Shown piece by piece: positions 1 through 5,935 of a DNA stretch of 5,935 nucleotides (positions are counted from its first letter, which is position 1; the number at the start of each line of letters is the position of its first letter). The notes under the pieces were generated by a model. That model was not told where the DNA came from and ran no database searches. It saw only the letters and a program-made list of their open reading frames with translations. The DNA is taken from positions 1 to 5,935 of the forward strand of contig QMMS01000282.1 in assembly GCA_003647375.1 (NCBI GenBank). The letters run 5' to 3'. A program made the translations under genes and the position numbers. This DNA is from Deltaproteobacteria bacterium (GTDB lineage Bacteria; Desulfobacterota; Desulfobacteria; Desulfobacterales; B30-G6).

Positions 1-138
1 CCGTCCAGAAATAGGGATTTTCGCGTTCTGACAAGGCGGGCGTCAGATTTAACCCGGAGGAATAGCGTGCTATTTTGAGGAGTTAAATCATGGCGCCCAA
101 CGCCGGCAGGGCGTGAAAAGACCCTTTATGGATGGACA
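1..138. repeat. Long imperfect palindromic repeat (MITE/REP-like), cut by window edge
   Basis: The stretch folds almost entirely on itself around position 67.5. Its core pairs are AATAGC (61-66) with GCTATT (69-74) and ATTTAAC (47-53) with GTTAAAT (82-88). Outer pairing continues as GGCGTCA (39-45) with TGGCGCC (91-97), and the ends match as CCGTCCAGAAATAGGG (1-16) against the reverse complement of 122-135. The right end runs to GGATGGACA; the matching left end would begin a few bases before the window. I have an impression of similar roughly 140-bp elements interspersed in Desulfobacterales genomes, but cannot verify it here. No coding sequence is seen. It touches the stop codon of the neighbouring selenorhodanese gene, so its RNA hairpin may serve as the 3' end of that transcript, although no T-tract follows. 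Confidence 0.7.
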
Positions 139-1263
139 CTAAATAGGTTTCTTGATGGTATAAGAACCGTCCTTTTCAAAGACGGCTTCGGCTTCAAGAT
201 AGAAGACGTTTTTCAATTCCGGTCTGATATCCTGAACCATATAATAGGCTTCACCGCTTCTGGCGCCGGTAGAGCAGACAAAAACGACGGGTTTGTCCGA
301 CGGCAGGGAACTGATTTTCCCTTCGAGCTCATCCGTAGGAATATTAACAGCCGTTTTAAAACTTCCGGCGGCAAACTCATCCGGATCGCGAACATCGATC
401 AACATGATGCTTGCAGGGTTTTCCTTTATGATTTTTTCAAAGGCAGCAATAGCGATGGTACCCTCTTCTGCACCGGCTGTTACCTTGGCCGGCGCTGCTG
501 CTGCCATTTCCTTTTTCCATGCCGGGTATCCCGCGGCAAACACCATAACATCTTTGTAGCCTAGCTGAACCGCCTTCCTGGCGGATTTATGAGCCAGCTT
601 TCAGGTGTAGCCACCGCAGTAGAAAACCAGCGGTATACTTTTATCACCGGGAAGGTTGCCTTTCAACTCATCGAACTTGCTGTCGGGCATACTGATGGCG
701 CCGGGAATGTGACCTTTGTCATACTTGGGGCGCTTGGGTCGTGAATCGATAATCACAACATTGGCATTGGATTCGACCAGTTTTTTGACCACACTGATCT
801 CGACAGCATAGTAGTTGCCGGGGGCGCTTTTCCATACTGGGAATCCGTCTTCAAATACTTTGACGTTCTTGTAACCGAGTTTTTCTGCCTTCCAGGCAGA
901 TTTGTGACTCAGCTTTCAAGTGGGGCCCTGGCAATAGAAAATAAGCAAGGATTCCTTATTCTCCGGCAGACTGCTCAGCATGGTTTCGAACTTGCTGTCC
1001 GGGATGCTGACGGCGGAAGGAATGTAACCCTTGTCATATTTGGGACGCTTGGGCCTTGAATCGATGATCATCGTGTCGGCAGGCACCGGCACCTTGGCAT
1101 ACTGCTGAACAAATGCCACATCAACGATATCGTGAAATTTCCAGGAAGTGTCTTGCACAGTGCTTGCGGCTTCGGGTGCTTTGGGCGCCGAGGCGCAACC
1201 AAAACCCACCAGCAGCAGCGCTGCAAGAACAGACACCACCAACAATCTTTTTCTTACTGACAT
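139..1263 (-). CDS. Triple-rhodanese lipoprotein with two predicted selenocysteines (in-frame UGA)
   Basis: One frame of 374 codons is broken only by TGA at 916-918 (residue 116) and 601-603 (residue 221). An N-terminal signal (basic MSVRKR, hydrophobic 7-20, VGFGC with Cys23) suggests an exported lipoprotein, though the lipobox is not ideal. Three rhodanese domains follow: about 45-145, 155-250 and 262-374. Domains 1 and 2 share IDSRPKRPKYDKG (67-79, 172-184) and the loops C111-QGPT-U116 and C216-GGYT-U221, each followed by KL(S/A)HKSA. Domain 3 has the classical loop C330-STGA-R335. Protein similarity continues without a break across both TGAs (GYKNVKVFEDGFPVW and GYKDVMVFAAGYPAW follow them), and a hairpin lies 15-16 nt after each TGA. 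Rhodanese domains carry or transfer sulfur through a loop Cys; a Cys/Sec pair would allow a selenenylsulfide redox cycle (inference). The start is ATG at 1263, preceded by AAGGAGG, which overlaps the upstream stop codon. The alternative, a pseudogene with two stops, is much less likely. Confidence 0.9.
570..584 (-). promoter_or_regulatory. Bacterial SECIS-like hairpin for Sec221
   Basis: In the mRNA, a 5-bp stem CCGCC/GGCGG closes loop AGGAA, starting 16 nt after the UGA at 601-603. A possible outer helix is CUGGCU/AGCUAG with one G-U pair. Against the first hairpin, one stem pair has changed from U-A to C-G through two synonymous third-base changes (TCT to TCC, GCA to GCG). This supports selection on the RNA fold. 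Confidence 0.8.
884..900 (-). promoter_or_regulatory. Bacterial SECIS-like hairpin for Sec116
   Basis: In the mRNA, a perfect 6-bp stem UCUGCC/GGCAGA closes a 5-nt loop UGGAA, starting 15 nt after the UGA at 916-918. An outer helix GAGU/ACUC flanks it across an internal loop. Bacterial SECIS elements lie inside the coding region just after the UGA and carry a G in the apical loop, which SelB recognises. Position, size and loop G all fit. Confidence 0.8.
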
Positions 1264-1275
1264 GTGTAACCTCCT

Positions 1276-1620
1276 TTATTTACATTTTGCAGGTGTGGGC
1301 GAGTCAGAACCATGTTCATAAAGATAGGTGAAAATATCCACCAGATCCTTATCGCTGACGCTACTCCACTCTTCTTGACAACCAAATTCAGCAAACTCCT
1401 TCTTGTCGAAAATCTGCTCCCACTCGGCCTGAGTGTGAGCATCGGGATTTATAGTCGGTTTGGGTGAATCGACCTCACCCCTGGTCATGCAGGCCTTGTA
1501 GAGCTTTCTGTAAGTGTATTTTCCTTTACGTTTATTGCCCGTTTCCATGGCCAGACTTGTGCCCACAAAACACACAGACACCAGGATAGCCACCACAATT
1601 GATACGATTTTCTTTTTCAT
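1276..1620 (-). CDS. Secreted small protein, cytochrome-c-like but lacking a CxxCH haem motif
   Basis: The 114-residue product starts at ATG 1620, preceded by a G-rich Shine-Dalgarno-like run a few bases upstream; the open frame extends 10 codons further, but this start gives a clean signal peptide (MKKK, hydrophobic 5-20, likely cleavage after SLA at residue 24). The mature part is charged and has three cysteines (44, 81, 113). The sequence YRKLYKACMTRG aligns naturally with the haem site of small cytochromes c, but reads Y41-K-A-C44-M45 instead of C-x-x-C-H, so covalent haem c is not expected. The C-terminal pattern GCQEEW, DIFTYLYEH and DSPTPAKC resembles the distal helix of small monohaem cytochrome-like proteins, by my recollection of the family. 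Its stop lies 12 nt before the selenorhodanese start, so the two are probably co-transcribed and translationally coupled. It may be a periplasmic partner of the lipoprotein. Function unknown. Confidence 0.8.
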   Translation of the reverse strand: MKKKIVSIVVAILVSVCFVGTSLAMETGNKRKGKYTYRKLYKACMTRGEVDSPKPTINPDAHTQAEWEQIFDKKEFAEFGCQEEWSSVSDKDLVDIFTYLYEHGSDSPTPAKCK

Positions 1621-1688
1621 TTGATTACCCCCCGATTTAAAATATAGCATTAAATCTGAACGATTGTTTTTTTGTCATTCAAGTTAAT

Positions 1689-1704
1689 AGCAACCTGTAT
1701 GCCA
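1689..1704 (-). promoter_or_regulatory. Sigma-54 (-24/-12) promoter of the selenorhodanese operon
   Basis: Read on the minus strand, the site is TGGCATACAGGTTGCT, which fits TGGCAC-N5-TTGC(A/T) with the required 10 bases between GG and GC. Transcription would start near 1678, leaving a leader of about 58 nt before the ATG at 1620. The DNA just upstream (1705-1800) is very AT-rich, suitable for looping. Confidence 0.75.
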
Positions 1705-1799
1705 GTTAGACAAAAAAACAAAAATAGTTATAACTTACTGTAACCAAAGTATTTTTTAAATCACTAAAAAACTACAGACCTATAAGGGTTACATATTGA

Positions 1800-1842
1800 T
1801 TAACATATGTTAACCATGACCGTTAACACTTCCACCATTAAC
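1800..1842. promoter_or_regulatory. Cluster of GTTAAC/TTAACA dyads, probable activator-binding (UAS) site
   Basis: TTAACATATGTTAA (1800-1813) is a perfect 14-bp palindrome. It overlaps TGTTAAC-N7-GTTAACA (1808-1828), a second perfect dyad, and another ATTAAC follows at 1837-1842. The cluster centres about 115-130 bp upstream of the -12 element at 1690, the usual range for sigma-54 enhancer sites. The same half-site recurs near the other sigma-54 promoter. Apart from this cluster and the promoter, the roughly 300-bp gap 1621-1919 holds only AT-rich DNA, a palindrome AGTTATAACT (1726-1735), and a direct repeat ATGGGCTGG (1846-1854, 1886-1894). Confidence 0.6.
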
Positions 1843-1919
1843 TTGATGGGCTGGTCCACTGGATAAATGGTGACCTCACCTTCCCATGGGCTGGAGAAGC
1901 CACCTTTTTTTATGACGGA

Positions 1920-2246
1920 TTAGAAAACAACGTATCGGTAGCAATCCTGCAAAATCAAAGACAGCTCCTGGGGCGGAACAACTACGACGCCAGGCTGATG
2001 ACGATCGAAAGGTTTTACAGCATTCTGCTGTGCGGTAAGTGTGCACAGGGTCACCCGGGCCAAACGACACAGGCGCATGCATGCATCGGTTTTAATGAAC
2101 TCACATCCCGACCCCAACAGGTGAATCCTGACCTGTTTCTCCTGGCCCAATGCGGCATCAGCCAGTTTTTCAACAAAACCGAAATACCTGTTCGAGTTGA
2201 CGATGATACCCAGGGTTTTTCCGACGTCGGGGTTTACCACCAGCAA
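1920..2246 (-). CDS. DsrE-like small cytoplasmic protein (probable sulfur carrier)
   Basis: The product has up to 108 residues and no signal peptide or membrane segment. The start KTLGIIVNSNRYFGFVEKLADAAL followed by KQVRIHLLGSGCEFI is the alternating beta-alpha pattern of DsrE/DsrF-like folds: a first strand, a helix of the 'peptide of small molecule' type, then a strand with Gly. Cysteines are at 48, 56, 60, 68 and 102; Cys68 in VTLC is the best match to the sulfur-carrying Cys that follows the third strand in DsrE-family proteins. The frame overlaps the upstream gene by 13 nt. No ATG is available near the overlap: TTG at 2246, with GGG just upstream, or GTG at 2240 are the candidate starts. 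Translation is probably coupled to the gene before it. The family assignment rests on pattern recognition only. Confidence 0.7.
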   Translation of the reverse strand: MLVVNPDVGKTLGIIVNSNRYFGFVEKLADAALGQEKQVRIHLLGSGCEFIKTDACMRLCRLARVTLCTLTAQQNAVKPFDRHQPGVVVVPPQELSLILQDCYRYVVF

Positions 2247-2425
2247 ATAACCCGGTCATAGGCAAAGATGTCCTTCACCAGGTGAGACCAGTTGACCGCA
2301 GTGCCGGATACTTCATCCTGATAAAGACTCACCACAGCGATTTCATCCTCGGCAGCCGAGGCTTCGATTAACTTTGCAACGCTTTCATCCGGCTTGCATT
2401 TTAGAATGTGTAATACCTTTGCCAT
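2234..2425 (-). CDS. Small DsrH/TusB-like protein, 63 residues
   Basis: The product is short and cytoplasmic. It starts MAKVLHILKCKPDE, continues as a helix, then EDEIAVVSLYQDE, and ends FAYDRVICWW. The order LHIL, helix, hydrophobic strand ending in Y/L-Q-D resembles the start of DsrH/TusB proteins (usually about 95 residues), so this one is short for that family. Cys10 and Cys61 are the only cysteines. There is no clear Shine-Dalgarno before the ATG at 2425. It is the first gene of a two-gene unit: its stop lies inside the next coding sequence in another frame, and a sigma-54 promoter lies about 65 bp upstream. It could form a small heteromeric sulfur relay with its overlapping partner (inference). 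Confidence 0.65.
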   Translation of the reverse strand: MAKVLHILKCKPDESVAKLIEASAAEDEIAVVSLYQDEVSGTAVNWSHLVKDIFAYDRVICWW

Positions 2426-2490
2426 AGCAACAACGTCGTACCGTATAAAATCTTTTATATGTTAATGTGAAGATCCTTTCGGTTTGTAAT

Positions 2491-2506
2491 AGCAATGTCC
2501 ATACCA
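2491..2506 (-). promoter_or_regulatory. Sigma-54 (-24/-12) promoter of the DsrE-like gene pair
   Basis: On the minus strand the site is TGGTATGGACATTGCT, with GG and GC exactly 10 bases apart and the TTGCT box intact. The predicted start near 2480 gives a 55-nt leader, nearly the same as at the selenorhodanese operon. One base of the TGGCA box is changed (C to T). Confidence 0.65.
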
Positions 2507-2565
2507 ATTTCGATAAACTTTATAACATATTGATTTAAAATATATAATTATTCTTTTATGCCCGC

Positions 2566-2594
2566 TTGCTTTTTTATAGAGCCTGCACTATATT
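2566..2594 (+). promoter_or_regulatory. Sigma-70-type promoter of the sigma-54 regulator gene
   Basis: TTGCTT (2566-2571), a 17-bp spacer and TATATT (2589-2594) make a reasonable -35/-10 pair. It would start transcription near 2601, about 39 nt before the regulator's ATG. The -35 match is modest, and the surrounding AT-rich DNA offers other -10-like boxes. Confidence 0.45.
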
Positions 2595-2600
2595 TACATT

Positions 2601-2627
2601 TGTTAACTTTTTCAGACTGGATTAACA
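2601..2627. promoter_or_regulatory. TGTTAA/TTAACA dyad: UAS for the divergent operon and possible autoregulatory site
   Basis: TGTTAA (2601-2606) and TTAACA (2622-2627) form an inverted pair 15 bp apart, made of the same half-sites found at 1800-1828. The dyad centre is about 122 bp from the -12 element at 2492, matching the spacing at the other sigma-54 promoter. It also lies just after the predicted start of the regulator's own transcript, where binding would repress it. Confidence 0.5.
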
Positions 2628-2639
2628 TCGGGAGTGCAA

Positions 2640-4022
2640 ATGGACATATCAAAATACTGGAAAACCATCGTCGACACCCTTCAGGATGGCGTCATGGTTG
2701 TGAACCCCGGCGGAAAAGTGTTGGCTGTAAACCCTGCCGCGGAGCAACTGACCGGTTACAAGGCAGATGAACTGATCGGCAGATCCTGTCGGGTACTGAA
2801 CTGTAACGGATGTGATATTTTCGGTAAAGGTGATGCGGAGAAATGGTGCGGCCTTTTCGCAAAAGGAAACGTCAAAGCCAAGAAGTGCCTGATCACAAAC
2901 AAGGACAAGCGATCGGTAAACGTCATAAAAAATGCTACCATTCTTTATGACGAAAACAAAATGATCATCGGCGCCGTCGAGACCCTGACCGACATGTCCG
3001 CCCTGGTATCACAGCAGTTTGAAATTTCACAACTGCGCAGAAGCCTGCATCTAGAAGAGGGATTTCACGGTTTGATCGGGAAATCACCTGTCATGCAAAA
3101 TCTCTTCGAACTCATTGAAAACGTTGCCCTGACAGAGGCCCCCGTGATTATCAGTGGCCCAAGCGGAACCGGTAAAGAACTGGTGGCCCGCGCCATTCAC
3201 GAGGCCAGCGATCGCAAACAAAATCCTTTTGTCAAAGTAAATTGTTCGGCTTTGAACGAAAACCTGCTGGAAAGTGAATTGTTCGGGCATGTTAGGGGCG
3301 CCTACTCGGGAGCGGAAAAAACTAGAATCGGTCGTTTTGAGGCCGCGCATGGCGGCACTATCTTTCTGGATGAAATAGGTGATATCAGTCCGACCATCCA
3401 GGTCAAGCTGTTGCGAACCCTGGAAGAGAAGGAGATCGAAAAGGTCGGTGATAACCATCCCATAAAGGTTGATGTAAGGATTCTCTCGGCAACCAACAAA
3501 GACCTGGAGTCGTTGGTCAACCAAGACCGGTTTCGGGATGACCTGTATTTCCGTATCAACGTGTTCCCCATCAACTGCCCGCCACTTAAGGAACATGTAG
3601 AGGATATTCCAAGCCTTGTTCAGAATTTTATCCGACTCAACAACCAAAAGAGCGGCAAAACAATTCTGGGCATGACACCGGAAGCCATCGAAAAAATTAC
3701 GGCTTACGAATGGCCTGGAAATGTTCGCGAACTGCGCAATGCCATCGAATATGCATTTGTTCTTTGTTCCAGTGGTGGAATCGGCGTCAATCATCTACCA
3801 CCGAAAATCGCCGGTACTTCACCGGAATGTGTCGAGCTTGGGGAAAAGATTAATTTTCCTGGAAGGGGAAATAATTCTGCGAAAAAGGCGGCTCTGATTA
3901 TGGCCCTTCGCCAGACTCGGGGCAACCGGTCCGAAACAGCCCGACTCCTGGGTGTAAGCCGGGTGACCGTCTGGAAACAGATCAAACGATTTAAAATCGA
4001 TCTACTCAAGGATCTATCATAA
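2640..4022 (+). CDS. Sigma-54-dependent transcriptional activator, PAS-AAA+-Fis HTH
   Basis: The 460-residue product activates RNA polymerase with sigma-54 by ATP-driven remodelling. An N-terminal PAS domain (about 5-120) contains a cysteine cluster, C50, C55, C58, C70 and C83, likely to bind a metal, a cofactor or a redox signal (inference). A short linker leads to the AAA+ domain (about 145-375): Walker A GPSGTGKE at 173-180, sigma-54 contact loop GAYSGA at 220-225 (usual form GAFTGA), Walker B IFLDE at 241-245, then FRDDLYFRINVF and WPGNVRELRN. The C-terminal Fis-type helix-turn-helix (NRSETARLLGVSRVTVWKQI, from 429) binds DNA. I chose ATG 2640 because GGGAG at 2630-2634 sits 5 nt before it; GTG 2634 overlaps that ribosome site. 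There is no receiver domain, so it is not a classical response regulator. It is divergent from the DsrE-like pair, and its probable targets are the two adjacent sigma-54 promoters. Confidence 0.95.
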   Translation: MDISKYWKTIVDTLQDGVMVVNPGGKVLAVNPAAEQLTGYKADELIGRSCRVLNCNGCDIFGKGDAEKWCGLFAKGNVKAKKCLITNKDKRSVNVIKNATILYDENKMIIGAVETLTDMSALVSQQFEISQLRRSLHLEEGFHGLIGKSPVMQNLFELIENVALTEAPVIISGPSGTGKELVARAIHEASDRKQNPFVKVNCSALNENLLESELFGHVRGAYSGAEKTRIGRFEAAHGGTIFLDEIGDISPTIQVKLLRTLEEKEIEKVGDNHPIKVDVRILSATNKDLESLVNQDRFRDDLYFRINVFPINCPPLKEHVEDIPSLVQNFIRLNNQKSGKTILGMTPEAIEKITAYEWPGNVRELRNAIEYAFVLCSSGGIGVNHLPPKIAGTSPECVELGEKINFPGRGNNSAKKAALIMALRQTRGNRSETARLLGVSRVTVWKQIKRFKIDLLKDLS

Positions 4023-4379
4023 TAGGACAAATCTAAAGTTGAATTTTAAATTTATCAACATATTATTTGAGCAGAAAAAGAATTTGGTGCGATTATTGGG
4101 TGCGATTATTGGGGACGTTGTTGACAAAGTATACAAGCATAATCCCTTTTAGCCCCCCCTTTCCCCCTTTAAAGAGAGACACTCATGGACAAAGATAGCT
4201 ATTGCATGGAATATATAGAGGCTTTCCAGACCTTAAAGTTTGATGTTTAATTCGATACCGGAAAGCATTGCCTGATAGGAACTTGTACCGATTGGTTGTT
4301 CAATCATCGCCAATTGCGGCAGTGCCATAAACTGCAGCACCAAGAAACTGCCGGATTACAATAATCAGAAAACCATGTG
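4023..4379. other. Intergenic stretch, no convincing gene
   Basis: This gap separates the regulator from the toxin-antitoxin pair. It begins AT-rich with no clear terminator for the regulator. It contains a 13-bp tandem repeat and a pyrimidine run with seven C's (4151-4170). A 21-codon plus-strand frame starts at ATG 4185 and ends at 4250 (MDKDSYCMEYIEAFQTLKFDV). A 31-codon minus-strand frame runs 4328 to 4233. Neither small frame has a good ribosome site or recognisable similarity. The composition suggests debris from past insertion events. Confidence 0.6.
4086..4111 (+). repeat. 13-bp tandem direct duplication
   Basis: GGTGCGATTATTG occurs twice head to tail (4086-4098 and 4099-4111), directly followed by GGGACGTTGTTGAC. 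It is probably a slippage product or the footprint of an insertion junction. Confidence 0.85.
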
Positions 4380-4805
4380 TTAAGTCCTCCACGGATTGAT
4401 CAGTGGGACACCACTATGTTCCATATCGGAAATATTTCTAGTTACAATTGTCATTTTGTGGAAAATAGCCTGAGATGCAATCAGACTGTCAATCGCAGGT
4501 AAGGTCACCCCTTTTTTTTCGCAAGATCCAAGAACCTGCCCCCATACATGGGCTGTCCCAATCTCTATTTCAAGTATCCTCTCCTTGAATCGTTCCTGCA
4601 GTTCATTACTCAACCAGTTCTGTAATTGCTGTTTCTTCTTTCGGCCATCCGGCAATTTGGATATTCCTTTCTGTATTTCACCAATTGTGATTACGCTCAG
4701 GAAAAGGTTTTTTTCGTCTTGTGCACGAACCCATTGTACCACGCGAAGGTCCGGTTTGCTTTTCACCAATTCGGAAATCACACACGTATCCAGTAAATAA
4801 TTCAA
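4380..4805 (-). CDS. vapC: VapC-type PIN-domain toxin (ribonuclease)
   Basis: The 141-residue product has the length and layout of PIN-domain toxins, Mg-dependent RNases that cut tRNA or rRNA and are held inactive by a partner antitoxin. Acidic active-site residues are visible in order: D6 (YLLDTCVISE), E43 (TIGEIQKGI), D106 (PAIDSLIA) and D127 in TRNISD, so the fold looks catalytically intact. The start is TTG at 4803-4805, overlapping the antitoxin stop in the sequence TTGA, which implies coupled translation. The frame ends with NPWRT, a common PIN C-terminus. The antitoxin belongs to the Phd/YefM class rather than the AbrB-like or RHH class; such mixed pairs are well known. Confidence 0.93.
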   Translation of the reverse strand: MNYLLDTCVISELVKSKPDLRVVQWVRAQDEKNLFLSVITIGEIQKGISKLPDGRKKKQQLQNWLSNELQERFKERILEIEIGTAHVWGQVLGSCEKKGVTLPAIDSLIASQAIFHKMTIVTRNISDMEHSGVPLINPWRT

Positions 4806-5050
4806 ATCACCACCTCTCTGGCACTATCTTTTTGGCGCGATAGGTCCAGATCTTCGCCCCGAAATGGCGATTCTTGAAAAAAGTCTATGATATTTATTTT
4901 GGGCTTCACCAATCTCTGGTACTGTTCGACCGACATAATTACGACGGTTTTTTTACCGTGTCGGGTAACAATCTGCGGTCCATTCCGTAGAGCTTCGTTG
5001 ACAATTTCACTGAAACGGTTTTTTGCGTCTTGTAGCTGCCAATTTTCCAT
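4802..5050 (-). CDS. Phd/YefM-family antitoxin
   Basis: The 82-residue product starts MENWQLQDAKNRFSEIVNEAL, the hallmark N-terminus of Phd/YefM antitoxins (W-x-L-Q-x-AK-x-RFS-E). It continues with GPQIVTRHGKKTVVIMSVEQYQRL, which completes the DNA-binding dimer domain. The charged C-terminal tail (about 55-82), with NIIDFFQESPFRGEDLDL, would wrap the toxin. I chose ATG 5050, 8 nt after AGAGG; GTG 5059 and ATG 5056 lie too close to that site. It should neutralise the adjacent PIN toxin and repress its own promoter through the palindrome upstream. Confidence 0.93.
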   Translation of the reverse strand: MENWQLQDAKNRFSEIVNEALRNGPQIVTRHGKKTVVIMSVEQYQRLVKPKINIIDFFQESPFRGEDLDLSRQKDSAREVVI

Positions 5051-5072
5051 ATTCATCACCTCTCACAATAAA

Positions 5073-5101
5073 GTTCTATCCTGGCTAGACTGTCTAGACA
5101 A
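5073..5101 (-). promoter_or_regulatory. Toxin-antitoxin promoter with overlapping palindromic operator
   Basis: On the minus strand, TTGTCT (5101-5096), a 17-bp spacer and TAGAAC (5078-5073) form a moderate sigma-70 promoter. Two overlapping palindromes cover its -35 side: TGTCTAGACA (5091-5100) and CTAGAC-T-GTCTAG (5085-5097). Such dyads are the usual Phd/YefM autorepression site. Confidence 0.6.
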
Positions 5102-5163
5102 TAATTCATATTTTCCAACCTGTCAATCAAGTTCTTCCGTTTTTACTCGACGATTTAAATCTG

Positions 5164-5198
5164 GTAGGAGGTAGCCGGATAGGCTACCCCCTCCCTAC
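5164..5198 (-). ncRNA. Domain VI-like hairpin of the group II intron
   Basis: On the minus strand, GGTAGCC/GGCTACC closes a 5-nt loop (TATCC). The stem continues outward as GTAGG(G)A with TCCTAC across a GGG bulge. Its place just after the domain V-like hairpin and before the putative intron end fits domain VI. No run of T follows, which argues against a simple terminator. Confidence 0.6.
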
Positions 5199-5199
5199 A

Positions 5200-5230
5200 G
5201 AACGGCTCGTACCGGCCAGGTAAGCCGCTC
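5200..5230 (-). ncRNA. Domain V-like catalytic hairpin of the group II intron (non-standard)
   Basis: The minus strand reads GAGCGGCT ... AGCCGTTC: an 8-bp stem beginning with the AGC triad opposite GUU, a 2-nt CG bulge on the 3' side, a second stem TACC/GGTA, and loop TGGCC. Triad, bulge and two-stem layout match domain V. The length (31 rather than 34 nt) and the non-GNRA loop do not match the usual form. Confidence 0.6.
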
Positions 5231-5235
5231 CTCGA

Positions 5236-5935
5236 TTAGCGACTGAATTTAAATTCAAGAGATTGTTGCATCTGTGTAAAATCATGTAGAAAGATCAATT
5301 CCTGCCTTCTGAACCATTGGAGGTTCATAACAAACCGTACCTCTTTACGCGTTACCGATTGCCATCTGTTCATCTTAACCCAGACCCGACGTGCGTCATG
5401 GGGTTTATACCCGGTCCGTATCATCATTTTCTGGAATTTCCGCGGATTCTTCCATTTCTTCAGTTGCATGGATCTGAGACGACTGCGTATCCACCCGTCG
5501 AGATCCCTGAATAGCATTCGGAACTCCTGAATACGAAAATACCCAACCCAACCCCTTAAATACACGCTCAGTTCTTGGATGGCCTGGTACATGGACAATG
5601 GATTGTTCCTGCGGGTTAATTCCCTGACCTTGGTCTTGAATTTAAGACGGGCTTTATTGCTCACCCTGATCTTTTCCAGAAAGATTTGGAACCCAAGAAA
5701 CGGAACATCTTTAACCAATGCCACCTGACTCTTTTCCTTATTTACAGGAAGGTTTAGATTATTCTCCAGGTGACCGGTGATTCCTTCCATTACCCGCTTT
5801 GCAGCTCTTTCTGATTTTAACAAAATCAGAAAGTCGTCTGCCCAGCGGCAGTACCGATGGCCTCTTTTCTCCAGTTCCTGATCCAACTCGTTCAAGACAA
5901 TATTGGACAACATCGGTGAGAGCGGAGACCCTTGA
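5236..5935 (-). CDS. ltrA: Group II intron reverse transcriptase/maturase, C-terminal part (5' end off window)
   Basis: The visible 232 residues begin QGSPLSPMLSNIVLNELD (RT motif 4), then YCRWADDF (31-34 = WADD, catalytic site; YADD is usual), LPVNKEKS and FLGFQI. The maturase X/thumb region follows: YLRGWVGYFRIQEF, LDGWIRSRLR, KKWKNPRKF and TGYKPHDARRVW. The protein reverse-transcribes and helps splice its host intron. The reading frame is intact up to the window edge and ends at TAA 5236. No HNH endonuclease motif is seen after the maturase domain, so an endonuclease is absent or unrecognised. The downstream domain V/VI-like hairpins support a real intron rather than a DGR or retron RT. 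Trp in place of Tyr at the active site is uncommon. Confidence 0.93.
   Translation of the reverse strand, partial: QGSPLSPMLSNIVLNELDQELEKRGHRYCRWADDFLILLKSERAAKRVMEGITGHLENNLNLPVNKEKSQVALVKDVPFLGFQIFLEKIRVSNKARLKFKTKVRELTRRNNPLSMYQAIQELSVYLRGWVGYFRIQEFRMLFRDLDGWIRSRLRSMQLKKWKNPRKFQKMMIRTGYKPHDARRVWVKMNRWQSVTRKEVRFVMNLQWFRRQELIFLHDFTQMQQSLEFKFSR

Follow-up and report, generated by a model that had tools for sequence, protein, structure and literature searches.

The periplasmic rhodanese Sud of Wolinella succinogenes is a sulfur carrier that feeds a Psr-type enzyme, and it provided the working analogy for the present analysis. In Desulfurivibrio dismutans, a Psr operon that is strongly upregulated in sulfur disproportionation includes RS06465, a predicted lipoprotein with a signal peptide and three rhodanese domains (PMC12142623). 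Rhodaneses can also be selenoproteins. The table of a 2026 review gives five such forms, with the motifs UxxS, UxxG, CxU, UxxG and UxxxxU, the last being TsoB (PMC13188914), and a selenocysteine (Sec)-containing 'rhodanese-like domain' is mentioned without a motif for a marine deltaproteobacterium (PMC8318568). Here we describe a predicted triple-rhodanese selenoprotein gene with two in-frame TGA codons, located in a 5,935-nucleotide stretch of deltaproteobacterial DNA (contig QMMS01000282.1; hereafter the window).

A continuous frame with two TGA codons encodes three rhodanese domains

The gene and its principal features are as follows.

139..1263, minus strand: gene for a predicted exported triple-rhodanese selenoprotein, 374 codons, predicted Sec at 116 and 221, stop TAA at 141-139
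916..918, minus strand: TGA codon 116 (predicted Sec) in rhodanese domain 1, five residues past Cys111 (C-QGPT-U)
601..603, minus strand: TGA codon 221 (predicted Sec) in rhodanese domain 2, five residues past Cys216 (C-GGYT-U)
226..471, minus strand: third rhodanese domain, about codons 265-346 by eye, with an ordinary Cys330 loop (C-S-T-G-A-R-S)

When TGA is read as Sec in the in-window translation, the minus strand from 1263 to 139 is a single open frame of 374 codons plus TAA, in which in-frame TGA is confined to codons 116 (918-916) and 221 (603-601). A ribosome-binding-like GGAGG stands right before the ATG at 1263. Under translation table 11 the same interval falls into three ORFs (115, 63 and 135 aa), of which the second and third begin at internal GTG or ATG codons that make no sensible starts. 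The preliminary description had proposed just this, one triple-rhodanese frame hidden as three broken pieces of which the middle and last lack sensible starts, and the continuity of the frame bears it out; its 375 codons correspond to our 374 plus TAA, and the strand, which it did not give, is minus.

Searching the protein against Pfam yielded rhodanese alone (PF00581), at 152.7 bits against a gathering score of 22.2 and over three stretches. The active-site loops read C111-QGPT-U116-KLSHKSA in domain 1, C216-GGYT-U221-KLAHKSA in domain 2 and canonical C330-STGARS in domain 3, and the loop-opening Cys residues (C111, C216 and C330) are shared by all 121 proteins of the alignment, the window's among them. 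The window has two copies of the motif Y-C-x-G-x-x-UGA-K-L-x-H-[KN] and none arose in 200 shuffles, in agreement with the earlier claim that the TGAs occupy equivalent positions of two domains in a C-x4-UGA-K-L context. A predicted model of the protein had a mean pLDDT of 86.1 and a pTM of 0.65; rhodanese-family structures were among the matches listed when it was compared with solved structures, one domain matching 3o3w, for example, with an rmsd of 2.3.

The triple rhodanese is predicted to be exported, and a lipid anchor probably holds it to the cytoplasmic membrane from outside. The product had been called a lipoprotein, for which Cys at position 23 in 108 of the 121 aligned proteins speaks and against which stand the window residues at -3 to -1, G-F-G, a weak lipobox by the consensus; the assignment is thus plausible but not certain.

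Relatives carry Sec or Cys codons at both sites

A protein search gave 2687 matches, the best 120 of which were listed and aligned at both sites. Cys/Cys was found in 114 of these and Trp/Trp in six, with no mixed pairs; the nearest protein among the matches listed (P0002, 76%) is Cys/Cys. The six Trp/Trp entries are read as presumptive TGA genes called with code 4.

At the DNA level, the motif pattern with a literal TGA detected at least 19 loci in 17 genomes, a lower bound because the pattern is strict; by title all are deltaproteobacterial, Olavius worm symbionts among them. When 291 genomes of the order were searched in six frames, 62 gave matches. After removal of duplicates, of L002 (replaced by the fuller L025 from the same genome) and of three distant relatives, the set held 68 frames, the window's included, of which 39 are C/C, 16 U/U, 10 U/C, none C/U and 3 partial (65 with both sites seen). 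The 133 readable sites comprise 45 TGA and 88 TGC/TGT and no other codon. At site 116, 28 of 67 frames hold TGA and the other 39 Cys; at site 221, TGA accounts for 17 of 66 and Cys for 49, with the window counted at both. The frame nearest to the window (84% identity) comes from a Desulfobacterales MAG (L009). The three distant relatives (L082-L084, 39% identical) carry TGA only at site 1; their site 2 is Pro or Thr, and Cys216 is replaced by Ser. Together, 25 genomes with close Sec forms and three with the distant one-Sec form make 28 Sec-form genomes. That the Cys/Cys form is the commoner one (39 of 65 frames) indicates that the protein can fill its role without selenium.

The family was present in 15 of 395 genomes in a phylum-wide sample at E 1e-60; two of these matches (in G526 and G483) carry one TGA and one TAA each. 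No match was obtained among viral contigs with a near-identical motif pattern, or among phage records with the window protein at E 1e-20. L025 has a third in-frame TGA, aligned with Trp41 of the window protein (DTSUKFH), possibly a sequence error or the mark of a decaying copy.

Homologs thus align across both TGAs with U or C, as had been predicted (133 of 133 sites), other residues appearing only at site 2 of the three distant relatives; among close homologs we found neither of the outcomes named beforehand as counting against the idea, namely homologs ending at the TGA or unrelated residues there. The two-Sec fusion had also been called unusual. We found no record of the double form, but it is no one-off, given the 25 genomes with close Sec forms and the still commoner Cys/Cys orthologs.

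Comparison of the window with six relatives gave pN/pS values of 0.09-0.34 in each segment, before, between and after the TGAs, indicating that purifying selection continues past both; the unbroken protein similarity on either side, also part of the preliminary description, holds in the same comparison, as the relatives align straight through. For a tree, both sites were masked and frames with fewer than 300 aligned residues excluded, which left 64 proteins including two distant ones. It requires at least nine changes among the four labels, and three for U/U alone, two of them forced by well-supported branches. By this tree Sec and Cys appear to have been swapped several times, in one direction or the other.

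Each TGA is followed by a hairpin that goes with Sec

Bacterial SECIS elements are hairpins just past the UGA with a G in the apical loop. The window has one such candidate after each TGA.

884..900, minus strand: SECIS-like hairpin past codon 116, UCUGCC(UGGAA)GGCAGA, with base 22 after UGA the first of the loop
570..584, minus strand: SECIS-like hairpin past codon 221, CCGCC(AGGAA)GGCGG, with base 22 after UGA the first of the loop

The register past each TGA is fixed across relatives, with the loop starting 21-22 bases on. The complete five-pair core is present at 42 of 45 Sec sites and at 10 of the 87 Cys sites (Fisher p 3e-21, not to be taken literally as the sites are related by descent), which upholds the earlier claim of a separate hairpin for each TGA. 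By site, the core is complete at 27/28 Sec-116, 15/17 Sec-221, 10/39 Cys-116 and 0/48 Cys-221 sites, one Cys-221 site having been excluded as too short; within U/C genes it is complete in 9/10 at site 1 and 0/9 at site 2. Pair 17-29, which joins two third codon positions, is intact at 44 of 45 Sec versus 31 of 87 Cys sites and occurs at Sec sites as C-G, U-A, A-U and U-G, that is, as compensating synonymous changes. A G is found among the first two loop bases at 45/45 Sec and 40/87 Cys sites, counted without a loop-G filter; our first hairpin scoring had demanded an early loop G, so that the feature was built in, and the five-pair count used no such filter. Rfam at gathering scores gave no matches in the whole window.

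Ten Cys-116 genes retain the full core. In four of these, L031, L042, L049 and L060, the stem reaches 6-7 pairs without a shift of register. L031 and L042, whose SECIS-like hairpins are perfect, have the usual loop as well, and the tree groups both with a U/C pair (100/96); their hairpins would fit a recent Sec-to-Cys loss. The genome of L042 (G276) gave no selB or tRNA-Sec match, and that of L031 (G193) has selB but no matched tRNA-Sec.

Most Sec-form genomes encode the Sec machinery

Among the 28 genomes of Sec-form relatives, selA was detected in 26, selB above cut-off in 25 (14/17 and 11/11 in the two parts of the set), selD in 27 and tRNA-Sec in 26 (15/17 and 11/11). The 29 selD matches each hold one TGA. 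Gaps concern SelB above cut-off in three genomes, tRNA-Sec in two, selA in two and selD in one: one genome (G017) has selA alone above cut-off, its selB lying over two frames of 219.9 and 155.7 bits, and another (G004) has selB and selD only. The missing genes are taken as gaps in MAGs. Since 5 of 14 controls, one of them Caulobacter, also exceed the cut-off of the tRNA-Sec model, we relied on a score of at least 73 bits, reached by all 26. SelB is above cut-off in 32 of 37 Cys-only genomes as well and so does not separate Sec from Cys genomes. On one contig (C181 of G009, locus L089), selD (5895-6821) and the Sec rhodanese (1824-2897) occur together, and at L095 a gene of the same sequence cluster as that selD lies near the rhodanese.

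The gene lies in a conserved cluster with respiratory neighbors

The neighborhood sample comprised the window and the loci from L024 onward, each once, giving 60 close loci (21 Sec, including the window, and 39 Cys) and three distant ones; loci from the pattern scan that lie beyond the sample of the order (L001, L005, L007 and L016, for example) were left out of the count. The window itself stops 138 bases beyond the gene, and the octaheme and molybdoenzyme linkage is known from the relatives' loci. An octaheme cytochrome gene is directly downstream in 46 of the 60 close loci (11/21 Sec, 35/39 Cys), followed by cytochrome b561 in 28 of the 29 loci with enough flank. The octaheme product belongs to the tetrathionate-reductase family TIGR04315 (514.8 bits, cut-off 375).

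A second layout, seen whole or in its contig-visible part, runs octaheme cytochrome, small protein, PhsA-like, Fe-S, rhodanese, TorD. This layout, with an Fe-S/PhsA-type gene directly upstream of the rhodanese, occurs in 6 of 21 Sec loci and none of 39 Cys loci. The PhsA context is not strictly tied to Sec, as PhsA- and Fe-S-like genes also lie 2.9-3.9 kb upstream at L068, a Cys locus. The molybdoenzyme is PhsA-like only (560.4 bits against a PhsA cut-off of 694), and neighboring genes matched TtrB at 176.4 bits (cut-off 416) and thiosulfate reductase cytochrome b at 106.3 (cut-off 204). One Sec locus (L086) keeps the order of the second layout with transposase-like genes, by eye, between the Fe-S and rhodanese genes.

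In the octaheme cytochrome frame of L062, which starts near 7990, an in-frame TGA stands at the conserved INNF-C position; counted by hand, its counterpart in the solved chain 1sp3 is Cys64, an active-site Cys of the Shewanella enzyme. The octaheme tetrathionate-reductase family appears as a GenBank-annotated selenoprotein in the 2026 review (PMC13188914).

On the other side of the rhodanese gene, the window contains the following features.

1276..1620, minus strand: small protein whose start resembles a signal peptide by eye; listed ORF start 1650, better start 1620
1689..1704, minus strand: putative sigma-54-type promoter TGGCAT-ACAGG-TTGCT, preceding the genes for the small protein and the rhodanese
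1920..2246, minus strand: small ORF conserved in some relatives, one of which (at L102) gives a weak, sub-threshold DsrE-like signal
2234..2425, minus strand: ORF of 63 aa, also conserved in some relatives; it resembles TusB/DsrH by eye alone, and no family was found
2634..4022, plus strand: divergent regulator with PAS, sigma-54-activator (AAA+) and Fis-type HTH parts, adjoining the cluster in relatives

The small protein matched no family in Pfam or NCBIfam. A copy lies within 1.2 kb of the rhodanese gene in 48 of 60 close loci, and it is a candidate partner of the rhodanese. The divergent PAS/sigma-54 activator is present in 25 of the 37 close loci with enough flank. For the window, the promoter match alone is not beyond chance (13 of 200 shuffles reach the observed two matches with at most one mismatch). 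Across loci, TGGCAY-N5-TTGCW precedes the small gene in 24 of 53 and a looser pattern in 28 of 53, against 0.3 of 53 expected for the looser one from mononucleotide shuffles; the misses include second-layout loci and loci in which the small gene follows the rhodanese. The conserved cluster is probably sigma-54-driven. Farther out on the minus strand are a PIN-domain (VapC-like) and Phd/YefM-type antitoxin pair (4380-5059) and the C-terminal part of a group II intron reverse transcriptase/maturase (5236-5934), which runs off the window end.

A predicted two-Sec protein with a probable sulfur role

Taken as a whole, the data are best explained by a two-Sec selenoprotein with a linked role in sulfur metabolism, a reading that we hold with good confidence. 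Its parts differ in strength. Sec insertion at both TGAs is close to certain because the two sites hold only Sec or Cys codons, the hairpins are linked to TGA, purifying selection extends past the TGAs and relatives' genomes contain sel genes. A role in periplasmic sulfur respiration is likely, on account of the octaheme/b561 or PhsA-like neighbors, the sigma-54 site and the Psr-operon precedent. The exact role of selenium, in which a selenol at +5 would attack a Cys persulfide and free sulfide, is proposed tentatively.

In the mechanism that we propose, the hairpin past each of the two UGAs (116 and 221) would guide SelB and tRNA-Sec in placing Sec there, so that in either domain Sec closes the active-site loop opened by the catalytic Cys. 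This C-x4-U arrangement would constitute a redox pair. Cys111 and Cys216 would take up sulfane sulfur as persulfide, from polysulfide or from thiosulfate or tetrathionate products; the selenol of U116 or U221 would then attack the persulfide to yield sulfide and a Cys-Sec bond, which a periplasmic electron carrier could re-reduce. Domain 3, an ordinary Cys rhodanese, might load sulfur or pass it on. Partners would probably be the octaheme cytochrome with cytochrome b561, or the PhsA-like molybdoenzyme with its Fe-S subunit, and the divergent regulator would turn the cluster on through sigma-54. The triple rhodanese thus most likely carries sulfane sulfur, and reductively releases it, outside the cytoplasmic membrane. 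That selenium makes the two domains sulfane-sulfur reductases proper, with the Cys-Se bond recharged by the octaheme cytochrome or the PhsA-type enzyme, is a rather doubtful extension; if true, it would amount to a respiratory sulfur-reducing module built on a rhodanese.

The alternative that survives best also takes the protein for a genuine selenoprotein, one serving redox defense or selenium/tellurium oxyanion handling, in which disulfides or peroxides would be the substrates of C-x4-U as a thiol-selenol oxidoreductase. Most uncharacterized selenoproteins are considered very likely redox proteins in a review (PMC9312934), and the window protein does match NCBIfam ExtH, the rhodanese of selenite/tellurite operons, though weakly and far under the cut-off (20.9 bits versus 200). 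The sulfur-respiratory neighborhood of both Sec and Cys forms, together with the Psr-operon precedent (PMC12142623), makes this alternative improbable.

True stops, leaving a decayed gene or three separate short proteins, would agree with the three ORFs of table 11 and with the extra TGA of L025 at a conserved Trp position, yet TGA at both codons in 16 of 65 frames with the rest Sec/Cys or Cys/Cys, the pN/pS range after each TGA, the TGA-tied hairpins and the lack of sensible starts for fragments 2 and 3 make them scarcely credible. Reading of TGA as Trp or another ordinary residue, by a different code or near-cognate readthrough, would suit the W that gene callers put at both sites in 6 of the best 120 homologs, and is just as far-fetched in view of DNA frames with Cys or TGA but never Trp at both sites, a window frame limited to these two TGAs, and relatives' genomes with selA, selB, selD and tRNA-Sec.

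Comparison with known systems

Sud has a single small domain with one Cys and no known Sec, unlike the window protein. RS06465 of D. dismutans resembles the window protein, by description rather than sequence, in having three rhodanese domains and a place in a sulfur-reducing-enzyme operon; selenocysteine is not mentioned in the section on that operon (PMC12142623). The rhodanese-related (seleno)protein NF041203 (CxU, 'form 3' in PMC13188914) likewise keeps a Cys in its motif, but its profile has 126 positions and a different Sec spacing, and the window protein scored 77.3 bits against its cut-off of 115. The Cys/Cys orthologs (114 of the best 120 proteins; 39 frames) share the three domains and the same kind of neighborhood, and differ in having Cys at both +5 sites and mostly no hairpins.

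A Sec at this position is already known in TsoB (NF045694), a rhodanese/DsbD-fusion-like protein whose second Sec in UxxxxU aligns with U116 and U221 (FYU-AGL[TA]-U in six TsoB loci compared, versus FYC-GGYT-U in the window). TsoB places both Secs in one loop, one catalytic and one at +5, whereas the window protein has a catalytic Cys with Sec at +5 only, in two domains; TsoB also has a DsbD-like part and a thioredoxin-like end (by name and by eye), while the window protein is rhodanese alone in Pfam. The window protein reaches 105.8 bits against the NF045694 cut-off of 805. TsoB above cut-off occurs in 44 of the 291 genomes of the order, and all 46 matches hold two TGAs.

Our literature search returned no record of an exported triple rhodanese that keeps the catalytic Cys and repeats the C-x4-U pair. 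The worm-symbiont selenoproteome that Zhang and Gladyshev described in 2007 may include an ortholog of L014, so that earlier notice is possible. C-x4-U in two domains is not among the five rhodanese forms in the table of PMC13188914. The Sec position being already known from TsoB, the part for which we found no precedent in these sources is the kept catalytic Cys with a double C-x4-U pair. The protein thus adds to the known rhodaneses a predicted two-Sec C-x4-U form that standard gene calling fragments. Its U/U, U/C and C/C series, with no C/U in 65 frames, allows hairpin gain and loss to be tracked codon by codon in a protein that otherwise changes little. It would also link selenium to a conserved sulfur-respiration cluster in Desulfobacterales, where the benefit of Sec to a sulfurtransferase is testable with close Cys orthologs as controls.
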